In this document: piece after piece, positions 1 to 64,000 of the stretch
Position numbering within the stretch: position 1 is the first letter of the stretch
Layout of the letters: each line of letters starts with the position of its first letter
Source: Anaeromyxobacter sp. Fw109-5
GTDB taxonomy: Bacteria; Myxococcota; Myxococcia; Myxococcales; Anaeromyxobacteraceae
Reading direction: 5' to 3'
DNA: 64,000 nt
NCBI RefSeq assembly: GCF_000017505.1
Contig: NC_009675.1
Span: 1,798,001-1,862,000 of the forward strand
The notes under the pieces: model-generated
Database searches by the model: none
What the model saw: only the letters and a program-made list of their open reading frames with translations
What the model was told of the DNA's origin: nothing
Position numbers and translations under genes: made by a program

Positions 1-1499
1 GGCAGCGCGTAGCCCGTGACCGCCACGAGGAACGTGGAGGCGAGGGAGGGGTCCGAGCGGATGGCGCGCGCCACCTCGTAGCCGTCCATGACGGGCAACC
101 CGATGTCGCAGAGCACGACGTCGGGGCGGAGGAGGCGCGTGCGCTCGAGGCCGGTTCCACCGTCGAGGGCCACCTCGACCTCGTGTCCCCACATGAGCAG
201 CAGCTCGCGGAGCGTCTCCGCCGCGTCGACGTTGTCCTCGATGACGAGCACGCGGAGGGGCGGCACCGAGGCGACGGGGACGGGCGTCTCCATTCGCAAG
301 GCGGGCGCCTCCGGCGCGAGCGGGAGCTGGACGGAGAGCTCGGTCCCCCGGCCCGCCCCTTCGCTGTGCACCTCCACCTCGCCGCCGTGGAGCTCGACGA
401 GACCCTTCACGAGGGCGAGGCCCAGCCCGAGCCCACCCCGCGACCGGTGCAGGGTGTCGTCCGCCTGGGTGAACGGCTCGAAGACGCGGCCGAGCATCGC
501 CGGGGCGATGCCGGCGCCGTCGTCCCGCACCCGCACCACCGCCGCCCCGGCCCGACGTTCCAGCGCCACCCTGACGTGGCCCCCTGGGTCCGTGAACTTG
601 GCGGCGTTCTGGAGCAGGTTGCCGATCACCTGCGAGAGGCGGGTCGGGTCCGCCTCCAGCCACGACGGGACCTCGCCGAGGTGGACCTCGACGGCGATGT
701 TCCGGGAGGCGAACAGCGAGCGGTGATCCTCCACCGTGCGGCGGAGCACCTCGGCGAGGTCCACGCGGGAGCGCTGCAGGCGGATCCTCCCGCGGGAGAT
801 CCGCGTCACGTCGAGCAGATCGTCCACCATGCGCGTGAGGTGAATCACCTGACGGTTGACGATCGCCCGGGCGCGGACGGCCTCGGCGCTGCCGGGCGGC
901 GAGCGATCGATCAAGGCCAGCGCGTTGCGGATGGGCGAGAGCGGGTTGCGCAGCTCGTGCGAGAGCATCGCCAGGAACTGGTCCTTGTGGCGGTCCGTCT
1001 CGAGGAGGAGCGCGTTGCTGTGGCGCAGCTCCCGCTCGGCCCGCTCCACCCGGGACTTCTCCTGCCGGATCCTCAGCTGCGCTCGCTGCAGGAGCCCGAC
1101 GGAGAGGGTGATCGAGAGCGACGCCACAGAGAACGCCGCGAGCCGGGCCACCTCCTGGTGCGACTGGAAGGGCGCCTGGAAGTACCTCCAGAAGCCGTAC
1201 GCCACGACCGCGCTGAAGAGGACGCTCGGTCCCGGGCCGAGCGTGTACACGACGAGAGCGACCCCCGCGACGGGGAGGCTGAAGACGAACCCGTGGAGGA
1301 CGCTCTCGAGGGCGCCGCTCGCCGCGAGCATGCACGCGCCGCACGCCGCCGCGACCGTGTAGCGGACCAACGGTGAAGTCGGACGCTCGCCGGCACCCGT
1401 CTCGAACGCCTCCTCGACGCGCTCGTGCGTCCGCGAGTCGGGCTCGCGTTCGGGAGGGGTCGGCGCCCGGGTCGCGGTCGGTTGCGCGCTCACTGCCAT
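1..1499 (-). CDS. Hybrid sensor histidine kinase with receiver domain (3' end outside window)
   Basis: Inner-membrane sensor kinase that would autophosphorylate and pass phosphate to its own C-terminal receiver. Reading leftward from the ATG at 1499, about 40 polar residues are followed by four hydrophobic segments (about residues 46-138) resembling a compact DUF4118-type membrane module, then a short coiled coil. The HisKA box LSHELRNPL puts the phospho-accepting His near residue 181. The HATPase domain shows an N box (NLLQNAAKF), a G1 box (DDGAGIAP) and a GLGLGLALV G2 box. A receiver begins near residue 397 (VLVIEDN) and has the phospho-Asp motif CDIGLPVMDG. The frame is still open at base 1, so the receiver's conserved Lys and anything beyond it are unseen. 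No ligand-binding PAS or periplasmic domain is visible. The signal it senses is unknown. Confidence 0.93.
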   Translation of the reverse strand, partial: MAVSAQPTATRAPTPPEREPDSRTHERVEEAFETGAGERPTSPLVRYTVAAACGACMLAASGALESVLHGFVFSLPVAGVALVVYTLGPGPSVLFSAVVAYGFWRYFQAPFQSHQEVARLAAFSVASLSITLSVGLLQRAQLRIRQEKSRVERAERELRHSNALLLETDRHKDQFLAMLSHELRNPLSPIRNALALIDRSPPGSAEAVRARAIVNRQVIHLTRMVDDLLDVTRISRGRIRLQRSRVDLAEVLRRTVEDHRSLFASRNIAVEVHLGEVPSWLEADPTRLSQVIGNLLQNAAKFTDPGGHVRVALERRAGAAVVRVRDDGAGIAPAMLGRVFEPFTQADDTLHRSRGGLGLGLALVKGLVELHGGEVEVHSEGAGRGTELSVQLPLAPEAPALRMETPVPVASVPPLRVLVIEDNVDAAETLRELLLMWGHEVEVALDGGTGLERTRLLRPDVVLCDIGLPVMDGYEVARAIRSDPSLASTFLVAVTGYAL

Positions 1500-1692
1500 G
1501 GTCGCCTTTCGACGCTACCACCCGGCGGGTTCGGCGAGGGGAGGACTCACTCTGAGGCGTGCCCCTCCCGGGAGCCCTCCCGTCCGTCGAGGGCCGCCGG
1601 GCGTCCCGGCGCCTGCCGGCGGCCTGGTCCGGGCGTCCGGCCCGGGCTAAAGAACCCGCGGGGAGGCGGCGCTGTCTCCCCGGGGAGGATCG

Positions 1693-2061
1693 ATGTTCGC
1701 GACGACCATCCGCTTCGCGCTGCCGGAGGGCACGGACTGGGAACGCCTCCGGCAGCTGGCGATTCGACGGACGTTCGAGATCTACAGGTTCGTTCCCGGC
1801 CTCAGGTCGATGGCCTTCGTCTACTCGCCGGAGCAGTCGGAGCTCGGCGGCAACTTCGTCTGGGAGACGCAGGACCACGCCGAGGCGTTCCTCCGCTCCG
1901 AGGCGTGGCGGACGGCCGTGTCGCTCTACGGCGAGCCGCAGGTCGAGCGCGCCGAGGTGTGCGCCTACGTCGAGGACGGCGACCTCGTGTTCCCGCCGGA
2001 CTACGACGCTCGGCCCTCGCCCTACGGGCAGGAGGCGCCGTCCCCGCCACCCGCCGGGTGA
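1693..2061 (+). CDS. Small YdhR/ABM-like alpha-beta barrel protein
   Basis: A 122-residue soluble protein with no signal peptide or membrane segment. The pattern (strand, long helix, strand with FVWETQDHAEAF, helix with SEAWRTAVSLYG, final strand) fits the dimeric alpha-beta barrel fold of YdhR and antibiotic-biosynthesis monooxygenase-like proteins. No catalytic residue can be assigned, so the activity is not known. The start is an ATG preceded by GGGGAGG at good spacing. The last 20 residues are Pro-rich and probably disordered. It stands alone between the divergent kinase gene and the MFS gene 65 bases downstream, with which it could be co-transcribed. Confidence 0.75.
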   Translation: MFATTIRFALPEGTDWERLRQLAIRRTFEIYRFVPGLRSMAFVYSPEQSELGGNFVWETQDHAEAFLRSEAWRTAVSLYGEPQVERAEVCAYVEDGDLVFPPDYDARPSPYGQEAPSPPPAG

Positions 2062-2126
2062 GCACGCGGCGCGCGGCGGTGCCGGCCCTTGTGGCCGGCG
2101 AGGGGCCGTGACACCGTCGCGCGACG

Positions 2127-3413
2127 ATGGAGCTCTCGCCTGGGAGCGCGCCTCGGGCGCTCGACTCCGCGGCGCTCGCCCGCATGCGCCGCCTGCGCTG
2201 GACCTCGTTCGTCCTCGTCTCGGCGGCCTACGTCCTGTCGTTCTTCCACCGCATCGCGCCCGCCGCGATCGCGGGCGAGCTGCGGGCGGCCTTCGCCGCG
2301 AGCGGCGCCGAGCTCGGGGCGCTCGCGGCGACGTACTTCTCCGTCTACACGCTCATGCAGGTCCCCACCGGCGTGCTCGTGGACGGCCTCGGCCCGCGCC
2401 GGGTGGTCGCGCTGGGCGGCCTCGTGGCGGGCGCGGGCTCGATCGCCTTCGGCCTCGCCGGCACGCTCGGCGTCGCGTCGGTGGGGCGCGGGCTCGTCGG
2501 GCTCGGCGTGTCCGTCGCGTTCATCGCCCTCCTGAAGCTCGTCGCCGCCTGGTTCCGCGAGCGCGAGTTCGCCACGCTCTCCGGGCTCGTGATGTTCATG
2601 GGGAACCTGGGGGCCGTGATGTCCGCGGCGCCGCTCGCGTGGCTCGTGACCCTGACGTCCTGGCGGAACGTCTTCGTCGCCATCGGGCTGTCGTCCGTCG
2701 CGGGGGCGGCGCTCACCTGGCTCCTCGTACGGGATCGTCCGGGCGAGGCCGGGCTGCCGTCGATGCGCGAGCTCGAGGGGAGGGCCGAACACCCCGTTCA
2801 CGCGGGGCGATGGTACGAGGGTCTCGCGGTGGTGGCGCGGAACCGCGCCACGTGGCCCGGCTTCTTCGTCAACATGGGCCTCGGAGGGAGCTTCCTCGCC
2901 TTCGCGGGTCTCTGGGCCGTGCCGTACCTGACCGAGCTCCACGGCATGACCCGCTCGCGCGCCACGGCGCACACGACCGTCATGCTGGTCGCCTTCGCCC
3001 TCAGCTCCCTCGCGGCCGGAAAGCTGTCCGACGCGCTCGGGCGCCGCCGCGCGCCGATGCTGATCTTCGGCGCCGTCTACGTGCTCTCCTGGGCGCCCCT
3101 CGTCGCCGGTCGGGCGCTGCCCCCGTGGGGGAGCCTCGCGCTCTTCGCCCTGGTCGGCGCCGCCGCCACCGGGTTCACGCTGAGCTGGGCGAGCGTGAAG
3201 GAGGTGAACCCGCCCGCGCTCGCCGGGACCGCCATGGCGGTGGTGAACACCGGTGTCTTCCTCGGGCCGACCATCTACCAGCCCCTCGTCGGCTGGGTGG
3301 TGGACCGGGCGGGGTTCCGCGCCGGCGCCGGGATCCTCGCCGCCTTCGCGGCGATGGGCCTCGCGGCGGCGTTCCTCGTCCGCGAGACCCGCGGCCGCGG
3401 CCTCGCGGGCTGA
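2127..3413 (+). CDS. MFS transporter
   Basis: A 428-residue inner-membrane protein with about 12 hydrophobic helices split by a central cytoplasmic loop (around residues 200-230), the usual major facilitator layout. The loop between helices 2 and 3 carries the family pattern GVLVDGLGPRRVV, a version of the GxLaDrxGrrr motif. The final residues (ETRGRGL) are a typical MFS tail. The substrate cannot be read from sequence. It is convergent with the AraC-type regulator whose stop lies 10 bases away. A regulator tail-to-tail with a transporter may control it, but no operator was identified. Confidence 0.88.
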   Translation: MELSPGSAPRALDSAALARMRRLRWTSFVLVSAAYVLSFFHRIAPAAIAGELRAAFAASGAELGALAATYFSVYTLMQVPTGVLVDGLGPRRVVALGGLVAGAGSIAFGLAGTLGVASVGRGLVGLGVSVAFIALLKLVAAWFREREFATLSGLVMFMGNLGAVMSAAPLAWLVTLTSWRNVFVAIGLSSVAGAALTWLLVRDRPGEAGLPSMRELEGRAEHPVHAGRWYEGLAVVARNRATWPGFFVNMGLGGSFLAFAGLWAVPYLTELHGMTRSRATAHTTVMLVAFALSSLAAGKLSDALGRRRAPMLIFGAVYVLSWAPLVAGRALPPWGSLALFALVGAAATGFTLSWASVKEVNPPALAGTAMAVVNTGVFLGPTIYQPLVGWVVDRAGFRAGAGILAAFAAMGLAAAFLVRETRGRGLAG

Positions 3414-3422
3414 TCGCGACAC

Positions 3423-4493
3423 TCACCCGGTGGTGGCCGCGGCACCGGGGACCGGCTTCGCGGAACGGCTCCGCCGCCACGCGGCCGGAGGTACGCCGAC
3501 GGCCTTCTTGAACGCGCGGCTGAACGCCGCGTCGGAGGCGTACCCGACCTCGGCGGCGACCTGCGAGACCCCGGCGGAGTCCCCGAGGAGCAGCCCGGCC
3601 GCGAGCTGCATCCTCCATCCGGCGAGGTACTGCATCGGCGGCCGCCCGACGAGCTGCGTGAAGCGCTCCGCGAGCGCGGATCGCGAGAGCGCCACCTTGC
3701 GGGCGAGCTCGTCCAGCGTCCACGGGTGAGCGGGCCGGCCGTGGAGCAGCGCCAGGGCCCGCCCCACGAACTCGTCGCGGAGCCCGGCGAGCCAGCCGGT
3801 GTTCCCGGCCGGCAGCGCGGCGAGGTAGCTCCGCACCACCTCGACGAACATCAGCTCCGAGAGGCGGGCCAGCACGCTCTCGCCCCCGGGCCGCCGCTCG
3901 CGCGTCTCGCGGAGCGCGGCTTCCATGAAGGTCTCGAGCGCCGAGCCCCTCGCGTCGGCGAGGCGGGCGTGGAGCACTCGGGGGAGGGTCGCGAGCAGCG
4001 GATTGAACGGTCTCGCGTCGCAGCCGAGGAAGCCGCAGAGGATCTCCGCGCGATCCGCGCCGCCGCCGCCCAGCGGGATGTGCACCGGCGGCGGCCCGTC
4101 GAGGAGGCTCGCGTACGTCGCGAGGTCGGGCGGCGCGCGCAGGCCGGGCTCGCTCGAGAGGACATGCGCGTCGCCCTGCGGGAAGACGATCACGTCGCCG
4201 GCGTCGAGCCGGGCGGGCCGCTCCCCGACGATTCCTCCCCAGCAGCCGCCTCGCGTCACCGCGTGATACTCGATGACGTGCTGCGCGCGCGGCATGAAGA
4301 TGCCCGCGACCGCGCGCGACGGCGGCGCCTCCGCCACCCACGGCGAAGAACCCTCGATGTGGAAGAAGACCGCGCCCGACAGCCGGACGCTCTGGAGCAC
4401 GTCGGAGAGCGGATCGGCGCGCAGGGACGCCTCGGAGGGGGCGCCGGCGGTCAGGCCCGGGAGAGGAGTGTGAGTGGACGCCGGAGCAGGCAT
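3423..4493 (-). CDS. AraC-family transcriptional regulator with cupin sensor domain
   Basis: A 356-residue DNA-binding regulator. The N-terminal two thirds look like an AraC-associated cupin (cupin_6 type): LDAGDVIVFPQGDAHVLSSEP is the metal/ligand-barrel turn, near residues 95-115. The C-terminal 100 residues hold two helix-turn-helix motifs, first LARKVALSRSALAERF, then VAAEVGYASDAAFSRAFKK, the latter being the AraC signature. The start is the ATG at 4493; upstream in-frame codons are not preceded by a better ribosome binding site. It is divergent from the methyltransferase at 4641 and convergent with the MFS gene, so either may be its target. The effector is unknown. Confidence 0.9.
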   Translation of the reverse strand: MPAPASTHTPLPGLTAGAPSEASLRADPLSDVLQSVRLSGAVFFHIEGSSPWVAEAPPSRAVAGIFMPRAQHVIEYHAVTRGGCWGGIVGERPARLDAGDVIVFPQGDAHVLSSEPGLRAPPDLATYASLLDGPPPVHIPLGGGGADRAEILCGFLGCDARPFNPLLATLPRVLHARLADARGSALETFMEAALRETRERRPGGESVLARLSELMFVEVVRSYLAALPAGNTGWLAGLRDEFVGRALALLHGRPAHPWTLDELARKVALSRSALAERFTQLVGRPPMQYLAGWRMQLAAGLLLGDSAGVSQVAAEVGYASDAAFSRAFKKAVGVPPAAWRRSRSAKPVPGAAATTG

Positions 4494-4640
4494 GGCGGCA
4501 GGGCGGTCATGGCCAGCCCCGTCCCGGATCTCTAGCTCCTGGTGGTGACGGCGCCACTGCGATCCCGACCACTTCGGCGGGGCGGCGGTGCCGACCAGGG
4601 CGGCGACCGCGGTGTTCGGCGCCGCAGGAGGAAACGAGCG

Positions 4641-5501
4641 ATGACTCCCTTCCAGCAGGTCTCCGTCGTCCCTTCCGCCCAGGGGCCCATCCCGGCTTTC
4701 CCCGATCTCGAGGGGGCGAAGCAGCGGCAGCGCTCCGCCTGGAGCGCGGGCGACTACGCCGTCATCGGCACGAGGCTCCAGATCGTGGGCGAGACGCTCT
4801 GCGAGGCGGTGGACCTGCGCGCGGGCGAGCGCGTGCTGGACGTCGCCGCCGGCAACGGGAACGCCGCGCTCGCGGCGGCGCGCCGGTTCTGCGAGGTCAC
4901 GGCCCTCGACTACGTCCCGGCCCTGCTGGAGCGGGCGGGGGGCCGCGCCGCGGCGAACGGGCTCGAGGTGTCCCTGCTCGAGGGCGACGCGGAGCGCATT
5001 CCGCTTCCGGACGCGAGCTTCGACGTGGTGCTCTCCACCTTCGGGGTCATGTTCACGCCCGACCAGGAGGGCGCCGCGCGCGAGCTCGCGCGCGTGTGCC
5101 GGCCGGGGGGGCGCATCGGCCTCGCGAGCTGGACGCCGGAGGGGTTCATCGGCCAGCTCTTCAAGACGCTCGGGGCGTCCCTCCCGCCGCCGCCGGGCCT
5201 CCGCTCCGCGGCGCTGTGGGGAACGGAGGCGCGGCTGCGCGAGCTGTTCGACGGCTCGGTCGCGGAGCTCCGGACCGAGCGGCGCCACTTCGTGTTCCGC
5301 TTCGCCTCGCCGGCGCACTGGCTCGAGGTGTTCCGCACGTACTACGGGCCGGTGCAGAAGGCGTTCGCGGCGCTCGCCCCGGACCGGCAGGCGGCGCTCG
5401 GCACGGAGATCCTCGCGCTCCTCGAGCGGTTCGACCGCGGCGACGGCCGCGGGCTGGTCGTGCCCGGCGAGTACCTCGAGGCCGTGCTGACCACTCGCTG
5501 A
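4641..5501 (+). CDS. Class I SAM-dependent methyltransferase
   Basis: A 286-residue cytoplasmic protein with the Rossmann methyltransferase core: motif I VLDVAAGNGNAAL (about residues 67-79), acidic motif II near EVTALDYVP, motif III with LLEGDAERIPLPDASFD, and post-motif LARVCRPGGRIGLASW. This is the UbiE/Methyltransf_11 type. The start is set by a strong GGAGGAAAC ribosome binding site before the ATG; a frame extension to 4542 is low-complexity and rejected. It is divergent from the AraC regulator. The methyl acceptor cannot be inferred. Confidence 0.9.
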   Translation: MTPFQQVSVVPSAQGPIPAFPDLEGAKQRQRSAWSAGDYAVIGTRLQIVGETLCEAVDLRAGERVLDVAAGNGNAALAAARRFCEVTALDYVPALLERAGGRAAANGLEVSLLEGDAERIPLPDASFDVVLSTFGVMFTPDQEGAARELARVCRPGGRIGLASWTPEGFIGQLFKTLGASLPPPPGLRSAALWGTEARLRELFDGSVAELRTERRHFVFRFASPAHWLEVFRTYYGPVQKAFAALAPDRQAALGTEILALLERFDRGDGRGLVVPGEYLEAVLTTR

Positions 5502-5724
5502 ACTTCCGGTCCACCCTGCGCGGCGACGGCGCCGAGCCGCCGCCGCGCCGCGCTCGCCCGCGGCCGTCCTCACCCGGGGTGACACGCTCGCCCTGAGCGA
5601 CCGCGCGCAGGCCCTGGGGGGCGAGCCCCAACCCGCACCCGCGACGCGGGCAGCGCTCGACCTTAGCCTCGCAGCACTGCCGGGATCGGCGGCGGCGCAC
5701 GGCGGGCGTCGCGGGGAGGGTACC

Positions 5725-7323
5725 GTGAAGCGGAAGATCGGTCGGCGGGCGTTCCTGTCGCGCGCATCCCTCGGGATCGCCGCGGCGGCCACGGGCGGCA
5801 GCGCGCTGGCGCAGATGGGCGGCGGTGGGATGGGCGGCGGGGGAATGGGCGGCGGGGGAATGGGCGGCGGGGTGGTCGATCCGCCGGTCGGCTCCGCGCT
5901 CGCGGATCCTCCCGTCGCGGCGAACGCCTCCACGACCGCGGGCGTCGTGGACGTGACCATCGAGGCGCGCCTGGCGGAGATCGACCTGAACGGCACGCGG
6001 GCGACGCTGCTCACGTACGACGGGAGCTTCATCGCGCCGACGATCCGCGCGCGGAGCGGCGACGAGGTCAGGCTTCACTTCCGCAACGGGCTTCCGCCCA
6101 CGGGCGACACGAACCTCCTCGGACACGAGAAGTACGTCACCAACGTGCACGTCCACGGCTGGCACGTCTCGCCGGGCGACGTGAACGGCTACCCCGCGGA
6201 CGACGTCCACCTGACGCTGTCTCCCGCCCAGAGCCAGGAGTACAGGTACGATCTGGCCATGCAGCGCCCGGGGTCGATCGGGCTGTATCACCCGCACGTG
6301 CACGGCTCGGTGGCCGAGCAGTACTGGGGCGGCCTCGTCGGCGCGCTGGACGTGCAGGACGACGCGCGCGAGGGCTCGGGGATGGCGTCGATCACGGCGC
6401 TCGCCGGCGTCGACACGCACCTCGTGGTGCTGAAGGACATCACGATCGTCGGCGGCGCGCCTGCTCCGTACGAGTCGCTACGGGACTACATGCACGGCAA
6501 GGAGGGGCAGCTCGTCACCGTCAACGGGCAGGTGAACCCGTTCCTCTCGATGCGGCCGGGCGAGGTGAAGCGGCTGCGCATCATCAACGCGTCGAACGCC
6601 CGCTTCTACCGGCTGTCGCTGCAGGGCCACGCGCTGCACGTGGTCGGAACCGACGGCGGCCTCCTGGACCGGCCCTACGCCGTCACGGAGATGCTGCTCT
6701 CGCCGGGTGAGCGGCTGGACGTGCTCGTGAAGGCGAGCTCCTCGAAGGGGAGCTACAAGCTGCTCGCGCTCCCGTACGCCCGGATGGGGAACATGGCGTC
6801 GGCCCAGGTGACGCTCATGACGGTGAAGGTCTCGGGCTCGCGCGCGAGCGGCGCGATCCCGGCCATCGTGAACGGAACCGCGGCCAGGCTGGACGAGACC
6901 GCGATGGAGCCGAAGCGCGTGCGCTTCGTGCTCAGCATGGGTCAGGGTCGCGGCTACGTGAACGGGCGGACCTTCGTGAGCCCCGAGGACGCTTACGTGC
7001 ACATGTCGGACGTGGGGACCGACGAGCTCTGGGAGATCGTGAACGACAGCGGGATGGACCACCCCTGGCACCAGCACGTGAACGACGGCCAGGTCGTCGC
7101 CGCCTCCGGCGGCGACGCGGCCTTCGCCGCGTACGCGAGCTTCCTGACGCTCGCGCCCGCCTGGAAGGACACCATCATCATCCCCAAGGGAGGGAGCGTC
7201 ACGATGCGCCTCCCGATCCGCGATCACACCGGCATGACGATGTGCCACTGCCACATCCTCGAGCACGAGGACATCGGCATGATGGCGATGTGGCACATCA
7301 TGGGGGAGGGGATGCCGATGTGA
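5725..7323 (+). CDS. Tat-exported multicopper oxidase with Met/Gly-rich N-terminus
   Basis: A 532-residue periplasmic oxidase that would couple one-electron substrate oxidation to O2 reduction. A twin-arginine signal (GRRAFLSRAS, residues 6-15) ends near ALAQ. It is followed by four MGGGG-type repeats (residues 31-49), an unusual flexible Met-spaced stretch that could bind or pass copper. All four copper-ligand motifs are present: HVHGWH (142-147), HPHVHG (189-194), HPWHQH (about 440) and HCHILEHEDIGMM (508-520) with the T1 Cys, His and axial Met. Length fits three-domain CueO/bilirubin-oxidase-like enzymes. The downstream response regulator gene is 155 bases away. Likely roles are copper or metal detoxification; the substrate is unproven. 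Confidence 0.93.
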   Translation: MKRKIGRRAFLSRASLGIAAAATGGSALAQMGGGGMGGGGMGGGGMGGGVVDPPVGSALADPPVAANASTTAGVVDVTIEARLAEIDLNGTRATLLTYDGSFIAPTIRARSGDEVRLHFRNGLPPTGDTNLLGHEKYVTNVHVHGWHVSPGDVNGYPADDVHLTLSPAQSQEYRYDLAMQRPGSIGLYHPHVHGSVAEQYWGGLVGALDVQDDAREGSGMASITALAGVDTHLVVLKDITIVGGAPAPYESLRDYMHGKEGQLVTVNGQVNPFLSMRPGEVKRLRIINASNARFYRLSLQGHALHVVGTDGGLLDRPYAVTEMLLSPGERLDVLVKASSSKGSYKLLALPYARMGNMASAQVTLMTVKVSGSRASGAIPAIVNGTAARLDETAMEPKRVRFVLSMGQGRGYVNGRTFVSPEDAYVHMSDVGTDELWEIVNDSGMDHPWHQHVNDGQVVAASGGDAAFAAYASFLTLAPAWKDTIIIPKGGSVTMRLPIRDHTGMTMCHCHILEHEDIGMMAMWHIMGEGMPM

Positions 7324-7478
7324 CGGCGGCGCCCTTCGGTCCCGGCGGTGCTGGGAACGAGGTCGCGTCACGGCCGCCGAGTCAGGGCGCCGGCGAAAGG
7401 GGGCATGGCTCGGTCGCTCGACCGCCGCCCTTGCGCCGCGCGCCCCGCGGCCCCACGGTTCGGCGGAGGGAGCCGACC

Positions 7479-7916
7479 GTGATCGAGGAAGTACAGCCGG
7501 GGACCCGGCCGGGGTCCGCGGAGGAGACGAACGTCCAGGACGAGCGCCGGCTCGACCCGCGCGCCAGCGTGCTCGTCGTGGAGGACGAGCACGAGCTCAG
7601 GGAGCTCATCGCGCGCTGGCTGGAGACGCGGAGCTATCGCGTGGTCGAGGCGGCCGACGGTCACGACGCAGTCGAGCTGCTCCAGGCGGGGCTCGAGCCG
7701 GACGTGATCCTGCTCGACCTCACCATGCCGCGGATGGACGGCCGAGCGTTCCTCGACTGGCTCCGCTCCCAGCCCGAGCATCGCCACCGACCCGTCATCG
7801 TCGCGAGCGCCTACCTCGAGGACGAGCCACCGCTCGACGCCGAGCGGACCTTCTCGAAGCCGTTCCGCCCCGATCTCCTCGAGCGCGAGCTCGCGCGGCT
7901 CGTGGCCGGAGATTGA
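7479..7916 (+). CDS. Receiver-only response regulator
   Basis: A 145-residue single-domain response regulator. Acidic pocket residues are in VLVVEDEHE, the phospho-acceptor Asp in ILLDLTMPRMDG, the switch Ser in VIVASAYLED and the conserved Lys in TFSKPF. No output domain follows, so it should act by phosphotransfer or protein contact, as CheY-like proteins do. The start chosen is GTG at 7479, with CGGAGGG seven bases upstream; about 25 variable residues precede the receiver. No kinase gene is adjacent, although the hybrid kinase at the window start is 6 kb away. Confidence 0.88.
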   Translation: MIEEVQPGTRPGSAEETNVQDERRLDPRASVLVVEDEHELRELIARWLETRSYRVVEAADGHDAVELLQAGLEPDVILLDLTMPRMDGRAFLDWLRSQPEHRHRPVIVASAYLEDEPPLDAERTFSKPFRPDLLERELARLVAGD

Positions 7917-7983
7917 CGGCGTTCGACGGCCGATGCGGGCCGATCGCCGGGCGCCCGAGGCGCCGGCGGCGTATCCTTCGCCG

Positions 7984-8463
7984 GTGGGAAAGCTCTTCCT
8001 CCTCTTCACCGTCGTCCCGCTGGCGGACCTCTGGCTGCTCCTGCGGATCGGCGGCGCGATCGGCTTCTGGCAGACCGTCGCGCTCATCGTCCTCACCGGC
8101 GCCGCCGGCGCGTGGCTCGCGCGCGCGGAAGGAACCCGCGTCCTCCGCGCCTGGCAGGCGGCGCTCTCCGCGGGCCGGCCACCGGAGTAGGGGGTGCTCT
8201 CGGGCGTCCTGTTGCTCGCCGGGGCAGCTCTCCTCGTGGCGCCTGGCGTGATCACCGACGTCGTCGGGCTGGCGCTGCTCTTCCCACCGACGCGCCGCCT
8301 CGCCGCCGCGGGGGTGCGTCGCTGGCTCGAGCGCCAGGCGAGGACGGGGCGGGTGCGGGTGTTCACGGTCGGAGGAGCGAGGCCGGGGAGCGCCTCGACC
8401 TCGCCCGACGGCGAGATCGACGTGACGCCGCGCCGTCCGCCGCGATCGGGCGCCGCCGGGTAG
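7984..8463 (+). pseudogene. fxsA: FxsA-family membrane protein interrupted by an in-frame TAG
   Basis: The reading frame encodes the FxsA cytoplasmic-membrane family from GTG 7984 (GKLFLLFTVVPLADLWLL) through FPPTRRL to the stop at 8461-8463, about 159 residues, the usual family length. A single TAG at 8188-8190 splits it between helices 2 and 3: the first piece ends LSAGRPPE and the same frame resumes immediately with GVLSGVLLLAGAALLV. Nothing else is missing, and family members have an uninterrupted helix-turn there, so a one-base change from GAG would explain it. The downstream piece does have a GTG (8194) that could restart translation. Readthrough, restart, true inactivation and sequencing error are all possible. 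Confidence 0.82.
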
Positions 8464-8651
8464 GGGATCCTGCGCGGGGCTACGCCGCGGCGCGGGCGAT
8501 CTCTCGCCCGACGCCCAGCGGCCGCTTACGACCCAACGAGCCCGCGCGCGGGCGTGTTGGCGGGAACGCACGCCGATATGCGTCTGCCCTGCACGCGCCC
8601 CGCCGGTGGCTCTTCCCTCCGACGTGGGCCTGCGCGCGGACGGAGGCTGAA

Positions 8652-10070
8652 ATGGCGAACGTGATGCCGAGGAACCAGGACCGGGCGCTGACGCCGGAGC
8701 TGCTCGCGCCTCTCCGCGAGCAGCTCCGCGGGGCGCTTTGCCTGCCTGGAGAATCCGGGTACGAGCAGGCGCGCACCCTCTGGAACGCGATGATCGATCG
8801 CCACCCTGCCGCGGTGGTGCGCGCCGCGGGTGCGGCCGACGTGATGCGCGCCGTGGCGTTCGCGCGGGAGCACGACGTGCTGCTCTCGGTTCGCGGCGGC
8901 GGGCACAACATCGCCGGGAACGCGGTGTGCGAGGGCGGGCTCACGATCGACCTCACCCCGATGAAGTCGGTGCGCGTGGATCCCGGCCGCCGCACGGCGC
9001 GCGTCGAGCCGGGGGTCACGCTGGGCGAGCTCGACCGCGAGACGCAGGCGTTCGGCCTGGTCACGCCGGTCGGCGTCAACTCGACGACGGGGGTGGCCGG
9101 GCTCACGCTCGGCGGCGGCTTCGGCTGGACGAGCCGCAAGCTCGGGCTCACCGTCGACAACCTGATCTCCGCGGACGTGGTCACCGCCGACGGAAGGCTC
9201 CTGCACGCGAGCGAGGACGAGAACGCGGACCTGTTCTGGGCCATCCGCGGCGGCGGCGGGAACTTCGGCGTGGTGACCTCCTTCGAGTTCCGCCTGCACC
9301 CCCTCGGCCCGACCGTGCTGGCCGGTCTCGTGATCCACCCGTTCGCCCGGGCGAGGGAGCTCCTCGGCGAGTGGCGGCGCATCGTCGCCGCCGCCCCCGA
9401 CGAGCTCACCGCCTGGGTGGTGCTGCGCAAGGCGCCCCCGCTGCCGTTCCTTCCCGCCGAGGTCCACGGCACCGAGATCCTGGTGCTCGCCATGTGCTGG
9501 ACGGGAAACGTGGAGGACGGCCAGAAGGCGCTCGCCCCCCTCCGCGCGCTCGGCAAGCCGCACGCCGATGTCGTCGGACCCGTCCCGTTCGTCGCCTGGC
9601 AGTCGGCGCTCGACCCGCTCCTCACCCCGGGGGCGCGGAACTACTGGAAGTCGCACGAGCTCGCCGAGGTCGGCGACGGGGCGCTCGACGTCCTGGTGGA
9701 TCATGCCGGACGTCTGCCCACCCCCGAGTGCGAGGTCTTCCTCGGCGCCCTCGGCGGCGCGGTGAGCCGCGTACCGGCGGACGCCACCGCCTACCCGCAC
9801 CGCGACGTCCCGTACTTCGTCAACGTCCACACGCGCTGGAGGGATCCGGCCGAGGACAGCGTGTGCGTCGGGTGGGCGCGCGCGCTGTTCGACGCGCTCG
9901 CGCCCCACGCCACGGGCGGCGTGTACGTGAACTTCATGCCGGAGGACGAGGCGCAGCGCGTCCGCCCGGGCGCGTATGGCGCGAACTACGACCGCCTCGC
10001 GAGGATCAAGGCGAAGTACGACCCGGACAACCTCTTCCACCTGAACCAGAACATCCGCCCCGCGGGATAG
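8652..10070 (+). CDS. FAD-dependent oxidoreductase, berberine-bridge-enzyme-like
   Basis: A 472-residue flavoprotein of the FAD_binding_4/BBE family, which oxidises sugars, alcohols or alkaloid-like compounds. The PP-loop with the flavin-linking His is RGGGHNIAGN (His85). The second FAD segment is GVAGLTLGGGFGWTSRKLGL. The BBE C-terminal signature YDPDNLFHLNQNI closes the protein. The second covalent flavin link in bicovalent members is a Cys ahead of the GGG segment; here the region reads TPVGVNSTTGVAG with no Cys, so only single His attachment is expected. There is no signal peptide, so it is probably cytoplasmic. The ATG is preceded by GGAGG. Confidence 0.9.
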   Translation: MANVMPRNQDRALTPELLAPLREQLRGALCLPGESGYEQARTLWNAMIDRHPAAVVRAAGAADVMRAVAFAREHDVLLSVRGGGHNIAGNAVCEGGLTIDLTPMKSVRVDPGRRTARVEPGVTLGELDRETQAFGLVTPVGVNSTTGVAGLTLGGGFGWTSRKLGLTVDNLISADVVTADGRLLHASEDENADLFWAIRGGGGNFGVVTSFEFRLHPLGPTVLAGLVIHPFARARELLGEWRRIVAAAPDELTAWVVLRKAPPLPFLPAEVHGTEILVLAMCWTGNVEDGQKALAPLRALGKPHADVVGPVPFVAWQSALDPLLTPGARNYWKSHELAEVGDGALDVLVDHAGRLPTPECEVFLGALGGAVSRVPADATAYPHRDVPYFVNVHTRWRDPAEDSVCVGWARALFDALAPHATGGVYVNFMPEDEAQRVRPGAYGANYDRLARIKAKYDPDNLFHLNQNIRPAG

Positions 10071-10249
10071 TGGCGACGCACCGATGCGTGGTGGCCGCGT
10101 CACCGAAACCTCGGTGCGCGCGCGCCTCTCTCTCGCGAACGGCCTGGAAATCGGGGCTCTCAGGCTGGCAGGCCGTTCGCAGTGGAGAGGGGCGACGAGC
10201 GCGGCCGTCGCCGCGCCGACGCCGCCCAGGCGGACGAGGAGACGAGAGC

Positions 10250-10816
10250 ATGCTCACCCGCATCGGAGGGACAGCGGCCCCCGGAGACGCCGTCGACCTG
10301 CTGCTCGAGTGTCACGTGCGGATCCGCTCCTTCCTCGCTCTCGCCCGCCGCATCGCCGAGGCCGGGGAGGCGGACGAGGGCGGCGTGGCGGAGGCGGCCG
10401 AGCGCGTGCGCCGCTACTTCACCCAGGCGCTGCCGCTGCACGCGCGCGACGAGGAGGACTCGATCCTGCCGCGCCTGCGCGGGCGCGAGCCGGCCGTGGA
10501 CGCCGCGCTCGACGAGATGACGCGCGAGCACGCCGACCACGAAGCCCCGCTCGCCGTGCTCGTCGGAGCGTGCGAGGAGCTCTCGCGCGCGCCGCGGTGC
10601 CTCGCGGCCCTCGCGCCGGTGGTCGCGCGCGCGACCGGCGAGCTCGAGCAGCACTTCGCCGCGCACCTCGAGCGGGAGGAGCAGGTCATCTTCCCGGCCA
10701 TGCGCCGGCTCTTCGACCGCGCGACGGACGAGGCCCTGGTCCGCGAGATCCGGGCCCGCCGCGGGGTGGTTCCGCCGCCGGAGCCCCTCGCGAGCCCCGG
10801 CGCGGGCGGCCCCTGA
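10250..10816 (+). CDS. Hemerythrin HHE-domain protein
   Basis: A 188-residue all-helical protein with His and Glu residues spaced as in the hemerythrin/HHE di-iron bundle: ECHVRIRSF, LHARDEEDSILP, REHADHEAPL and QHFAAHLEREEQVIFP. These supply the His/Glu/Asp ligands for an oxo-bridged iron centre that binds O2 or NO or repairs iron-sulfur proteins in related families. GAGGAG lies before the ATG. It is convergent with the small membrane protein gene 12 bases on. A second HHE-like gene occurs at 54772. Confidence 0.85.
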   Translation: MLTRIGGTAAPGDAVDLLLECHVRIRSFLALARRIAEAGEADEGGVAEAAERVRRYFTQALPLHARDEEDSILPRLRGREPAVDAALDEMTREHADHEAPLAVLVGACEELSRAPRCLAALAPVVARATGELEQHFAAHLEREEQVIFPAMRRLFDRATDEALVREIRARRGVVPPPEPLASPGAGGP

Positions 10817-10828
10817 AGCAGAGGGAGG

Positions 10829-11263
10829 TCAGGCGGAGGCGCCCGGCGTCGCCGGCAGCGCAGCCTTGCGCCGGCGGGCGCCGTCGCGCGCGTACACGAG
10901 GGCCGGGGCGACCAGCAGGAACAGGGGTACGAGCGGCCAGAGCCGGCCGTGCCAGAGCGCCCAGTCCGAGAGCAGCAGCTCCCACGACCTGCCGCCGGCG
11001 CGCCCGAGCCCGAGCTCGAGCGCGACGGTGAGCGCGGCCCAGAGCGCGCCGGTGCGCCAGGCCTGTCGACGCGAGGCGAGCGCCCACCAGCGCGTCAGCG
11101 AGAGGATCGCTGCCGCGAACACTCCGAGGAGGATCACCGTCGAGAGCTGATGGGCGGCGCCGTCCCCGAGCTCATCCGCGTAGGCGAGCTGGCGGAGGGT
11201 TCCGTTCCCGATCGCGAGGGCGAGCAGGAGGAGCCAGGCGGCGAGTGCGCGTGGGATCGACAT
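10829..11263 (-). CDS. Hypothetical four-helix membrane protein
   Basis: A 144-residue protein with four hydrophobic segments: an N-terminal one (AAWLLLLALAIGNG), STVILLGVFAAAILSL, TGALWAALTVALELGLG, and LWPLVPLFLLVAPALVYA, then a basic tail. I do not recognise a family, and no catalytic or ligand residues stand out. The ATG at 11263 gives the natural start at the first hydrophobic segment. It is divergent from the exported methyltransferase at 11456 and convergent with the hemerythrin gene. Confidence 0.7.
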   Translation of the reverse strand: MSIPRALAAWLLLLALAIGNGTLRQLAYADELGDGAAHQLSTVILLGVFAAAILSLTRWWALASRRQAWRTGALWAALTVALELGLGRAGGRSWELLLSDWALWHGRLWPLVPLFLLVAPALVYARDGARRRKAALPATPGASA

Positions 11264-11455
11264 GGTTGGTGCTCCGACGAACGCGCCGCAAACGGCGCGC
11301 AGTCGCCCATCTACACGAGCGCGGGTTCCGAGGCGCGCGCAGGATTGTCGCATGCGACGGGAGTGGTCCGCAGGCGGGAGCCTGCGCTCCCGAGGACGTG
11401 CGAGAAGTGGGGCGCGAGCACATGTTGTCGCGCGGCAGGTGACGAGGAGGCGCAC

Positions 11456-12076
11456 ATGCGGAGCAGCCCGGCCGGACCCTTCGCTTTCGGACGAGCCTCC
11501 TCGGGCGGATGGGGGGCCGCGCGCGCGCTGGCGCTGCTGGCGCTGCTCGCCGCCTCGGCGCCGAGCCGGGTCCCCGCCGCCGCGAGCGACCCGCTCCGCG
11601 CGCCGGCCCGAACCCTGGACGTGCCCTACGAGCCGACCGCGCCAGAGGTCGTCGACGCCATGCTGCGGCTCGCCGGCGTGAGCCCCGGGGACGTGGTGTA
11701 CGACCTCGGCTGCGGCGACGGCCGGATCGTCATCGCCGCGGCGAAGCTCGGGGCGCGGGCGGTGGGCGTGGATCTCGATCCCGAGCGCGTCCGCGAGGCG
11801 CGGGCCAACGCGCGCGCGGCCGGCGTGGAGAGCCGGGTGGAGATCCGTGAGGGCGACCTGTTCGAGGCCGATCTCCGGCCTGCGTCGGTGGTGATGCTGT
11901 ACCTGTGGCCGGAGGTGAACCTGCGCCTGCGGCCGAAGCTCCTGGCGGAGCTCCGCCCCGGCACGCGCGTGGTCTCGCACGCGCACGACATGGGCGATTG
12001 GGAGCCGCGGCGGACCGCCGTCGTCGGGGGAGCCCGGATCTTGCTGTGGACGATCCCGGGGCGGAAGGCGCGCTAG
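11456..12076 (+). CDS. SAM-dependent methyltransferase preceded by a signal peptide
   Basis: A 206-residue protein with a typical export signal (basic start, hydrophobic LALLALLAASAP core, cleavage near VPAAAS). It is followed by a complete methyltransferase core: VVYDLGCGDGRIVIAAAK (motif I, about residues 80-97), AVGVDLDPERV, EIREGDLFEADL and VVMLYLWPEVN. Good GAGGAGG precedes the ATG, supporting the long form. SAM is cytoplasmic, so an exported methyltransferase is odd. Either the N-terminus is an uncleaved membrane anchor with inward topology or the protein has another role. A shorter start at the internal Met before the core lacks a ribosome binding site. Confidence 0.85.
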   Translation: MRSSPAGPFAFGRASSGGWGAARALALLALLAASAPSRVPAAASDPLRAPARTLDVPYEPTAPEVVDAMLRLAGVSPGDVVYDLGCGDGRIVIAAAKLGARAVGVDLDPERVREARANARAAGVESRVEIREGDLFEADLRPASVVMLYLWPEVNLRLRPKLLAELRPGTRVVSHAHDMGDWEPRRTAVVGGARILLWTIPGRKAR

Positions 12077-12110
12077 GTAGCTGGCGGTGCATGCGCCGTG
12101 GCTCGTGGGG

Positions 12111-12346
12111 GGTCGTGGGCGGGGTCGCGGTCGCGGTCGCGGTCGTGGTTGGGGTCGGGGGTCGCGGGCGGGGTCGGGTCGCGGGCGGGGTCGCGGTCGC
12201 GGTCGGGGTCGGGGTCGGGGTCGTGGTCGGGGTCGTGGTCGTCGTCGCGGTCGCGCTCGCGGTCGCGCTCACGGTCGCGGGCGGGGTCGGGGTCGCGGTC
12301 GCGGTCGTCGTCGCGGTCGCGGTCGCGGTCGTCGCGCTCGCGGTCA
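12111..12346 (+). repeat. GGTCGN hexamer array 1
   Basis: Tandem six-base units of the form GGTCGC, GGTCGG or GGTCGT with a few insertions, G-rich on the plus strand. It is less regular than the other arrays. Stretches such as three successive GGTCGG units give GGGG runs separated by TC. The array lies between the exported methyltransferase and the first four-helix-bundle gene, ending about 170 bases before that start codon. Open frames run through it on both strands only because no unit can form a stop codon. Confidence 0.95.
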
Positions 12347-12469
12347 CTATTCGTGAACCGCGCTCTCGTCACCAGGCAGGCTCGTGCCACCGGTGGGTGG
12401 CACTGCGCCTGCGGCTCTCGGGTCCACGCGCCGTTCGGGGGGACGGCCTTCGTCCGGGGGCTCACAGTC

Positions 12470-12525
12470 GTTGGTCATGGGGCGGCTCCTTCTCCGGGGG
12501 TGAAAGGAGCCGCCCCATGGCCAAC
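12470..12525 (+). promoter_or_regulatory. 22-bp inverted repeat enclosing RBS and start codon of four-helix-bundle gene 1
   Basis: The left arm is 12470-12491 and the right arm 12504-12525, with a 12-base loop. All positions pair except one T/G (wobble in RNA), and the inner 16 pairs are perfect. The right arm contains AAGGAG, the ATG at 12517 and the next two codons, so the mRNA hairpin should hide the translation start completely. The repeat is symmetric, so the opposite strand also shows AAGGAG followed by an ATG (12478). The loop contains TCCGGGGGTGA, shared with the hairpin at 13398-13452. Confidence 0.93.
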
Positions 12526-12930
12526 AACCTCGCTTCCCTTGCAGACGTAGCTCGCTCCACCGTTCCCTCTCCCTCAACGTCCCGCATCCCTTCTCCCGCG
12601 CGCGTCCTCCCTCACCACAAGCTCCACGCGTTCGCCGTCGCGCGTGACCTGCTCCTCGCCGTCGTCGGCTCGCCCATCCGCGACGCGAAGCTCCGTGACG
12701 AGGCCGTCCGCTCGGCCAAGTCCGCCTGCCTCAACACGGCGGAGGGCGCCGGGCGAGTGACGAGGGGCGACAAAGCCCGCGCGTTCGCCATCGCCCGCGC
12801 CGAGACCGTCGAGGCCGCGGCGGCGGTCGAGATCGCGGCGCTGTGCGGGGACACCTCCGCCGCCCACGCGGAGGAGGTGGCTCGGATCGCGGACCGCCTC
12901 GTGGCGATGCTGACGGGGCTGGTGCGCTAG
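12517..12930 (+). CDS. Four-helix-bundle protein (23S rRNA intervening-sequence/S23 family), copy 1
   Basis: A 137-residue protein. A Ser/Pro-rich N-terminal stretch of about 35 residues precedes the helical region. The family core is recognisable from FAVARDLLLAV, through the signature LRDEAVRSAKSACLNTAEGAGR, to IADRLVAMLTGLVR. Relatives are small bundles encoded inside 23S rRNA intervening sequences or as stand-alone genes; the diversity-generating retroelement partner Avd has the same fold and is thought to bind nucleic acid. It is a paralogue of the convergent gene at 12981-13409. Its start lies in a long hairpin (12470-12525), so translation is probably tightly gated. Exact function is unknown. 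Confidence 0.88.
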   Translation: MANNLASLADVARSTVPSPSTSRIPSPARVLPHHKLHAFAVARDLLLAVVGSPIRDAKLRDEAVRSAKSACLNTAEGAGRVTRGDKARAFAIARAETVEAAAAVEIAALCGDTSAAHAEEVARIADRLVAMLTGLVR

Positions 12931-12980
12931 ACCGGAGCGGCGCGGTGACCTCGCTCGGGTCACCGCGCCTCGTGCTGCGT

Positions 12981-13409
12981 TCAGCGCGTGGGGGCCCTGC
13001 GGAGCAGCCCTCGCAGCATGGCCCGGAGCCGGTCGGCGAGGGCGAGGATCTCGGCTGCGTCGGTCTCCTGGACCGCCCCGATGGCGGCTGCGAGGTCCAC
13101 CGCCGCGACGACCTCGTGGAGCGAGCCGTCGGAGGCGAGGAAGTACTTGCGCCGCATGGCGACGCGGTCGTCGGGGAGTCCCTCGCTGAGGTTCAGGAAC
13201 GCGCTCTTGGCCGCGCGGGTGGCCTGATCGCGGAGCTCCGCGTCGGAGAGCTGGGCGCGGTGAACGCGCACCGCGAGCTCTCGGGCGCAGCGGTAGACGT
13301 CGAGGGTCTGGAAGGGGAAGGGTGACGGAGAGGGAGAGGGGGAGGGAGTGAGGGTGGGGGAAGAGGAAACGGAACCGGGCTTCAACTGGACGAGAACGGT
13401 GTTTGGCAT
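12981..13409 (-). CDS. Four-helix-bundle protein (23S rRNA intervening-sequence/S23 family), copy 2
   Basis: A 142-residue paralogue of the gene at 12517, converging on it with 50 bases between the stops. After a low-complexity Ser/Pro repeat (TPSPSPSPSPFPF, residues 21-33, from a GGGAGA-rich stretch) comes the bundle. It contains the shared signature AELRDQATRAAKSAFLNLSEG and the C-terminal LADRLRAMLRGLLRR. The start is ATG at 13409 (MPNTVL) with AGGAGG upstream, both inside a 22-bp inverted repeat. A longer frame to 13487 ignores that ribosome binding site and is rejected. Function is not established; the family suggests RNA or nucleoprotein binding. Confidence 0.88.
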   Translation of the reverse strand: MPNTVLVQLKPGSVSSSPTLTPSPSPSPSPFPFQTLDVYRCARELAVRVHRAQLSDAELRDQATRAAKSAFLNLSEGLPDDRVAMRRKYFLASDGSLHEVVAAVDLAAAIGAVQETDAAEILALADRLRAMLRGLLRRAPTR

Positions 13410-13452
13410 CGCGCCTCCTTCACCCCGGACAGGAGGCGCGATGCCAAACGCC
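13398..13452 (-). promoter_or_regulatory. 22-bp inverted repeat enclosing RBS and start codon of four-helix-bundle gene 2
   Basis: The arms are 13398-13419 and 13431-13452 with an 11-base loop; 21 of 22 pairs are Watson-Crick and one is a T/G wobble. On the minus strand the second arm carries AGGAGG and the ATG at 13409 plus the next codons. The loop on that strand reads GTCCGGGGTGA, nearly the same as the loop of the 12470-12525 hairpin, although the arm sequences differ. Because of symmetry, the plus strand also has AGGAGG and ATG at 13441, beginning with the same MPN codons. Confidence 0.93.
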
Positions 13453-13493
13453 CAAGCTCGAACCCGTCCTCCATTCACGAGGACCACGCGCTG

Positions 13494-13530
13494 CAGCCGC
13501 CGTGACGGGCAAAGCCCGGCGCGGCGGCTG
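13494..13530. repeat. 17-bp imperfect hairpin between four-helix-bundle gene 2 and array 2
   Basis: The arms are 13494-13510 and 13514-13530 around an AAA loop. Fifteen pairs match, with one wobble and one mismatch, starting CAGCCGCCG and ending CGGCGGCTG. There is no T tract, so it is not a standard intrinsic terminator. It sits upstream of the minus-strand four-helix-bundle gene, so it could be a transcript-level control element or a dispersed palindrome. The adjoining 13540-13620 stretch has degenerate copies of a CCTTCG...GGCTCAGGACA palindromic repeat. Confidence 0.7.
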
Positions 13531-13631
13531 ATTGAGCGGGGTTCACGTCCTCGCGTTCGCCCCTCGACTCCGCGCCGTCCTTCGCCAGGCTCAGGACAGC
13601 GCTACGCTCGGGACGAGCGGAAATTCCTAAC

Positions 13632-13829
13632 GGTCGCGGTCGGGGTCGCGGTCGGGGTCGCGGTCGGGGTCGCGGTCGGGGTCGCGGTCGGGGTCGCGGT
13701 CGGGGTCGCGGTCGGGGTCGCGGTCGGGGTCGGGGTCGCGGTCGGGGTCGGGGTCGCGGTCGGGGTCGCCCCTCGACTCCGCGCCGACGAGCGGGACTTT
13801 CTGATGGTCGCGGTCGCGGTCGCGGGTCG
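13632..13829 (+). repeat. GGTCGN hexamer array 2
   Basis: Twenty-three exact tandem hexamers at 13632-13769, using only GGTCGC and GGTCGG in an irregular order. A non-repeat spacer (13770-13805) is followed by three more GGTCGC units at 13806-13823 and a partial one. The phrase CCCCTCGACTCCGCGCCG occurs just before the array (about 13560) and again directly after it (about 13770), as if flanking sequence had been duplicated. The array lies between four-helix-bundle gene 2 and the 3' end of the yebC-like gene. Confidence 0.95.
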
Positions 13830-13835
13830 CCCCCG

Positions 13836-14558
13836 CTACGCCAGGTTGTGGAACACTCGCTGGACGTCCTCGTCCTGCTCCAGCGCGTCCACCATCTCGA
13901 GCACCTCCTTCGCCTGCTCTTCGGGGAGCTCGACGGGGGTCTGCGCCACGAATTCCAGCTCCGCCGAGAGGAGGGGGAGCTTCCGCTCCTCGATGGCCCC
14001 CTGCAGCTGCCCGAAGCTCTCGAACGCGCTGCGGATGACGAGCTGCTTCTCCCCCTTCTCGCCGGTCCCCTCGCCCATCTCCTCGAGGCCGTGGTCGATG
14101 AGATCGAGCTCGATCGTGTCGAGGTCGAGCCCCTCGGGCGCGAGCCGGAAGACGCCCATCTTGCGGAACTGGAACGCCACGCTGCCCGACGTGCCGAGGT
14201 TGCCGCCGTGGTTCTTGAAGTGCATCCGGACGTTCGCCACGGTCCGGACCACGTTGTCGGTGGCGGTCTCGACCATCACCGCGATGCCGTGGGGCCCGTA
14301 ACCCTCGTAGAGGACGACCTCGTACGCCTGCTGGTCCTGGCCGCTGGCGCGCTTGATGGCGGCCTCGACCTTGTCCTTGGGCATGTTGGCGCCGCGGGCG
14401 TTCTGCAGCGCGCGCCGGAGCGCCGGGTTGTTGTCCGGGTTCGGTCCGCCCGACTTCACCGCGATGGCGATGTCCTTGCTGATCCGGGTGAACACCTTCG
14501 CCATCCGGTTCCAGCGGGCGAACATCGTGGCCTTGCGCGTCTCGAAGATGCGTCCCAT
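13836..14558 (-). CDS. YebC/PmpR family DNA-binding regulator
   Basis: A 240-residue cytoplasmic protein of the YebC family, which includes transcriptional regulators and factors that ease ribosome stalling at proline runs. Family marks are the N-terminal [49 protein letters not shown] and the central [18 protein letters not shown]. The start [13 protein letters not shown] resembles the YeeN-like subgroup. Length is normal. The stop lies only 6 bases from the end of hexamer array 2. It is transcribed alone; the ATG has a GAGAGGG upstream. Confidence 0.94.
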
Positions 14559-14711
14559 GCGTCCCTCTCTCGGCGCGGGGCGAGGCCATCCCTCGCGCCC
14601 CCGAAGGGCGGATATCTCACCCGGCTACCCGCGCGCAAGCTCCGCGGGCGACGGGGGTCCCGGCGGGCCTGCCGGCGCGCCCCGCCGGTGCGCTCGCCGT
14701 GGCCGCGGGGG

Positions 14712-16973
14712 TCACTCGAGCCCGAACACCACGCGCCACTCGCTCCCCATGTTGTCGTCGGTGATCGGGGCCTTCCCTGCCGTGCGGGCGGCGATGTCCT
14801 GGCACCGCTCGACCGGACGCGCCGGAGAGGACCCGCCGCCCGGCTCGAGCGCCGTCTCCATCGAGAGGAGGGCGGCGAGGGCGCGCCGGTCGTCGGGGCG
14901 GGACGGGTCGAGCACGGGGCGCCCGTCGATCCGGTAGGCCTCGAGCGTCCGGCGCCAGCGCGCGAAGTCGAGGTCGAGCGGCGCGTCCGAGACGACGAGC
15001 TGGTTGCTGAAGCGGACGCCGTGCGGGAAGGCGAGGCAGCCCGTGCGCTGGGCGCGCTCGGAGCCGGTGGTGTTGTAGAAGAAGATCCCGCCCGGGCGGA
15101 GGTGTCCGCGCACGAGCGCGAGGAACTCCGCGGACAGCAGGCTGCTCGCGTGGGCGCGGAAGTGATAGGTCGTGTTCGAGACGATGGCGTCGAAGCGGCG
15201 GTGCGGGTTCGCGGAGAGCCAGCGGCGGGCGTCGTCCACGTGGATCGCCACCTTGGGGTTCGACAGCACCGAGGCCACCGCCGGGTCGCCGCGGACGAGC
15301 TCGAGGCAGCCGGGGTTGATCTCCACCACGGTGAGCGACTCGAGCTCGGGATGATTCGCGATCACCTGGGCCCACGAGCCCGAGGAGAGCCCGATCGACA
15401 GGACGTGGCGCGGCGAGGGGTGGAACAGCCCGAGCGCGTAGGCGCGCACGATGCCGTTCGTGTCGTGGACCAGGTCGGTGTTGAACCGGCCGTCGTACAG
15501 GCCGTGCCCGAACACCGTCCCGGTCGCGTCCACGGCCAGGATCCCGCTGCGGTTCTGGATGATCCGCGAGAACGCCGGCTTCCCCGCCGTGGACGACTTC
15601 CAGGTGAGCCGCTCGAGGACCCCGGACGAGAGCGAGGGCAGGCTGGCGGCCGCGAGCGCGCCCGCGCCGAGCGCCCAGGCCGTGGGCGCGGGCCGCAGCC
15701 CGGAGACGGCCGCGCCGAGGAGCAGCGCCGTCAGCACGCCGGCGAGGACCAGCGCCGCCGCGATGCCCGCGAGGCTCAGCCGGTCCATGAGGACGAAGCC
15801 CGTCACGACGCTGCCCGCCGCCGAGCCGACGATGTTGGCGAGGTAGAGCTGCGCCGTCCGCATCCCCGCGTCGCGATCGGCCGGCACCCCCAGGTGAGCG
15901 AGCGTCGGCAGGAGGACGCCCCAGCTCCGCGCGACCAGGAACACGAGCGCGAGCGCCACGGCGAGCGCGGCCCAGCCCAGCGGCGCGACGGCCCCGGCGA
16001 GCGGCAGGAAGGCCCAGCCGAGCGCGTTGCCCGCGAGGAGCGCGCGCAGCGCGGCGGCCAGCGCGTGCCGCGGACCCCGCCGGCAGCCGCGCGCGGCGCG
16101 GCGGGCGCCCGACGCCAGCCCCACCAGGAAGGCGCAGAGCGTGATGGCGAAGGCCGGAGCGCTGCTGCCGGTCGCGTAGGAGATCGTGCGGAAGAAGAAC
16201 ATCTCGTAGGAGAGCGAGACGAACCCGCCGAGGGCGCCGAGCCCCAGGACCGCCGCGAAGCGCGGGACGAGCGTCTCCGGTTGCCCGGACGGCGCGGACG
16301 CGGGCCCGGGCGCGACGGACGGCGAGCGGCCGCGCAGCTGCGCCAGGATCGCGCCCGCCGCGACCGCGGCGTTCGCCGCCACGGCGACGTGGAGCGCGCC
16401 GCGCATGCCGAGGAACGGGAAGAGCGCCCCGGCGGCCACCAGGCACGCCGCGCCGGCCCCCAGCGTGTTGACCTCGTAGAGCACGCCCACGGAGCTGCCG
16501 ACGTTGGCGTTGCGACGGACGAGATGGCCCACGAGCACGGGGAGGGTCGCCCCCATGAGCAGCGTGGGAACGAGGACGAGCGCGAGGCTCACCGCCGCGA
16601 CCACGGGCAGCGAGGCGCCGAGCACGAGCGCCGCGACCGCGTCGAAGACGCGGAGCGACACGAGGCCGAAGGCGCCGGTCGCGAGCTCGATCGCGGCGAG
16701 CAGGGGGAGGAGCGGCACGTCGTGCCGGCGCGAGAGCCAGCCGCCGGCGAGGCTCCCGAGCCCGAGGCCGAGCATGAACGCGGTGACGACGACCGTGACC
16801 GACTCGACGTTGACGCCGAAGATCCGGAAGAGCGCGCGCTGCCAGACGAGCTGGTAGATGAGGGCCGGGAACCCCGAGAAGAAGAACAGCGCCTGAAGGA
16901 GGCGGATCGAGCGCTCCGGCGCCCCGGCTCCCCGCGGCCCGTCGACCCACGTCGCGCTGGCGGTGTCGGTCAT
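14712..16973 (-). CDS. Membrane-fused spermidine-synthase-like protein
   Basis: A 753-residue protein in two parts. The N-terminal 450 residues contain many hydrophobic helices, beginning LFFFSGFPALIYQLVWQR, the hallmark of fused membrane/spermidine synthase-like proteins. The C-terminal 300 residues form a spermidine-synthase Rossmann domain (HVLSIGLSSGSWAQVI, TVVEINPGCLELV, IHVDDARRWL). The SAM loop reads GLSSGSWA rather than a Gly-rich GxGxG, and the substrate motif is not evident, so polyamine synthesis is uncertain. No speD-like gene is adjacent. The start at ATG 16973 (MTDTASATW) has AGGAAG upstream; longer frames are low complexity. Confidence 0.87.
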   Translation of the reverse strand: MTDTASATWVDGPRGAGAPERSIRLLQALFFFSGFPALIYQLVWQRALFRIFGVNVESVTVVVTAFMLGLGLGSLAGGWLSRRHDVPLLPLLAAIELATGAFGLVSLRVFDAVAALVLGASLPVVAAVSLALVLVPTLLMGATLPVLVGHLVRRNANVGSSVGVLYEVNTLGAGAACLVAAGALFPFLGMRGALHVAVAANAAVAAGAILAQLRGRSPSVAPGPASAPSGQPETLVPRFAAVLGLGALGGFVSLSYEMFFFRTISYATGSSAPAFAITLCAFLVGLASGARRAARGCRRGPRHALAAALRALLAGNALGWAFLPLAGAVAPLGWAALAVALALVFLVARSWGVLLPTLAHLGVPADRDAGMRTAQLYLANIVGSAAGSVVTGFVLMDRLSLAGIAAALVLAGVLTALLLGAAVSGLRPAPTAWALGAGALAAASLPSLSSGVLERLTWKSSTAGKPAFSRIIQNRSGILAVDATGTVFGHGLYDGRFNTDLVHDTNGIVRAYALGLFHPSPRHVLSIGLSSGSWAQVIANHPELESLTVVEINPGCLELVRGDPAVASVLSNPKVAIHVDDARRWLSANPHRRFDAIVSNTTYHFRAHASSLLSAEFLALVRGHLRPGGIFFYNTTGSERAQRTGCLAFPHGVRFSNQLVVSDAPLDLDFARWRRTLEAYRIDGRPVLDPSRPDDRRALAALLSMETALEPGGGSSPARPVERCQDIAARTAGKAPITDDNMGSEWRVVFGLE

Positions 16974-17105
16974 CCCGCCGCTTCCTACCGCGCGGCGTGG
17001 CCAGCCGGATGCGCTCCGTTGGGCGTGCGGCCGCCACGCCGAGCGTTCGTCCGGCGCCGCCACGACGAGGCGCCCCGCCTCGTCTCGCCTCGCCGAGGGA
17101 GGCGA

Positions 17106-18401
17106 TCAGCCGGGGATGAGGGCGTGCAGCAGGTCGGCCCGGTCGACGGCGCCCAGCAGCCGCCCGCTCGCGTCGGTGACGGCGAGGACCTTGTGGTTTC
17201 CCTCCAGCACGAGGCCGATCGCCTCGCTCACGGGGGTGTCCTCGCGGGCCACCACGACCTCGCGGGTCATGAGGTCGGCGGCGGTCCGCGCCCGCGCGTG
17301 CCGCTCGGTCGCCGACTCCTCCGGGTCCGAATGGCCGAAGGGGAGGCGGCTCATGAGCGAGCGGAGCGCGCCCGGCCGGAGCGCCGGCGTGATCCGCTCG
17401 AGCAGCTCGGCGTCGGTGACGAGCCCGACCACGCGGTGCTCCGCATCCACCACGAGCGCGCGGTTCAGCCGCGTGGCGATGACCGCCTGGAACACCTCCG
17501 GCAAGGCGGTGTCCGGGCGCACCAGCGGGAAGTCGCGCCGCATGACGCGCGAGAGCGGCGTGTCACGCGCGAGCCCGAGCTCCCGGTGCGCGGGCGGCGC
17601 GCCCTCGAAGCCGCCGGCCGCGGCCCTGAGCAGATCGACGCGGCTCACGATCCCGACGAGCTTCCCGTGGTCGTTCACCACGGGGAGGCGCTTCAGGCGC
17701 AGCCGCGCCATCCGCTCCGCCACCTCGGGGAGTGGCGCGGCGGCCTCGACCGTGACCGGCGGGCGGGTCATCACGTCGCCGGCCACCTGGGTGGAGCGGG
17801 ACAGCCGCTCGCGCAGCCCGTCCAGCGCGGGCCGGTCGAGGCTCTGAACGAGCTCGAGCCGCATGCCCAGGCCGCCCTTCCTGGCGAGGTCGGAGCTCGT
17901 GACGATCCCGATCGGCACCTCGTCCTCCACCACGAGTACGGCCCGGTAGGGCTTGCCGAGCAGCGCCTCCACCACCTCGCGGATGGGAGCGTCCTCCCTG
18001 GTCGAGAGGACGCCGCGCGACATCACGTCGGCCGCGGTCATGGCTGCGGGCACGTCGCGGATGGGGCGCGGCTGGTGGAGCACGATCTCGGTGTCGTCCA
18101 CGGTGATGAGGCCGTGCGGGACGAGCTCCTTCACGCGCGGCAGCAGCCGCTCCACCACCTCGGGACGATCGATCCATTCGACGATCACGGGCAGGTGCGG
18201 GGCGACGTCCGCGAGCCCGGCCGAGTGGAGCTCGCCCGCCGCGCCGAACCCGCTCGACGCCCGAAGGAGCGTCGCGCCCTGGGCGTTCTCGCGCCGAAGC
18301 AAGGCGAGCACCGCGTGCGCGGCGGGGCTCCGCCCGACGCGGTCCTCCTCGGTCGTGTAGACGCGGACGCGCTTCGCCTTCCCCACGTGTTCGCTCGCCA
18401 C
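17106..18401 (-). CDS. DUF190 (PII-like) protein with four CBS domains
   Basis: A 431-residue cytoplasmic sensor. Residues 1-105 form a DUF190 PII-like domain (VRVYTTEEDRVGR, then a strand-helix pattern to LITVDDTEIVL). Four CBS motifs follow, each with a VM head: AADVMSRGVLS, AGDVMTRPPVT, LSRVMRRDFPL and AADLMTREVVV. The last ends GRLLGAVDRADLLHALIPG at the stop. CBS pairs bind adenine nucleotides in related proteins. No channel or enzyme domain is attached, so it probably regulates a partner. The start is GTG 18401 (VASEHVGKAKRV), preceded by a GGGGGGATC stretch. It is divergent from mqnD. Confidence 0.88.
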   Translation of the reverse strand: MASEHVGKAKRVRVYTTEEDRVGRSPAAHAVLALLRRENAQGATLLRASSGFGAAGELHSAGLADVAPHLPVIVEWIDRPEVVERLLPRVKELVPHGLITVDDTEIVLHQPRPIRDVPAAMTAADVMSRGVLSTREDAPIREVVEALLGKPYRAVLVVEDEVPIGIVTSSDLARKGGLGMRLELVQSLDRPALDGLRERLSRSTQVAGDVMTRPPVTVEAAAPLPEVAERMARLRLKRLPVVNDHGKLVGIVSRVDLLRAAAGGFEGAPPAHRELGLARDTPLSRVMRRDFPLVRPDTALPEVFQAVIATRLNRALVVDAEHRVVGLVTDAELLERITPALRPGALRSLMSRLPFGHSDPEESATERHARARTAADLMTREVVVAREDTPVSEAIGLVLEGNHKVLAVTDASGRLLGAVDRADLLHALIPG

Positions 18402-18461
18402 CGTGTGATCCCCCCGGCATGTATGATGCGCGCTCCCGGCCAGCGGCCGGGGGCGCCCCCC

Positions 18462-19325
18462 ATGAGACTCACGCTCGGCATCTCTCCCTGCCCCAACGAC
18501 ACCTTCATCTTCGACGCGCTCGTGAACGGGCTCCTCGACACGGGAGCGCTGCGCCTGGAGGTCGTGCACGAGGACGTGCAGACGCTCAACGAGTGGGCCC
18601 TCGAGGGCCGGCTCGACGTCAGCAAGATCAGCTATGGCGTGCTGCCCCGCGTGGCGGAGGACTACGTCGTGCTGCGCTCCGGCGGGGCGCTCGGGCGGGG
18701 GGTCGGACCGCTCCTCGTCGCGCGCCCGGGTGCCGGGGCGTTCGACCCGGAGACGATGCGCGTGGCCATCCCGGGACGGGACACCACCGCGCACCTCCTC
18801 TTCTCGCTCGCGTACCCCGCCGCGACGCACAAGCAGTTCGCCGTGTTCTCCGGGATCGAGGACGCGGTCCTCTCGGGGTCGGCGGACGCGGGCGTCATCA
18901 TCCACGAGAGCCGCTTCACGTACGCCGCGAAGGGGCTCGTGAAGCTGCTCGATCTCGGAGAGCACTGGGAGCGGACGACCGGCGCCCCCATCCCGCTGGG
19001 CGGCATCGTGGCGCGGCGCTCGCTCGATCGCGCGGCGACGCGGGAGCTCGACCGGCTCGTGCGCGCGAGCGTGGAGCACGCCCTCGCGCGGCGGCCGCAC
19101 GTGAGCGAGTACGTGCGGCGGCACGCGCAGGAGCTGGACGAGGCGGTCATGCGCCAGCACATCGACCTCTACGTGAACGACTTCTCCGTGGACGTGGGCG
19201 AGCCCGGCAGGAAGGCCGTCGAGACGCTGCTCGGCGTGTACCGCCGGGTGAACCCCGGCTCCCCCCCGGTGCGAGGGGACGTCTTCCTCGAGGGCGCCGC
19301 CGGGCGGGAGCATCGCGGGGGGTGA
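18462..19325 (+). CDS. mqnD: 1,4-dihydroxy-6-naphthoate synthase (futalosine menaquinone pathway)
   Basis: A 287-residue enzyme that converts cyclic dehypoxanthine futalosine to 1,4-dihydroxy-6-naphthoate in the futalosine route to menaquinone. It is a periplasmic-binding-protein fold: ISPCPNDTFIFDAL at the N-terminus is the family signature, followed by VSKISYGVLP, IPGRDTTAHLL, and ADAGVIIHESRFTY. Full length for the family. ATG 18462 gives the standard MRLTLGIS start; an upstream in-frame Met has no better ribosome binding site. A TATGAT -10-like box is at 18422-18427. No other mqn gene is in the window. Menaquinone would serve the cytochrome bd and NDH-2 genes elsewhere here. Confidence 0.93.
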   Translation: MRLTLGISPCPNDTFIFDALVNGLLDTGALRLEVVHEDVQTLNEWALEGRLDVSKISYGVLPRVAEDYVVLRSGGALGRGVGPLLVARPGAGAFDPETMRVAIPGRDTTAHLLFSLAYPAATHKQFAVFSGIEDAVLSGSADAGVIIHESRFTYAAKGLVKLLDLGEHWERTTGAPIPLGGIVARRSLDRAATRELDRLVRASVEHALARRPHVSEYVRRHAQELDEAVMRQHIDLYVNDFSVDVGEPGRKAVETLLGVYRRVNPGSPPVRGDVFLEGAAGREHRGG

Positions 19326-19419
19326 ACTCCCCGGGACGCCTCGTCGGGTACAGCCGCCACCTGCTCGTGCACCGGCGCGGCGCGCGGGGCACATCCCTGC
19401 ACCACCCCAGGAGGCAGGC

Positions 19420-20211
19420 ATGACGCGAAGGATGTTCATGGCGGCGGCGGCAGCGCTCGCGATCACCGGCGCCGCGCACGCCGAGGTGAAGACGCAGGAG
19501 GTCGAGTACCGGCAGGGCGACACCCCGCTGCAGGGCTTCCTCGCCTACGACGACGCCGCGACGGGCAAGCGGCCCGGCGTGCTCGTCGTCCACGAGTGGT
19601 GGGGCCACAACGACCACGCCCGCAACGCGGCGACGAAGCTCGCGGAGGCGGGGTACGTGGCGTTCGCGCTCGACATGTTCGGCAAGAGCAAGGTGACGAC
19701 CCACCCCGAGGAGGCGAAGGGGTTCGTCGCGGAGGCGACGAAGGATCCGGACGTGAAGCGGGCTCGCTTCGAGGCCGCGCTCGAGCAGCTGAAGGCGCAG
19801 CCTCAGGTGGATCCGGCCCGGATCGGCGTCGTCGGCTACTGCTTCGGCGGCGGGGTGGCCCTCGACATGGCGCGCGCGGGCGAGGACCTGAAGGCGCTCG
19901 CCACCTTCCACGCGCCCCTCCAGCCTTCTGGAGAGCCCGCGCGCAAGGCGACCTTCCGGCCGCGGGCGATCCTGGTGCAGACCGGCGGCGCGGATCCGAT
20001 GGTGCCGAAGGAGCAGGTCCAGGCCCTCGAGAAGGAGATGAAGGCCGCAGGGGTGAAGGCGCAGGTGATCACGTATCCGGGCGCGAAGCACGCCTTCACG
20101 AACCCGAAGGCGGACGAGGCGGGGAGCCCGGCGCTCGCGTACGACGCCAAGGCGGACCGCGCGTCGTGGGCGGCCATGCTGAAGTACCTGAGGCAGGTCC
20201 TCGGCAGGTGA
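19420..20211 (+). CDS. Exported dienelactone hydrolase family protein
   Basis: A 263-residue alpha/beta hydrolase. A signal peptide (MTRRMFMAAAAALAITGAAHA) is followed by a DLH domain starting VLVVHEWWGHNDHAR. The nucleophile is Cys in GVVGYCFGGGVALD, the acid Asp in TGGADPMVP and the His in GAKHAFTNP, the complete Cys-Asp-His triad of dienelactone hydrolases. AGGAGG precedes the ATG. The stop overlaps the GTG of the downstream ABC ATPase by the GTGA junction, so the three genes are probably one transcript. The natural substrate is unknown. Confidence 0.92.
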   Translation: MTRRMFMAAAAALAITGAAHAEVKTQEVEYRQGDTPLQGFLAYDDAATGKRPGVLVVHEWWGHNDHARNAATKLAEAGYVAFALDMFGKSKVTTHPEEAKGFVAEATKDPDVKRARFEAALEQLKAQPQVDPARIGVVGYCFGGGVALDMARAGEDLKALATFHAPLQPSGEPARKATFRPRAILVQTGGADPMVPKEQVQALEKEMKAAGVKAQVITYPGAKHAFTNPKADEAGSPALAYDAKADRASWAAMLKYLRQVLGR

Positions 20212-20987
20212 ACGCGCCCGGGGGCGGCGGCCGCGCGGGGCGGCGTGCGCCGGTGCTCTCCGTGACGGAGCTCCGCAAGCGCTACGGCGAGACCGTCGCG
20301 GTGGACGGCATCTCGTTCGAGGTGGGCGCGAACGAGATCGTCGGCCTGCTCGGCCCGAACGGCGCCGGGAAGACGACCACCATCAACATGGTGCTCGGCG
20401 TCCTGGAGCCGAGCGCGGGGACGATCCGCATCGAGGGCGTGGACCTCGCGCGCGAGCGCTCGCGGGCCCTCGAGCGGACCAACTTCGCCGCGGTCTACGC
20501 GCCGCTCCCCGGCAACCTCACCGTCGCCCAGAACCTGCGCTTCTTCGGGCTGCTCTACGGCGTGGGGCGGCTCGCCGAGCGGATCGACGCGCTCCTCGAC
20601 CAGCTCGAGCTCGGCCGCTTCCGCGACACGAGGTGCGGGGTGCTCTCCTCCGGCGAGCAGACCCGCGTCGCGCTGGCGAAGGCCCTGCTGAACGACCCGC
20701 AGCTGCTGCTGCTGGACGAGCCGACCGCCTCCCTCGACCCGGCCACCGCTCGCGACGTACGCGCCCGGATCCGGGCGAGCGCGCGGGAGGGCACGCGAGG
20801 CGTGCTGTGGACCTCCCACAACATGTACGAGGTCGAGGAGGTCTGCGACCGCGTGCTCTTCCTCTCCCGCGGGAGGATCCTGCTAGAGGGAGATCCGCGG
20901 TCGCTCCCGCGGGAGCACGGCAAGGGGTCGCTCGAGGAGCTCTTCATCACGGTGGCCCGCGAGCCGCTCGCGCTGGAGGGACCATGA
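20208..20987 (+). CDS. ABC-2 type exporter ATP-binding protein
   Basis: A 259-residue ATPase with Walker A GPNGAGKTTT, a Q-loop region around VYAPLPGNLTVAQN, signature LSSGEQTRVALAKALL, Walker B LLLLDEPTASLDP and switch His TSHN. The signature reads LSSGE rather than LSGGQ. It starts at GTG overlapping the hydrolase stop and its own stop overlaps the permease ATG (ATGA). It pairs with that permease in a drug/polysaccharide/Na+-type ABC-2 exporter (NodIJ/DRA-like). Substrate is not evident. Confidence 0.93.
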   Translation: MNAPGGGGRAGRRAPVLSVTELRKRYGETVAVDGISFEVGANEIVGLLGPNGAGKTTTINMVLGVLEPSAGTIRIEGVDLARERSRALERTNFAAVYAPLPGNLTVAQNLRFFGLLYGVGRLAERIDALLDQLELGRFRDTRCGVLSSGEQTRVALAKALLNDPQLLLLDEPTASLDPATARDVRARIRASAREGTRGVLWTSHNMYEVEEVCDRVLFLSRGRILLEGDPRSLPREHGKGSLEELFITVAREPLALEGP

Positions 20988-21793
20988 TGGTGCGGGCGAG
21001 GCGCGTGCTCGCGGTGGTGCTCCGCCAGGCCTACCTGGTGCGCGGGAGCCTCTCGCGCATCGTGCCGCTCTTCGCGTGGGTGGCGGTGGACATCGTCCTG
21101 TGGGGGTTCATCACGCGCTGGCTCGACAGCGTCGCGGCGCCCGGGTTCAGCTTCGTCCCGGCGCTGCTCGGCGCCGTGCTCCTGTGGGACTTCCTCGCCC
21201 GCGTCATGCAGGGCGTGACCATGGCGTTCTTCGAGGACGTCTGGTCCCGCAACTTCCTGAACGTCTTCGCGACCCCCATCACGATCGGCGAGTACGTCGC
21301 CGGGCTCGTGCTCTCCAGCGTGGCGACGAGCGCGCTCGGCCTCGCCGTCATGCTCGTCATCGCGACGGGCGTGTTCGGGCTGTCGTTCCTCGCGTACGGC
21401 GCGCCGCTCGTGCCGTTCCTGCTCGTGCTGTTCCTGTTCGGCATCGCCCTCGGCATCACCGGCGCCGCGCTGGTGCTCCGGCTCGGCCCGGCCGCGGAGT
21501 GGTTCGTCTGGCCGATCCCGGCGCTGCTGTCGCCGTTCGCGGGCGTGTTCTACCCGCTCTCGACGCTCCCCGGGTGGATGCGCGCCGTGTCCTGGACGCT
21601 GCCGCCCTCGTACGTGTTCGAGGCGATGCGGGCGATGGTCGGCGGCGGGTCCTTCTCCGGCGCCGCGCTCGCCTGGAGCGGCGCGCTCGCGGTGTTCTAC
21701 GTCGTCGTCGCGAGCTGGATCTTCTCGCGCGTCCACCGCCACGCGGTGAGGACCGGGCTCATAGCCCGCTACAGCGCCGAGACCGTGAGCTGA
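20984..21793 (+). CDS. ABC-2 type exporter permease
   Basis: A 269-residue inner-membrane protein with six hydrophobic helices, typical of ABC-2 permeases (NodJ-like). Segments include IVPLFAWVAVDIVLWGF, LLGAVLLWDFLARVMQG, LGLAVMLVIATGVFGLSFL, LVLFLFGIALGITGAAL and, near the C-terminus, LAVFYVVVASWIFSRVH. The conserved stretch FAGVFYPLSTLPGWM precedes helix 6. The ATG at 20984 overlaps the ATPase stop; a second ATG at 20987 is possible. It forms the membrane half of the exporter with the preceding gene. Confidence 0.92.
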   Translation: MMVRARRVLAVVLRQAYLVRGSLSRIVPLFAWVAVDIVLWGFITRWLDSVAAPGFSFVPALLGAVLLWDFLARVMQGVTMAFFEDVWSRNFLNVFATPITIGEYVAGLVLSSVATSALGLAVMLVIATGVFGLSFLAYGAPLVPFLLVLFLFGIALGITGAALVLRLGPAAEWFVWPIPALLSPFAGVFYPLSTLPGWMRAVSWTLPPSYVFEAMRAMVGGGSFSGAALAWSGALAVFYVVVASWIFSRVHRHAVRTGLIARYSAETVS

Positions 21794-21963
21794 TCCACGT
21801 GCTCCGCGGGCGGCGCGCGGGACCCGGCGAGCCAGTGTGAAGCGGCGCCGGCGGTCCCTCGACAGGCTCGCGGCCGGCGGGGCTGGGGCGCAGCGCCCGT
21901 ACGTTCGCCCGGGTGCCCCCGCGGCGATACCCGGCGCGCCGCGGCGTGATCAGGTTCTCGTCC

Positions 21964-23118
21964 ATGAGGGCGCTCACCTACGAAGGGCCGGCGCGCGTGC
22001 GCGTGCGGCACAAGCCGGATCCGCGCATCGAGCATCCGCAGGACGCCATCCTGCGGGTGACCTGCGCTGCGATCTGCGGCTCGGACCTCCACCTCCTCCA
22101 CGGGCTCGTCCCCGACACGCGGATCGGCTCGACCTTCGGCCACGAGATCGTGGGGGTGGTCGAGGACGTCGGCTCGCAGGCGGACGGCGTCGCGAAGGGC
22201 GACCGGCTGATGGTCCCGTTCAACATCTCCTGCGGCGGCTGCTACTACTGCGAGCGCGGGCTCACCGCCTGCTGCGAGAACACCAACCCGTCGAGCGACA
22301 TCGCGTGCGGGGTCTACGGGTACTCGCACACGACGGGCGGCTACGACGGGGGGCAGGCGGAGTACGTGCGCGTGCCGTTCGCGGCGATCGGGCCGATGAA
22401 GGTCCCGGACGACATGTCCGACGAGGAGGTCATCGCGCTCACCGACGCGCTCCCCACCGGCTACCAGGGCGCGGAGATGTGCAACCTCTCGGGCGGAGAG
22501 ACGGTGGTGGTCTTCGGCGCCGGGCCGGTGGGGCTCTTCGCGATGAAGTCCGCCTGGCTCCTCGGCGCCGGGCGGGTCATCGCGGTGGACAAGGTCGGGT
22601 ACAGGCTCGACTTCGCGCGCCGCTGGGCGGGCGTCGAGACGATGGACTTCGAGGCCGTCGACGTCATCACCGCCGTGAAGGACCTCACCGAAGGGCGCGG
22701 CGCGGACGCCTGCATCGACGCGGTCGGGCTCGAGGCGGCGGGCTCGCCGATGCAGCGCGCCGCCGGTGTGTACGCGAAGACGGTGGCCGGCTCCGCGACG
22801 GCGCTCAACTGGTGCTTCCACGCGGCGCGCAAGGGCGGGACCGTGTCGGTGGTGGGCGTGTACGGCCCGCCGTACAACCTCGTGGACTTCGGCACGGCGA
22901 TGAACAAGTGCCAGACGATCCGCACCGGCCAGTGCAGCGTGCGTCGCTACATGCCGCAGCTGCTCGAGCACGTCCGCGAGGGGCGCATCGACGCGCGGGC
23001 GCTCATCACGCACCGCTACCCGCTCGACGAGGCCTCGGAGGCGTATCACACGTTCGCCCAGAAGAAGGACGGCTGCATCAAGCCGGTGCTCCTGCCGCAC
23101 GGACGGACGCTCCATTGA
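21964..23118 (+). CDS. Zinc-dependent alcohol dehydrogenase (formaldehyde dehydrogenase-like)
   Basis: A 384-residue MDR-family dehydrogenase. Catalytic zinc ligands lie in CGSDLHLLHG (Cys) and GHEIVGVVEDVG (His/Glu). Structural zinc Cys residues are in CGGCYYCERGLTACC. The nucleotide fold is VVVFGAGPVGLFA followed by VIAVDKVGYRLDFA, where Asp favours NAD. The central VITAVKDLTEGRGADACID and long loop resemble glutathione-independent formaldehyde dehydrogenases and threonine-dehydrogenase-like enzymes. I chose ATG 21964 (MRALTYEG), the standard family start; an upstream in-frame codon at 21913 adds a basic, unconserved tail. It is followed by a small gene 35 bases on. Confidence 0.9.
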   Translation: MRALTYEGPARVRVRHKPDPRIEHPQDAILRVTCAAICGSDLHLLHGLVPDTRIGSTFGHEIVGVVEDVGSQADGVAKGDRLMVPFNISCGGCYYCERGLTACCENTNPSSDIACGVYGYSHTTGGYDGGQAEYVRVPFAAIGPMKVPDDMSDEEVIALTDALPTGYQGAEMCNLSGGETVVVFGAGPVGLFAMKSAWLLGAGRVIAVDKVGYRLDFARRWAGVETMDFEAVDVITAVKDLTEGRGADACIDAVGLEAAGSPMQRAAGVYAKTVAGSATALNWCFHAARKGGTVSVVGVYGPPYNLVDFGTAMNKCQTIRTGQCSVRRYMPQLLEHVREGRIDARALITHRYPLDEASEAYHTFAQKKDGCIKPVLLPHGRTLH

Positions 23119-23153
23119 GCCGGGGCCCGCGCGAGAACCCAGGGGAGAGGCCC

Positions 23154-23585
23154 ATGCAAGAGACGACGAGCACCACGCCGGCCGGCACGGGGCGCGAGCC
23201 CGGCGCCGGCCAGCCGGTCGGGGTCGATCTGGATCCGGCGCGGCGGCCGGGGGTGCCGCGCATGCACGCTCCGGAGAGGCTGCCTCACACCCGCTTCCCG
23301 CCGGAGCGGCAGCGGAGCCGCGCGACGGTGTTCATGCACGGCCGGCCGCACAAGACGTTCCCGCCCGTGTTCGGGACCGCCGTGCCGCCGAAGGGCCTCT
23401 CCGGCCTCGTGCGCCGCGCCGCGTACCACTACCCCGACCACTACATGCGCCACTGGACGATGCTGCTCTTCGCCGATCGCGTCGACCTGTGGGAGCACCG
23501 CGCGCGCAAGGCGCTGCGGCTCGCCGCGCCGGCCCTCGTGGCGCTCGTCGCCGTGCGCGCCGGGCTCCGCGCCATCGCGCGCTAG
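23154..23585 (+). CDS. Hypothetical protein with a hydrophobic C-terminus
   Basis: A 143-residue protein. The first 60 residues are polar and Pro/Gly rich. Residues 70-110 are His/Tyr/Trp rich (YHYPDHYMRHWTMLLFADR). The last 20 residues form a weak hydrophobic helix ending in Arg (LVALVAVRAGLRAIAR). I do not recognise the family. AGGGGAGAGG precedes the ATG. Its closeness to the dehydrogenase stop (35 bases) suggests co-transcription. It may be membrane-associated; no metal motif is certain despite the His residues. Confidence 0.72.
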   Translation: MQETTSTTPAGTGREPGAGQPVGVDLDPARRPGVPRMHAPERLPHTRFPPERQRSRATVFMHGRPHKTFPPVFGTAVPPKGLSGLVRRAAYHYPDHYMRHWTMLLFADRVDLWEHRARKALRLAAPALVALVAVRAGLRAIAR

Positions 23586-23910
23586 ACGCTCGCGGCTCGA
23601 CCTCGCCGAGCCCCGGCTCGCGCCGACCGGGCGCGCGGGACGGGCCTGAGCGCGCGCATGCCCGATCGGTCGTGTCACCGGCTGCCTGGCGAGGCCCCGC
23701 CAGCGCGTCCGCCGAGCGCTCCCTGCGATCCGCCAGCGAATTTCCTGCGAGCCGAAAAAGCTCGTCGGCCGGGGGGGCGAGTGCCCTCTGACGCGGCGGC
23801 GGTGCGGGGGTTCCGTCTCACCATCGCTCTGTGGCATGGCGAAGGGGCGGACGGGCGAGGGTCAGTGGGTCGGTCGGTCGGGTGGGGTCCCGCTCGCAGG
23901 AGAGCGCTCC
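23586..23910. other. Intergenic region, 325 bases, no gene seen
   Basis: No supported gene. A small hairpin (GGCTCG 23594-23599 with CGAGCC 23607-23612) right after the stop of the preceding gene could help end its transcript, though there is no T run. A relatively A/T-richer patch around 23740-23765, including GAATTT and GAAAAAG, could hold the promoter of the DUF4091 gene. No consensus pair is convincing. Confidence 0.4.
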
Positions 23911-25596
23911 ATGAGCCGATGGACCCGCGTGCCCGCCGAGGCGTGGCTCGCTTGCGCGCTGCTGCTCACGTCCGGGAATGCCCGCGCGGCGCCGCCGGCC
24001 TCGGCGTCGATCTGGGTCGCGCCCGCCAGCGAGAAGATCCTCCCCGCCGCGCCAGCGCGCGCGAGCGCGGCCGCCGCGATCGCCGCCGCGCGGAACGAGT
24101 TCGAGGCGTTCCAGGTGGTGATCACCGGCTCGGCGCGGAAGGTGCGCGCTACGGCGTCCCCGCTCGTCGGGCCGGGCGGGGTGACGATCGCCGCGCCGCG
24201 GCTCTATCGCGAGGCGCTCCTGAACCTCACGCGTCCATCCGCGCCGGACGGGGCGACCGGCAGGTTCCCGGACGCGCTCGTCCCGGACGTGGACGACGTC
24301 GCCGGTGAGCGAAGGAACGCGTTCCCGTTCGACATCCGGGGATCCGAGAGCCGGGCGCTCTGGGTCGAGGTCTTCGTCCCGCCCGGCGCCGCGCCCGGCT
24401 CGTACCGCGGCGAGGTCCGCGTCGAGCACTCCGGACGCACCTCGATCGTGCCGGTCGAGCTGACGGTCTGGGACTTCGAGCTGCCCTCGACGGCGACGCT
24501 CAGGAGCGCCTTCGGGCTGGCCTGGGGCGCGCTGCCCTCCGGGCACGGCATCAGCTCGTCGGACCTCGCCGCGTTCGCGACCCTCCGCGCGCGCTACGGC
24601 CAGCTCGCGCTCGACCACCGCGTCTCGCTCTCGCACCACGACGACGGCATGTGGAACGACCTCGAGCACTTCGACCGGTATTACGGCCCGCTGATGGACG
24701 GCACGGCTGCGACGCGGCTCCCGGGCGCGCGGCTCACCGCGGTCGAGTACCTGGGGCCGCTCGCGGACGTGGCGAACCTGGCGCGCTGGGCGCAGCGCTA
24801 CCGGTCGCGGCCGGGCTGGTTCGAGCGGCTCTTCCAGTACACCTGCGACGAGCCGCCTTATCAGGGCTGCGGGTGGGGAGACATCGCCCTCCGGGCCAGC
24901 GCCGCGAAGAAGGCGGATCCCGAGTTCCGGACGCTCGTGACCACGACCATCCAGGAGGCGGAGGCGAACGGCGCGACGGGGCTGCTCGACCTCGTGGTGC
25001 CGGTCGTGAACTTCATCGACGACAAGTCCGGCGGCTACGCCGGCGACCAGCGCCCGAAGTACGACGCGTTCCTGGCGGCCGAGCCGCAGAACGAGGTGTG
25101 GCTCTACCAGAGCTGCATGAGCCACGGGTGCGGCGGGAGCTCCGCGTACGGCACGGGCTGGCCGAGCTACATGGTCGACGCGAGCGCGGTGCGGAACCGC
25201 GCCATGCAGTGGCTCGCCTTCAAGTACCGGGCGACGGGCGAGCTCTACTGGGACACGACGTACGCCTACCTGTCCGGCGATCCCTGGGCGAGCGTGTGGG
25301 AGTTCGACGGCAACGGGGACGGCACGCTGTTCTATCCCGGCACTCCGGCCAAGATCGGCGGGACCACCCACGTGCCGGTCGCCTCGATCCGGCTGAAGAT
25401 GATCCGCGAGGGCATGGAGGACCACGAGTACCTCGTCCTGCTGGCGGCGCTCGGGGACCGCGGGCTGGCGGCGCAGCTCGTGGACGAGCTGTTCCCGGCC
25501 GCGTCCGTCTCGGACCCCGGGGTCGCGCGGCTCATGGCGGCGCGCGAGCGGCTGGCGCGGCGGATCCTGGAGCTCCGCGGCAAGCCGCTCCCGTGA
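23911..25596 (+). CDS. Exported DUF4091 glycoside-hydrolase-like protein
   Basis: A 561-residue secreted protein. The signal peptide is about 30 residues (WLACALLLTSGNARAAP). The middle contains a beta-sandwich-like part (ESRALWVEVFVPPGAAPGSYRGEV), common ahead of catalytic barrels. A likely barrel runs from about residue 185, and the C-terminal third matches DUF4091 (LYWDTTYAYLSGDPW, GDGTLFYPG, SIRLKMIREGMEDHEYL). DUF4091 proteins are predicted carbohydrate-active enzymes. Six Cys residues in the central part suggest disulfides. ATG 23911 has AGGAG at good spacing. It appears to be a single-gene transcript. The glycan substrate is unknown. Confidence 0.88.
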   Translation: MSRWTRVPAEAWLACALLLTSGNARAAPPASASIWVAPASEKILPAAPARASAAAAIAAARNEFEAFQVVITGSARKVRATASPLVGPGGVTIAAPRLYREALLNLTRPSAPDGATGRFPDALVPDVDDVAGERRNAFPFDIRGSESRALWVEVFVPPGAAPGSYRGEVRVEHSGRTSIVPVELTVWDFELPSTATLRSAFGLAWGALPSGHGISSSDLAAFATLRARYGQLALDHRVSLSHHDDGMWNDLEHFDRYYGPLMDGTAATRLPGARLTAVEYLGPLADVANLARWAQRYRSRPGWFERLFQYTCDEPPYQGCGWGDIALRASAAKKADPEFRTLVTTTIQEAEANGATGLLDLVVPVVNFIDDKSGGYAGDQRPKYDAFLAAEPQNEVWLYQSCMSHGCGGSSAYGTGWPSYMVDASAVRNRAMQWLAFKYRATGELYWDTTYAYLSGDPWASVWEFDGNGDGTLFYPGTPAKIGGTTHVPVASIRLKMIREGMEDHEYLVLLAALGDRGLAAQLVDELFPAASVSDPGVARLMAARERLARRILELRGKPLP

Positions 25597-25621
25597 TCGA
25601 TCGGGCCGAGCGTCCGGCTGC

Positions 25622-25651
25622 TTGACTCGACGCGGCGTGCGGGACTAGCCT
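25622..25651 (+). promoter_or_regulatory. Candidate sigma-70-type promoter
   Basis: TTGACT at 25622-25627 and TAGCCT at 25646-25651 are separated by 18 bases, directly after the DUF4091 stop. It would drive the small membrane protein gene at 25809. The -35 is good and the -10 weak, so this is a moderate call. Confidence 0.4.
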
Positions 25652-25808
25652 CGCTTCGTTCCTCGAACGAGCGCAGCGGGTGGCTGCGTCGCGTCCGCGG
25701 AAGACCCCGATCAGAACGACCCCAGCGTCGCCCGGCGGGCGTCGCGGAGCGCGACCGGCGCCCCGCGGCGGCCGGCGCGCGAACGTCGTCGCCAGGAGTG
25801 GTCCGACC

Positions 25809-25955
25809 ATGCAGTCCGCGCTGTTGCCCGCGCTCCTCTTCGCAGCCGTCGCCGTCGTCGTGGGCCAGAAGCTCCTCGCGCGCCGACGGGCCGCGAGGCT
25901 CAAGGTCTCCGGGGGCCGCATGGCCCTCGTCCTGAACATCGTCAACCGGCGTTGA
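25809..25955 (+). CDS. Small single-span membrane protein
   Basis: A 48-residue product: an N-terminal hydrophobic helix (LLPALLFAAVAVVVG), a basic patch (RRRAARLK) and a short hydrophobic tail (MALVLNIVNRR). CAGGAG stands ten bases before the ATG. The basic patch after the helix predicts the C-terminus in the cytoplasm. No family is recognised; it could be a membrane microprotein. Confidence is limited by length, although codon use keeps G/C at third positions. Confidence 0.5.
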   Translation: MQSALLPALLFAAVAVVVGQKLLARRRAARLKVSGGRMALVLNIVNRR

Positions 25956-26048
25956 CGCGGGGACGTCGCCCCCGGCCTGTCAGCGGCTGACCGCGCTGGC
26001 CGTCGCCGAGATCCTCGCGCCCGGGCGCGATGGAAGTACCATCGCGCC

Positions 26049-26813
26049 GTGGCGAGGCGGCGCGCGAGGAAGAGGACCGTCCGGTCCGGCAGGCGCGAGC
26101 CGCCGCCGCTCGCGGGCGTGCTCCTCCTCGCGGTCGTGTCCCTCGCGGCGGTCAACTTCGCCTACCAGGTCATCCGCAAGCCGACCGAGCTCCTCGGCCT
26201 GGTCGCGCCGGCGTCGCCCAAGCTGCCCGGGGACACCTGGTCCGAGTACGGCGAGCTCTTCGAGGAGCACTCCACGGCGCTCGTCCGGCCGGAGCTGCTC
26301 GCCGCGCTGGTGCAGGTGGAGAGCGCGGGCGATCCGCTCGCCCGGACCTACTGGCGCTGGCGGTGGAGCTGGAACCCGCTCGCGCTCTACGCGCCGGCGT
26401 CGAGCGCGGTCGGCATCCTGCAGATCACCGACGGCACCTTCGCCGAGGCGCGCCGCCTCTGCATCCACGACCACGGCGTGGCGCGCGAGGGCGCCTGGTA
26501 CGACCCGCGCGCCTGCTGGTTCAACGCCCTCTACTTCCGCACGGTCCCGAGCCACGCCATCGAGATGACCGCCGCGATGCTGCACGAGCAGATGACCGAG
26601 ATCCTCGCCGGCCGGATCGCGAGCCCCGAGCAGCGCCAGCGGCTCGCCGCGCTCGTCCACCTGTGCGGGCGCGGGCGCGGCCCCGCCTTCGCGCAGCGCG
26701 GGTTCCGGGCGGCCCCGGGCGAGCGCTGTGGCGACCACGAGCTCGATCGCTACCTGGACCGCGTGCGGGCGCTCGCGCTGGCGTTCGAGCGAATGCCGCG
26801 GCCGTGGCTCTGA
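26049..26813 (+). CDS. Membrane-anchored lytic-transglycosylase-like protein
   Basis: A 254-residue protein. A basic N-terminus and one membrane helix (LAGVLLLAVVSLAAVNFAY) anchor it, with the rest in the periplasm. The SLT-like domain has LAALVQVESAGDPLA, where Glu is the expected catalytic acid, and SSAVGILQITDGTF, equivalent to the AxGLMQ motif. Later His/Cys-rich segments (CIHDHG, CWFNALYF, HLCGRGRG) suggest a disulfide-stabilised variant. The start is GTG at 26049. It probably cleaves peptidoglycan glycan strands. It is convergent with the phosphoesterase gene 9 bases away. Confidence 0.85.
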   Translation: MARRRARKRTVRSGRREPPPLAGVLLLAVVSLAAVNFAYQVIRKPTELLGLVAPASPKLPGDTWSEYGELFEEHSTALVRPELLAALVQVESAGDPLARTYWRWRWSWNPLALYAPASSAVGILQITDGTFAEARRLCIHDHGVAREGAWYDPRACWFNALYFRTVPSHAIEMTAAMLHEQMTEILAGRIASPEQRQRLAALVHLCGRGRGPAFAQRGFRAAPGERCGDHELDRYLDRVRALALAFERMPRPWL

Positions 26814-26822
26814 GGAGCCGGC

Positions 26823-27917
26823 TCACCCGCAGCGCGACGGCCGGCAAGGTCCCGTCGCGCCGGCCTCGCAGCAGTGGAGGGCGGCGCCCTTCGTGTCGAA
26901 GAACGCCACCCGGTAGCCGGGCCCGTCACACTCGAGCACCGCATAGCCCCACGCCGTGCTGGTGAAGCGGACCTGCGTGCGCGCGGGCGTCCGCGTCGTG
27001 AACCCCCCGAAGGCGCCCATCGCCGTGCTCCCCGAGACGAACACCTCGAGGCCGTCGAGCGAGAGGTGCTCGAGGGTGTGGAAGTGCCCTGCGAAGAACG
27101 CGCGCGCGCGCCCGCCGGCTGCCCCGACGAGGCGCGCGATGCGGGCGGCGTACGGCAGCGGCCGCCGGTTCCCATACCCGTGGACGGCCGCGGGCGGGTG
27201 ATGGCCGACGAGGAAGCAGGTCCGCTCGGCGCCGCAGGAGGCGGTGGCCTCGCGGACGAAGGCGAGCTCGTCCTCGAGCGTGAAGCCGCCGTAGTCCTTC
27301 ACGGCGACGTTGGTGTCGAGCACGATGAACCGGACCGGACCGCGGTCGAGGACATAGTGGCGCGCCGGCATCGTCCAGGTGGGCGTGCGGCGCGCCACCG
27401 AGAGGCACGCCCGGCGCCGCGTGGCCTCGACCTCGCCCAGGGCCGCGCGCTCGCAGCCTGCCGCGCCCTCGCCGACATCGTGGTTGCCGAGCGCGAGGAA
27501 GATCGGCAGCGGCGTCCCGTCACGTGCCGACAGGCCGGCGAGAGGCGCCTCGTTCACCCGGAAGAGCGGATCGTCGGGTGGCTCGGCGCCGGGCGCGACG
27601 GTCACGCCGTCGTCCGCGAAGCGGCACGTCTCGGCCCCGGGCCGCGTCGGCTCCGGGCCGCAGCGGTAGATGTTGTCGCCGACCTCGAGGGCGAGATCGA
27701 ACGGGCGCGCGCGGGTGGCGAGGCGCATCGCCCCCGCGGTGAGCCGCTGAGGGATGGTCCGGTAGCCGAAGTCGCCGAAGACCAGGACGCGCAGCGCCTC
27801 CGGCCGGCTCGGCGTGGCGGCGCCGTCGGGGTCGGCGCGATACCCGGCGTGCATGCACGAGAGGAGCGCGCTCCCGAGCAGCGCGGCCCAGGCGGCCGCC
27901 GGCACGCTCCGTGTCAT
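26823..27917 (-). CDS. Metallophosphoesterase, probable lipoprotein
   Basis: A 364-residue exported phosphoesterase. The signal ends in LLSC, a lipobox-like site near residue 21. Metal-binding motifs of the calcineurin-like superfamily appear in order: VFGDFGY (Asp, normally DxH), VGDNIY (GDN), LALGNHDVG (GNHD), LVGHHPPAAVHG (GHH) and FFAGHFHTLEH (GHFH). The first motif reads DFG in place of the usual DxH, as in purple-acid/Nudix-like PAPs that use D-F-G. The C-terminal part has Cys residues, perhaps disulfides. GGAG precedes the ATG. Substrate unknown. Confidence 0.88.
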   Translation of the reverse strand: MTRSVPAAAWAALLGSALLSCMHAGYRADPDGAATPSRPEALRVLVFGDFGYRTIPQRLTAGAMRLATRARPFDLALEVGDNIYRCGPEPTRPGAETCRFADDGVTVAPGAEPPDDPLFRVNEAPLAGLSARDGTPLPIFLALGNHDVGEGAAGCERAALGEVEATRRRACLSVARRTPTWTMPARHYVLDRGPVRFIVLDTNVAVKDYGGFTLEDELAFVREATASCGAERTCFLVGHHPPAAVHGYGNRRPLPYAARIARLVGAAGGRARAFFAGHFHTLEHLSLDGLEVFVSGSTAMGAFGGFTTRTPARTQVRFTSTAWGYAVLECDGPGYRVAFFDTKGAALHCCEAGATGPCRPSRCG

Positions 27918-28100
27918 CGCTCCGGCCTCCCGAGGCCCCAGGCGGCCCCCGCCCATGGAATCCGCGCTCAGGGCGTGCGCCTCCGGTGACGCGCCGCCCG
28001 ATGGCGGGAACCTGCGTCGCGGCCCGCGCCGGCGCACGTCCCCCGGCGAGCGCGAGGCAGTCGGCTGGCGCCGGAGCACGTCGCGAGACAGATCCGATGG

Positions 28101-28469
28101 GTGCGCGCCCGGTTGAAGAGCCTTCGTAGCGACCAGATCCCGGACCTTTCCCGCTACGTCCCGCCGGAGCCGGAGTCGTTCGCGATCCCGCTCGTGCTGG
28201 AGGTGGGGCCGCTCGGCCTGCGCGGGCGTGAGCGGTTCGACCTCCTCGCCGTGACGCCGCGCTGGCTGCAGGAGCGCCACGGCAAGGGAGGGGCGATCCT
28301 CGGACGCGGCCTGCTCGTCGTGTTCGAGTGGCGGTACGAGCGGGTGAGGGCGTTCCTCGCGCGGAAGGTGGAGGCCTGCAGCGGAGCCACCTGGCTCGAC
28401 GTCGTCCGGAAGGTCGGACAGATCGCCGAGTGGGAAGGCGGCGAGGAGAACGTCGTCGGAATCCGCTGA
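28101..28469 (+). CDS. Imm8-family immunity-like protein
   Basis: A 122-residue cytoplasmic protein matching the Imm8 (immunity protein 8) pattern: an opening MRARLKSLRSDQIPDLSRYV with a PEPESFAIPLVLEVGPLG segment, then RERFDLLAVTPRWL, and the helical VVFEWRYERVRAFLARKVEA. Imm8 proteins normally neutralise a polymorphic toxin encoded next door. Here the neighbours are a phosphoesterase and an NADH dehydrogenase, with no toxin in view, so it is an orphan immunity gene or has been recruited to another role. The start is GTG 28101; the ribosome binding site is weak. Confidence 0.75.
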   Translation: MRARLKSLRSDQIPDLSRYVPPEPESFAIPLVLEVGPLGLRGRERFDLLAVTPRWLQERHGKGGAILGRGLLVVFEWRYERVRAFLARKVEACSGATWLDVVRKVGQIAEWEGGEENVVGIR

Positions 28470-28657
28470 GATCCCGGGTCGTTGCCTGCGCACGCCCGAC
28501 GCGCATCGCGCGAGGGGTTCCCGGGTGCGGCAAGTGGACGGTGGTCTCGGGGTCGATAGTGGAGTAGACGAGTCTGCTTTTGGCGCGCCTGGCCGGAACG
28601 CAGCCGGCCGGCACGGGACCGGCGCCTGCGCCCCGCAGGCGCGGGCAAGGAGCAGCG

Positions 28658-30016
28658 GTGGAAGGGCAGCAGGGCAGGGCGCAGCGGCCGCACGTCGTCA
28701 TCGTCGGGGGTGGGTTCGGCGGGATCTACGCGGCGAGGGGGCTCTCGCGCGCCCCTGTGCGGGTCACGCTCGTCGACAAGCGCAACCACCACCTCTTCCA
28801 GCCGCTCCTCTACCAGGTGGCCACGGCGGCGCTGAACCCCGGCGACATCGCCGAGCCCATCCGCCACGTGCTGTCGCGCCAGAGGAACGCGCGCGTGCTG
28901 ATGGCCGAGGCGGCGGCGGTCGAGCCGGACGCGAGGCGGCTGCGCCTCGGCAACGGGCTCGCGCTCGACTACGACTACCTCGTCATCGCGGCCGGCGCGA
29001 CGCACTCCTACTTCGGCCACGACGAGTGGGCGCGGTTCGCGCCGGGGCTCAAGACGCTGGAGGACGCGGAGGAGATCCGCCGGCGGGTGCTCACCGCGTT
29101 CGAGCGGGCCGAGGCGGACCCGGATCGGCAGCGGCGCGAGGCGCTCCTCACCTTCGTGGTGGTCGGCGGCGGCCCCACCGGAGTCGAGCTCGCCGGCGCC
29201 CTCGCCGAGATCGCCCGGTTCACGATCCCGCGGGATTTCCGCACCGTCTCCACCGAGCGCGCGCGCGTCATCCTCGTCGAGGGCGCGGAGCGGATCCTGC
29301 CGGCGCTCCCGCCCGAGCTCTCCGCTGCGGCGCAGCGCGATCTCGAGCGGCTGGGGGTGCACGTCTGGACCGGCAAGCGCGTCACGGGCGTCGACCCGCG
29401 CGGCGTGCAGATCGGGGAGGAGCGGGTCGCCGCTCGGACGGTGCTGTGGGCCGCCGGCGTGGCGGGCGCGCCGATCGCGGGGACCCTGGGCGTCCCGCTG
29501 GACGCCGCCGGGCGCGTGGTGGTGAACGACGATCTCACCGTTCCCGGCCGCGAGGAGATCTACGTCGTCGGCGATCTCGCGTCCGCGCGGAAGAAGGACG
29601 GCACGCCCATCCCCGGGGTCGCGCCCGCGGCGATCCAGCAGGGGAAGCACGCCGCGAGGAACCTCGTCGCGACGCTCGCGGGCAGGCCGCGCAGGCCCTT
29701 CTCCTACTTCGACAAGGGCGTCATGGCGACGGTCGGCCGCGGGCGCGCGGTCGCCGGGTTCTGGCGCCTGCGCATGACCGGGCTGCTCGCCTGGTTCGCC
29801 TGGCTCTTCATCCACATCTGGTTCCTCATCGACTTCCGGAACCGGGCCGCGGTCCTGTTCCAGTGGGTGTGGCACTACCTCACGTTCAAGCGCGGCACGC
29901 GGCTCATCCTCGAGACCCCCGAGGAGGAGCGCTTCCGGGCCGTGGCCGGGATGGCGCCGCCGGACGTGGACGCGTGGCCGCCGAACGAGAGCGACGCCGA
30001 CCGGCCCGAGACGTAG
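28658..30016 (+). CDS. Type II NADH:quinone oxidoreductase-like flavoprotein
   Basis: A 452-residue two-dinucleotide-domain flavoprotein. The FAD site is VVIVGGGFGGIYAARGL (residues 12-28), and KRNHHLFQPLLYQVA is the NDH-2 signature following it. The NAD(H) site is FVVVGGGPTGVELAGALAEIA. The second FAD motif is IYVVGDLAS. Near the C-terminus, LLAWFAWLFIHIWFLIDFRNR is the membrane-binding segment typical of NDH-2. It should oxidise NADH and reduce membrane quinone without pumping protons. GTG 28658 has AAGGAG; a longer frame to 28580 is low complexity. Confidence 0.92.
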   Translation: MEGQQGRAQRPHVVIVGGGFGGIYAARGLSRAPVRVTLVDKRNHHLFQPLLYQVATAALNPGDIAEPIRHVLSRQRNARVLMAEAAAVEPDARRLRLGNGLALDYDYLVIAAGATHSYFGHDEWARFAPGLKTLEDAEEIRRRVLTAFERAEADPDRQRREALLTFVVVGGGPTGVELAGALAEIARFTIPRDFRTVSTERARVILVEGAERILPALPPELSAAAQRDLERLGVHVWTGKRVTGVDPRGVQIGEERVAARTVLWAAGVAGAPIAGTLGVPLDAAGRVVVNDDLTVPGREEIYVVGDLASARKKDGTPIPGVAPAAIQQGKHAARNLVATLAGRPRRPFSYFDKGVMATVGRGRAVAGFWRLRMTGLLAWFAWLFIHIWFLIDFRNRAAVLFQWVWHYLTFKRGTRLILETPEEERFRAVAGMAPPDVDAWPPNESDADRPET

Positions 30017-30090
30017 CGGGACGCCACTTGAGCGGAGTCGCCGCCCGCTCGCCCGTCCCCTGCGCGCGGGCGCCCGCCCGGGAGGCGCGC

Positions 30091-30119
30091 TTGGGCCCCG
30101 GAGCCCTGCCGGGTTAGAA
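30091..30119 (+). promoter_or_regulatory. Candidate promoter for a near-leaderless transcript
   Basis: TTGGGC (30091-30096) and TTAGAA (30114-30119) are spaced by 17 bases. The -10 box ends nine bases before the ATG at 30129, so the transcript would have almost no 5' leader, and no ribosome binding site is visible before that ATG. Both facts fit leaderless initiation. Confidence 0.5.
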
Positions 30120-30128
30120 CCCCGCCCC

Positions 30129-31748
30129 ATGTCGGAGCGGAGCGGAGACGAGCGGGCGGGCCTGAGCGGCGAGGAGGTGGCGATCGCGCTCCGCGTGCTC
30201 GCCCGCGTCGCGGCGGACCGGACGGTGCTCGCGGGCGTGGACGCAGAGACCCGGACGACGCTCCAGAAGCTCGCCGGCGAGGTGGCCCGGCCCGATCTCA
30301 AGCAGCGCAAGAAGCTCCAGCGGGCCCTCCTCCGCGACGAGCGCGTGCAGCGCAGGGCGCGCGACGAGGCCCTTCGCAAGGAGACGGGCATCCAGCAGCT
30401 CCGCGAGGCGCCGGTGTTCTCGACCCCGCTGCCCGAGCTGCCCCGCCCCGGGGCAGATGCGTCCGGCTGGTGGCCGCGGCTCGGCGACGGCAGGGCCGCG
30501 CCGCCCCCGCCCGACGGCGCCGCGGCCGGAGCGGAGCCCGCGGACGGGCCGGTCCTCTCCGAGCCTCGCAAGTGCTACGTCTGCAAGGCGCCGTACGACC
30601 GGCTCCACCGCTTCTACGATCAGCTGTGCCGCGCCTGCGGCGACGAGAACTACGCACGCCGAGCGGCGGCCGTGGACCTCCGCGGGCGCGTCGCCCTGGT
30701 CACCGGCGCGCGGGTGAAGATCGGCTACCAGGCCGCGATCCTGCTGCTGAGGGCGGGGTGCACCGTCGTCGCCTGCACGCGCTTCCCGCGCGACGCGGCC
30801 GCGCGCTACGCCCGCGAGCCCGACTTCGACGCGTGGAAGGATCGCCTCCGGATCCACGGCATCGACCTGCGCCACACCCCCAGCGTCGAGCTGCTCGCGC
30901 AGCGGCTGGCGGCGACGCTCCCGAGGCTCGACTTCCAGATCCACAACGCCTGCCAGACCGTGCGGCGGCCCCCGGGGTTCTACGCCCACCTGCTCGAGCG
31001 GGAGGAGGCCCCGCTCTCCGCGCTGCCCGAGGGGGAGCGCGCGCTCGTGCGCGAGCACGAGGAGCTCAAGGCGGCGCTGGCCGACCACCGGACCGCGGCG
31101 GGCGTCACGCGCGCGGCGCTCCTCTCCCAGGCGACGAGCGAGGCGGACCTGCTCCTCCCCGGCAGGAGCGCGCTGGAGCTGTTCCCGCGCGGCGTGCTCG
31201 ACGCGGACCTCCAGCAGGTGGATCTCCGCGCGCACAACTCGTGGCGGCTCGCGCTGCACGAGGTGCCGACGCTGGAGCTGCTCGAGGTGCTCCTCGTGAA
31301 CGCGACCGCGCCGTTCGTCATGACGGCGCGCCTCAAGCCCCTCATGCTCCGCGATCCCACCCCCCCGCCCGGCACCGGCACGAGCGGCGACCCCGCGAAG
31401 CACGTCGTGCTGGTCTCCGCCATGGAGGGGCAGTTCTACCGGGAGCACAAGACCGACAAGCACCCGCACACGAACATGGCGAAGGCGGCCCTGAACATGA
31501 TCGTGCGGACGAGCGCGAGCGACTACGCGCGCGACGGGATCCACCTCAACGCGGTGGACACGGGCTGGGTCACGGACGAGGACCCGGCCCACCTCGCCGC
31601 GCGGAAGGCCGAGGAGCACGCCTTCTCGCCGCCGCTCGACGTGGTGGACGGCGCGGCGCGGATCGTCGCGCCGATCTTCGAAGGGTTCCGCTCCGGCCGC
31701 CACCCGGCGGGCCTGTTCTTCAAGGACTACCGCCCGACGCCCTGGTGA
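30129..31748 (+). CDS. Zinc-ribbon-containing SDR-like protein lacking the catalytic Tyr
   Basis: A 539-residue protein. Residues 1-100 are charged and helical. A Cys-x2-Cys-x14-Cys-x2-Cys cluster (KCYVC ... LCRACGDENY, about residues 148-172) forms a zinc ribbon or knuckle. From residue 182 it has a short-chain dehydrogenase fold (GRVALVTGARVKIGYQAA) with a modified Gly-rich loop. LLVNATAPFVM is the NNAG-like region, and VLVSAMEGQF holds the active-site Ser. The usual YxxxK reads TNMAK, so the catalytic Tyr position is Thr, after an inserted basic stretch. Activity may be altered or lost. It overlaps the convergent NnrS-like gene by 22 bases. Confidence 0.85.
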   Translation: MSERSGDERAGLSGEEVAIALRVLARVAADRTVLAGVDAETRTTLQKLAGEVARPDLKQRKKLQRALLRDERVQRRARDEALRKETGIQQLREAPVFSTPLPELPRPGADASGWWPRLGDGRAAPPPPDGAAAGAEPADGPVLSEPRKCYVCKAPYDRLHRFYDQLCRACGDENYARRAAAVDLRGRVALVTGARVKIGYQAAILLLRAGCTVVACTRFPRDAAARYAREPDFDAWKDRLRIHGIDLRHTPSVELLAQRLAATLPRLDFQIHNACQTVRRPPGFYAHLLEREEAPLSALPEGERALVREHEELKAALADHRTAAGVTRAALLSQATSEADLLLPGRSALELFPRGVLDADLQQVDLRAHNSWRLALHEVPTLELLEVLLVNATAPFVMTARLKPLMLRDPTPPPGTGTSGDPAKHVVLVSAMEGQFYREHKTDKHPHTNMAKAALNMIVRTSASDYARDGIHLNAVDTGWVTDEDPAHLAARKAEEHAFSPPLDVVDGAARIVAPIFEGFRSGRHPAGLFFKDYRPTPW

Positions 31749-32902
31749 GCGGGGCGGACGAGCGCCGCCCACGCGAAGAACGCGGCGACGAACGCCATCC
31801 CCGCGACGCCGAGCCAGAAGGGGATGCGTGCGCGATCGAGCGCGGCGAGCAGGCGCGCGCCGAACGCGAGCGCGAGGAGGGTGGCGACCGTGGCCGCCCT
31901 CCAGGGGCTCTCCTGGAGTGGCGGCGCGCGGCCGCCGCGGGAGAGGACCACGTGCGCGGCGATCGCCAGCGTGAGGAGCGTGAACCCTCCGACGAACACG
32001 ACGTGGAGCGCGGCGGTGCGCAGGCTCGGGGCGAGCGCGGCGAGCCAGTAGCCCAGCGGCACCAGCCAGGCGGCGAGCCAGACCAGCCGCCGCGGGAACC
32101 CGGGGAGCGGCGGCGCGCGGCGGAGCCCCGCCGCGAGGGCGAGCGCGCCGGTGGCGGCGATCGCGCGCAGCGACATCCCGAGCCTCGCGTCGAGCAGGGC
32201 CTCGATCGGGAAGGACGCGAAGAACGCCAGCGCCGCGATCCCGTGGAGCACGGGCGCCCGGCGAGCACGGCCCGGCTCCGGGGCGCGCTCGCTCGCGCCG
32301 TCCCCGCCGCGCGTGAGCCCGGGGAGCAGGCTCCCTCCCACCCCGAGCACCAGCCCCGTCACGAAGCCCTGCGCGAGGAGGGCCCTCCCGAGATTCCAGG
32401 CCGCCGGGGCGCTGGACGCCGCGACGAGCGGCGCCACCGCGGAGAGCAGCGCGCCCCCTGCGCCGGCGAGGATGGACAGGGGCACCCATACGAACGCCGC
32501 GGGGAAGGGCGGCCGCGCGGCCGCGCCGGTGCGACGGATCGTGAAGCGGAGCACGACCGCGGTGAGCACGAGCCAGAGCCCGTGGGCGAGCGCGGCCCGG
32601 CCCACCCAGGCGCTCGCCACGCACGCGGTCGGGAGCGCCAGCGCGGCGCCCATCTCCCAGGGGCCGGGGGCGGGCGTGCCCGTCCGGCGCGGGACGAAGG
32701 TGAAGAGGATGCCGATCAGGAAGCAGCTCAGGAACCCGTGGATCTGCGCGAGCGGGTGGAACAGCCCGAGCGCGCCTCCACCCGTCCCGCGGGAGACGAA
32801 CGGCAGGACGGCCGCGATCGCCAGCCCCGCGCCCAGCGAGAACAACGCCCGGTACGGCTCGCGGCGCCAGGCGGGGGCTGCGAGGTGGGGCGCGCTGGCC
32901 AT
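31727..32902 (-). CDS. NnrS-family heme/copper membrane protein
   Basis: A 391-residue protein with about 12 hydrophobic helices and the NnrS opening pattern EPYRALFSLGAGLAIAA, then FHPLAQIHGFLSCFLIGILF with conserved His residues. It continues TGLVLGVGGSLLPGLTRG and LHVVFVGGFTLLTLAIAAHVVL. NnrS proteins are membrane proteins linked to nitric-oxide resistance and denitrification regulons. No nitrite or NO reductase gene is nearby. ATG 32902 places the first conserved motif properly; the upstream frame extension is basic and rejected. The 3' ends of this gene and the SDR-like gene overlap. Confidence 0.87.
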   Translation of the reverse strand: MASAPHLAAPAWRREPYRALFSLGAGLAIAAVLPFVSRGTGGGALGLFHPLAQIHGFLSCFLIGILFTFVPRRTGTPAPGPWEMGAALALPTACVASAWVGRAALAHGLWLVLTAVVLRFTIRRTGAAARPPFPAAFVWVPLSILAGAGGALLSAVAPLVAASSAPAAWNLGRALLAQGFVTGLVLGVGGSLLPGLTRGGDGASERAPEPGRARRAPVLHGIAALAFFASFPIEALLDARLGMSLRAIAATGALALAAGLRRAPPLPGFPRRLVWLAAWLVPLGYWLAALAPSLRTAALHVVFVGGFTLLTLAIAAHVVLSRGGRAPPLQESPWRAATVATLLALAFGARLLAALDRARIPFWLGVAGMAFVAAFFAWAALVRPAHQGVGR

Positions 32903-33045
32903 CCCGGGGATGTAGCGCGCCCGTCGCCCGAGGCGGCGCCCGGGAGGGACGGACCGGGGCCGCAAACCCAGTCCCGTCGAATCCGTCGTGGCCCGACGGC
33001 CACGCGGATCCGACGGGCGGCGCGGCTCGCCGCGGACGCAGGGGG

Positions 33046-33828
33046 TCAGCGCGCCCGCTCGGGCGGCGTCGTGCCGGTCGTCCCACCGCTCCCCGCTCCA
33101 CCCCTGGCGCCGGTGCTCCCCGTGCCCGTGTCGCCCGTGCCGGAGCCTGCCCCGGTGCCGCTCTGGCTCGCCGGAGGTGCACCGGTGGTGGTGCTCCCCG
33201 TCACGACCTGCACGAGCAGCGCCGTCGGCTCGGTGCCCGCCATCTCGTACGAGACGTGGGCGTCCTCACCGGGCGTGAGCTGGGCCGCGGAGGCCTGCCG
33301 TCCGTCGATCTGGACGCGCGTCTGGGGCGTGATGGCGAAGGTCATCGGCTCGCCGCTCTGGGGCTGGACGACGAGCTGCTGCGGGGTGGCGCGCCTCACC
33401 TCGCCGGTGACGACCTGCTCGCCGCGCGAGACGATCTGCTGCTGCTGGTCGAGCTGCCGTGAGGCCTGCTGCTGCGCCTGCTGCGCCTCCTGCGTCGCCT
33501 GGCTGGTCCTCTGGTTCGCCTGCTGCTGCGCCTGCTCCGCCTCCGCGGTCTCCCGCTCCGCGCGCTGCTGGGCCTCGGTCAGCCGGCGCTGCGCCTCCTG
33601 GACGTCCCGCTGCGCCTCCGCCGCCTGCTCTTGCTGCTTCGACGCCTCCTCCTGCGCCTTGGCCGCCGAGCTGAGCGCCTCCTTCGACTGCTCCTGCGAG
33701 GCCTCCACGCGGCGCGCGGAGGGGTTGTCGGCGCTGGCGCGCTTGCCACCGAACGTCGAGCACCCGCTCGCCGCCACGGCGATCATCCCCGCGTAAAGTA
33801 CGTTTCTCGTCCGTGTCCTCGTCGTCAT
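33046..33828 (-). CDS. Coiled-coil lipoprotein with Gln-rich heptads
   Basis: A 260-residue envelope protein. The signal ends in lipobox VAASGCSTF (Cys23). Residues 40-135 are a Gln/Ala/Glu-rich region with long heptad pattern (EASKQQEQAAEAQRDVQEAQ, then QAQQQASRQLDQQQ), a predicted extended coiled coil. A small beta domain follows (VVTGEVRRATPQQLVVQPQ, FAITPQTRVQIDGR), resembling soluble C-terminal domains that bind short polymers. The tail is a Gly/Thr/Ser linker. It could span the periplasm as Lpp-like or TolA-like helical proteins do. GGGGAG precedes the ATG. Confidence 0.8.
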   Translation of the reverse strand: MTTRTRTRNVLYAGMIAVAASGCSTFGGKRASADNPSARRVEASQEQSKEALSSAAKAQEEASKQQEQAAEAQRDVQEAQRRLTEAQQRAERETAEAEQAQQQANQRTSQATQEAQQAQQQASRQLDQQQQIVSRGEQVVTGEVRRATPQQLVVQPQSGEPMTFAITPQTRVQIDGRQASAAQLTPGEDAHVSYEMAGTEPTALLVQVVTGSTTTGAPPASQSGTGAGSGTGDTGTGSTGARGGAGSGGTTGTTPPERAR

Positions 33829-34021
33829 GCCGCTCCCCCTCCGTGGGTCATGACTGCAAGCTGGAGGCGAAGACGAGGTCCCGCAATCGGGACGGCCGCG
33901 CGCTCTCCGCGCGTACGTCCGCTCCTCCCCGGGAGATCGGCGCCGCGCGCGACGGCGCCCGAGCAGCGGAGCGGGAGGCGCCTCGCCGTCGGCGCCTCGC
34001 TCTCGCTGACGGCCGCCCGAG

Positions 34022-35773
34022 GTGCGGGTGGTACGATGCCTCGCCTTGCGCCGCGCCGTCCTCGACCTCGCTCCGCTGGGCCGCCTCGAGTTCGGGGAGC
34101 CCACCCGCGTCGTGGCGACCGACGACCCCGCCCGCGTCCGGGCCGCCCTCGCGGAGGTCGAAGGCGAGGCGCGCCGCGGTCGATGGGCGGCTGGGTACGT
34201 GGCCTACGAGGCTGCGACCGGGCTCGAGCCCGCGCTCGCCGTCCGCGGCCGCTCGGGACCGCTCTTGTGGTTCGGCATCCACGACGCGCCGGCGAACCCA
34301 TCGGCGCCGGCCGCGGGGGCGATCGCGGGAGCGCGCGTCGGGGCGCTCGCGCCGGAGGTCACGCGCGCAGAGCACGTCGCCGGAGTGGAGACGGTGCGCG
34401 CCGCGCTGGGACGCGGGGACGCCTACCAGGTGAACCTGACCTTCCGCATGCGCGGGAGCTTCGACGGCGATCCCTTCGCGCTGCACGAGCGGCTCCGCGG
34501 CGCGCAGGGCGGCGGGTACACCGGCTGCCTCGTCGTGGACGGGCGCGCGGTGGTGTCCGCGTCGCCCGAGCTGTTCTTCCTCCGGCGCGGAGACGCGATC
34601 CTCGTCCGGCCGATGAAGGGGACCGCCCGGCGCGGCCGGACCCTCGCCGAGGACGAGCGTGCGGCGAAGACGCTGGCGGCCTCGCCGAAGGAGCGCGCCG
34701 AGAACGTCATGATCGTCGACCTGCTCCGCAACGACCTCGGCCGCGTCGCGCGAACCGGCTCGGTGCGGGTGGCCGAGCTGTTCACGGTCGAGCGCTACCG
34801 GACGGTGCTGCAGCTCACCTCGACCGTCGAGGCGCGCCTCGCTCCCGCGGTCGGCCTCGCCGAGCTCTTCGCGGCCCTGTTCCCGTGCGGCTCGGTCACG
34901 GGGGCGCCGAAGATCGCGGCGACGCGGATCATCGCGGCGCTGGAGCGGAGCCCGCGCGGCCCGTACTGCGGCGCCCTCGGCGTCGTGGCGCCGGGCGGCG
35001 ACGCGGTGTTCAACGTGGCGATCCGCACGCTCGACCTCGACCTCGAGCGCGGCCTGGCGACCTACGGCGTCGGCGGCGGCATCACCTGGGGCTCGGATCC
35101 CGGGCGCGAGTGGGACGAGGCGATGGCGAAGGCCGAGGTGCTCGCCGAGCCGGCGGAGGACCTCGAGCTGCTCGAGACCCTCCGCCTGGAGCGGGGCGTC
35201 TACGCGCGGCTCGACCGGCACCTGGCCCGGCTCGAGGCGTCGGCGCGCTACTTCGGGATCCCCGTGGACCTCGCGGCGGTGCGAGCGGCCCTCGACGCGG
35301 AGGCGCGGAGCGCGCCCGCCGAAGGGGCGCGCGTCCGGCTCCTCGTCGGGGCCGACGGACGGCCGCGGACGGAGTCGGCGGCGCTCCCGGCGGCGTCGGC
35401 GGAGCCGCTGCCGGTGGCGCTCGCGCGGGCCCCCGTCGATCGCGCGGATCGGCTCCTCTTCCACAAGACCACGCGCCGCGCGGTGTACGACGCCCGGCGC
35501 GCCGAGCGGCCCGACGTCTTCGACGTGCTGCTCTCGAACCGCGAGGGCGAGCTGACCGAGCTCACCATCGGCAACCTCGTCGTCGAGCTCGGCGGCGAGC
35601 GGCTCACCCCGGCCCTCGACTCGGGCCTGCTCGCCGGGACCCTGCGCGCGGAGCTGCTCGAGCGGGGAGAGGTTCGCGAGGCCGTGCTGCGCGTCGCCGA
35701 CCTCGAGCGCGCCGCGCGGCTGTGGCTCGTGAACTCGCTGCGGGGGTGGGTGCCGCTCCGGCTGGTCCGGTGA
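34022..35773 (+). CDS. pabBC: Aminodeoxychorismate synthase component I fused to 4-amino-4-deoxychorismate lyase
   Basis: A 583-residue bifunctional enzyme for p-aminobenzoate synthesis, the folate precursor. Residues 1-375 are a chorismate-binding domain: PMKGTARRG carries the Lys expected in PabB, ENVMIVDLLRNDLGRV is the signature, and FPCGSVTGAPKI and YCGALG follow. From about residue 385 a PabC-type PLP lyase (class IV) follows, with the PLP Lys in LLFHKTTRRAVYD and FDVLLSNREGELTELTIGNL. The fusion channels aminodeoxychorismate to its lyase. A PabA amidotransferase is not in the window. The start is GTG 34022. Confidence 0.92.
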   Translation: MRVVRCLALRRAVLDLAPLGRLEFGEPTRVVATDDPARVRAALAEVEGEARRGRWAAGYVAYEAATGLEPALAVRGRSGPLLWFGIHDAPANPSAPAAGAIAGARVGALAPEVTRAEHVAGVETVRAALGRGDAYQVNLTFRMRGSFDGDPFALHERLRGAQGGGYTGCLVVDGRAVVSASPELFFLRRGDAILVRPMKGTARRGRTLAEDERAAKTLAASPKERAENVMIVDLLRNDLGRVARTGSVRVAELFTVERYRTVLQLTSTVEARLAPAVGLAELFAALFPCGSVTGAPKIAATRIIAALERSPRGPYCGALGVVAPGGDAVFNVAIRTLDLDLERGLATYGVGGGITWGSDPGREWDEAMAKAEVLAEPAEDLELLETLRLERGVYARLDRHLARLEASARYFGIPVDLAAVRAALDAEARSAPAEGARVRLLVGADGRPRTESAALPAASAEPLPVALARAPVDRADRLLFHKTTRRAVYDARRAERPDVFDVLLSNREGELTELTIGNLVVELGGERLTPALDSGLLAGTLRAELLERGEVREAVLRVADLERAARLWLVNSLRGWVPLRLVR

Positions 35774-35776
35774 CCG

Positions 35777-36157
35777 TCACCCGAGCCTGGGAGCCGGGAA
35801 CCGCGGCCGCTCGCCCCCCTCCGCCCATCGCCTCGCGCCTTCGCGCCAGGCGACGACCCCGGCCAGGAAGGCCGCCAGTCGTAGCCCTTCGATCCCGCCG
35901 CTCGCCTCGAGCCGCCGGAGCCCGGTGTCGAGGAGCCGCACCATGCCGGAGGGTCGGCCCTGCACGAGCCCCTTGTGAAAGCCGGCGGCGATCTGGATGA
36001 GCCCCTGGAGCGCGAGCCGCGCCGCGCCGGTCTCCGCGCGCCAGGCGTCCTCCCACACCTCGTGCGCGTCGAAGAAGCGGCCGGCGTCGAAGAGGCGCGC
36101 CCCCTCGGCGAGCGCGGCGCGGGTCTCCTCGGGGTGGGAGTCCTTCCCAGGCGGCAC
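35777..36157 (-). CDS. DUF309 family protein
   Basis: A 126-residue helical protein with the DUF309 core: GARLFDAGRFFDAHEVWEDAW, then GLIQIAAGFHKGLVQGRPSG. The H-E-x-W motif (DAHEVWEDAW) is the conserved feature of the family, whose function is not established. The GTG start at 36157 sits right after GAGGAG. It is convergent with pabBC, with 3 bases between the stops. Confidence 0.86.
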   Translation of the reverse strand: MPPGKDSHPEETRAALAEGARLFDAGRFFDAHEVWEDAWRAETGAARLALQGLIQIAAGFHKGLVQGRPSGMVRLLDTGLRRLEASGGIEGLRLAAFLAGVVAWREGARRWAEGGERPRFPAPRLG

Positions 36158-36304
36158 CCTCCTCCTCTAGCGCGGCTGCGTGGCCGCCGCGCGGGAGGGG
36201 AGCGCCACCCTGCTCGCCGTGCGGGCTTCGCCCCCGGGCCGGGGCGACTGTCCGGCGCGGCACGGGTTGAAGCGCAGGTCGCGGCGTGCGAAAACGCCCG
36301 TCCC

Positions 36305-37942
36305 GTGATCCGCTTCGACGGCATCTCCATGCAGCACGGCCGCCAGCTCCTCTTCGTCGAGGCGTCGGCCGTCCTCCACCGCGGCGAGAAGGTGGGCCTC
36401 GTCGGCCCGAACGGCGCCGGCAAGTCCACCCTGTTCCGGCTCGTCACCCGCGAGGAGGAGCCGGACGAGGGGAACGTCTCCATCGACCGCGGCGTCACCG
36501 TGGGCCACTTCTCGCAGGACGTCGGGGAGATGTCCGGCCGCAGCGCGGTCGAGGAGACCATGGACGGCGCCGGGCCGGTGTCGCAGGTCGCGGCGGAGCT
36601 GCACGCGCTCGAGCACGCCCTCGCCGACCCGGCGCGCGGCGACGAGCTGGAGGCCCTGGTCGAGCGCTTCGGCAACGTGCAGGCGCGCTTCGACGAGCTC
36701 GGGGGCTACGCGCTCGAGGCGAGGGCTCGCGAGATCCTGGGCGGGCTGGGCTTCACGACGGAGATGATGGACGGCGACGTCGGGGCGCTCTCCGGGGGCT
36801 GGAAGATGCGGGTCGCGCTCGCGCGCATCCTCCTCATGCGCCCCGACGCGATGCTGCTCGACGAGCCCTCGAACCACCTCGATCTCGAGTCGATCATCTG
36901 GCTCGAGGAGTTCCTCCAGGCCTACGACGGCGCGATCCTCATGACCTCGCACGACCGCGAGTTCATGAACCGGGTCGTGTCCAAGATCGTGGAGATCGAC
37001 GGCGGCGAGCTCACCACGTACTCGGGCGACTACGACTTCTACGAGCGCGAGCGCGCCATCGCCGACGCGCACCAGCAGGCGCAGTTCGACCGCCAGCAGG
37101 CGATGCTCAAGAAGGAGCTCGCCTTCATCGAGCGGTTCAAGGCGCGCGCCTCGCACGCCGCGCAGGTGCAGTCGCGCGTCAAGAAGCTCGACAAGATCGA
37201 GAAGGTGGAGCCGCCCCGGGTCCGCAAGACCGTGGACTTCGAGTTCCGCGCCGCGCAGCGCTCCGGCGAGGACGTGGCGAAGCTCACCGGCGTGGTGAAG
37301 CGCTACGGGGCGCGCGCGGTGCACGACGGGCTCGACTTCCTCGTGCGGCGCGGCGAGCGCTGGTGCGTGCTCGGCGCGAACGGCGCCGGCAAGTCGACCC
37401 TGCTCAAGATGGTGGCGGGCGAGACCGCGCCCGACGCGGGGAGCGTCGCGGTCGGCGGGAGCGTGAAGATGGGCTACTTCGCCCAGCACGCGATGGAGCT
37501 GCTCGACGCCGGCCGGACCGTCTGGGACACGCTCCAGGACGCCTTCCCGCGCGCGTCGGTCGGCTCGCTGCGCACGCTCGCCGGCTGCTTCGGCTTCTCC
37601 GGCGACGAGATCGAGAAGCGCTGCAAGGTGCTCTCGGGCGGCGAGAAGGCGCGCCTGGTGCTCGCGAAGCTGCTCTACGACCCGCCGAACTTCCTGGTCC
37701 TCGACGAGCCCACGAACCACCTCGACGTCACGACGAAGGAGATGCTGGTGCGTGCGCTCGCGGGCTACGAGGGCACGATGCTGCTGGTCTCGCACGACCG
37801 GCGCTTCCTCTCCGCGCTCACGAACCGGGTGCTCGAGCTCACGCCCGAGGGGCCGATCCCCTACGGCGGAGGATACGCCGAGTACGTCGCTCGCACCGGC
37901 CGCGAGGGGCCGGGGCTCAGGCACCTGGGCGCGGCGCGGTAG
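36305..37942 (+). CDS. ABC-F family ATPase
   Basis: A 545-residue cytoplasmic protein with two ABC domains and no membrane segments. Domain 1: Walker A GPNGAGKSTL, signature LSGGWKMRVALARIL, Walker B MLLDEPSNHLD. Linker: a charged helical arm (KKELAFIERFKARASHAAQVQSRVKKLDKIEK). Domain 2: Walker A GANGAGKSTL, signature LSGGEKARLVLAKLL, Walker B LVLDEPTNHLD. ABC-F proteins act at the ribosome E-site as translation factors. A GTG start at 36305 (VIRFDGIS) is the family start; the upstream frame extension is rejected. Not a resistance determinant by sequence alone. Confidence 0.92.
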   Translation: MIRFDGISMQHGRQLLFVEASAVLHRGEKVGLVGPNGAGKSTLFRLVTREEEPDEGNVSIDRGVTVGHFSQDVGEMSGRSAVEETMDGAGPVSQVAAELHALEHALADPARGDELEALVERFGNVQARFDELGGYALEARAREILGGLGFTTEMMDGDVGALSGGWKMRVALARILLMRPDAMLLDEPSNHLDLESIIWLEEFLQAYDGAILMTSHDREFMNRVVSKIVEIDGGELTTYSGDYDFYERERAIADAHQQAQFDRQQAMLKKELAFIERFKARASHAAQVQSRVKKLDKIEKVEPPRVRKTVDFEFRAAQRSGEDVAKLTGVVKRYGARAVHDGLDFLVRRGERWCVLGANGAGKSTLLKMVAGETAPDAGSVAVGGSVKMGYFAQHAMELLDAGRTVWDTLQDAFPRASVGSLRTLAGCFGFSGDEIEKRCKVLSGGEKARLVLAKLLYDPPNFLVLDEPTNHLDVTTKEMLVRALAGYEGTMLLVSHDRRFLSALTNRVLELTPEGPIPYGGGYAEYVARTGREGPGLRHLGAAR

Positions 37943-38077
37943 CCGCTACACCAGGGCCAGGCGAAGTCGAAGGACCCCGACCCCGACCTCGACGTCGCCT
38001 CGATCGGATCGCTCGACGCCGGTCATCCCGAGCCCTTCGACTCCGCGGCCTCCGTCCGCTACGCTCAGGACAGGCTG

Positions 38078-38103
38078 CGCTCCGTCGCGTCAGCGACGGA
38101 GCG
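38078..38103. repeat. 11-bp perfect hairpin before hexamer array 3
   Basis: CGCTCCGTCGC (38078-38088) pairs with GCGACGGAGCG (38093-38103) over a four-base loop. It lies 135 bases after the ABC-F stop and just before array 3. Upstream, 38030-38075 contains a degenerate dispersed-repeat stretch (CCCTTCGACTCC, CGCTACGCTCAGGACAGG). It could end ABC-F transcription, but there is no T tract. Confidence 0.65.
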
Positions 38104-38124
38104 GATCGAGGGACCTCGACGACC

Positions 38125-38352
<228 letters not shown>

Positions 38353-38356
38353 TGTC

Positions 38357-38368
38357 ATTCATCACATC
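38357..38368 (+). repeat. Left copy of inverted 12-mer bracketing the HNH gene
   Basis: ATTCATCACATC, four bases after array 3. Its exact reverse complement is at 40203-40214, six bases before array 4. Such A/T-rich 12-mers are rare in this DNA, so the pair is unlikely to be chance. Confidence 0.75.
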
Positions 38369-38546
38369 GGCTCGTCCTGGACTCGGGACGAGGTGCCGAC
38401 CGCGCGCCCGCGGTGGGCACGCGCGAGGGAGCAGTACGAGCGAGGGAAAGCGGCCTACGAGGGGCCGGAGAGGCGGCGTCGCCGCGCGTCCGCCGCGTCG
38501 CCGGAAGACGCTGCGGTCGGCTTTGCTCCCGTTCCGCCGACCGCGG

Positions 38547-39713
38547 TCACGTTGCCCACAAGCCCTGCTGAATGGCAGCTGGCGCGGTGCCGGCATGCCC
38601 CGTCCGCTCGGCGAGGTTTCCGCGCCGGAAGCGGTCCATGTGCTCGCGCCCGTAGGTCTGTTCGGCGTGCAACAGGTTGTGCGACCTGCAGGCGACCCGG
38701 AGATTCTCGAGCGTCGAGAGACCCCCCAGGGCGAGCGGCTGGATGTGGTCGAGCTCCAGCTGCCAGCGGCTGTCGCAGCGCCGCCCGTCCGGAGCGACCC
38801 AGGCGCAGCGTCCACCGTCGCGCTTCCAGACCTCGCGCCGCACTGCCGCCGGGATCGTGCTCGTGGGCGCGGCGGACTCGGCGGAGGGACGTGTCTCCCG
38901 GTCGGCCTTCCGCTGCCGCTCCGGCGCGATCGCGCCCTTGCGCTTGCCGTGCGTCTCGACGGCGCAGCGGATGGCCTCGCGGAGCACCGCCGCGAGATCG
39001 CCGTCCGGGATCTTGTGCGAGAGCAGCGCGGTGAGCGTCTCGAGGTCCTCCTTGCAGGACGCGTCGATGGTGACCCGCAGCGACCAGCCGCTCTCGCTCA
39101 CGGCGCGGGTCTCCGCCCGCGTCTTCGGGCGGGGAACGTCGGGCAGCGCGGAGACCGTGGGCGGCAGCGACCCACCAGCCGCCGCCGGCGCGGGGATCGC
39201 CTCCTGCGGCTCGGCAGGTCCGTCATCCACTGCCGCCAGCGGCAGCGCCGGCGCGCTCGCGGCTGCAGCGCGGTCGGGCAGCTTGCGCAGGCCCGCCCGC
39301 GGAGCGGTGCGCGCCTGGAGCGAGGCGACGAGGTGATCCACCTCGGCCTTGGTGCGGTAGGCGGCCCGGGCGACGAGGTCGGGCAGGTTCTCCTCGGTCA
39401 GCACCTGGCCGAGCAGCTGGACGGTGGAGATGCAAAGGCGGCCATCTCGCAGGGCGTCCTCGAGGCTGGGGAACCGGCGCAGCACCCGCATCGCCTGGAT
39501 GCGTCGCCCGGCAGCGCCCTCGCGCAGGTGGAGCACCTCCAGGCAATACGCCCAGAGCGAGGGGTACCCGGCGTCCACGTACGCGCGGCGGCGATCGAAC
39601 ACCTCGAGGTGGAGGAGGAACTCGACCTGGACGTCGCGCTCCTGGCCGGCGAGCTCGCGCAGGCGCTGGGCGAGGAGGGTCGAGTCGAGGGCGGAAGGGG
39701 CGATCGCGGGCAT
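38547..39713 (-). CDS. HNH endonuclease-domain protein
   Basis: A 388-residue protein. The first 180 residues are a helical region (LRELAGQERDVQVEFLLHLEVF, AYCLEVLHLREGAAGRRI) similar to N-termini of DUF222-type HNH proteins. A Pro/Ala-rich linker and charged helices follow. The C-terminal 100 residues hold the nuclease: VWKRDGGRCAWV, QLELDHIQPLALGG (catalytic His), LRVACRSHNLLHAEQ (the N-H residues), giving a complete HNH motif. A split Cys pair around GRCAW suggests a zinc site. AGGAGG precedes the ATG at 39713. It lies between inverted 12-mers and two hexamer arrays, an arrangement suggesting a mobile or selfish cassette. Confidence 0.9.
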   Translation of the reverse strand: MPAIAPSALDSTLLAQRLRELAGQERDVQVEFLLHLEVFDRRRAYVDAGYPSLWAYCLEVLHLREGAAGRRIQAMRVLRRFPSLEDALRDGRLCISTVQLLGQVLTEENLPDLVARAAYRTKAEVDHLVASLQARTAPRAGLRKLPDRAAAASAPALPLAAVDDGPAEPQEAIPAPAAAGGSLPPTVSALPDVPRPKTRAETRAVSESGWSLRVTIDASCKEDLETLTALLSHKIPDGDLAAVLREAIRCAVETHGKRKGAIAPERQRKADRETRPSAESAAPTSTIPAAVRREVWKRDGGRCAWVAPDGRRCDSRWQLELDHIQPLALGGLSTLENLRVACRSHNLLHAEQTYGREHMDRFRRGNLAERTGHAGTAPAAIQQGLWAT

Positions 39714-39732
39714 GGTGCACCTCCTGTGCACC
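39714..39732 (-). promoter_or_regulatory. 7-bp inverted repeat with RBS in the loop, directly before the HNH start
   Basis: On the minus strand GGTGCAC, AGGAG, GTGCACC, then ATG. The stem is 7 bp and the five-base loop is the ribosome binding site itself. Unlike the two four-helix-bundle hairpins, this leaves the site accessible. The palindrome may be an operator or chance. Confidence 0.55.
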
Positions 39733-40202
39733 CTTCGTAACACGCGATTTCCGCACCTCCTGAGACGCGCCAGGATCGCGCCTGCGCCGTTTTCCGGCCC
39801 CGCCCCTTCGCCGTCCACGCGGCGCGCCGGACGCGCACGGCGCGGCCTGCCTGCGCTCGCGAGGTACGTGCTCTCGACGTACCGCGGACGTCGAAGCGCG
39901 CTTCGCCTCGAACCTCGTCAAGAGGGCGACGTTCACCCACCGCAACTGGGACTCGCGTGGCTCGCAAGAGCTGTCGCTGGAGATAGCAAGGACTTTGAGT
40001 GAATGCCGCCGTTGGCCGAGCGTGCGCGCAATTTCTCGGACCTGCTCTGCCCGCTGCCCAGTCACCGCCGACGCCGGTGAAGACGCACCGCATGATGGGC
40101 ACAGGCGCGCCGGCGCGAGCGCTTCTCCCCTCGATGCCCGAGCCCCGTCTGCGTACGGGCGACGGCACACGACCTGCCGGCATGCGGGTGCTGTCGCCGT
40201 GG
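39733..40202. other. Intergenic region of about 470 bases with no supported gene
   Basis: Upstream of the HNH gene and inside the inverted 12-mers. Minus-strand frames cross it (for instance a stretch reading QLRWVNVALLTRFEAKRAST around 39900-39960), but they have irregular composition and no ribosome binding site. It may hold promoter signals for the HNH gene or gene remnants. Nothing is certain. Confidence 0.4.
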
Positions 40203-40214
40203 GATGTGATGAAT
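40203..40214 (-). repeat. Right copy of inverted 12-mer bracketing the HNH gene
   Basis: GATGTGATGAAT, the exact reverse complement of 38357-38368, lying immediately before hexamer array 4. With the left copy it defines a 1.86-kb unit holding only the HNH gene. Confidence 0.75.
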
Positions 40215-40220
40215 CGAGAG

Positions 40221-40351
40221 GACCCCGACCCCGACCCCGACCTCGACCCCGACCCCGACCTCGACCTCGACCTCGACCCCGACCCCGACCCCGACCTCGA
40301 CCCCGACCCCGACCCCGACCTCGACCCCGACCTCGACCCCGACCTCGACCG
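40221..40351 (-). repeat. GGTCGN hexamer array 4
   Basis: Twenty-one tandem units plus a partial one, read on the minus strand as GGTCGG and GGTCGA in irregular order, ending in one GGTCGC. The use of GGTCGA distinguishes it from arrays 2 and 3 and links it to the array inside the cysHC fusion gene. It lies just upstream of the HipA-like kinase gene and outside the inverted 12-mer. Confidence 0.95.
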
Positions 40352-40421
40352 CGCCTCGCCCCCGCCCTCACCCTCGCCAGATCCTCCGGCGAGCGGACCG
40401 CCTCCGCGGTAACCTGCCGGG

Positions 40422-41201
40422 ATGAGGACGGTCACCGCCACCCGCTACGTCACGCCGCTCCGGGAGGGCGGGTCGCTCCCCGCCATCGTGGAGGGAGACG
40501 ACGACGGGCTCTACGTCGCGAAGTTTCGCGGGGCAGGGCAGGGGCCGAAGGCGCTCGTCGCGGAGGTGATCGCGGGCGAGCTCGCCCGGGCGGCGGGGCT
40601 GCCCGTCCCGGAGCTCGTCCGGCTCGAGATCGGCGCGGAGCTCGGGCGGAACGAGCCGGACGAGGAGATCCGCGACCTCCTCAAGGCGAGCGTCGGCGTG
40701 AACGTCGGCCTCGACTACCTGCCCGGGAGCGCCAGCTTCGATCCGGTGGCCGGCCCGGCGCCCTCGGCGGCGGAGGCGTCGGAGATCGTCTTCTTCGACG
40801 CGCTCGTGACGAACGTCGACCGGACGGCGCGGAACTCGAACCTCCTCTGCTGGCACCGGCGGCTGTGGCTCATCGACCACGGCGCGTCCCTCTACTTCCA
40901 CCATGCCTGGCCGGAGGCGCCCGATCCTGCGCTGACGCCGTTCCGGGCCGTGAAGGACCACGTGCTCCTGGCGTGGGCCGCGGAGCTCCCCGCCGCGGCC
41001 GCGCGCCTCGCTCCCAGGCTCGCGAACGGCGCCATCGCGCGCGCGGTCGGGGAGGTGCCGGACGCCTGGCTCGAGGGCGAGCCCCGCTTCGCGACGGTGG
41101 CGGAGCACCGCGCCGCGTACGTGGGACACCTGGAGCGGCGGCTCGCCGTGGCGGAGCTCTTCACGGAGGAGGCGGACCGTGCCCGCGCGCTGCTCGTTTG
41201 A
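40422..41201 (+). CDS. HipA-like kinase family protein
   Basis: A 259-residue protein of the stand-alone HipA-family kinase type. The N-terminal part has GLYVAKFRGAGQGPKAL (nucleotide Lys region) and LVAEVIAGELARAAGLPVPE. The catalytic motif is FDALVTNVDRTARNSNLL (NxDR...N), and LIDHGASLYF is the metal-binding DFG equivalent. There is no N-terminal HipA_N domain or HipB-type antitoxin next to it, unlike classical hipBA. The stop overlaps the DUF3037 gene by 23 bases. The pairing of these two families recurs in bacterial genomes. Its target is unknown. Confidence 0.87.
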   Translation: MRTVTATRYVTPLREGGSLPAIVEGDDDGLYVAKFRGAGQGPKALVAEVIAGELARAAGLPVPELVRLEIGAELGRNEPDEEIRDLLKASVGVNVGLDYLPGSASFDPVAGPAPSAAEASEIVFFDALVTNVDRTARNSNLLCWHRRLWLIDHGASLYFHHAWPEAPDPALTPFRAVKDHVLLAWAAELPAAAARLAPRLANGAIARAVGEVPDAWLEGEPRFATVAEHRAAYVGHLERRLAVAELFTEEADRARALLV

Positions 41202-41583
41202 CTACGCGATCGTCCGCGTCGTCCCGCGCGTCGAGCGGGAGGAGTTCGTGAACGCGGGCGTGATCCTGTTCTGCCTCGCGCAGGACTTCCTCGCCGCGCG
41301 CGTCGAGCTCGATCGGGAGCGCGTCCGCGCGCTCTTCCCGGGGGTGGATCTGCCGCTCGTCGAGGAGCACCTCGCCGCGCTCTCGCGCGTCGCCGCGGGC
41401 GGGGAGGGGAGCGGGCCCATCGGCGGGCTGTCACTCCGCGAGCGCTTCCACTGGCTCGTCGCGCCGCGGAGCACGGTCATCCAGGTCGGACCGGTGCACT
41501 CCGGCGTGTGCGAGGTCCCGGCCCAGGCGCTCGAGAAGCTCCTCGATCGCATGGTGCGGACGGCGCCGGATCCCCGGCGATGA
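41179..41583 (+). CDS. DUF3037 family protein
   Basis: A 134-residue protein with the DUF3037 pattern SFDYAIVRVVPRVEREEFVNAG, then VILFCLAQDFLAARVELD, FPGVDLPLVEEHL and the closing VHSGVCEVP. Function is unknown, but it is found beside HipA-like kinases. GTG 41179 sits within the kinase 3' end with GAGGAGG in front, and the stop overlaps the MFS ATG (ATGA), so the three genes are translationally linked. Confidence 0.87.
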   Translation: MPARCSFDYAIVRVVPRVEREEFVNAGVILFCLAQDFLAARVELDRERVRALFPGVDLPLVEEHLAALSRVAAGGEGSGPIGGLSLRERFHWLVAPRSTVIQVGPVHSGVCEVPAQALEKLLDRMVRTAPDPRR

Positions 41584-42815
41584 CGCGCGCCCCGGCGGCT
41601 CGGCGCGACGTCCCGGTCCTCTTCCTCTCGCGCTCCCTCCGGCTCTTCGCGTACGGGCTCGTGTCGGTCGTGCTCGCGCTCCACCTCTCCGCGGCGGGCT
41701 TCGGCGAACGGGCGATCGGGGCGCTCTTCACGCTGACGCTGCTCGGCGACACGGCGCTCTCGTTCTGGATCACCACCCGCGCGGATCGCTGGGGCCGGCG
41801 GCGCATGCTGGTCCTCGGCGCCGTGCTCATGGCGCTCGCGGGCGGGATCTTCGCGGCCACGACGTCGTTCGCGCTCCTCCTCCTGGCGGCCACGGTCGGC
41901 GTGGTGAGCCCGTCCGGCAACGAGGTCGGGCCGTTCCTCGCGGTCGAGCAGGCGGCGCTCGCGCAGGAGCTGCCCCCGGCGCGGCGGACCTCCGCCTTCG
42001 CCTGGTACCAGCTCGCCGGGGCCGGGGCGACCGCGCTCGGCGCGCTCGCCGGGGGAGCCCTGGCCGGCGGGCTGCAGGCGCGGGGCGTCGCGCCGCTCGC
42101 GAGCTACCGCGCCGTGATGGCGGCGTACGGGGTCGCGGGGCTCGCCCTCGCGGCGGTGTTCACCCGCCTCACGCCCGCGGTCGAGGCGCGGCCGGCGACC
42201 CGAGGCGCGGCCGCCCCCGCGCGGCTCGGGCTGCACCGCTCGCGCGGGACGGTCCTCCGCCTCTCCGCGCTCTTCTCGCTGGACGCCTTCGCCGGCGGCT
42301 TCGTGGTGCAGAGCTTCGTCGCCTGGTGGTTCCACGCCCGCTTCGGCGTGGGCCCGGCGAAGCTCGGCGCGATCTTCTTCGGCGCGAACCTGCTCGCCGG
42401 CGTCTCGGCGCTCTCCGCCGCCTGGATCGCGCGCCGCATCGGGCTCGTGAACACCATGGTCGCGACGCACCTGCCGTCGAACGTGCTCCTCGTCATGGTG
42501 CCGCTGATGCCGACCTTGCCGCTCGCGATCGGCGTGCTGCTGCTACGGTTCTCGATCTCGCAGATGGACGTCCCCACGCGCCAGTCGTACACGATGGCGG
42601 TGGTCGCGCCCGACGAGCGCTCCGCGGCGGCGGGCGTGACCGGCATCGCGCGCACCATCGGCGCCGCCCTCGCCCCGCTCGCGGCCGGCCCGCTCTACGC
42701 GAGCGCGGCGCTCGCGTCCGTCCCGTTCTTCGTCTCGGGCGGGCTGAAGATCCTCTACGACCTCGTGCTGTGGCGGAGCTTCCGCAGGGTGGTGCCGGAC
42801 GAGGAGCGGGCCTAG
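41580..42815 (+). CDS. MFS transporter
   Basis: A 411-residue inner-membrane protein with 12 hydrophobic segments and the motif ITTRADRWGRRRMLVLGA between helices 2 and 3 (GxxxDRxGRRR). A Gly/Ala-rich helix 5 region (AGAGATALGALAGGALAGGL) precedes the central basic loop (around residue 210). Substrate is not evident. ATG 41580 overlaps the DUF3037 stop. It is the last gene of the HipA-like/DUF3037/MFS cluster, before the SDR gene 102 bases on. Confidence 0.88.
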   Translation: MTRAPAARRDVPVLFLSRSLRLFAYGLVSVVLALHLSAAGFGERAIGALFTLTLLGDTALSFWITTRADRWGRRRMLVLGAVLMALAGGIFAATTSFALLLLAATVGVVSPSGNEVGPFLAVEQAALAQELPPARRTSAFAWYQLAGAGATALGALAGGALAGGLQARGVAPLASYRAVMAAYGVAGLALAAVFTRLTPAVEARPATRGAAAPARLGLHRSRGTVLRLSALFSLDAFAGGFVVQSFVAWWFHARFGVGPAKLGAIFFGANLLAGVSALSAAWIARRIGLVNTMVATHLPSNVLLVMVPLMPTLPLAIGVLLLRFSISQMDVPTRQSYTMAVVAPDERSAAAGVTGIARTIGAALAPLAAGPLYASAALASVPFFVSGGLKILYDLVLWRSFRRVVPDEERA

Positions 42816-42917
42816 AACCCGGGTCTGGGTCCACCGCGCGGCTGACGGACGGGCGAGCGCACCGGCGGCGCGCGATCGAGCTCGACCGCGACCCGGTGCT
42901 GGGACGGGAGGGATGGC

Positions 42918-43709
42918 ATGGACTTGCAGCTCGCGGGAAGGACCGCCGTGGTCACCGCCGGCACGGCGGGGATCGGGCACGCCATCGCGGCCGAGCTCGC
43001 GGCCGAGGGGGCTCACGTCGTCGTCACCGGGCGCTCGCGGGAGACGCTCGAGGGCGCCCTCGCCGCGCTCCCCGACAGCGTGCGCGACCGGGTCCGCGGA
43101 GTGGCCGCCGACGTCGGGACCGCGGAAGGTGCGGCGGCGCTGGTGCGAGCGGTGCCGCGGGCGGACATCCTCGTGAACAACCTCGGCGTCTACGAGCCGA
43201 GGCCGTTCGAGGAGATCCCGGACGCGGACTGGGCGCGGCTCTTCGAGGTGAACGTGATGAGCGGCGTGCGGCTCTCGCGCGCCTACCTGCCCGGTATGCG
43301 CGCGAGCGGCTGGGGCCGGATCCTCTTCATCTCGAGCGAGTCGGCGTTCGCCATCCCGGCGGAGATGATCCACTACGGGATGACCAAGGCGGCGCAGGTC
43401 GCGGTCGCGCGCGGCATCGCGGAGACGACGAAGGGAACCCGGATCACCTCGAACGTGGTGCTGCCCGGGCCGACGCGGTCGGCGGGCATCGTCGAGTTCC
43501 TCCACCGCATGTCCTCGAACCCGGCCGCGAGCGACGCCGAGGTGGAGCGGGAGTTCTTCGAGAGGCACCGCCCGGCGTCCCTCCTCCAGCGGCTCATCGA
43601 CGCCCGCGAGGTGGCGCACCTCGTGGCGTACCTGGCGAGCCCGCTCTCCTCGGCGACGAACGGCGCCGCGCTCCGCGTCGAGGGTGGCCTGCTGCGTCAG
43701 GTCGGGTGA
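42918..43709 (+). CDS. Short-chain dehydrogenase/reductase
   Basis: A 263-residue classical SDR. Cofactor loop TAGTAGIGHAIA (residues 13-24), where the Arg in VVTGRSRE favours NADP(H). NNLGVYEP stands for NNAG, Ser in ILFISSESAF and the YxxxK pair in IHYGMTKAA complete the catalytic tetrad. The C-terminal LASPLSSATNGAALRVEGGLL is the usual SDR ending. GGGAGGG precedes the ATG. Substrate is unknown. Confidence 0.92.
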   Translation: MDLQLAGRTAVVTAGTAGIGHAIAAELAAEGAHVVVTGRSRETLEGALAALPDSVRDRVRGVAADVGTAEGAAALVRAVPRADILVNNLGVYEPRPFEEIPDADWARLFEVNVMSGVRLSRAYLPGMRASGWGRILFISSESAFAIPAEMIHYGMTKAAQVAVARGIAETTKGTRITSNVVLPGPTRSAGIVEFLHRMSSNPAASDAEVEREFFERHRPASLLQRLIDAREVAHLVAYLASPLSSATNGAALRVEGGLLRQVG

Positions 43710-43744
43710 GCGCTCGGCCCGCGGGCGGTGGCCGGTTCGCTGCC

Positions 43745-44158
43745 CTAGTGGTGCGCGGGCGGCTGCGCCTCCGTGCCCTGCTGGGCGCGCGAGGCGGTGC
43801 GGCCCTCGGCGTAGTGCTCCATGCCGGCGACGTCGATGATGACGCAGGCCTCGTCCCCGACCGTCCATGCGTCGTGGCCGGGCGGGATGGTGACGTAGTC
43901 GCCTGCGGCCATCTCCGCCTCCTCGCCGTCGTCCATCACGAGGTGCATCCGGCCCGAGACCACGTAGCCGGAGTGCGCGGCCTGGCAGCTCCGCGTGCCG
44001 GCGATCGGCTTCACGTGCGTCGACCATCGCCAGCCCGGCTCGAAGACGCCTCGGCCGACGGTCCCCTCGCCGAACCTCAGGATCTCCGCGTGTCCCTTGT
44101 CCGCGAACGGACGGGTCTCGTCGGGAGAGGAAAACCGCTTGATCGAGATGTGCGCCAT
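43745..44158 (-). CDS. Cupin-domain protein
   Basis: A 137-residue single-cupin protein. The first motif is HSGYVVSGRMHLVMDDGEE (close to the G(X)5HXH region but with the His reduced), the second GDYVTIPPGHDAWTV. Its metal ligands appear incomplete. The last 20 residues are Gln/His/Ala-rich. It is convergent with the SDR gene (36 bases between the stops). A small hairpin (CACCGG 44181-44186 with CCGGTG 44193-44198) is in its 5' region. Confidence 0.85.
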   Translation of the reverse strand: MAHISIKRFSSPDETRPFADKGHAEILRFGEGTVGRGVFEPGWRWSTHVKPIAGTRSCQAAHSGYVVSGRMHLVMDDGEEAEMAAGDYVTIPPGHDAWTVGDEACVIIDVAGMEHYAEGRTASRAQQGTEAQPPAHH

Positions 44159-44378
44159 GGCGACGACCTCCAGTTCCGGCCACCGGACGCAGCCGGTGAG
44201 CCACGGTGCTCCGCTAATTGACGACGATCAAGACGCTGCCCGCGGTCGTCGGGGGGCGCCCGGAAGGGCTCGGTGAGCGAGCGGAACGCGCGCGGGTGTC
44301 TCGCCGCGAAGGACGAGGAGGGCGCGAGGCCGCCCGGACACCCCTCGCCCGCGCGCCCGAGCGGCTGGTGCAGGTCCG

Positions 44379-45416
44379 TCAGCGGCCCGGCGCGTGGATC
44401 TGGTCGAACAGGCCGCCGTCCGCGAAGTGCCTCGCCTGCGCGCTCGCCCAGCCTCCGAAGACGGCGTCCACGGTGAACAGCCGTAGCTTGGGGAAGCGGT
44501 CCTCGTACCGGGCCGCCACCGAGGCCAGGCGCGGTCGATAGTGGTGTCGCGCGGCGATCTCCTGGCCCTCCTCCGAGTGCAGGAACTGCACGTACGCCTC
44601 CGCGAGCTCGCGCGTGCCATGCCGTTCCACGACGGCATCCACCACCGCCACCGGCGGCTCGGCGAGGATGCTCTCCTCGGGCACGACGAGCTCGAGGCCG
44701 CCGTGACCGAGCTTCTCCATCGCCAGCAGGGCCTCGCTCTCCCAGGCGAGGAGCACGTCGCCGATCCCGCGCGCGACGAACGTCGTCGTGGAGCCACGCG
44801 CTCCCGAGTCGAGCACCGGCACGTTCGCGTAGAGGGCGCGGACGAACGCCAGCGCCTGGGCCTCGTCGCCGCCGCCCTTCTCGAGGGCGTGGGCCCACGC
44901 GGCGAGGTAGCTCCAGCGCGCGCCGCCCGACGTCTTCGGGTTCGGCGTGATCACCTGGACGCCCGGCTTCACGAGGTCGTCCCAGGCGCGGATGCCCTTC
45001 GGGTTCCCCTCGCGGACGAGGAAGACGATCGTGGAGGTGAAGGGCGCGGCGCCGCCGGGGCGCCGCCCGGCCCAGTCCGGCGCGACGAGCCCGGCCCTGC
45101 CGAGCGCGTCGACGTCGTAGCCGAGCGCGAGCGTCACCACGTCCGCCTCCAGCCCGTCGATCACCGAGCGGGCCTGCTTGCCGGAGCCGCCGTGCGACTG
45201 CCTCACGGTGACCTCCTGGCCCGTGCGCGACCTCCATCGACGCGCGAACGCCGCGCTCGCCTCCCCGTAGAGCTCGCGGGTCGAGTCGTAGGAGACGTTG
45301 AGCAGCTCGGCGCGCGCGGGCTTCTCCGACGTGGCGCCGCGGCACGCGCCGAGCGCCGCGAGGAGCGCCAGGCCGCCGAAGGCCGCGAGCGCCGCGGAGC
45401 TGCGCCTCGCCGTCAC
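44379..45416 (-). CDS. Sulfate ABC transporter substrate-binding lipoprotein
   Basis: A 345-residue solute-binding protein of the Sbp/CysP sulfate/thiosulfate family. The signal ends in a lipobox (ALGAC, Cys25), so it is lipid-anchored, unlike the soluble E. coli Sbp. [30 protein letters not shown] and [18 protein letters not shown] are the sulfate-binding signatures. The GTG start at 45416 overlaps the cysA stop (GTGA). It is the last gene of the leftward sulfate operon and delivers sulfate to CysTWA. Confidence 0.92.
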
Positions 45417-46492
45417 AGCCCGCTCGCGGTGAGGCTGTCGAGCTCGCCGCCGCCCGCGGGGAAGACCCGCACGCGCCGCGGCGCGAGGTGGACGGCGTCG
45501 CCGGGGGCGAGCGCGAGCGCCTCGCTCTTGCGGAGATCCAGCTCCGCCTCGACGGCGCCGCCGAACCCGGGCGCGGAGAGCTCGACGCGCACGGCCGCGC
45601 CGAGCGGCAGCACGCGCTCGACGTTCGCCGCGAAGGAGCCGGGGACGGGCGCGCGGTGGATCTCGATCTCGTGGGGGCGCACGAAGACGTGCGCCTGGGC
45701 GCGGCTCGTGGCGGCGGCGGGCGCGGCGAACTCGAGGTCGTTCACGTACGCGCGGTCGCCCTCGACCCAGCCGTGGAACGCGTTCACGGCGCCGAGGAAG
45801 CGCATCACGAACGGGCTCGCCGGCTCCTCGAACACCTGCGCCGGCGTGCCGATCTGCTCGACGCGCCCGCTGTTCATGAGCACGACGCGGTCGGAGACCT
45901 CGAACGCCTCCTCCTGGTCGTGCGTCACGAAGACGCTCGTGACGTGCAGCTCGTCGTGGAGCCGGCGCAGCCAGCGGCGGAGCTCCTGGCGGACGCGGGC
46001 GTCGAGCGCGCCGAACGGCTCGTCGAGGAGGAGGATCCGCGGCTCGGTGGCGAGGGCGCGCGCCAGCGCCACGCGCTGGCGCTGCCCGCCGGACAGCTGC
46101 CGCGGGTAGCGGCCCTTGAGGCCGTCGAGCTGCACGAGCCGGAGCAGCTCCGTGACGCGCGCCGAGATCTCGGCGCGGGGCCTCCTCCGCACGCGGAGCG
46201 CGAACGCGACGTTCTCCTCCACCGTCATGTGCCGGAAGAGGGCGTAGTGCTGGAACACCACGCCGACGTTCCGCTCCCGGGCGCTGCGCGCGGAGACCTC
46301 CTCGCCGCCGTGCCGCACCTCGCCGGCGTCGGCGGCCTCCAGGCCGGCGATGATGCGGAGCAGGGTCGTCTTCCCGCAGCCGGAGGGCCCGAGGAGCGCG
46401 ACGAGCTCGCCCTCCGGGATCTCCAGGGAGACGTCGCGCAGGACGGGGTTCCCGTCGAACGCCTTGTGCACGCCGCTGACGGCGATGCTCAT
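45413..46492 (-). CDS. cysA: Sulfate ABC transporter ATP-binding protein
   Basis: A 359-residue ATPase. Walker [12 protein letters not shown]-loop VFQHYALF, signature [15 protein letters not shown], Walker [13 protein letters not shown], switch His [14 protein letters not shown]-terminal regulatory region ([11 protein letters not shown]) of the TOBE type follows. This is the CysA/MalK class importer subunit that powers sulfate uptake. The ATG overlaps the cysW stop by 4 bases. Placement among cysT, cysW and sbp supports the assignment. Confidence 0.95.
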
Positions 46493-47448
46493 GGGGTGCT
46501 CCGCGGGACGGCGCGCCGCCCGGCTCGAGGGTTCCACTCGAGCGCGCGCTTCGCGACGAGCGTGACGAGGGCGAGGACGAAGAGCAGCGACGCCACCGCG
46601 AAGGCCGCCTGGAAGGCGTACTCGCCGTACAGGATCTCGACCTGGAGCGGGAGGGTGTTCGTGACGCCTCGGATGTGGCCGGAGACCACGGAGACGGCGC
46701 CGAACTCGCCCATCGCGCGGGCGTTGCAGAGGATGACTCCGTACAGGAGGCTCCACTTCACGTTGGGCAGCGTGACGCGGGTGAGGATCTGCCATCCGCT
46801 GGCGCCGAGCACGAGGGCGGCCTCCTCCTCCTCGACCCCCTGCGCCTCCATGAACGGGATGAGCTCCCGCGCGACGAAGGGGAAGGTCACGAAGACGGTC
46901 GCGAGGACGATGCCGGGCACCGCGAACACGATCTTCACGTCGTGGGCGATGAGCCACGGCCCCAGCCATCCGTGCGCGCCGAAGAGGAGCACGGTCATCA
47001 TCCCGGAGATGACCGGCGAGACGCCGAACGGCAGGTCGATGAGCGACACGAGGAAGCTCTTGCCGGCGTAGCGGAAGCGGGTCACCGACCAGGCCGCGGC
47101 GAGCCCGAAGACCGCGTTGAGCGGGACCGCGACCGCCGCGACGAGCAGGGTCAGCTTCACGGCCGCGAGGGCGTCGGGATCGACGAGGGCCCTCCAGTAG
47201 AGCGTCACCCCCCCGCGCAGCGCCTCGGCGAGGACCGTCGCGGCCGGGACGAGCACGAACCCCGCGATGAACAGCAGCGCGAGGCCGACGAGCGTCCGGC
47301 GCACCCAGGGCGGATCCTCCGTCGCCCGGCGCGGCCGCTTCGCCGGGCGGGCGAGGCGGGGCGGCCCGACGCCGGCCGCGTCGGGCAGGGGAAGCGAGGC
47401 GGCCGCCGGCGGGACGAGCTCGGAGCGCGCGAGGGCGGGCGAGGTCAT
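46489..47448 (-). CDS. cysW: Sulfate ABC transporter permease CysW
   Basis: A 319-residue inner-membrane permease. About 50 variable residues (Pro/Arg-rich) precede six helices, starting [19 protein letters not shown]. The EAA-type coupling motif is [20 protein letters not shown], followed by [24 protein letters not shown] is the CysW family stretch. The extended N-terminus is unusual in length. Its stop overlaps the cysA ATG. It pairs with CysT to form the translocation channel. Confidence 0.94.
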
Positions 47449-48284
47449 GCCGTCCCCGTGCGCGTCCGCGTCCAGGCCTGAAGCCGGTTGATCGACACCA
47501 GCAGGACGAAGGACGCGCCGAGGAGCACCGTCGCGATCGCGGCGGCGCCCGCGTAGTCGAACTGCTCGAGCCGCGTCATGATGAGGAGCGGCGCGATCTC
47601 CGTCCGGAGCGGCATGTTCCCGGAGATGAACACCACCGAGCCGTACTCGCCGAGCGCGCGCGCGAAGGCGAGCGCGAACCCGGTGAGCGCGGCGGGGACG
47701 ACGGCGGGGAGGAGGATGCGCCGGAAGGTCTGCCAGCGCGTCGCGCCCAGCACCGCCGCCGCCTCTTCCAGCTCCGGATCCAGGTCCTCGAGGACCGGCT
47801 GCACCGTCCGGATGACGAACGGCAGGCCGATGAACGTGAGGGCGATGGTGACGCCCAGGGGCGAGAACGCCGCCCGGATGCCGACGCGCTCGAGGTGGCG
47901 CCCGACGAAGCCGGTGGGGCCGTACACCGCGGTGAGCGCGAGGCCGCTCACGGCGGTGGGGAGCGCGAAGGGGAGGTCCACGAGCGCGTCGACGAAGGTG
48001 CGGCCAGGGAACCGGTAGCGCGCGAGGACCCAGGCGACGAGCACGCCGAAGACGACGTTCAGCGACGCCGCGACGAGCGAGGCGCCGAAGCTCAGCCGAT
48101 AGGAGGCGAGGGCGCGCGGCGAGGCGACGACGGCCCACGCGTCGGAGAGCCCGAGCGTGCTCGACCGCAGCGCCACGGTCGACAGCGGGACGAGCACGAC
48201 GAGGCACAGGTACAGCACGGTGAAGCCGGTCGAGAGCCCGAACCCGGGGAGCACCCCGCGGCGGGCGCGTGCGCGGGCGCTCAC
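47445..48284 (-). CDS. cysT: Sulfate ABC transporter permease CysT
   Basis: A 279-residue permease with six helices: [19 protein letters not shown] is the first. [21 protein letters not shown] and the coupling motif [20 protein letters not shown] identify it as CysT/CysU. GTG 48284 overlaps the cysHC stop (GTGA), and its own stop overlaps the cysW ATG, giving strict translational coupling. It is the second half of the sulfate channel. Confidence 0.94.
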
Positions 48285-49669
48285 GAGGCGGCGACCTCGG
48301 CGGTGCCGGCTGCCGCGCCGCGAAGGAGGCCGCGCCCCCGCAGGTGATCGAGGATCCGGCGGGCCGACTCCTCGACGGTCTCGACGTCGGTGCGGACCAC
48401 CACGTCGGGGCGGGCCGGCGGCTCGTAGGGATCGGACACGCCCGTGAACCGGGTGAGCTCGCCCGCGAGCGCCTTCCGGTAGAGCCCCTTCACGTCGCGC
48501 TCCGCGAGCGTCGCCACCGGCGCCGAGACGAAGACCTCGACGAACGGCACGCCGTCGCGCTCGGCGAGCGACCGCACCTCCTCGCGCGTGGCGGCGTACG
48601 GCGAGATGGCCGCCGTGACCGCCGCGGCGCCGGTCCGGGCGAGCAGGCGCGCGACGAAGCCGATGCGCCGCACGTTGGTGTCGCGGTCCTCCTTGCTGAA
48701 GCCGAGCCCGGCCGACAGGTAGGTGCGGACCTCGTCCCCGTCCAGGATCTCGACCGGCCGCTCCGCCGCCAGCGTGTCGCGCAGGGCGTGCGAGAGGGTG
48801 CTCTTTCCGGCGCCGGAGAGCCCGGTGAGCCAGAGGATGTAGCCGCCGAGAGGGGAAGCGAGAGAGGTCGGGGTCGAGGTCGAGGTCGGGGTCGAGGTCG
48901 AGGTCGGGGTCGGGGTCGAGGTCGAGGTCGGGGTCGGGGTCGCCGTCTCGCTCGCGATCCGCAGCACCGTCGCCGGCCGCGCGTGCAGCCCGCACTCGGT
49001 CTTCGTCCGTCCCCTCCAGCGCCCGGCGCGGGGATCCTCTCCCGCGCCCACCGGCGTCGTGCACGGGGCGCAGCCGATGCTCCGGTAGCCCTGGGCGTGG
49101 AGCGGGTTCGTGGGAACGTCGTGCGCCCGCACGTGCTCCTCGACGTCGCGGCTCGACCAGGCGGCGAGCGGGTTCACCTTCACGAGCTGAAACTTCTCGT
49201 CCCACTCGACGACGGCGGCGTTGGCGCGATCGGGCGTCTGGTCCCGCCGGATCGCCGTGACCCACGCGTCGAACCGGCCGAGCTCGGCGCGGAGGGGCAG
49301 CACCTTCCGGACCTCGCAGCAGTGGTCGGGGTCCGTCTCCCAGGGGGCGGGGGCGCCCTCCGGGACCGGCGCGTCCGCCGCCGAGCTGGCGACGCGGCGG
49401 ATGGTGATCCCGTAGCGTGCCTCGAGGCGGTTCCAGAGCGCGTAGGTCTCGGGGAAGAGCGTCCCCGTGTCGATGGTGAACACGTCGAGCGGGATGCCGG
49501 CGCGGGCCGCCACGTCCACGAGCACGCAGCCCTCGGCCCCGAACCCGGTCGCGAACCCGACGCGGCCGGGGGGATACTCGGCCGCGACCGCCGCCAGGAT
49601 CTCGGCGGGCGTCTTGCCCTCGAGCGCCTCCGCCCAGCGGGCGAGCTCCTCGCGCGGGGGGGCCGTCAC
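48281..49669 (-). CDS. cysHC: Fusion of APS/PAPS reductase (CysH) and APS kinase (CysC)
   Basis: A 462-residue fusion. Residues 1-235 are the reductase: [48 protein letters not shown] (Cys117-118), CAPC (Cys200, 203) and catalytic TECGLH (Cys226). The CC...CxxC set indicates a [4Fe-4S] enzyme, typical of APS-using reductases. Residues 243-268 are a Thr/Pro/Ser linker encoded by hexamer array 5. Residues 275-462 are APS kinase ([11 protein letters not shown]-loop, [22 protein letters not shown]). GTG 49669 overlaps the cysN stop and the stop overlaps the cysT GTG. Joining two enzymes that compete for APS is unusual. Confidence 0.93.
48866..48943 (-). repeat. GGTCGN hexamer array 5, inside the cysHC coding sequence
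   Basis: Thirteen exact six-base units (78 bases) reading on the plus strand as GGTCGG and GGTCGA, with a final GGTCGC. Length is a multiple of three, so the cysHC frame continues. It encodes a 26-residue Thr-Pro/Thr-Ser/Thr-Ala linker between the reductase and kinase domains. The units match those of array 4 in type. Confidence 0.95.
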
Positions 49670-50940
49670 AGGATCATCCCCGCCGCGACCGTGTCGTTCG
49701 TGGCCTCGTCGATCACGATGAGCGCGCCGGTGGCGCGGCTGACCGCGTACCGGTCGGCGGCGATCGGCTGCGCGAGCCGGAGGGACACGCGCGCGATGTC
49801 GTTCATGGCGAGCGTGTCGGCGGGCCGCTCGCCGAGCTCCGCGAGGTCCACCCGGAAGGCGATCTCCGAGATCGTGGCGCGCGCCTCGCGCGTCGTGTGG
49901 CGGACGAGGTAACGGCGCCCGGTCGCGAGCGGCCGCTCCGAGAGCCAGCACAGCATGGCCTCGACCTTGCGGGTCGGCTCGGGCGCCTCGCCGGCGCGGA
50001 CCAGGAGGTCGCCGCGCGAGACGTCGAGCTCGTCCTCGAGGAGCAGCGTCACGGACTGATCGCTCACCGCGTTCGCGAGCGACGCGTCGAGGAGCCGGAT
50101 CTCCTTCACGCGCGTCGAGCGGCCGGAGGGCAGCACCTGCACCGCGTCGCCCACCCGGATCTCGCCCGACTCGACCCGGCCCATGTAGCCGCGGAAGTCG
50201 TGGTGCTCGAGGGTCTGCGGCCGGCAGACCCACTGGACGGGGAAGCGGAACGGCTCCGGAGCCTCGGCGTGGCCGGGAGGGGCCTCCTCGAGCAGCTCGA
50301 GCAGCGTCGGCCCGCGGTACCACCCGAGGTTCTGGCCGCGCTCCACGACCATGTCGCCCTCGAGCGCGGACATGGGGATGAAGCGCACGTCCTCGATCCC
50401 GAGCCTCTCCGCGAACGCCAGGTAGTCTGCCTGGATCCGCTCGAAGACCTCGGAGGACCAGCCGACGAGGTCCATCTTGTTCACCGCCACCACGAGGTGC
50501 GGGATGCCGACCAGGTGGGCGAGGTACGAGTGGCGCCGCGTCTGGGTGAGCACGCCCTTGCGCGCGTCGACGAGGATCACGGCGAGGCTCGCGGTGGAGG
50601 CCGCGGTGACCATGTTGCGCGTGTACTGCTCGTGGCCCGGCGCGTCGGCGATGATGTACTTGCGCGTCCCGGTCGAGAAGTAGCGGTACGCGACGTCGAT
50701 GGTGATGCCCTGCTCGCGCTCCGCCTGCAGCCCGTCGGTGAGGAGCGAGAGATCGACCGCCTCGAGGCCGCGCTTGCGCGAGGTGCGCTCGATCGCGTGC
50801 AGCGCGTCGGCGAGGATGGACTTGGTGTCGAGGAGGAGCCGCCCGATGAGCGTGCTCTTCCCGTCGTCGACGCTGCCGCAGGTCAGGAAGCGGAGCAGGC
50901 TGTCCGCGTCGGGCGCGGGGAGTCGTTCGGCGGCGAGCAT
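49666..50940 (-). CDS. cysN: Sulfate adenylyltransferase subunit 1 (GTPase)
   Basis: A 424-residue GTPase subunit of ATP sulfurylase. The G1 motif is [16 protein letters not shown]3 is [13 protein letters not shown]4 is [25 protein letters not shown] is the switch I region, and the C-terminal half is the EF-Tu-like beta-barrel part ([17 protein letters not shown]). No CysC domain is attached, unlike NodQ-type CysN-CysC fusions; here CysC is fused to CysH. The ATG shares one base with the cysD stop (TGATG). With CysD it makes APS from ATP and sulfate. Confidence 0.96.
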
Positions 50941-51860
50941 CAGAAGTACCCCTCCTTCTTGCGCTGCTCCATCGAGGCGTCGGACGTCTGGTCGTCGAGG
51001 CGCGTCGCGCCTCGCTCGGTGATGGTGGTGGTCGCGGTCTCCGCCACGATCTCGTCGAGCGTCCGGGCCGTGGACTCGACGGGGGCGGTGCAGGTGATGT
51101 CGCCCACCGTGCGGAAGCGGACCGAGAGCTCCTCGACCTGCTCGCCGGGGCGGGGCGGCGTGAGGTCCGTCACCGGCACGAGGGCGCCCCCGCGGCGCAC
51201 CACCGCGCGCCGGTGGGCGAAGTAGATGGAGGGGATCTCGAGCCGCTCGCGCGCGATGTACTGCCAGACGTCGAGCTCGGTCCAGTTGGAGATGGGGAAC
51301 ACCCTCACGTTCTCGCCCTTGTGGACGCGCGCGTTGTAGAGGTTCCACAGCTCGGGCCGCTGGTTCTTGGGGTCCCAGCCGCCGAACTCGTCGCGGAACG
51401 AGAACACGCGCTCCTTCGCGCGCGCCTTCTCCTCGTCGCGGCGCGCGCCGCCGATGCACGCGTCGAGCTCCAGCTCGGCGATCGCGTCGAGGAGCGTGAC
51501 GGACTGGTGCTTGTTGCGGGACTCGCCCGGGTGCTTCAACACGACCCGGCCGGCGCGGATCGAGTCCTCCACCGAGCGCACCACGAGCCGCTCGCGCAGC
51601 TCCGCCGCGCGGCGATCGCGGAACTCGATCACCTCGGGGTAGTTGTGCCCGGTGTCGACGTGCAGGAGCGGGAAGGGGAAGCGCCCAGGGCGGAACGCCT
51701 TCTCGGCGAGGCGCAGGAGGCAGATGGAGTCCTTGCCGCCCGAGAAGAGCAGCGCGGGGCTCGCGCACTGCCCGGCGACCTCCCGCAGGACGTGGATGGC
51801 CTCGGCCTCGAGCCAGTCGAGGTGGGTCAGGGCGCGCGTTGACGTTGGGGCGACGGCCAT
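50940..51860 (-). CDS. cysD: Sulfate adenylyltransferase subunit 2
   Basis: A 306-residue PP-loop ATP sulfurylase subunit. The nucleotide motif is [51 protein letters not shown] and [16 protein letters not shown] are CysD signatures. The C-terminal [25 protein letters not shown] part is split into the usual conserved tail ending EGYF. ATG 51860 is followed by the operon; the promoter is at 51922-51949. It is the first gene of the cysDN-HC-TWA-sbp operon. Confidence 0.96.
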
Positions 51861-51912
51861 TCCGCTGGATCTCCTCGGGGCGCGGCGGGAACAGCGGCGC
51901 GTCCGTGATAGC

Positions 51913-51949
51913 GGATGGCATCCTATAAAACGGACAGGCGTCAGGTCAA
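51913..51949 (-). promoter_or_regulatory. Promoter of the cys operon with a palindrome overlapping the -10 box
   Basis: On the minus strand, TTGACC (51949-51944) and TATAGG (51927-51922) are separated by 16 bases, a good sigma-70-type promoter in otherwise GC-rich DNA. The palindrome GGATGGCATCC (51913-51923) overlaps the -10 box and could be an operator for a sulfur regulator. The -10 box is about 62 bases ahead of the cysD ATG. Confidence 0.68.
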
Positions 51950-52137
51950 GCGGACGGCCAGGGCCTGGCGCGCACCGCCGATCCGCCAGCGGGACGCGCG
52001 GGTTCGAACCGGGCACGCTCCGAGCCCCCGCGTCTCACCCGCGCGCCCGCACCCGCGATTTCTGCCGGCGAGAGGGCGAGCACCACCGCCGCGGATGGCT
52101 ACGTTCCCCGCCCACGGAGCGTAGAGGAGGGTGCCTC

Positions 52138-52638
52138 ATGGAACGGATCGAGAAGAAGATCCTGATCGAGGTCGAGGCGGGGCGCGTCTTCGACCACCTC
52201 AGCGATCCCAGGAACCTGCTCGAGATCTGGCCCAGCCTGATGGAGGTCACGAACGTCGAGCTGAAGGAGGGGGGCCGAGCCGCCTGGGACTGGACCTACA
52301 AGATGGCGGGCCTGCGTTTCCACGGCCGGTCTGAGACCACCGAGGTGGAGCGGCCGAGGCGCCGGGTCACCAGGAACGAGAAGGGCATCCCGAGCACCTT
52401 CGAATGGACGTTCACGCAGCGCGACCACGGGACCGAGGTGGCCCTGAGGGTCGAGTACGAGCTGCCGCTGCCGCTGCTCGGCCACGTGGCGGAGCTGTTC
52501 CTGCGCCACTCGAACGAGCGCGAGGCCGAGACGCTGCTCCAGAACCTGAAGGAGCGGCTCGAGGCAGCCGCGACGGCCGCGCACGGGGCCGCCATGGAGT
52601 CCGGGAAGGAGCCACCGGCGCCGACGCTGCCCCATTGA
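52138..52638 (+). CDS. SRPBCC (START-like) family protein
   Basis: A 166-residue cytoplasmic protein with the polyketide-cyclase/START-like beta-sheet-plus-helix fold: ILIEVEAGRVFDHLSDPRNLLEIWP at the start, then DWTYKMAGLRFHGRSE and a C-terminal helix (HSNEREAETLLQNLKERLEAA) that closes the ligand cavity. Such proteins bind hydrophobic ligands. AGAGGAGGG precedes the ATG. The 20-residue tail is Pro/Glu-rich. It is divergent from the cys operon. Confidence 0.88.
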   Translation: MERIEKKILIEVEAGRVFDHLSDPRNLLEIWPSLMEVTNVELKEGGRAAWDWTYKMAGLRFHGRSETTEVERPRRRVTRNEKGIPSTFEWTFTQRDHGTEVALRVEYELPLPLLGHVAELFLRHSNEREAETLLQNLKERLEAAATAAHGAAMESGKEPPAPTLPH

Positions 52639-52708
52639 CGTTCCGGTCCGAGGGCGGCGAGGGAGGTCAGCCGCTCCCGCGCCACGCACCCGGCGCCCCG
52701 GGACGAGG

Positions 52709-54076
52709 TCAGCGCCGGGGACGAGGGCCCCGCCGCGTCCACGCGAGCACCGCGCCGACCAGGGCGATCGCCAGGGCGCCGCCTCCGCCCGTGCCGCAGC
52801 CCCCGCCGGACGCCGCCACGACGGGATACGCGTCCGATCCTGCGGGAGAGGAGGGCTGCGGCTGAGACGGTGGCGCCGTCGGGGTCGCGCCCGCGTCGGA
52901 GCTCGGCGGCGGCACGTCCTTCACGATCTGGAACTCGTCGAGGACGCTGCCGTCGGGACGCGTGGACTCGACCTGCAGCGTGCCGCCGTCCAGGGTGATC
53001 ACGAGGTGCTGGAACTCCGTCGCCCTGAACGCCGTCCACTCGGCGGGCGGGATCACCGACTGGTACAGGTAGTCGCTCCCGCCGCCCGCGGTGACGTAGA
53101 CCGGCGCGCCCGGGCGATCGTAGTCCTTCTTCACGAGCCCGCCCTGCCAGGCCGGCCAGGTCCGCTCGTACAGGTGGTTATGGGCCTGGAGCACGAGGTC
53201 GACGCCGCGGCCCTCGAAGATCGCGAGCAGCGCCCGCGGGACCTCCGGGTACACGCCGTACTTGCCCGTGGCGAGCGCCGGCCGGTGCATGGTGACGATC
53301 TTCCACGGCGCCTTCGTCGCGGCGAGGTCCGCGTCCAGCCAGGCGACCATCGTCGCCGCGTCGCAGCCCATCTCGCTCGGGTTCATCGGCGAGATGCAGT
53401 TCGTGTCGAGCGCGACGACGTGGAGGTCTCCCCAGTCGAACGAGTAGTACCGCTCGCCCTGCGGCCCCGAGGGCAGCTCGACCGCGTCGAGGTACGGCTG
53501 GGCGAACGGCACCCGGTACTCGTGGTCGCCGACGCCGGTCCACAGCGTGGCGTACGGCATGAGGTCCTTCCACACGCCGAAGAACGTCGTGTCCCACTCG
53601 GCCACCGCGCCGTCCGGATACGAATTGTCGCCCATCGTGAGCACCGCCTCGACGCCCCGCGCCTTCAGGCGGGCGACGTTCGCGCGCGCGTTCGGTCCGG
53701 CGGATCCCGTGTCGGCGGTCGCGCCGAGCACCGCGTGGCGCGCCGCCTCCGTGCCGGGGACGCCTGGCGTCCGCACCGCGCCCTCGCCAGCCCCCCCGCC
53801 GTCGACGGTCACGCGGAACGGGGTGGTGGCCGCCGGAGTGAGGCCCTCGAGGCGCAGCAGGTGCTTCGTGCCGTCGCTCGCGACGCGCGCCTGGCCGCCG
53901 CCGGGGAGCTCCGCGATCACCTCGACGTGGGCGGCCGCGTCGGTCGTCACGACGACGAGCGTGGAGGTGGGCGTGGTCTGTTGCAGGAACGGCCCGCGCA
54001 CGACGCTCGCGGCCTGCGCGAGGTGGGGAAGCGCGAGGACCGCGGCGAGCGCGGGGAGGCGCGAGATGAAACGCAC
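52709..54076 (-). CDS. Secreted purple-acid-phosphatase-like metallophosphoesterase with MYXO-CTERM-like tail
   Basis: A 455-residue exported phosphoesterase. Signal RFISRLPALAAVLALPHLAQA is followed by a fibronectin-like N-terminal domain (VVRGPFLQQTTPTSTLVV), then the metal motifs ATADTGSAG, TMGDNSYPDG (GDN), GVGDHEYR (normally GNHE), TMHRPAL and LQAHNHLYERT (GHNH-like). The C-terminus has a Ser/Pro linker, a Cys within Gly residues (SGGGCGTGGGG), a hydrophobic helix and a basic end (WTRRGPRPRR). That is the MYXO-CTERM arrangement for surface anchoring in myxobacteria. GTG 54076 has AAGGAG. Substrate unknown. Confidence 0.9.
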   Translation of the reverse strand: MRFISRLPALAAVLALPHLAQAASVVRGPFLQQTTPTSTLVVVTTDAAAHVEVIAELPGGGQARVASDGTKHLLRLEGLTPAATTPFRVTVDGGGAGEGAVRTPGVPGTEAARHAVLGATADTGSAGPNARANVARLKARGVEAVLTMGDNSYPDGAVAEWDTTFFGVWKDLMPYATLWTGVGDHEYRVPFAQPYLDAVELPSGPQGERYYSFDWGDLHVVALDTNCISPMNPSEMGCDAATMVAWLDADLAATKAPWKIVTMHRPALATGKYGVYPEVPRALLAIFEGRGVDLVLQAHNHLYERTWPAWQGGLVKKDYDRPGAPVYVTAGGGSDYLYQSVIPPAEWTAFRATEFQHLVITLDGGTLQVESTRPDGSVLDEFQIVKDVPPPSSDAGATPTAPPSQPQPSSPAGSDAYPVVAASGGGCGTGGGGALAIALVGAVLAWTRRGPRPRR

Positions 54077-54302
54077 GTACGTCTCCTTCCGCGTCCGCCG
54101 TGACGGACGCCTGGACGATTCACTGGGGAGGGCGGCTCCCGGGAGAACAGCCCGCCGCCGGCGCCTCATTCCGTCGGGATGGCGCCGCGGTGTGTGGCCG
54201 GGTGCGCTCGTGTGGGCGCGAACGGATTGACGCTCGCCGGCTCCCTGCCTAGGACACCAGCACCGAGGCTGCCGCCGCCGCCTCCATGCGCCGGAGGTCC
54301 CG

Positions 54303-54770
54303 ATGCCCTACGAGCCCGCCGAGATCCTCCAGCGCTACTCCGCGGGTGACGCTTCGTACCCGAACGGAAGCGCCCTCGCGCCCGACGCGCGAGCGGCCTG
54401 GGACGCGCTGCAGCGGCCCGACGCGGGGCGGCTCGGCTCGGCGCGGACGCGCGACTCGGCGCGGCGCGAGTGGATCGTCGAGGCGCACCGCGAGCGCCGG
54501 CGCGGGCGCCTCCTCGTGCTCCGGCCGGTGCACGGGGATCTCGAGCCGTTCCGCGCCACCGCGGACGGGTACAGGCCGGAGACACACCTCGCCGTCGCAG
54601 CCGACGATTGGAGCCTCCTCGCGCTGCTGGTCGCCGGCCACGACGGCGACGCGGGGCGGCCCGACGAGGAGCTCGCCGCCGCCGCCTTCCGGATCGTCGA
54701 TCGCATGGTCCGCGAGGCGCAGCATCGGCTCCTCATGGGCGCCGCCGAGGACGAGGACGAGGAGGACTGA
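54303..54770 (+). CDS. Hypothetical protein
   Basis: A 155-residue cytoplasmic protein, not recognised. It is charged and mainly helical, with RARREWIVEAHRERRRGR-like basic stretches in the centre and an acidic tail (AAEDEDEED). GGAGG lies before the ATG. The stop is one base before the ATG of the HHE-domain gene, so the two are co-translated. It may work with that di-iron protein, but the link is only positional. Confidence 0.72.
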   Translation: MPYEPAEILQRYSAGDASYPNGSALAPDARAAWDALQRPDAGRLGSARTRDSARREWIVEAHRERRRGRLLVLRPVHGDLEPFRATADGYRPETHLAVAADDWSLLALLVAGHDGDAGRPDEELAAAAFRIVDRMVREAQHRLLMGAAEDEDEED

Positions 54771-54771
54771 C

Positions 54772-55287
54772 ATGTCCGCGACCGCCGCCACGGGCCTCAT
54801 CGCCCGCCACCTGACCGACGATCACGCGCGCCTCGACGCGCTGCTCGCCCGGGCGATCGCTCCGGAGCGCGCGCTGGACCGCGAGGCGTTCGACGCCTTC
54901 CGCGCCGGGCTCCTCCGCCACATCGCGCTCGAGGAGAAGCTCCTGCTGCCGGCGGTCCGCAGGGCGCGCGGTGGCGAGCCGCTCCCCGGCGTCGAGCAGC
55001 TCCGGATCGAGCACGGCGCCCTCGCCTCGCTGCTGGTGCCGACGCCGACGCCCGAGCTCGTGATCGAGATCCGATCGATCCTCGTCCCGCACGACGCTCG
55101 GGAGGAGGGACCGGGCGGCGTGTACGACGAGTGCGACGCGCTGCTCGGGAGCGAGGCGGAGGCGCTCGTCGAGCGCATGCGCGTCTACCCGCCGGTCCGC
55201 GTGGCGTCGTACTCGGACGGCCCTCGCGTGCTGCGCCGCGCCGAGGACGCCCTGCGGCTGTCCGCGAGGAGCCACGGGGGGCGCTGA
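54772..55287 (+). CDS. Hemerythrin HHE-like protein
   Basis: A 171-residue helical protein. Four helix-borne His/Glu sites fit an HHE bundle: HLTDDHARLDALL, LLRHIALEEKLLLPAV, LRIEHGALASLL and LVPHDAREEG with VYDECDALL. Ligand spacing is looser than in the gene at 10250. The C-terminal 40 residues are outside the domain. It overlaps no gene but starts one base after the preceding stop. Possible O2/NO or iron function is inferred from the family. Confidence 0.8.
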   Translation: MSATAATGLIARHLTDDHARLDALLARAIAPERALDREAFDAFRAGLLRHIALEEKLLLPAVRRARGGEPLPGVEQLRIEHGALASLLVPTPTPELVIEIRSILVPHDAREEGPGGVYDECDALLGSEAEALVERMRVYPPVRVASYSDGPRVLRRAEDALRLSARSHGGR

Positions 55288-55384
55288 CCGCGAGACGCGC
55301 CCTCTCGGCGCGGGGTTCTGGGGTACAACCTGCCGGTCGCTCGACCGGGCCCTCGCCGTGGGCCCGCTCAGGGGAGCCTACCGG

Positions 55385-57088
55385 ATGAGAACGTCAGCCC
55401 AGGACGCCGACTGCCGCGCGCGCGCCGCCGCGCTGCTCGAGAACATCGCCGACTACGTCTCGCTGCACGCCCGCCGCGCGCCCGGCGCGGTCGCGCTCGT
55501 CGAGCACAACACCGGCGAGACGGTCACGTGGAAGCAGCTCGACACGGCCGTGGACGCGTTCGCCGCGAAGCTCCTGGCGAGCGGCTTCCGCAAGGGCGAC
55601 GTCCTCGCCACGAGCCTCCCGCTCCTCAAGGAGCACGTGTTCCTGCTCCTCGCCTGCTACCGGATCGGCGTCGTCGCCGCGCCCCTGGATCTGCGCCTGC
55701 GCGCGGGCGAGCTGCGCGCCTGCCTCGAGAAGCTCCAGCCGAAGGGCTACTTCTTCGCGGGCGCGCCGGCCCTCATGCCCGTGCTCCGCGAGGTGGTCGG
55801 CGGGTGTCGCTCGGTGCGCCACTGGGTCCAGTTCCAGAAGGAGCCGGACGGGATCCTCCCCGGCGCCACGTGGGTGAAGGACTTCACGAAGGGGATCAAG
55901 GCGACCTACGTGAAGGCGCGCCTCCTCGGGAGCGTGCGCCGCGCGCGGCGGGAGGTCGGGCGGCGCGACGGCTGCCTCGTCATCTTCACCACGGGCTCCA
56001 CCGGCTCGCCCAAGCCGGCGCTCCTCTGCCACGAGAGCATCCTCGTGCAGAACGTCGGCCTCGCCGTGGGCTTCGGCCTGAAGGAGGGCGACCGGCTGCT
56101 GGTGAACCTCCCGCCGTCCCACGTCGGCTGCACGACCGAGCTGCTCGGGACCGCGATCTACGAGGGGCTCGTCTCGGTGCTGCTGCACATCTTCGACGCG
56201 GAGAAGAGCCTCGAGGCCATCGAGCAGCACCGCGTCACGGTGGTGGGGCAGATCCCGGCCCTCTTCAACCTGGAGTGGGCCCACCGGCGCTACCGCGACC
56301 TCGACCTGTCGAGCCTGCGCGCCGCCATCTACGGCGGGCAAGGCGTCCCGCGGGCGTTCCTCGATCGGCTGCGAGAGATGGCGCCCGAGATCGGCACGGG
56401 GCTGGGCCTGACCGAGACCTCCGGCTTCTGCACCTACACCGCCCTCGGCGCGACGGCGGACGATCTGGCGGAGGGCATCGGCTTCGACTCGCCGCTCTGT
56501 CCCATCTCCATCCGCGCGCCGCTGAACGCGGACGGCACCGCGGGCCGCGAGCTGCCGCCCGGCGACGTCGGCGAGATCTGCTTCGCGGGCCCGCAGGTGT
56601 TCCTCGGCTACCTGAACGATCCGGAGGCCACGGCGAAGGCGATCTCGAAGGACGGGATCTGCTACACGGGCGATCTCGGAGCCTACACGGAGCGAGGCCT
56701 CCGCCTCGCCGGGCGCGCGAAGCTGACCATCAAGCCGAAGGGCTTCCAGGTGTTCCCCGGCGACGTCGAGAACCACGTGGTGGGCGCGCTGGAGGGCCGG
56801 GTGAGCGCCGCCGCCTGCGTCGGCGTCGAGCACGCCGTATGGGCGGAGGCGATCGTCCTCTTCGTGGAGCGCGTGGCCGGCCAGTCCGTGACGCCGGAGG
56901 ACGTGATGGCCGCCTGCGCGGGCATCGCGTCCTACGCCCGGCCGAGCCACGTCGAGCTGGTCGAGAGCGGCGCGCTCCCGCTCAACCGCGTCGCCAAGAC
57001 GGACTACGTCGCCCTGAAGGAGCGCGCGCAGGAGATCGTGGACGGCCTGCGCCGGCAGGGCAAGTGGGACAAGCGCGCGTCCGCGTAG
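55385..57088 (+). CDS. AMP-dependent acyl-CoA synthetase/ligase family protein
   Basis: A 567-residue adenylating enzyme. The P-loop-like motif is IFTTGSTGSPKPAL. LGLTETSGFC is the A5 motif, ICYTGDLGAYTERG the A7 motif, and KPKGFQVFPGDVENHV the A8 hinge. The catalytic Lys at the C-terminus is in LPLNRVAKTDYV. Full-length for the ANL superfamily. It would activate a carboxylic acid to an acyl-AMP and probably transfer it to CoA. The acid substrate is not predictable. ATG 55385 follows GGGGAG; an upstream Met adds nine residues without a better site. Confidence 0.92.
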   Translation: MRTSAQDADCRARAAALLENIADYVSLHARRAPGAVALVEHNTGETVTWKQLDTAVDAFAAKLLASGFRKGDVLATSLPLLKEHVFLLLACYRIGVVAAPLDLRLRAGELRACLEKLQPKGYFFAGAPALMPVLREVVGGCRSVRHWVQFQKEPDGILPGATWVKDFTKGIKATYVKARLLGSVRRARREVGRRDGCLVIFTTGSTGSPKPALLCHESILVQNVGLAVGFGLKEGDRLLVNLPPSHVGCTTELLGTAIYEGLVSVLLHIFDAEKSLEAIEQHRVTVVGQIPALFNLEWAHRRYRDLDLSSLRAAIYGGQGVPRAFLDRLREMAPEIGTGLGLTETSGFCTYTALGATADDLAEGIGFDSPLCPISIRAPLNADGTAGRELPPGDVGEICFAGPQVFLGYLNDPEATAKAISKDGICYTGDLGAYTERGLRLAGRAKLTIKPKGFQVFPGDVENHVVGALEGRVSAAACVGVEHAVWAEAIVLFVERVAGQSVTPEDVMAACAGIASYARPSHVELVESGALPLNRVAKTDYVALKERAQEIVDGLRRQGKWDKRASA

Positions 57089-57211
57089 CCTGACGCGCCG
57101 GGCGGACCGCGCAGGGCGAAGGGGTCCCCGCGATCGCGGCGGTCCCTCGCGCGCGGGCCCGCCGGGGGCGGGCGGTTCACGCAGGGACCGCGCGGACCGT
57201 AGCGTCAACGG

Positions 57212-58405
57212 ATGGTCCACATCCTCGACAAGCGCATCCGGCTGGCGTACCCGCTCGGGCACCACCTCCACTGCCTCATCGCGCAGCTCCCGAACCGCCT
57301 CCGCCGCACGCCGGAGGGGTGGCGGATCGCCGAGCCAGAGGGGCAATGGCGCATCATCCGCTCCGTGCTCGAGCTCGTCGCCGAGGGGCCGGGCAACCTC
57401 AAGAAGCTCCACTTCCTCATGCTCCCGGAGAGCTGCGTCCCGCTCGAGCGGCTGGACGACCTGCTCGACGCGGTCTCCCGCTTCCGCCCGAGCACCGTCA
57501 CCATGTTCGGGCTCGAGCACGTGCGGCTCCGCACCTACCGCGAGCTGCTCGAGCGGTTCCGTGAGGACAACGCGGAGGCGATCCCGCTCGTCGATCGGGA
57601 CATCGACTCCGGCGACGTGCTCGACGTCCCGGTGAACGTCGGATGTGTCGCGGCGAGGGACGCGGAAGGGCGGCTGCGGGTGTTCCTCGAGGCGAAGACG
57701 CACCCGTTCCGCGCCGAGGAGTTCCTCGACAAGTACGAGGACCAGTACCGCGGCCGGCACCTCTGGCTGTTCCGCAACGAGGCGACGCCCTTCAACTTCA
57801 TGGTGCTCGTCTGCCTCGACTACGTGTACCGGAACCTCTACCAGTCGAACATCCGCGCCATCATCGACCACGCGAACCAGCTCTTCTTCCGCTCGCGCCA
57901 GACGCTCGACGCGCTCTTCGTCGTGCAGAGCAACCCCAAGCCGGAGCACCGCGTCTACCGCGACGTGCTCGCCGGGTTCTACGGCGAGTACCTCGAGGAC
58001 ACCCCGGGCGTGCGCGAGACGGTGACGGTGTTCGGCAACTGTTCCGGCGAGAGCGTCATGGGAGAGCGCGACCCGGGCGCCACCTACGGCATGTCCTCCG
58101 TGGTGATCGGGCCGCACCACCGGCTCGCCCAGGTGCGGCACGAGGAGTACCAGGTCGACGACTTCGGCGGCGCGCCGCTCTGCCGCCTGCGCTTCGGGGT
58201 GGGGACGCGGCTCTACTACCTCAACCTGCCTCAGCACCACGAGATCGATCCGCGCTCCTCGCGCATCCCGCTCAAGGTCCACGCCGTGCTGCGCCCCGGG
58301 CCGGACTGGATTTGGCGCGTGGCGAGGCCCGGCGATCGGGCGGAGCCGCAGCGGGTGGACGCGGCGGAGGAGGCCGGGGAGGAGAAGCTCGTGGTCGAGC
58401 GGTAG
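57212..58405 (+). CDS. Nitrilase-superfamily-like protein of unknown function
   Basis: A 397-residue cytoplasmic protein. It preserves a plausible carbon-nitrogen hydrolase triad: Glu73 in FLMLPESCVP, Lys162 in LEAKTHPFRAEEF, and Cys201 in MVLVCLDYVYRN. Spacing and the strand context of each fit nitrilases, but overall similarity is remote and the N-terminal 60 residues plus the C-terminal 150 are unlike ordinary amidases. Strands such as YYLNLPQHHEIDP follow. The start ATG has no ribosome binding site; a TAGCGT box at 57200-57205 is six bases upstream, so the transcript may be leaderless. It could act on an unusual amide or be a regulatory domain. Confidence 0.72.
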   Translation: MVHILDKRIRLAYPLGHHLHCLIAQLPNRLRRTPEGWRIAEPEGQWRIIRSVLELVAEGPGNLKKLHFLMLPESCVPLERLDDLLDAVSRFRPSTVTMFGLEHVRLRTYRELLERFREDNAEAIPLVDRDIDSGDVLDVPVNVGCVAARDAEGRLRVFLEAKTHPFRAEEFLDKYEDQYRGRHLWLFRNEATPFNFMVLVCLDYVYRNLYQSNIRAIIDHANQLFFRSRQTLDALFVVQSNPKPEHRVYRDVLAGFYGEYLEDTPGVRETVTVFGNCSGESVMGERDPGATYGMSSVVIGPHHRLAQVRHEEYQVDDFGGAPLCRLRFGVGTRLYYLNLPQHHEIDPRSSRIPLKVHAVLRPGPDWIWRVARPGDRAEPQRVDAAEEAGEEKLVVER

Positions 58406-58416
58406 GATCCCGGCGC

Positions 58417-58444
58417 GCTCGCCTGAGCCTGTCGAAGGGCGAGC
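58417..58444. terminator. Candidate bidirectional hairpin between convergent genes
   Basis: GCTCGCC (58417-58423) pairs with GGCGAGC (58438-58444), around a TGAGCCTGTCGAA loop that matches a widespread dispersed palindromic repeat (CTTCGACAGGCTCAG). It lies between the convergent nitrilase-like and SGNH genes, where it could stop both transcripts. There is no T run. Confidence 0.5.
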
Positions 58445-58462
58445 CGAGCACCCCGACAGCGC

Positions 58463-59209
58463 TCACGGGGTCGTGGGCGCCCGCCGCCGCTCGGCGCGCG
58501 CGAGCCGAGCGCCGGGGATCACCTGCTCCGCGCGGAGCGCGCGCTCGAGGTGCGCGGCGAGCGCGGCGTGGCCCTCGTCGTTCAGGTGGATGGCGTCCGC
58601 GGCGAACCGCGGCAGCGCCTCCGCGGCGAACGCGTCGTCCCCGCGCACCACCACCGCCCCCGCGGCCCGCGCCTCCTGCACGAGCGCGGCGTCGTACGGG
58701 GCTCGGCGGTGCTGCTGCAGGCGGCGGCCGGGCTGGGGAGTGCACACCACGAGCAGCGCGTCCGGGAACGCCTCGCCGAGCCCACGCAGCACCGCCGCGA
58801 CGGCGTGACGGAAGGTGCCGGGCACGCTGGCCTCGCCGATGGGGATCGAGGCGACGGCGTCGTTCGCGCCGTACATGAGCACGACGACGGAGGGGTGGAT
58901 GCCGCTGGCGGCGAGCGCGCGCCAGCGCACCTCGCCCGAGGCCGCGGCGCGTCCGGGCACCTCCGTGAGCGTCGAGCCGGAGAGCCCCGCGTTGATCTCC
59001 CGCCAGCCCACCCGGCGGGCGAGGAGCGACGTCCACCGCCGGTGGGTGGCGGTCGCGCCCGAGCCGGCGACGGTGCTCGACCCGAAGAACAGCACCTGGG
59101 GGGCGTTCGCGGGGAGGGGTCCGCGTGAGGGCTGCCCGTGCGCCTCGAGGCATCCGGCGAGGATGGCCAGCGCGACGGCGGCGGCGCGGGTCCGCAGGCC
59201 TCGGGTCAC
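58463..59209 (-). CDS. SGNH/GDSL-type hydrolase, probable lipoprotein
   Basis: A 248-residue exported hydrolase. The signal ends in LAGC (lipobox). Block I FFGSSTVAGSG holds the nucleophile Ser, block III MYGANDAV has the Asn, and block V DAIHLNDEGHAAL gives the Asp-x-x-His pair. The Gly of block II is in INAGLSGST. All four SGNH signatures are therefore visible. I chose GTG 59209, preceded by GGAGCGAG; an ATG 15 bases upstream lacks a ribosome binding site. Likely an esterase or acyltransferase of the envelope. Confidence 0.87.
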   Translation of the reverse strand: MTRGLRTRAAAVALAILAGCLEAHGQPSRGPLPANAPQVLFFGSSTVAGSGATATHRRWTSLLARRVGWREINAGLSGSTLTEVPGRAAASGEVRWRALAASGIHPSVVVLMYGANDAVASIPIGEASVPGTFRHAVAAVLRGLGEAFPDALLVVCTPQPGRRLQQHRRAPYDAALVQEARAAGAVVVRGDDAFAAEALPRFAADAIHLNDEGHAALAAHLERALRAEQVIPGARLARAERRRAPTTP

Positions 59210-59380
59210 CCTCGCTCCGCCCATGCGGCTCACCGGACCGTCGGATTCACTGCGCGTGCGCTATCGTGAAACGCGCACCTGATGGCGGGATGGTAACCGG
59301 GGAGCCACGGCCGACGCGAGGGAGGGGGGCCTGCCGTGTTCGTGGGAGGCCCAAACCGGTCAGAGGCCGGAGCCACCGCG

Positions 59381-59887
59381 CTACGGCGCGGTGCGCCGTA
59401 CCTCGATCACGGAGTAACCACGCCGTCCGGCCGGGAGCTCCACCTCCACGTCGTCCCCCGCCTCGTGCCCGAGCAGCGCCCGCGCGACGGGAGAGTGCAC
59501 GCTCACCATCCCCCGCCGCGGGTCGGCCTCGTCGGGGCCCACGATGCGCCAGGTGAGCGCTCGGCCGTCCTCGTCCTCGACGACCACCCACGTCCCGAAG
59601 CCGACCTTCCCCTCCAGCGCGCTCTCAGGACCGAGGACCGTCAACGCGGCGAGCGTTCCCTCGACCAGCGCCGCTCGCCGCTCGAGCTCCGCGAGGCGGG
59701 CCGCGCGCGCATGCTCCGGCAGGCGCGCCGCCTCCGCGCGTGCGTCGCGGAGGGCCTCCAGCTCCTGGCGAAGCGCCGCCTGCCCCTCCGGCGTGACGTA
59801 CCGCACCTCGCCCGGCGCCACCCGCGGCGGGCCCCGCACCATCGGGGTCTGCTCGGGCGTCTCCTCGCTGGTGAAGGCCTTCGACAC
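59381..59887 (-). CDS. GreA/GreB-family transcript factor lacking the acidic tip
   Basis: A 168-residue protein. An N-terminal coiled coil is followed by a C-terminal FKBP-like Gre domain (VGFGTWVVVEDEDGRALTWRIVG, DDVEVELPAGRRGYSVIEV). In Gre cleavage factors the coiled-coil tip carries conserved acidic residues (the DLSENAEY region of GreA), which position the catalytic metal in RNA polymerase. Here the equivalent turn reads EHARAARLAELE, with no Asp-x-x-Glu, so RNA-cleavage stimulation is doubtful; it may bind the secondary channel in another mode. GTG 59887 (VSKAFTSEE) is the likely start. Confidence 0.8.
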   Translation of the reverse strand: MSKAFTSEETPEQTPMVRGPPRVAPGEVRYVTPEGQAALRQELEALRDARAEAARLPEHARAARLAELERRAALVEGTLAALTVLGPESALEGKVGFGTWVVVEDEDGRALTWRIVGPDEADPRRGMVSVHSPVARALLGHEAGDDVEVELPAGRRGYSVIEVRRTAP

Positions 59888-60027
59888 GAACCCAACGTAA
59901 GGCCGCCCGCTCCTCGCCGCCCCATCGCACCGCCGCCTCGACGAAGGGCACGGGCGGGGGAGATCGTCCTCGCGGGGCGCCCGCCGGCCGCCGTGGAATC
60001 CGCGTGGCGGGCGGTTATCTGGAGCGA

Positions 60028-60684
60028 GTGCCGACCGTTCCATTCCAGCCCGGCCTGTTCGATGCCGCCGCGCCTTCGTTCGACCGCTCGTTCGGAGCCG
60101 TGCGCCGGATAGCGCTCGACGAGGAGAGCTGGATCGAGCTCGCCCCGGGCTGGGTGAGCGGGTCGGACGCGCTGTTCGAGGAGGTCCTTCGGGTCCGCCG
60201 CTGGGGTCAGCGCTCGCGCAGGATGTACGACCGCAAGCTGCAGGAGCCGCGCCTCACGTCGCCGTGGAGCGCCGCCTCTGGCGAGCCGCTCGTGCCGCCC
60301 ATCGTGGAAGAGATGCGCCTCGCCCTCTCGCGCCGGTACGGCGTCGAGCTCGACTCCGCCGGCTTCAACCTGTACCGGGACGGTGCGGACGGGGTGGCCT
60401 GGCATGGCGACCGGATCGTCAAGCAGATCGCCGAGCCCATCGTGGCGCTCGTGTCGCTGGGCGAGCCGCGCCGCCTCCTGCTGCGCAGGAGGGCGGGCGG
60501 GCGCAGCCTCGCCTTCGCGCTCGGGCGCGGCGATTTGCTCGTCACCGGCGGCCGGACGCAGCGCACCTGGCAGCACAGCATCCCGAAGGTCGCGCGGGCC
60601 GGCCCGCGGATCAGCATCGCCTTCCGGCACGGCCTCGACCCGCGCGCGTACGGCGGCGTCGAGGGCGAGGGCCCTCCGGAATAG
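60028..60684 (+). CDS. AlkB-like Fe(II)/2-oxoglutarate dioxygenase
   Basis: A 218-residue oxygenase of the AlkB-type 2OG-Fe(II) family. The iron triad is His-x-Asp in VAWHGDRIV and the distal His in TWQHSIPK. The 2-oxoglutarate Arg is in RISIAFRHG. GFNLYRDGADGV precedes the iron site as in AlkB proteins. It would demethylate alkylated DNA or RNA bases; the substrate is not defined. I prefer GTG 60028 (VPTVPFQPGLF), which has GGAG upstream, over GTG 60004. It is divergent from the Gre-like gene. Confidence 0.88.
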   Translation: MPTVPFQPGLFDAAAPSFDRSFGAVRRIALDEESWIELAPGWVSGSDALFEEVLRVRRWGQRSRRMYDRKLQEPRLTSPWSAASGEPLVPPIVEEMRLALSRRYGVELDSAGFNLYRDGADGVAWHGDRIVKQIAEPIVALVSLGEPRRLLLRRRAGGRSLAFALGRGDLLVTGGRTQRTWQHSIPKVARAGPRISIAFRHGLDPRAYGGVEGEGPPE

Positions 60685-60705
60685 CGGCGGGCACCGGCGC
60701 GCCGC

Positions 60706-61170
60706 TCACGGCTTCTGAGCGGACGCCCGCCGCTCCAGCTCGTCCGGCGGGACGTCCTCCACGTGCGTCGAGACGAACCAGGAATGGCCGAACGGATCGG
60801 TGAGGATGCCCGACCGATCGCCGTAGAACTGATCGGCGACCGGTCGGGTGAGCTGCGCGCCGGCCGCCACCGCCCGCGCCACCACCGCGTCCACGTCCGG
60901 CACGTAGAGGAGGAGCGACAGCGGCGTCCCACCGATCGTCTGCGGGCTGCGCGCGCCCATCTCCGGGTGCTCGTCCGCGAGCATCACCACCGAGTCGCCG
61001 ATGCGGATCTCGGCGTGCCCCACGCGACCGTCGGGCCGTGCCATGCGGAAGAGCTCGGTCGCGCCGAAGGCGGCCACGTAGAAGTCGATGGCCTTCGCGG
61101 CACCCTTCACGATGAGATAAGGCGTGATGGAGTGGTAACCCTCGGGGATCGGCTTGACGGGCTGGGGCAT
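60706..61170 (-). CDS. VOC-superfamily (PhnB-like) protein
   Basis: A 154-residue protein with the PhnB-like glyoxalase/VOC pattern: EGYHSITPYLIVKGAAKAIDFY, MARPDGRVGHAEIRIGDSVV, then VPDVDAVVARAVAAGAQ and YGDRSGILTDPFGHSWFVST. Two beta-alpha-beta-beta-beta modules are visible. Metal residues are partly kept (His in VGHAE, Asp/His in DPFGHSW). GAGGAGGAG precedes the ATG. Function is unknown; related proteins are glyoxalase-like or non-enzymatic. Convergent with the AlkB-like gene. Confidence 0.9.
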   Translation of the reverse strand: MPQPVKPIPEGYHSITPYLIVKGAAKAIDFYVAAFGATELFRMARPDGRVGHAEIRIGDSVVMLADEHPEMGARSPQTIGGTPLSLLLYVPDVDAVVARAVAAGAQLTRPVADQFYGDRSGILTDPFGHSWFVSTHVEDVPPDELERRASAQKP

Positions 61171-61388
61171 GGCTCCTCCTCGCCCGCGCGCGGGCGTGGC
61201 CCTCCGTTGTCCGGCGGGCCGCGACCTGTCGAGTCCCGTTAGAGGCGTGAAGGGCCTCCCGGCGGCCTGGGACGCGCGCCGGCGCGCAGGCCCGCCCGGC
61301 ACGTCACTCCGTGCTTCACCGCACTCCGCGGGGCGCGCAACTTGGATGTCTCCCAGCAGCGCGGGGCTTCCCGCGCCGGAGCCGCCCG

Positions 61389-62807
61389 ATGGACGTCCTC
61401 ACGCTCTCACGCGTGCAGTTCGCGCTGACGATCATGTTCCACTACCTGTTCCCGCCGCTCACCATCGGGCTGGCGGGCGTGATCGCGGTCCTGCTCTGGC
61501 GCTATCTGCGAACGAAGGACCCCGTCTACCACTCGGCGGCGCACTTCTGGACGGCGCTCTTCGCGGCGAACTTCGCCATCGGCGTCGCCACCGGCGTCGT
61601 GATGGAGTTCCAGTTCGGCACCAACTGGTCGCGCTACTCCACCTTCGTGGGCGACATCTTCGGCTCGGCCCTGGCCGCGGAGGGGATCTTCGCCTTCTTC
61701 CTCGAGTCGGGCTTCCTCGCCGTGCTCGTCTTCGGCTGGGACCGCGTCTCGCCGCGCATGCACTTCATCGCGGCGACGCTGGTCGCGGCCGGCTCGGTGT
61801 TCTCGGCGGTCTGGATCGTGGTGGCGAACAGCTGGCAGCAGACGCCCGCCGGCTTCCGGCTCGCCGGCGAGGGCGCCGCGCGGCGCGCCGAGATCACCGG
61901 CTTCTGGGACGCGGTGCTGAACCCGTCGAGCGTGGTGCGGCTGCTGCACACGCTCAACGGAGCGTACGTGCTGGGGGCGTTCTTCGTCCTCAGCATCTCC
62001 GCCTTCTACCTCTTGCGCGGGCGCCACGAGGAGTTCGCGAAGCGCAGCTTCTCGGTGGCGCTCCCGTTCGCGGCGGTGTTCTCCCTGCTCCTCCTCGTCA
62101 CCGGCGACATGAGCGCCCGGGTGGTGGCGGAGCACCAGCCCGCGAAGCTCGCCGCCATGGAGGGGCACTTCGAGGACGGGCCGGCGGACCTGCACCTGTT
62201 CGGCGTCCCGCGGCCGGAGGAGGGCCGCGTCGCGCTCGGCGTCGCCATCCCGGGTGGCCTCTCGCTGCTCGTCCACCGCGACCCCGACGCCCCGATCCAG
62301 GGGCTCGCCTCGGTGCCGCCGGACGCGCGCCCTCCGGTGACGGTGCCTTTCCACGCGTTCCACCTGATGGTGGCGCTCGGCACTGCGTTCATCGCCGTGA
62401 CCCTCGTCGGCCTCTGGCTGAAGCGGAAGGGGACGCTCTTCCGCACCCGCTGGCTCCTCTGGATCTTCGTGTTCGCGGTGCTCGGCACCTACGCGTCGAA
62501 CCAGCTCGGCTGGATCGTCGCGGAGGTGGGGCGCCAGCCGTGGACCGTGTGGAACCTGCTGCGCACCGAGCACTCCTTCTCGCCCTCGGTCACCGCGGGC
62601 CAGGTGCTCCAGTCGGTGATCCTCTTCGGCCTCGTCTACTTCGGGCTGCTCCTCGTGTGGCTCTACGTGATGAACGCCAAGATCCAGGCCGGCCCTCCGC
62701 CCGCGGCGCCGCCTCCCGGGAAGACGAAGGGCAAGGAGCTCGTGGACGTGGCGGCCACCTACGAGGAGCCGGGCGGCGGTCACCTCGCCGGCGAGGGGAG
62801 GCACTGA
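61389..62807 (+). CDS. cydA: Cytochrome bd quinol oxidase subunit I
   Basis: A 472-residue membrane subunit. [20 protein letters not shown] opens it, with the heme-ligand His in FHYLF. LEGIFAF-type packing ([13 protein letters not shown]), [13 protein letters not shown] (second His) and the diagnostic [12 protein letters not shown] near residue 390 are present. The Q-loop is short, so it belongs to the CioA/short-Q-loop group. It oxidises quinol and reduces O2 at high affinity. The stop overlaps the cydB ATG (TGATG). A 35-residue basic Pro-rich tail is cytoplasmic. Confidence 0.95.
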
Positions 62808-63835
62808 TGGACCTGCAGGTGCTCTGGTTCGCCCTCCTCGGCGTGCTGCTCGCGGGCTACGCGGTGCTCGACGGGTTCGACCTCGGGGTCGGCACGCTCT
62901 ACCTCCTCGCCCGCCGCGACGAGCAGCGGCGGGTGCTGCTGAACTCCATCGGGCCGGTGTGGGACGGGAACGAGGTGTGGCTCGTCACGTTCGGCGGCGC
63001 GCTGTTCGCGGCGTTCCCGCGCGCCTACGCGACGACCTTCAGCGCGCTCTACACCCCGTTCATGCTGCTCATCCTGGCCCTCATCTTCCGGGCCGTCGCC
63101 ATCGAGTTCCGCAGCCGGCGGCCGTCGAGGGCGTGGCGCACGACCTGGGACGTCGCCTTCTTCGCGGCGAGCGCGCTCTCGCCGCTGCTGTTCGGCGCGG
63201 CCATCGCGAACCTCATGCGCGGCCTGCCGGTGCGGGCGGACGGCGAGGCGCAGATCGCGCTGCTCGGGCTCCTCTCCCCGTACGCGCTGCTCGTCGGCGC
63301 CTTCACGCTCTCCCTGTTCGCCCTGCACGGCGCGACCTGGCTGCTCCTCAAGACCGAGGGCGAGCTGCACGAGGACGTGCGCCGCTGGGCCTGGACCGCG
63401 GCGGGGGTGTTCTCGACGCTCTACCTGCTCACCACCATCTTCACGCTCGTGGCCATCCCGCGCGCCACCGCGAACCTCGCCGAGCTCCGCTGGGGGTGGG
63501 TGGTGGTGGTGCTGAACGTGCTCGCCGCCGGCAACGTGCCACGCGCCGTGTACCTGCGGCGGTACGGCCAGGCGTTCGTGTCGTCCGCGGCGACCATCGT
63601 CGCGCTCGTCGTGCTGTTCGGCCTCGCGCAGTGGCCGAACCTCGTGACGTCGACGCTGGATCCAGCCTTCTCCATCACCATCCGCAACGGCTCCTCCACC
63701 GCGCCGACGCTCCGCAACATGGCCATCATCGCGGCCATGGGGATGCCGTTCGTCCTCGGCTACACCGGCCTCATCTACTGGGTGTTCCGCGGGAAGGTCC
63801 GCGAGGGCGAGCACCGCGGCGGGCACGGGTACTGA
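62807..63835 (+). CDS. cydB: Cytochrome bd quinol oxidase subunit II
   Basis: A 342-residue membrane protein with about eight hydrophobic helices and the CydB signature YAVLDGFDLGVGTLYLLAR near the N-terminus, followed by GPVWDGNEVWLVTFGGALF. The C-terminal YTGLIYWVFRGKV is the last helix. It starts by overlapping the cydA stop, so the two subunits are co-translated. No CydX-type small gene is visible before hexamer array 6, 63 bases downstream. Confidence 0.95.
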   Translation: MDLQVLWFALLGVLLAGYAVLDGFDLGVGTLYLLARRDEQRRVLLNSIGPVWDGNEVWLVTFGGALFAAFPRAYATTFSALYTPFMLLILALIFRAVAIEFRSRRPSRAWRTTWDVAFFAASALSPLLFGAAIANLMRGLPVRADGEAQIALLGLLSPYALLVGAFTLSLFALHGATWLLLKTEGELHEDVRRWAWTAAGVFSTLYLLTTIFTLVAIPRATANLAELRWGWVVVVLNVLAAGNVPRAVYLRRYGQAFVSSAATIVALVVLFGLAQWPNLVTSTLDPAFSITIRNGSSTAPTLRNMAIIAAMGMPFVLGYTGLIYWVFRGKVREGEHRGGHGY

Positions 63836-63897
63836 CCCGCCGCGCTCACGTGAACGCGCCGAGGAGTACCGCCTCCGTCTGTCGAGGGCGAGGGCGG

Positions 63898-64000
63898 GGT
63901 CAGGGTCGCGGTCGGGGTCGGGGTCGCGGTCGCGGTCGGGGTCGCGGTCGGGGTCGCGGTCGCGGTCGGGGTCGCGGTCGCGGTCGGGGTCGCGGTCGGG
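63898..64000 (+). repeat. GGTCGN hexamer array 6, running off the window
   Basis: Tandem GGTCGC and GGTCGG units continuing to base 64000. One variant unit, GGTCAG, starts it. Like arrays 1 and 2 it is G-rich on the plus strand, and it starts 62 bases after the cydB stop. Its end is not seen, so neighbouring genes and unit count are unknown. Confidence 0.95.

Follow-up and report, generated by a model that had tools for sequence, protein, structure and literature searches.

An in-frame amber codon in the single-copy fxsA of Anaeromyxobacter sp. Fw109-5, a probable recent nonsense pseudogene

The fxsA frame and its neighborhood

The window, that is, the whole stretch of 64,000 nucleotides of the Anaeromyxobacter sp. 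Fw109-5 genome that was analyzed, carries a reading frame of the FxsA family (PF04186), interrupted once by an in-frame TAG and located between genes encoding a response regulator and a FAD-linked oxidase. In window coordinates, the following features make up the locus.

7242..7916, + strand: response regulator, the upstream neighbor (PF00072, 69.5 bits), with a true start probably later than 7242
7984..8187, + strand: N-terminal part of fxsA, 68 codons with a GTG start, encoding the first hydrophobic region (PF04186, 63.2 bits; positive coding score)
8184..8196, + strand: candidate restart site read from the sequence, with GGAG at 8184-8187, 6 nt, and GTG at 8194-8196 (an ORF is listed at 8194-8463)
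8188..8190, + strand: in-frame TAG at a position where a Glu codon is near-invariant (Glu in 30 and Asp in 2 of 32 relatives)
8191..8463, + strand: C-terminal part of fxsA, 90 codons and a terminal TAG, encoding the second hydrophobic region and a basic tail (PF04186, 45.4 bits)
8652..10070, + strand: FAD-linked oxidase with a BBE domain, the downstream neighbor (PF01565 and PF08031)

Translated from the + strand, positions 7984 to 8463 comprise 160 codons; the last is a TAG (8461-8463), and codon 69 (8188-8190), also TAG, is the only other stop, so that the family frame is not a single uninterrupted one. A profile search of the whole genome for FxsA returned one match, above the gathering score (E 8e-33, 114.9 bits), which extends over the entire profile (positions 1-109 of 109) when read through the one TAG; no second copy was found in this search, and fxsA is accordingly present in a single copy. 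When scored alone, the N-terminal and C-terminal halves each exceed the PF04186 cut-off of 25.2 bits as well, and they cover adjoining profile positions, 1-63 and 66-109, without a frameshift. The original prediction, made from the sequence, of one FxsA frame cut once by TAG 8188-8190 is thus borne out in both coordinates and description by the translation and the profile search, and its further claim that the frame is intact on either side, with nothing missing and a total length typical of the family, agrees with the profile coverage and with a start and length that match those of the relatives. An open frame of 90 codons would arise by chance in about 45% of cases, as estimated from the frequency of stop triplets in the window, so the open frame 3' of the TAG is unremarkable by itself in GC-rich DNA, and it is the homology that marks it as non-random. 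Hydropathy of the product is high at approximately residues 8-41 and 74-95, and the TAG falls in the polar loop that separates these two hydrophobic regions.

The surroundings of fxsA differ among related genomes. An orthologue of the response regulator is encoded in four congeners, all of which lack fxsA: in two of these (G005 and G008) both the response regulator and the oxidase are present, kilobases apart and with no fxsA between them, and the other two (G003 and G004) encode the response regulator and likewise lack fxsA. A search for an fxsA orthologue at the equivalent place in the congeners therefore led to the response regulator, and in some of them the oxidase, with fxsA absent. The gap between the response regulator and the oxidase is about 0.7 kb here, with fxsA inside it, and about 6 to 14 kb in the two congeners, a difference in spacing which indicates that the region (window positions 7242-10070) has been rearranged. 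In the other member of the family that has fxsA (G010), neither neighbor was found within the 12 kb taken.

The interrupted codon in FxsA relatives

The interrupted frame was aligned with 32 FxsA proteins of other genomes, one genome per species; 31 of these proteins come from members of the same class, of which one belongs to the same family, and the other comes from a Baikal Myxococcales MAG. The codon aligned to the TAG is a sense codon in all 32, specifying Glu in 30 (GAG in 21 and GAA in 9) and Asp in the remaining 2, and most relatives have the motif P-E-E-G around this column where the sequence reads P-E-stop-G here. A stop at a position where 32 of 32 relatives encode Glu or Asp, within a frame that is otherwise conserved, is the pattern by which a nonsense pseudogene is recognized. 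Across the phylum, FxsA matches were found in 78 genomes, and an internal stop occurs only in this one (0 of the other 77); consequently, no split, two-gene fxsA was found among the relatives in the phylum. A single change from GAG to TAG had been proposed as the source of the stop, with GAG in relatives as the expected state and a pair of separate genes in relatives as the contrary one; GAG at this position in 21 of the 32 relatives and GAA in 9 fit the proposal, and no gene pair was encountered among the FxsA matches of the phylum.

The remainder of the gene is well preserved. Among the columns that are near-invariant, defined as at least 90% identical in the other 32 sequences, this fxsA keeps 22 of 24 in the C-terminal half and 20 of 26 in the N-terminal half. 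Retention of 22 of 24 such columns downstream of the stop, with no further lesions, suggests that the change is young, and decay that is visible at one codon only points to an event that is either recent or spurious.

The second of these possibilities, that the TAG entered the assembly through faulty base calling or cloning and that the gene is intact in the living organism, has to be considered because one substitution in an otherwise undecayed gene looks identical to an error. The genome of Anaeromyxobacter sp. Fw109-5, of about 5.28 Mb and 73.5% GC, was completed by Sanger sequencing, and the figures stated for it are fewer than 1 error in 50,000 bases, a minimum quality of 30 at each base and coverage of more than 98% of the sequence by at least 2 independent clones (PMC4319575); the assembly is a single contig of 5,277,990 bases. 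The stated rate permits up to approximately 100 wrong bases genome-wide and hence a few false stops, which gives the error reading a modest probability. Against it stand the base quality and clone coverage, our own estimate that, for a particular gene of 480 bases, the probability of an error creating a stop lies far below 0.1%, and the dispensability of the gene in this lineage, given which a genuine loss would be easily tolerated; on balance, an assembly error appears doubtful.

This dispensability is evident from the distribution of the gene. Of the 24 genomes of the family that were searched, 2 have fxsA and 22 do not, and none of the eight congeners has it (0/8). The gene thus has a patchy distribution in this bacterial family, which can dispense with it; by comparison, it is present in most large genomes of family f6 among those listed. 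In a tree of FxsA proteins, this copy is placed near those of G010, G092 and the Baikal MAG; the branches are long and the inner nodes weakly supported, and the copy may have been acquired by vertical descent or by transfer. In a gene of this kind, a tolerated nonsense mutation is unsurprising.

Taken as a whole, the evidence indicates that fxsA in this strain is probably a recent pseudogene produced by a single nonsense (amber) substitution, and we infer that the living strain does carry this mutation, which would be of recent origin and would have abolished function. The simplest route would be a G-to-T change turning a GAG (Glu) codon into TAG. Translation would then halt after 68 residues, in the loop that joins the two hydrophobic regions, and the full-length FxsA membrane protein would not be produced.

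Possible suppression, readthrough and restart of translation

Two routes by which the downstream half could still be translated were weighed against a nonsense pseudogene. In the first, readthrough or suppression of the TAG yields full-length FxsA, which would be compatible with the frame being intact on both sides of the TAG and with the coding signal that continues past it. A covariance search of the genome for tRNAs identified 48 genes over the threshold and three weak matches below it; ARAGORN assigned a CUA anticodon to none of the 48 and did not recognize any of the three weak matches as a tRNA, so that no tRNA reading UAG was found in the genome. Release factor 1 is encoded (514 bits), and TAG is a common genuine terminator: in a 464-kb sample of the genome (the window and stretches L099-L118), the 251 confident ORFs end in TGA in 170 cases, TAG in 76 (about 30%) and TAA in 5. 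TAG is therefore not rare as a terminator, nor is RF1 absent, as would be expected under amber recoding. Moreover, no relative has a stop at this position, which speaks against a conserved recoding site. The original prediction had listed a suppressor or readthrough event among the plausible causes and suggested a search for an amber-suppressor tRNA; that search, made genome-wide, found none, and the option is left without support. TAG suppression is unlikely, and full-length FxsA made by this route is extremely improbable.

In the same 464-kb sample, a same-frame coding signal is more common after TAG (15/90) than after TGA (3/158). Genome-wide reassignment of TAG was considered and rejected as the explanation, since most continuations after TAG proved on inspection to be adjoining genes that begin at an ATG of their own a short way past the stop, and the few others resemble spurious frames; a signal of such origin provides no evidence of suppression.

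A separate observation concerns a 186-nt unit containing a sequence similar to tRNA-Glu(ttc), with a score of only 31 bits, which occurs four times at 3,074,442-3,084,505 of contig C1. One copy adjoins an intact tRNA-Glu and three lie 9.6 kb downstream at a spacing of 136 nt, an arrangement that suggests incomplete tRNA-Glu copies on either side of an inserted element.

In the second route, translation stops at the TAG and reinitiates at GTG 8194 by means of the GGAG at 8184-8187, and the two membrane pieces reassemble as a split FxsA. The Shine-Dalgarno-like GGAG is suitably placed, 6 nt from the GTG, the frame of the C-terminal half is intact and the break falls in the loop that separates the hydrophobic regions, a polar stretch, so that each piece could insert into the membrane. 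However, the GGAG is a by-product of Pro-Glu codons and the GTG of a valine codon, and a start-type codon is present within four codons of the site in only 9 of 33 sequences, this fxsA counted. As the relatives mostly lack such a codon, GTG 8194 is better viewed as a coincidence of the coding sequence than as a conserved signal. In addition, none of the relatives has a split gene, and a single young event requires no functional reading. As judged from the sequence, a C-terminal piece may be translated from GTG 8194, but reinitiation followed by reassembly of the pieces is improbable, and a natural two-piece FxsA, with the halves delimited by the TAG stop and the GTG restart assembling into a working protein, is highly improbable. 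If true, it would represent a simple natural fission of a membrane protein by one point mutation.

Comparison with known systems

A recent nonsense pseudogene thus remains the preferred reading, and the annotation of fxsA should label it as a probable pseudogene, or as a site for resequencing, and not as two genes. Like genes in which UAG is recoded as pyrrolysine or read by a suppressor tRNA, fxsA has an in-frame TAG within a conserved protein, but it differs from them in that a UAG-reading tRNA is lacking, RF1 is present, TAG is a common stop and the site is not conserved as TAG. FxsA of E. coli, when overproduced, relieves the exclusion of phage T7 by the F plasmid. The product encoded here resembles E. 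coli FxsA and the PF04186 family in matching the whole profile (1-109), in having two hydrophobic regions and in sharing its start and length with the relatives, and it departs from the family in the one in-frame TAG that replaces a near-invariant Glu/Asp. No difference was found from an ordinary bacterial nonsense pseudogene, with which it shares the single lesion, the intact remaining frame and the absence of the gene from relatives; a pseudogene created by a single nonsense change in a dispensable gene is real but ordinary.

Follow-up and report, generated by a model that had tools for sequence, protein, structure and literature searches.

Members of the SDR superfamily are usually predicted to act on a carbonyl on the strength of their Ser-Tyr-Lys triad, and it is the Ser-Tyr pair that normally polarises and protonates that carbonyl. 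The stretch from the Ser to the Tyr is 13 residues long in classical SDRs. The 2,4-dienoyl-CoA reductases (DECR) and the peroxisomal DCR also lack the usual Tyr, and we know of no finger or large insertion in either of them. PMC9260719 gives the divergent enoyl reductases FabI and InhA the motif Yx2Mx3K, in which the Tyr stands seven residues ahead of the Lys. It also places F149 at the canonical Ser position of InhA and Tyr there in many FabIs, describes the InhA Tyr as an electrophilic catalyst rather than a proton donor, and gives the FabV enoyl reductases the spacing Yx8K.

This work will focus on a gene of Anaeromyxobacter sp. Fw109-5 (genome of 5.28 Mb, one contig) found in a window of 64,000 nucleotides, by which we mean the whole stretch of DNA that was analysed. 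Going by alignment, two of the four usual SDR catalytic residues are absent from its product and from every relative examined. We favor, with a probability of roughly 0.4, the reading that the protein is an NADP(H)-dependent SDR-fold reductase with a rebuilt active site, in which His445 is the likely catalytic group and the substrate is an activated C=C or C=N bond. The argument makes use of the following features of the window.

30114 to 30119, plus strand: TTAGAA, a possible -10 element that ends 9 bases upstream of the ATG (from the sequence and a comparison with seven relatives)
30129 to 31748, plus strand: coding sequence of the SDR-fold protein with an N-terminal helical region and a Cys4 finger, 539 aa (from the open reading frame, full-length relatives and an AF2 model of mean pLDDT 83)
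30168 to 30407, plus strand: N-terminal helical region, residues 14-93, as predicted by the model, without a clear solved fold match
30552 to 30665, plus strand: Cys4 finger, residues 142-179 (C149, C152, C167, C170), the Cys present in 159/159 rows and the predicted secondary structure treble-clef-like
30702 to 30725, plus strand: nucleotide-binding loop TGARVKIG, residues 192-199, with R195 and K197 invariant and K197 replacing the middle Gly
30780 to 30788, plus strand: R218-F-P after the second strand, R218 and F219 in 159/159 rows, a candidate site for the 2'-phosphate of NADP
30969 to 31268, plus strand: insertion (281-380, about 100 residues) that separates the NNA(C) strand from the Asn391 helix, seen as an hhalign gap against canonical SDRs
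31299 to 31301, plus strand: Asn391, the catalytic-tetrad Asn, kept in 159/159 rows and aligned with the canonical Asn by hhalign
31419 to 31421, plus strand: Ala431 where the catalytic Ser is expected from hhalign and family-profile alignments, invariant in 159/159 rows
31461 to 31484, plus strand: H445-P-H-T448-N-M-A-K452, with Thr at the Tyr of YxxxK, the Lys kept, and His at the FabI-type Tyr spacing

The start of the reading frame is the first ATG, GTG or TTG past the upstream stop codon, and the 80 relatives kept from a contig scan align from residue 1-43 of the protein through its last residue. The closest among the matches listed in a named collection is from Anaeromyxobacter sp. PSR-1 (locus L001), at 79% identity. 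The protein begins with the helical region, continues with the Cys-x2-Cys-x14-Cys-x2-Cys finger and ends with a predicted SDR fold that contains the insertion. When the model of residues 1-186, finger included, was searched against solved folds the best Z was 2.4 among 119 aligned chains.

The assignment of the fold seems sound. Pfam recognizes two SDR segments, one at residues 187-277 and the other at 377-486, and PF00106 scores 47.9 bits against a cut-off of 26.6. The AF2 model, for which 54 rows were aligned (53 distinct), has a mean pLDDT of 83 and a pTM of 0.84, and its best solved match is 4z0t (Z 21.6, 227 residues, 2.6 A). Together the Pfam score and the model match place the protein in the SDR superfamily, and they bear out the first-pass annotation, which had put an SDR fold with insertions behind a Cys4 module. 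The 50 solved SDRs listed match the model with Z scores of 20.4-21.6 across 223-251 residues. The longest stretches among these 50 belong to DECR (1w6u, 251; 1w73, 247) and to peroxisomal DCR (4fc6, 247), but the identity is 13-19% and the Z scores are tied with those of ordinary SDRs. The protein also resembles PHROG 3142 (E 6.2e-58, best stretch at residues 346-525), which is a profile of relatives whose name, 'FabG-like 3-oxoacyl-ACP reductase', is annotation only.

What the protein shares with classical SDRs such as FabG, tropinone reductase and 4z0t is a predicted Rossmann-type fold over residues 182-539 with a TGxxxxxG start, the NA after the fourth strand, Asn391 and Lys452. It differs from them in having Ala431 and Thr448 for the tetrad Ser and Tyr, a Lys for the middle Gly of the loop, the insertion of about 100 residues, and the finger and helical region in front. 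The loop reads TGxRxKxG, invariant over the 159 rows except for the Thr (155 rows), so it departs from the classical TGxxxGxG. This Lys197 was overlooked in the first reading of the sequence. By the general rules for SDRs, the cofactor side presumably binds NADP through two residues of the glycine loop, R195 and K197, and through R218, which follows the second strand; we take R218 to be the residue that holds the 2'-phosphate.

It is important to realize how the relatives were gathered. The conservation set has 159 locus rows, 134 of a close type and 25 of a distant type, and 142 of them are distinct (117 close, 25 distant). The contig scan returned at least 565 relatives among 594 pattern matches. 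Peptides that included KCYVCKAP and MAKAALNM seeded it, and this biases it to members having these motifs; the whole-genome searches used no motif seeding. Over the 159 rows 65 positions are invariant. These include the four finger Cys, R195, K197, R218, N273, N391 and A431, as well as E433, K441, H445, P446, T448, N449, K452, D477 and W480. Since the finger cysteines and HP[HN]TN[MA][AS]K are found in every row of two subfamilies, the motifs are not there by chance. To judge from this pattern the gene is not a decayed copy, and the family is under strong constraint.

The first-pass annotation had read the YxxxK of this protein as TNMAK, and the Thr, Asn and Lys of this motif are kept in every row. 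Thr448 stands opposite the Tyr in all three phmmer alignments that were printed, in the hhalign comparison with canonical SDRs of related genomes, and by a gapless count back from the Lys. The family profile run against the PDB puts Thr448 there in one of two printed alignments; in the second (3rkr), a gap of one residue brings His447 to that place. The change goes further than this, since the catalytic Ser is lost as well, which the annotation overlooked, and so the loss was understated. It is Ala431 and not Ser430 that falls opposite the Ser in hhalign and in both family-profile alignments (N-I-S-S-x-A-G against N-V-S-A-M-E-G). The tetrad in this family thus has its Asn (N391) and its Lys (K452) and lacks its Ser (A431) and its Tyr (T448), each in 159/159 rows. 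As a loose control we took eight canonical SDR loci of related genomes; seven yielded a frame containing the glycine motif, and all seven had YxxxK at least 120 residues past it. The stretch from Ala431 to Thr448 is 17 residues, and the mean pLDDT of the model is only 53 across residues 431-440 and 68 across 441-450; both points count against the reading that we favor.

Could another Tyr restore ordinary SDR chemistry? The annotation had said that a model with some other active-site Tyr would overturn it, and conservation gives this no clear support. No Tyr within the SDR domain is invariant. The best is Tyr534 near the C-terminus, present in 154 of 159 rows; the other five have Phe and are all among the 25 distant rows. 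The obvious candidate was Tyr437 in the active-site loop, 11 residues ahead of Thr448, which we had taken as a possible stand-in acid by analogy with DECR. We rejected it, since the position has Tyr in 104 of the 134 close rows and in none of the 25 distant ones (104 of 159 in all). Tyr285 is found in 149 rows. The finger does better, with Tyr150 in all 159 rows and Tyr163 in 158, and one can picture the finger folding over the active site to present Tyr150 (C149-Y150-V-C152), with Tyr534 as the next candidate. This would require an active site shared between domains, and we hold it to be decidedly unlikely.

A second way to keep classical carbonyl reduction is to let Thr448, together with Ser430, Lys441 or His447, serve as the direct acid or as an anchor for water. 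Conservation is kind to this idea: Thr448 and Lys441 are in every row, Ser430, one residue from the Ser position, is in 158, and His447, which one alignment sets opposite the Tyr, is in 155. However, His447 is Asn in the remaining four rows and the Ser position itself is Ala431. The side chain of Thr is also shorter and far less acidic than that of Tyr. We consider this explanation unlikely.

We believe the reductase with a rebuilt active site accounts best for these losses. NADP would be gripped by R195 and K197 of the TGxRxKxG loop, by R218 past the second strand and by Lys452. Ala431 and Thr448 would replace the Ser-Tyr pair while Asn391 is kept. The invariant His445, at H-x6-K, would be the most likely catalytic group and would act by polarising. 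Instead of a simple ketone, the protein would reduce a conjugated C=C (or C=N) bond, or else a substrate with a similar activation. The Cys4 finger and the long insertion would serve as a lid on the substrate side or as an interaction surface. The predicted fold, the two losses, the conservation and the spread of the family are what the analysis shows; the NADP preference, the role of His445, the type of reaction, and the metal binding and role of the finger are what we infer.

The reason for favoring a C=C or C=N reductase is the spacing known from FabI and InhA: His445 is seven residues ahead of Lys452, Thr448 falls at the place of the Met, and Ala431 at the place of the Ser. As PMC9260719 describes them, FabI and InhA resemble this protein in having a possible catalytic group seven residues ahead of the Lys, a replaced canonical Ser, and a residue other than Tyr at the canonical Tyr position. 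The differences from that description are also plain, with His for Tyr, Thr for Met, the insertion and the finger, so Yx2Mx3K is absent here and we do not claim membership in that group. Because FabV has Yx8K according to the same source, the H-x6-K spacing is not diagnostic alone. His445 would be at the enoyl-reductase Tyr site by its spacing in the sequence alone. The solved enoyl reductase 3oic scored no better by the family profile than other SDRs, and no FabI-type entry was among the 50 structural matches listed, which is not evidence of absence. Nor does conservation single out His445, to judge from the alignment, since nearly the whole HPxTN block is equally invariant. The acting group could instead be K441, E433, T448, H447 or Tyr150 of the finger, and Ser430 might substitute for the missing catalytic Ser.

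The finger itself deserves some attention. The module CYVC-x14-CRAC, which the first reading had noticed, covers residues 149-170, and its two Cx2C knuckles are in 159/159 rows. That reading called it a zinc ribbon. The two knuckles agree with this, but in two models the strands at 142-148 and 155-158 are followed by a helix that starts from 168 at the second knuckle. The order strand-strand-helix is that of a treble clef rather than a zinc ribbon, and the module is probably treble-clef-like by its predicted structure. The cysteines suggest that it binds a metal. No Pfam family matched the finger of the window's protein above its cut-off, the 24 finger segments scanned gave weak matches to 23 Pfam families (best E 0.0021), and the best solved chain had an E of 0.097.

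A finger and a helical region ahead of a fold that has lost two of its four tetrad residues in all 159 rows also suit a quite different explanation. The protein may be a non-catalytic regulator that senses NADP(H), with the SDR fold binding the cofactor and the finger contacting a partner or nucleic acid. The failure to find a conserved operon, in 84 loci and in a further set of 23, is in keeping with this. However, the invariance of H445, T448, N449, K452, E433 and K441 exceeds what cofactor binding would appear to need, and the lack of a Pfam match above cut-off for the window's finger does not help either. Retained catalysis can be argued for because many of the invariant residues are polar and lie in segments expected to form the active and cofactor sites. 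The first-pass annotation had offered a nucleotide-binding regulator or a dehydrogenase with a changed mechanism. The second half is the better one given the strict conservation of the site in 142 distinct sequences, and we consider the regulator less likely.

The neighboring genes name no pathway for the family in the loci we compared. Upstream is a gene for a pyridine nucleotide-disulphide oxidoreductase (28580-30016), whose match to the NDH-2 C-terminal model is below the cut-off. Downstream and convergent is an NnrS-family gene (31727-32965, minus strand; PF05940, E 6.2e-33), the longest frame of which overlaps the 3' end of the SDR-fold gene by 22 bases. In the 84 loci (80 plus 4 from plasmids, with flanks of at most 5-6 kb and some shorter) no cluster occurs in more than five loci besides the gene itself and frames that overlap it. 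In the 23 loci (19 newly fetched plus 4 from plasmids) the gene aside, no cluster occurs in more than six. A defence role was considered and set aside as PADLOC gave no hit.

The gene had also been described as apparently leaderless, with a promoter ending nine bases upstream. TTAGAA is indeed placed in this way, and it recurs in two of the seven relatives compared (L082 and L083). Four others (L084, L001, L087 and L086) have TATGGA at an equal distance from the ATG, and one (L088) has neither there. No purine-rich ribosome site is evident by eye upstream of the window's ATG. A scan for sigma-70 consensus promoters found no site. Leaderless transcription is plausible from these letters, and the recurrence across relatives lends it some support.

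The family is patchy over several bacterial phyla. In searches that scored no more than 5 to 10 first-look candidates per genome, so that misses are possible, it was found in 79 of 146 genomes of Myxococcota (E up to 1e-20), 18 of 198 Actinomycetota (13 of the 18 with the distant type), 3 of 145 Verrucomicrobiota and 2 of 299 Pseudomonadota; each of the last three counts includes the genome at the centre of its search. The 41 closest genomes include 25 with a match of some kind (E up to 0.001) but 18 with a family-type match of over 420 bits, and one genome of this set from the same genus (G007) has no family match. Seven genomes of Myxococcota (G138, G153, G130, G124, G140, G144 and G147; loci L135 to L141) have a distant-type copy. 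Four of them (G138, G153, G130 and G144) have a close-type copy besides, and the finger cysteines and HPxTN are retained in either type.

A tree of the family carries nine phylum labels and needs 19 changes where the least possible is 8, with 66 of its 145 rows unlabelled. The excess fits transfer, but it would also fit paralogy and mislabelled bins. Two sister rows in this tree, L013 and L015, carry the metagenome-bin labels Akkermansia muciniphila and Klebsiella pneumoniae, and at least one of these labels is probably wrong. Plasmids rarely carry the gene (4 of 72,556 records have a relative), and two of these are annotated 'SDR family NAD(P)-dependent oxidoreductase'. A tblastn search with the protein found no match in 50,697 phage records, and in IMG/VR one relative was found among 36 pattern matches. 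That contig (L170, 1-1296 and 4019-5221) has the relative at its end, 2.7 kb from an integrase-like gene. The relative keeps HPHTNMAK and has Asn at the position of Tyr437; from its placement it may be host DNA that borders on a prophage. A phage origin for the family, suggested by the PHROG profile hit, was rejected given the empty phage search and this one possibly host locus.

Literature searches (for the motif HPHTNMAK, for an SDR with a zinc ribbon or treble clef, and for pseudoenzymes, the broader results being judged by titles and the openings of abstracts) found no published function for this finger-SDR family. It is tempting to see here a new catalytic class of the SDR fold, made up of NADPH reductases with a His (HPxTNxxK) where enoyl reductases have their Tyr, no Ser-Tyr pair, a metal finger and a thin spread over bacterial phyla. 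We offer this as a tentative proposal that may well prove wrong. Since the family stays constrained with two of the usual residues gone, the annotation 'SDR family NAD(P)-dependent oxidoreductase' may conceal a different reaction in the several hundred relatives found. The family is a testable case of a fold changing its chemistry, and His445 is a clear target for mutation.
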